Shown in pieces: positions 1 to 8,078 of a stretch of 8,078 nt of DNA (the first letter of the stretch is position 1; each line of letters opens with the position of its first letter). The stretch covers positions 1 through 8,078 of the forward strand of contig URIN01000049.1 in assembly GCA_900547915.1 (NCBI GenBank). Reading direction: 5' to 3'. The notes beneath the pieces were generated by a model. It saw nothing but the letters and a program-made list of their open reading frames with translations, was not told the origin of the DNA and searched no databases. This stretch comes from an uncultured Clostridium sp. (GTDB lineage Bacteria > Bacillota > Clostridia > Oscillospirales > Acutalibacteraceae). A program made the translations under genes and the position numbers.

Positions 1-28
1 GGCAGCGTCAGATGTGTATAAGAGACAG
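1..28 (+). other. Residual Nextera adapter (sequencing artefact)
   Basis: These bases match the 3' 28 bases of the 33-base Illumina Nextera read-1 transposase adapter. Bases 10-28 are the 19-base Tn5 mosaic end (AGATGTGTATAAGAGACAG). The match is exact and stops where ordinary low-GC sequence begins at base 29. It is untrimmed library sequence retained at a contig end, not part of the genome and not a natural transposon end. Confidence 0.97.
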
Positions 29-38
29 TAACTGCTTT

Positions 39-66
39 GTGCGGGTCGTTAGACCCGCACTTTTTT
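39..66 (+). terminator. Intrinsic terminator of an upstream unit
   Basis: A perfect 9-bp GC-rich stem (GTGCGGGTC, 39-47, with GACCCGCAC, 52-60) closes a 4-base loop (GTTA) and is followed at once by six T residues (61-66). This is a textbook Rho-independent terminator on the + strand. It ends transcription of a gene whose body lies outside the window and insulates the heat-shock promoter downstream. The reverse strand lacks a comparably clean U-tract next to the stem. Confidence 0.9.
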
Positions 67-115
67 GTTTAAATAAAAATTAAAGCTTATTCATAATTTA
101 TTTTCAAAAAAAGTG

Positions 116-142
116 TTGACAAACGAGATAAATGGATATAAT
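116..142 (+). promoter_or_regulatory. Sigma-A-type promoter of the hrcA operon
   Basis: A perfect -35 box TTGACA lies at 116-121 and a perfect -10 box TATAAT at 137-142, 15 bases apart. A slightly shifted -10 (TAATAT, 139-144) would give the usual 17-base spacing. Transcription would start near base 149, just ahead of the CIRCE operator, so the operator lies in the first part of the transcript. This fits class I heat-shock operons, which use the vegetative sigma factor and are controlled by HrcA repression. The boxes are seen; the start site is inferred. Confidence 0.8.
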
Positions 143-155
143 ATAAATAATGTAA

Positions 156-182
156 TTAGCACTCGGGTAGTTAGAGTGCTAA
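156..182 (+). promoter_or_regulatory. CIRCE operator (HrcA binding site)
   Basis: The inverted repeat TTAGCACTC (156-164), a 9-base spacer and GAGTGCTAA (174-182) match the CIRCE consensus at all 18 arm positions. CIRCE is the DNA site of the HrcA repressor. It lies directly downstream of the promoter and about 16-25 bases before the hrcA start, so it would give negative autoregulation of the whole chaperone operon. No second CIRCE was seen in the window. Confidence 0.98.
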
Positions 183-198
183 CGCAATAATAAGGACG

Positions 199-1245
199 GT
201 GGAAAGGTTGATAGGTGAAAGGCAAGCGGCAATATTAGCGCTGATTATTGACAGCTATATAAAAACGGGCGAGCCTATTGGCTCAAAAACCATTGCCGGG
301 CTTTTGCCCTATAAAATCTCCAGCGCAACAATAAGAAATGAAATGGCGTATCTTTCGGAACTCGGTCTGCTGGAACAGATGCATACAAGCGGCGGAAGAA
401 TTCCCAGTAAAACGTCTTTCAGATATTATGTTGATAACCTTATGATTCCTAAAATGCCTGATGAATACGAAAAGCATCAAATAAATGAATTGCTTTCCGT
501 GAACGCAGGTGATCCGGAAAGGCTGCTTCACGACGGAGCATCTCTTCTGGCTCAGGAAACAAACTGTGCTGCTTTTTATAATACCATTAGGGACAGTTAT
601 GACTGCGTTCAGGGCGCAGAACTGATACCTGCTGGAAACAATAAAGCAATGATAGTTATGCTTTCTGTAGGAGGAAAAATAAGATCATCCGTGTGCAGGC
701 TCAATTGCCCTGCGGACGATGAGTTCAGAAAACTATTTTACTTTATTACTCGCAAATATTTCACGGGCACGGCGCTCAAAGATGTAAATCTTGCGCTGCT
801 GCAGAACACAGTGCCGGATCTAGGCGCAAGGGTGTTCGATATGCTGCCCGCCCTGACAAGCCTTTGCTCACTTTGTGCCGAAGCGTATAACGGTTCTCTT
901 GAGTTTGAGGGAGAAACAAATCTTCTATCACACAAGGAACTTGGAAACGATGTTTACAAAATACTTTCGTTTTTCGCTTCACGATCTCAGATCCGTTCGG
1001 CAATCGAGCAGTTCGTCAAAAAAGGTCGGGATATGCAGTTGTTTATCGGTGATGAAAATCCTCATCCGATGCTCAAAAATACTGTAACCCTTGCTTCAAA
1101 ATTCAGCTATAACAACAGCCAAACGGCAGTATTAGGCATTATAGGCTCGTCAAGAATTGATTACGCAACCGTTCTTCCACGAGCTGAATATATAATGAAC
1201 ACAGTAAAAAAATATCTCCGAGAGGGAGGCGCTTCATTTGAATAA
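199..1245 (+). CDS. hrcA: Heat-inducible transcription repressor HrcA
   Basis: HrcA is the cytoplasmic dimeric repressor that binds CIRCE; in the family its folding depends on GroEL, which links repression to chaperone availability. Residues about 7-80 form the winged-helix DNA-binding region, with the hallmark SSATIRNEMAYLSELGLLEQ (41-60) followed by HTSGGRIPSKTSFRYYVD. The central part corresponds to the GAF-like and dimerization regions. The C-terminus carries LFIGDEN (281-287) and LGIIGSSRIDYATV (312-325), a variant of the usual GPTRMDY. At 348 residues it has normal family length. The start is uncertain. GTG at 199 is only 2 bases after AAGGA (192-196), whereas the in-frame TTG at 208 (protein starting LIGERQ, 345 residues) is about 11 bases from AAGGA, 5 bases from GGTGG (198-202), and better matches HrcA N-termini. 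It is first in the operon, and its end overlaps grpE by 8 bp. Confidence 0.96.
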   Translation: MERLIGERQAAILALIIDSYIKTGEPIGSKTIAGLLPYKISSATIRNEMAYLSELGLLEQMHTSGGRIPSKTSFRYYVDNLMIPKMPDEYEKHQINELLSVNAGDPERLLHDGASLLAQETNCAAFYNTIRDSYDCVQGAELIPAGNNKAMIVMLSVGGKIRSSVCRLNCPADDEFRKLFYFITRKYFTGTALKDVNLALLQNTVPDLGARVFDMLPALTSLCSLCAEAYNGSLEFEGETNLLSHKELGNDVYKILSFFASRSQIRSAIEQFVKKGRDMQLFIGDENPHPMLKNTVTLASKFSYNNSQTAVLGIIGSSRIDYATVLPRAEYIMNTVKKYLREGGASFE

Positions 1246-1789
1246 AAAAGAAAAGGATACCGAAAAAAAGCCAAAGCAGAAAGCCACGGCTGAAGAGAAA
1301 ACCTCAAAAGCAAATGAAACAGAAGAAAAAGAGGAAGATGTAAAAAAAGAAGAAAAAGATCCTGTTCAGCAGGAACTTGATGAAACAAAGGACAGATTGC
1401 TTCGTTTGACTGCGGAATATTCAAACTATAAAAGACGCAGTGAAAAGGAAAAGCAGGATGCTTATGTCTACGCAAAATCAGACACCCTTAAAGCTCTGCT
1501 GCCTGTTATAGATAATCTTGAAAGAGCGCTTGCAAACGAAACAAAAGATTATGACGCTTTTAAAAAAGGCGTTGAAATGACTTTCGATAATCTCACTTCA
1601 ATCCTTGAAACGCTTGGCGTTGAGGTCTTTGGTGAGCCGGGAGACATTTTTGATCCTAATCTTCACAACGCTGTTATGCATGTTGAGGATGAGGAACATA
1701 AAAACGGAGAAATAGTTGATGTTTTCCAGAAGGGGTATAAAATAGGCGACAAGATCGTCCGCCCCGCAATGGTTAAATCAGCAAATTAA
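1238..1789 (+). CDS. grpE: GrpE, nucleotide exchange factor for DnaK
   Basis: GrpE is a cytoplasmic dimer that releases ADP from DnaK and so drives the chaperone cycle. Residues 1-42 are a very charged K/E-rich and probably disordered tail. About 43-85 form the long coiled-coil helix (LDETKDRLLRLTAEYSNYKRR), followed by LLPVIDNLERAL (87-98), which belongs to the helical dimer region. The C-terminal beta domain that contacts DnaK contains FDPNLHNAVMHVED (138-151) and the family signature GYKIGDKIVRPAMVKSAN (166-183). At 183 residues the length is normal. The TTG start is supported by GGGAGG (1224-1229) 8 bases upstream and by its overlap with the last codons of hrcA, which suggests translational coupling. 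No ATG lies near the N-terminus, so TTG is the best choice. Confidence 0.96.
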   Translation: MNKKEKDTEKKPKQKATAEEKTSKANETEEKEEDVKKEEKDPVQQELDETKDRLLRLTAEYSNYKRRSEKEKQDAYVYAKSDTLKALLPVIDNLERALANETKDYDAFKKGVEMTFDNLTSILETLGVEVFGEPGDIFDPNLHNAVMHVEDEEHKNGEIVDVFQKGYKIGDKIVRPAMVKSAN

Positions 1790-3670
<1,881 letters not shown>

Positions 3671-3697
3671 TAAAGCACAAGGCTTTTTCTCCATTAG

Positions 3698-3730
3698 TAA
3701 GGTGGCGGAATTTAGTATTCCGTCACCTTA
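3698..3730 (+). promoter_or_regulatory. Strong hairpin between dnaK and dnaJ
   Basis: Bases 3698-3711 (TAAGGTGGCGGAAT) pair with 3717-3730 (ATTCCGTCACCTTA) in a 14-bp stem with a single G-U pair (3705/3723) and a 5-base loop (TTAGT). No T-tract follows; the next bases are AATACGATTT. A full intrinsic terminator is therefore unlikely. The position suggests an mRNA-processing, 3'-end-protecting or partial attenuation element that sets dnaK levels above dnaJ. The pairing is seen; the role is inferred. Confidence 0.7.
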
Positions 3731-3743
3731 AATACGATTTACA

Positions 3744-3750
3744 GGGAGGA
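3744..3750 (+). promoter_or_regulatory. Ribosome binding site of dnaJ
   Basis: GGGAGGA lies 4 bases before ATG 3755, and its GGAGG core lies 5 bases before it. It is close to the ideal anti-16S complement, and it starts 14 bases after the intergenic hairpin, so the site stays exposed when the hairpin folds. Confidence 0.85.
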
Positions 3751-3754
3751 AAAT

Positions 3755-4909
3755 ATGGCAGAAGCAAAACGAGATTACTATGAAGTCCTCGGTGTTCAGA
3801 AGGGCGCAACAGAGGATGAGATAAAAAAAGCATACAGAAAAACAGCTAAAAAATATCACCCCGATCTGCATCCGGATGATAAAGAAGCAGAGGAAAAGTT
3901 CAAGGAATGCAACGAGGCATATGAGGTGCTTTCAGATCCTCAGAAAAAAGCGCGTTATGACCAGTTCGGCTTTGCGGGTGTAGACCCCAACTATGGAGCA
4001 GGTCAGGGCGCAGGCGGCTACGGCGGCGGTTTTGGGTTTGACGGCGATATTGACCTCGGTGACATTTTCGGCTCTATATTCGGCGGCGGATTTGGCGGCG
4101 GATTCGGAGGCAGCAACCCCAATGCTCCTCGCAAGGGCAGGGATATTCAGGTTAGCATAACTCTAACTTTTGAGGAAGCTGCAAAAGGCTGCAAAAAAGA
4201 GATAGAAGTTCCCCGTGTTGAGGACTGCAGCGAGTGCGGCGGCACAGGTGCCGCAAAAGGCACTACAGCTAAAACCTGTTCCAACTGCGGTGGTAAAGGT
4301 TATATAAATGTTCAAAACAGAATGGGCTTTACTGTTGTTACTCAACAACGTACTTGCAATGTATGCGGCGGTCGTGGTAAAATAATAGACACACCGTGTC
4401 ATAAGTGTGCGGGTAAAGGTAAGGTAAGGCTTAAAAAGAAACTGTCTGTTGATATTCCTGCGGGTATTGATGAAACAAGAATCATCAACCTTCGCGGTAT
4501 GGGTGACAGCGGTATGAACGGCGGCCCTGCGGGTGATCTTAAAGTTATTGTTAAAATAAGACCGCATAAATACTTCAGACGTGAGGGCTATGATGTTTGG
4601 TACGAAAAGCATGTTTCAATGGTTGAAGCGGTTTTAGGCGCAGAGCTTCAGGTTCCCACACTTGACGGCGATGTAAAATACAATATGCCGGCAGGTACTC
4701 AGCCTAATGATGTATTCAAGCTTAAAGGAAAAGGTATTCAGAGACTTAATTCTGTCGGCAGGGGAGACCAGCTTGTCAGAATAATAGTTGATATTCCTAA
4801 GAGCCTTACTTCGCATCAGAAAGAACTGCTAAAAGAGTTTGATAAATCCTACGTTGCCCCAAAAAATCCGGGCAAAGAGGGATTTTTCGATAAATTTAAA
4901 AAGAAGTAA
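3755..4909 (+). CDS. dnaJ: Chaperone protein DnaJ (type I Hsp40)
   Basis: DnaJ is the co-chaperone that binds unfolded proteins and stimulates DnaK ATPase. All four type I parts are present in order. The J-domain (about 5-70) carries the essential HPD at 35-37 in [10 protein letters not shown] Gly/Phe-rich linker spans about 71-125. A zinc-binding region holds four intact CxxCxGxG repeats: CSECGGTG (158-165), CSNCGGKG (175-182), CNVCGGRG (201-208) and CHKCAGKG (215-222). The C-terminal substrate-binding and dimerization domains span about 225-350 ([20 protein letters not shown], 235-254). At 384 residues the length is normal. It is the last chaperone gene of the operon. The prmA/rsmE genes that often follow dnaJ in Bacillota are absent; ugd follows instead. 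Confidence 0.98.
4079..4111 (+). repeat. Short tandem repeat in the DnaJ Gly/Phe linker
   Basis: The 12-base unit TTYGGCGGCGGA occurs at 4079-4090 and 4091-4102, followed by a decayed partial copy at 4103-4111. It is in frame and encodes Phe-Gly-Gly-Gly repeats (residues 109-119). The length keeps frame in 12-base steps, so slippage would change only the flexible linker. It is a normal low-complexity feature of DnaJ. Confidence 0.75.
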
Positions 4910-4923
4910 AAAACGGTTATAAT
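4895..4923 (+). promoter_or_regulatory. Possible promoter for ugd at the dnaJ end
   Basis: A perfect TATAAT (4918-4923) lies 17 bases after TTTAAA (4895-4900), a 4-of-6 match to the -35 consensus that sits inside the last codons of dnaJ. It would start a transcript near base 4930 with a leader of about 74 bases before ugd. The AT-rich local context makes chance matches fairly likely, so this is a candidate only. Confidence 0.4.
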
Positions 4924-5003
4924 AAATAACAGAGCCGTGGCGCGTGTGGTTGATACCGACCTGTTATATTCAGGCGCGTAATACTTCAGAGAGGGCTAAT
5001 CTT

Positions 5004-6224
5004 ATGGAAAACAAAAAGTACAGAATCGCAGTTGCGGGCACCGGTTATGTAGGGCTTTCAAATGCCGTACTGCTTGCTCAGCACAACACAGTTTATGCAG
5101 TTGATATTGTGGAGGATAAGGTTAAGCTTATCAATGAACGCAAATCGCCCATTGTGGACGAGGAAATATCAAAGTATCTTGCAGAAAAGGATCTTGATTT
5201 GACTGCCACAACAGACGGCGCAAAGGCTTATTCACAGGCCGATTTTGTTATTATTTCCACACCCACCGATTATGACGCTCAGAAAAACTATTTCAATACT
5301 TCTTCTGTTGAGGCAGTTATAGATTTGGTTTTAAGCGTTAATAAAGAGGCTGTTATGGTTGTAAAATCAACCGTGCCGGTAGGTTACACAAAATCCCTTT
5401 CCAAAAAATATCCGGGCGCGAATATTATTTTCAGCCCTGAATTTTTAAGAGAGGGCAGAGCTCTTTATGATAATCTTTACCCGAGCAGAATAATTGTAGG
5501 CTTTGATAAGGATAACGAAAAACTTGAAAAAGCGGCACACACTTTTGCATCACTTCTTCAGCAGGGTGCTATTAAGGAAAATATTCCTGTTCTCTTTACC
5601 AAACCCACAGAGGCTGAGGCGGTAAAGCTTTTCGCAAATACTTATCTTGCACTGCGTGTCAGCTATTTCAATGAGCTTGACACCTATGCTGAGATTCACG
5701 GCCTTGACACTAAGGAGATAATTGAGGGAATAGGACTTGATCCAAGAATTGGATCTCACTATAACAACCCGTCATTCGGTTACGGCGGCTATTGCCTGCC
5801 CAAGGACACAAAGCAGTTGCTTGCCAACTATGAGGATATTCCCGAAAATCTTATTCGTGCCATAGTTGAGTCAAACAGAACAAGAAAGAATTTTATTTCT
5901 TCACGAGTTCTGCAGATGGCGCATCACAGCGCAGAGCATATCGCAACTGTTGGAGTTCACAGACTTACAATGAAGTCGAATTCTGATAATTTCCGCCAAA
6001 GCTCTATTCAAGGCGTTATCAAACGTATTAAGGGCGAAGGTGCAAATGTTATTATATATGAGCCAACTCTTGAAGACGGCAGCCTTTTCTATGGTAATAA
6101 AGTTGTAAATAATCTTGATGAGTTCAAAAAGCTCAGCAATGTTATCATAGCAAACAGAATGAGCAGTGAGCTTGAGGATGTTGCCGACAAGGTATATACA
6201 AGAGATATTTATAACAGAGATTAA
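5004..6224 (+). CDS. ugd: UDP-glucose 6-dehydrogenase (short Ugd/HasB type)
   Basis: This cytoplasmic NAD-dependent enzyme oxidizes UDP-glucose twice to UDP-glucuronate, a precursor of acidic polysaccharides such as capsule or teichuronic acid. The N-terminal Rossmann motif [10 protein letters not shown] (11-20) binds NAD. Family motifs follow: STPTDYD (85-91), KSTVPVGYT (121-129), FSPEFLREG (143-151), [14 protein letters not shown] (205-218) with the conserved Lys208 and Asn212, and [14 protein letters not shown] (259-272) with the nucleophile Cys264 and Asp268. The C-terminal UDP-binding domain includes [14 protein letters not shown] (324-337). At 406 residues it fits the short bacterial class (E. 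coli Ugd 388, streptococcal HasB about 400). ATG 5004 has GAGAGGG (4989-4995) 8 bases upstream, and the protein then begins at the Rossmann fold. It lies about 95 bp after dnaJ without an intervening terminator and is followed by its own terminator. Confidence 0.97.
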
Positions 6225-6239
6225 TTTTATATAAGCATT

Positions 6240-6270
6240 AAAAGCGTTCCTGAAAACGGAACGCTTTTTT
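6240..6270 (+). terminator. Intrinsic terminator after ugd
   Basis: The stem AAAAGCGTTCC (6240-6250) with GGAACGCTTTT (6258-6268) closes a 7-base loop, and the run of T residues continues to 6270. The 11-bp stem has a GC-containing core and is flanked by A and T tracts, so it may work in both directions, but only + strand genes are present here. It starts 15 bp after the ugd stop and separates the hrcA-to-ugd block from the phosphate operon. Confidence 0.9.
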
Positions 6271-6323
6271 ATGTCAAATATTATTTGAAATGAGCGAAAA
6301 ATTTCACACAAATCACATATTAT

Positions 6324-6352
6324 TTTACTTTCATATTACGCCATTTTATATT
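6324..6352 (+). promoter_or_regulatory. Candidate promoter of the pst operon
   Basis: TTTACT (6324-6329, 4 of 6 matches) and TATATT (6347-6352, 5 of 6) are 17 bases apart in a very AT-rich gap. A second weak option is TTGATA (6376-6381) with a poor -10 near 6396-6403. Some promoter is expected here, since the gap lies between a strong terminator and the first pst gene. Which one is used cannot be decided by eye. Confidence 0.35.
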
Positions 6353-6454
6353 TTCTTTTATATTGTGCTGTTATATTGATAGAGGCGGCGGGAAAAATAA
6401 TACAGAGAATAAGAATAAAATATTTTCTGCACCCGCAGCTTAAAGAATATTTAA

Positions 6455-6462
6455 AAGGAGAT
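6455..6462 (+). promoter_or_regulatory. Ribosome binding site of the pstS-type gene
   Basis: AAGGAGAT, with GGAG ending 6 bases before ATG 6467, is a near-ideal site. It fixes the start so that the protein begins with a lipoprotein signal peptide, and so shows that the unusual domain order is not the product of a wrongly placed start. Confidence 0.85.
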
Positions 6463-6466
6463 TTTT

Positions 6467-7309
6467 ATGAAAAAAATAATATCGTTATTTGCGGCAGTTA
6501 TGATTATTGCAAGTATATTTGCAGGCTGTGGAGCAGGCAGCTCAACCAAAATCAATGTGATGACTCGTGAAGAGGGCTCAGGCACAAGAAGCGCCTTTAT
6601 TGAGCTTTTCGGTATTGAAACTGAGGACGAAAACGGTGAAAAAATTGATAATACAATAGTAACGGCAGAAACTACAAACAGTACCTCTGTTATGACGACT
6701 TCAGTGGCCGGAGATCCGTCAGCGATAGGCTATATTTCCATGGGTTCTCTCAATGAATCCGTGCGTGCGCTTCAGATTGACGGTGCTGACGCAACGGTTG
6801 AAAACATAAAAAACGGAACATATAAAGCTTCAAGACCCTTTAATATTGCAGTCAAAGATGATGTTTCCGAAACGGCTAAAGATTTTATCACCTTCATAAT
6901 GAGCAGCGAAGGGCAGAAAGTAGTTGAGGAAAACGGCTATATTTCACAAGGCGGCAGTGCCGCTTACAACGGAACTAAACCATCAGGCACGGTTACAGTA
7001 GCCGGATCATCTTCTGTTACTCCCGTTATGGAAAAACTTAAAGAGGCATATGCAAAGGTAAATCCCAATGCCAGCATAGTAGTTCAGCAGAGTGATTCAA
7101 CAACAGGTCTTACATCCGCTATTGACGGAGTGTGTGATATAGCTATGGCGTCTAGAGAACTTAAGGAAAGCGAGATTTCCGCAGGTCTGAAATCAACAAC
7201 CATTGCTTTAGACGGAATAGCAGTCATAGTAAATCTTGATAATCCCGTAACCTCTCTTACAAGCGAAGAGGTAAAAGCAATATACACAGGTGAAAAAACT
7301 GAATGGTAA
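6467..7309 (+). CDS. pstS: PstS-type phosphate-binding lipoprotein, halves permuted
   Basis: This is the extracellular phosphate-binding component of a Pst ABC transporter. Residues 1-20 are a signal peptide (MKKIISLF...) ending in FAGC, with Cys21 as the likely lipid-anchored residue; Phe at -3 is a slightly unusual lipobox. The block that is C-terminal in ordinary PstS comes first: REEGSGTRSAF (34-44, with the phosphate-contacting Arg-Gly-Ser-Gly-Thr elements), AGDPSAIGYISMGSL (81-95), NGTYKASRPF (116-125) and SSEGQKVVEENGYI (146-159). A short linker (about 160-173) leads to the block that is normally N-terminal: VTVAGSSSVTPVMEKL (176-191), QQSDSTTG (207-214), DIAMASREL (224-232), ALDGIAVIVN (247-256) and LTSEEVKAIYTGEKTEW (264-280). 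All core motifs appear once, in swapped order, in one intact frame of 280 residues. Its stop overlaps pstC by 7 bp. Phosphate specificity is inferred from the motifs and pstC. Confidence 0.9.
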   Translation: MKKIISLFAAVMIIASIFAGCGAGSSTKINVMTREEGSGTRSAFIELFGIETEDENGEKIDNTIVTAETTNSTSVMTTSVAGDPSAIGYISMGSLNESVRALQIDGADATVENIKNGTYKASRPFNIAVKDDVSETAKDFITFIMSSEGQKVVEENGYISQGGSAAYNGTKPSGTVTVAGSSSVTPVMEKLKEAYAKVNPNASIVVQQSDSTTGLTSAIDGVCDIAMASRELKESEISAGLKSTTIALDGIAVIVNLDNPVTSLTSEEVKAIYTGEKTEW

Positions 7310-8078
7310 CTAATAAGATAAAAGATTATGTAATGCGTGCGGTGTTTTTCATTGCCGCCTGTCTGAGCGTTTTTGCAGTGTTGCTTATCTGTTGGTTCAT
7401 ATTTTCAAATGCTTTTCCCGCTATAAACGAAATAGGTGTAGGAGAATTTTTGTTTGGAACGGTCTGGAAACCACTCAACAATAAATTCGGCATTTTCCCT
7501 ATGATAATAGGAAGTCTTTATGTTACTGCGGGCGCAGTGGCAATAGGTGTTCCTGTCGGAGTTTTGTCAGCTGTTTATATGGCTAAATATTGTCCGAAAA
7601 AAGTCTATAAAATAATGAAGCCTGCAATAGATCTTTTGGCTGGCATACCGTCTGTGGTATATGGATTTTTTGGTCTTGTTGTGATAGTGCCTGCAGTCAG
7701 GCAGCTTTTCGGCGGCGGAAAAAGTGTATTTACAGCATCCCTTTTGCTTGCAATTATGATATTGCCGACTGTTATAAGCATTTCAGAAGCATCTATCAGA
7801 GCTGTGCCGCAAAGCTATTATGAGGGAGCGCTAGCTCTTGGTGCCACGAAAGAACGCTCGCTGTTTGGTGTTTCTCTTCCCGCCGCAAAATCAGGCGTTT
7901 CAGCGGGCATAATTCTCGGTATAGGCAGGGCAATAGGGGAGACTACCGCAATTGTTATGATAGCGGGAAATCAGCCGATAATACCGCAAAGCATTTTTAG
8001 CGGAGTGAGAACACTCACTACCAATATTATTCTTGAAATGGGTTATGCACAGGATCTGCACCGTGAGGCTCTTATAGC
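7303..8078 (+). CDS. pstC: Phosphate ABC transporter permease PstC (partial, 3' end missing)
   Basis: PstC is one of the two membrane subunits that carry phosphate across the cytoplasmic membrane with PstA, powered by PstB. The visible 258 residues have a first membrane helix at about 12-34, further hydrophobic segments at about 64-92, 107-132, 142-163 and 198-222, and the family segment DLLAGIPSVVYGFFGL (110-125). The cytoplasmic EAA loop that contacts the ATPase is EGALALGATKERSLFGVSLP (174-193), followed by GIGRAIGETTAIVM (206-219). The frame is open to the last base; with a usual family length near 300 residues, some tens of residues are missing. ATG 7303 overlaps the pstS stop (ATGGTAA) and has AGGTGA (7288-7293) 9 bases upstream inside pstS, so translation is probably coupled. 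pstA and pstB would be expected beyond the window. Confidence 0.95.
   Translation, partial: MVTNKIKDYVMRAVFFIAACLSVFAVLLICWFIFSNAFPAINEIGVGEFLFGTVWKPLNNKFGIFPMIIGSLYVTAGAVAIGVPVGVLSAVYMAKYCPKKVYKIMKPAIDLLAGIPSVVYGFFGLVVIVPAVRQLFGGGKSVFTASLLLAIMILPTVISISEASIRAVPQSYYEGALALGATKERSLFGVSLPAAKSGVSAGIILGIGRAIGETTAIVMIAGNQPIIPQSIFSGVRTLTTNIILEMGYAQDLHREALI

Follow-up and report, generated by a model that had tools for sequence, protein, structure and literature searches.

The stretch of DNA analysed here (8,078 nucleotides, referred to as the window) comes from an uncultured Clostridium sp. and carries a pstS-pstC gene pair whose features all lie on the forward (+) strand. Consecutive ORFs at 199-4909 resemble hrcA, grpE, dnaK and dnaJ, names that we presume from their motifs, and the upstream neighbour of pstS is UDP-glucose dehydrogenase-like (TIGR03026, 327.9 bits; cut-off 189.8). 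In the gap between dehydrogenase and pstS lies a hairpin, GCGTTCC-TGAAAAC-GGAACGC, followed by a T run (6244-6271); recognised by eye and absent from the scan listing, it is likely a terminator. At gathering scores nothing in the window matched Rfam, and a promoter scan of the window gave 5 hits against 3.9 expected. The pstS ORF itself (6467-7309; ATG start, 280 aa), identified through profile and PDB matches, is preceded by an RBS-like AAAGGAG (6454-6460) read from the sequence, and opens with a predicted signal peptide (6467-6529) ending in a lipobox-like FAGC with a predicted lipid-anchored Cys21. Its stop codon (7307-7309) overlaps the pstC gene, whose ATG begins at 7303, by seven bases (7303-7309), so the protein ends at Trp280 and its new C-terminus lies at the loop where, as described below, the canonical chain has been cut. 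The pstC gene (7303-8078) continues past the window edge and matches TIGR02138 with 268.7 bits, above the cut-off of 196.45.

A canonical PstS is a single collinear domain in which the N-half precedes the C-half; in the window protein this order is reversed. The C-half comes first (residues 28-161, 6548-6949), with the phosphate-loop motif REEGSGTR (residues 34-41, 6566-6589), AIGYISMGSL and SSEGQKVVEENGYI in succession. After a linker between the former C- and N-termini (residues 162-171, 6950-6979), the N-half is placed last (residues 172-280, 6980-7306) and presents GSSSVTPVMEKL, DIAMASREL, ALDGIAVIVN and the C-terminal IYTGEKTEW, the GSSSVTP loop being at 7004-7024 and the DIAMASR motif at 7136-7156. 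This motif order had been noticed in a sequence-only reading of the window, and it was borne out by the ORF, by the way in which two profiles split and by alignments to PDB chains. In the profile search that the same reading had proposed, PF12849 (PBP_like_2; 124 bits, 1.2e-35, exceeding the gathering score of 27 bits) and TIGR02136 (PstS; 183.5 bits, 4.9e-54, below the curated cut-off of 206.6) each matched in two stretches, with the first half of the profile at the C-terminus of the protein: the best stretches paired residues 167-280 with positions 3-123 of 267 and residues 164-280 with positions 29-152 of 295, respectively. The closest canonical protein (L135) matched TIGR02136 in a single stretch with 282.3 bits, and as a mirrored control it agrees with a circular permutation. 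None of 17 genomes with permuted genes gave a TIGR02136 match above the cut-off.

Solved structures tell the same story. The canonical chains 1twy and 4q8r each align to the window protein in two pieces of swapped order and 4gd5 matches it in two stretches, whereas 4h1x matches collinearly over its full length, C-half then N-half. A single collinear full-length PstS match, named beforehand as the result that would count against a permutation, was absent; the one such match in the solved structures belongs to a protein that is itself permuted. The proposal that the gene encodes a circularly permuted PstS is thus supported by the profile order, by the same order from end to end in a solved structure and by the mirrored control. 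The 4h1x chain is missing among the 50 listed hits of the canonical model, an absence from which nothing is concluded, and the order of secondary-structure letters compared natively and after rotation gave a ratio of 0.89 both ways, which favours neither order.

A scan of genome contigs returned at least 514 relatives among at least 596 stretches, and every one of the best 80 of these relatives lies at a locus with a C-half-then-N-half ORF. By phylum these 80 loci comprise 78 Bacillota, 1 Chloroflexota and 1 unassigned, and by class 70 Clostridia, 2 Negativicutes, 1 Erysipelotrichia, 1 Anaerolineae and 6 unassigned, a tally of top-scoring matches and not a fair sample of taxa. Canonical order is commoner in even draws across the phylum of G001 (L001, Clostridium sp. 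CAG:678), in which TIGR02136 matched above its cut-off in 94 of 149 genomes and the permuted profile matched nearly whole in 10 of 299 (any match at 1e-20 in 119, counted by eye from the rows listed). Only the seed genome matched at 1e-50 among 151 genomes of the Flexilinea phylum (Chloroflexota), which suggests transfer, and a plasmid of Treponema saccharophilum carries a permuted pstS with pstC, pstA, pstB and phoU. The earlier suggestion that permuted forms may exist in other Clostridia was therefore true but too modest, since they also occur in Negativicutes, Erysipelotrichia, a Chloroflexota genome, a Treponema plasmid and as PstS2 of S. pneumoniae. That the swapped order stems from misassembly or from adjacent genes fused into a chimera has next to no probability, for although the metagenomic proteins P0096, P0097 and P0103 resemble permuted/canonical chimeras and such errors seem present in the family, the order recurs in all 80 of those best loci, in near-identical proteins on many contigs and in the crystallised 4h1x, and the solved structure and independent genomes already refute an artefact.

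The sequence-only reading had placed the cut between ITNW and the strand before REEGSGTR, and this position proved right: canonical rows run without a break from Trp to the next Ile, and permuted ones are open there. The Trp-to-Ile stretch measures 12 residues and always contains GG in 26 of 26 close canonical rows, and in typical canonical proteins the site is occupied by a loop WKEVGGxDAPI. Permuted chains end 0-11 residues past their last Trp, mostly 4 or 5, in 113 of 114 ORFs (L051 is the only one with no late Trp), and their new N-terminus consists of a spacer followed by the Ile strand that precedes REEGSGTR. The two halves are separated by a gap of 10-13 (median 11; second start minus first end, 92 ORFs). 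Loss of the GG was considered as a further marker of the cut, being present in all 26 close canonical rows versus none of the permuted tails, but a recount weakened it: 46 of 55 canonical ORFs have GG where their halves meet, no permuted tail (0 of 113) has it beyond the last Trp, and 24 of 114 permuted ORFs have it within the ten residues before the first half, so it is no longer leaned on. In some permuted ORFs the N-terminal spacer may hold a remnant of the loop. The finding is independent of this argument, as the order of the halves, the clade and the chain end after Trp do not rest on GG.

In the PstS fold both original termini are on lobe 1, close together, and the cut loop is on lobe 2. 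The old termini would be joined through a linker of about 10 residues, and the new ends would open in the Trp-to-Ile loop, which connects the first helix of lobe 2 to the strand leading into the REEGSGTR loop. With the old ends on one lobe and the cut on the other, the fold can survive: both phosphate loops would still meet within one cleft, and the lipid tether would, on this topology, depart from lobe 2 and not lobe 1. A lipobox pattern devised for this analysis was present in 87 of 92 permuted and 43 of 48 canonical ORFs, and the spacer from Cys to domain is hardly changed (median 16 in permuted vs 18 in canonical proteins).

The binding motifs are conserved. R34, S38, G39 and T40 of REEGSGTR, G180, S181 and S183 of the GSSSVTP loop, and S229 and R230 of DIAMASR are invariant in 50 of 50 permuted rows, and the canonical counterparts of the first four (R170, S174, G175 and T176) are invariant in 26 of 26 rows. 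Taken together, the motif residues GSxS, SxxG, SR and RxxxSGT, which from E. coli PstS we take to be the phosphate contacts, are invariant in both sets (50/50 and 26/26). A PstC-like ORF lies within 1500 bases downstream of 87 of the 92 permuted ORFs; in the canonical set 41 of 48 ORFs have such a partner and 7 have none. The window gene very probably encodes a PstS-type protein with its C-half first, predicted to keep the usual two-lobed shape and to carry a lipid anchor; it likely hands phosphate to the transporter to which the overlapping PstC gene belongs. A permuted protein of the same fold might instead bind another oxyanion or act as a sensor, a reading to which the missed NCBIfam PstS cut-off (183.5 vs 206.6 bits) would lend itself, as would two annotated records that label copies just 'substrate-binding domain-containing protein' and the L062 gene, which has no PstC-like ORF nearby. 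We regard this as very unlikely, since the low score accompanies a match split into two stretches, the binding residues are invariant, PstC follows nearly all permuted ORFs, pstC-pstA-pstB-phoU follow in L171 and L172, the relatives P0102 and P0116 are named phosphate-binding by some sources, and within one family (see below) 18 of the 20 permuted genomes checked lack an additional full-length collinear PstS profile match.

Trees of the 'quick' kind were computed with the halves of each protein set in one order and rows thinned by identity. One branch (support 98, starred) separated 56 permuted from 38 canonical rows when the long-branch canonical row L081 was excluded; with L081 included, 2 changes were needed and not 1. 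Permuted rows formed one clade in the tree of the C-half (96, starred), and the N-half tree required 2 changes, with a single clade not rejected (AU p 0.723). More than 100 relatives carry the same swap, which likely arose once; on the simplest account, a single permutation took place and receptor and permease then moved as a pair. Had the same loop been permuted several times independently, or had half-genes of different parentage been fused, this would account for the 2 changes in the L081-inclusive and N-half trees and for the second copy of L037 and the copy of L150, whose long branches join beside 4h1x; such origins are nevertheless unlikely in view of the single clade in the larger set and the C-half tree, its compatibility with the N-half tree and the clustering of the PstC partners as well. 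The search with P0096 had raised the suspicion that the permuted order had reverted to the canonical one in Lachnospiraceae; the tree did not bear this out.

For a single origin, the event would have occurred in a canonical Bacillota PstS, possibly by tandem duplication and trimming, and the new permuted gene would then have been inherited or moved jointly with its PstC. For the duplication route, put forward in the sequence-only reading, no credible intermediate was found in genomes; the route is plausible at most. Distinct ORFs of 203 loci comprised 114 of C-N order, 55 N-C, 3 N, 1 C and 0 C-N-C, and although a C-N-C query matched 117 of 200 genomes, 0 of 127 rows covered all three parts. 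Three C-N-C proteins of 415-421 aa (P0096, P0097 and P0103) are among the 120 homologues listed, and their last C-half is closer to canonical PstS (48-56% vs 42-49% identity). P0096 and P0097 were rejected as intermediates: they share their first 256 residues and then continue into two different canonical-type tails, and chimeric assemblies or recombinants likely fit them better. Separately, the 467-residue frame at L204 (minus strand; genome G510) is a canonical PstS within which 104 residues recur exactly and in frame, and is not a permutant; the repeat could be the type of duplication from which a permutation starts, or an assembly error.

The PstC partners are also divided. Median identity to the window PstC is 65% for partners of permuted proteins vs 42% for the 41 canonical partners, and in a PstC tree one branch (support 92, not starred) split 36 permuted-partner PstC from 31 others. 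At several positions of the window PstC (e.g. 44, 173, 184, 234 and 254) the residue is near-fixed in 85 permuted-partner PstC and different in most of 17 canonical-partner PstC; these markers possibly reflect co-adaptation, or descent alone.

How the two forms are apportioned was seen in 200 genomes of the family of Mediterraneibacter agrestimuris (Lachnospiraceae), searched with P0096 at a threshold of 1e-40. Matches occurred in 117 genomes (127 rows, sorted by query range): 58 genomes have a permuted gene, 60 a canonical gene, 1 both (counted in each) and 83 neither. Genomes with both genes thus numbered 1 against 17.4 expected under independence (Fisher p 5e-10), a value to be read with the caveat that related genomes are non-independent draws and that weaker canonical genes drop below the 1e-40 threshold. 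TIGR02136 was run on 20 of the 58 permuted genomes, mostly those of the top-scoring rows and so not a random choice. It found a full-length canonical gene in G408 and a near-full match in a 782-residue frame in G464; the other 18 gave no full-length match, and 4 of them a weak partial one (20-28 bits). In the 17-genome set, permuted pairs stand alone in 13; G007 (Thermoclostridium caenicola) also has a near-full canonical gene, G013 a near-full match in a 796-residue frame, G017 a partial match in a 473-residue frame and G003 a weak partial match.

These patterns allow two readings. The permutation may make no functional difference, a single chance fixation in an ancestor that altered tether, hinge and docking in no way that matters; we give this somewhat less than an even chance. 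It accords with a tether length that is hardly altered and with permuted and canonical genes that seem to substitute for each other within one family, as equivalents would, but presence in three phyla and the clustering of PstC partners hint, indirectly, at coupling. More tentatively, and with some doubt, one ancient permutation may have founded a separate Pst lineage in which a PstS tethered through lobe 2 co-adapted to its own PstC clade, the matched pair taking the place of the canonical system across much of Lachnospiraceae and spreading to other phyla.

One of the known proteins closest to the window protein is 4h1x, PstS2 (SP_2084) of Streptococcus pneumoniae TIGR4, which has the same order of halves and differs in its place in the tree, next to the main permuted clade together with two rows on long branches. 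Those rows are very divergent permuted copies at L037 (1490-2419) and L150 (608-1561), the former a second gene with no adjoining PstC. The visible part of the 4h1x entry title makes no mention of permutation, and a literature search for the code 4H1X found no paper. Canonical PstS (TIGR02136 type; 1twy, 4gd5 and 4q8r) has in common with the permuted form both halves, the binding motifs and an adjoining pstC, and differs in the opposite order of halves and an unbroken Trp-to-Ile stretch, open in the permuted chain. A natural circular permutation in a binding protein of an ABC transporter, with Gram-positive relatives too, is described for Tp0684 (TpMglB-2) of Treponema pallidum (PMC4990184), a permuted glucose-binding protein that binds its sugar and keeps its ligand-induced shape change and for which the authors raise membrane tethering. 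It differs in binding a sugar, in its type I / cluster B fold and in where the chain was cut, three strands from the start of the N-lobe having moved toward the C-terminus (PMC4990184). No description of a permuted PstS was found in titles and the starts of abstracts, subscription papers and preprints lying outside the search; within the literature searched, the circularly permuted PstS lineage is one with a structure on record and undescribed as such.

PstS is among the textbook examples of a binding protein and serves as a scaffold for biosensors. Its widespread natural permutant makes it possible to ask directly whether a Venus-flytrap receptor depends on the order of its chain and the position of its tether, with one family providing a natural set of permuted and canonical receptors, each with its own PstC partners. 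The permuted form also reveals a gap in annotation: the curated PstS model matches it in split form, the window protein scores below the cut-off, no match in the 17 genomes rises above it, and two annotated records carry the name 'substrate-binding domain-containing protein' only. At one further locus (L012, an Anaerotignum MAG), tandem permuted pstS ORFs (319-1263 and 1365-2327) lie ahead of pstC. Finally, 5 of 12 matches in 'phage' records (H21-H25) are one-piece permuted matches in unannotated 'Bacteriophage sp.' faecal contigs, one of them marked UNVERIFIED (H22), and all five are perhaps bacterial DNA.
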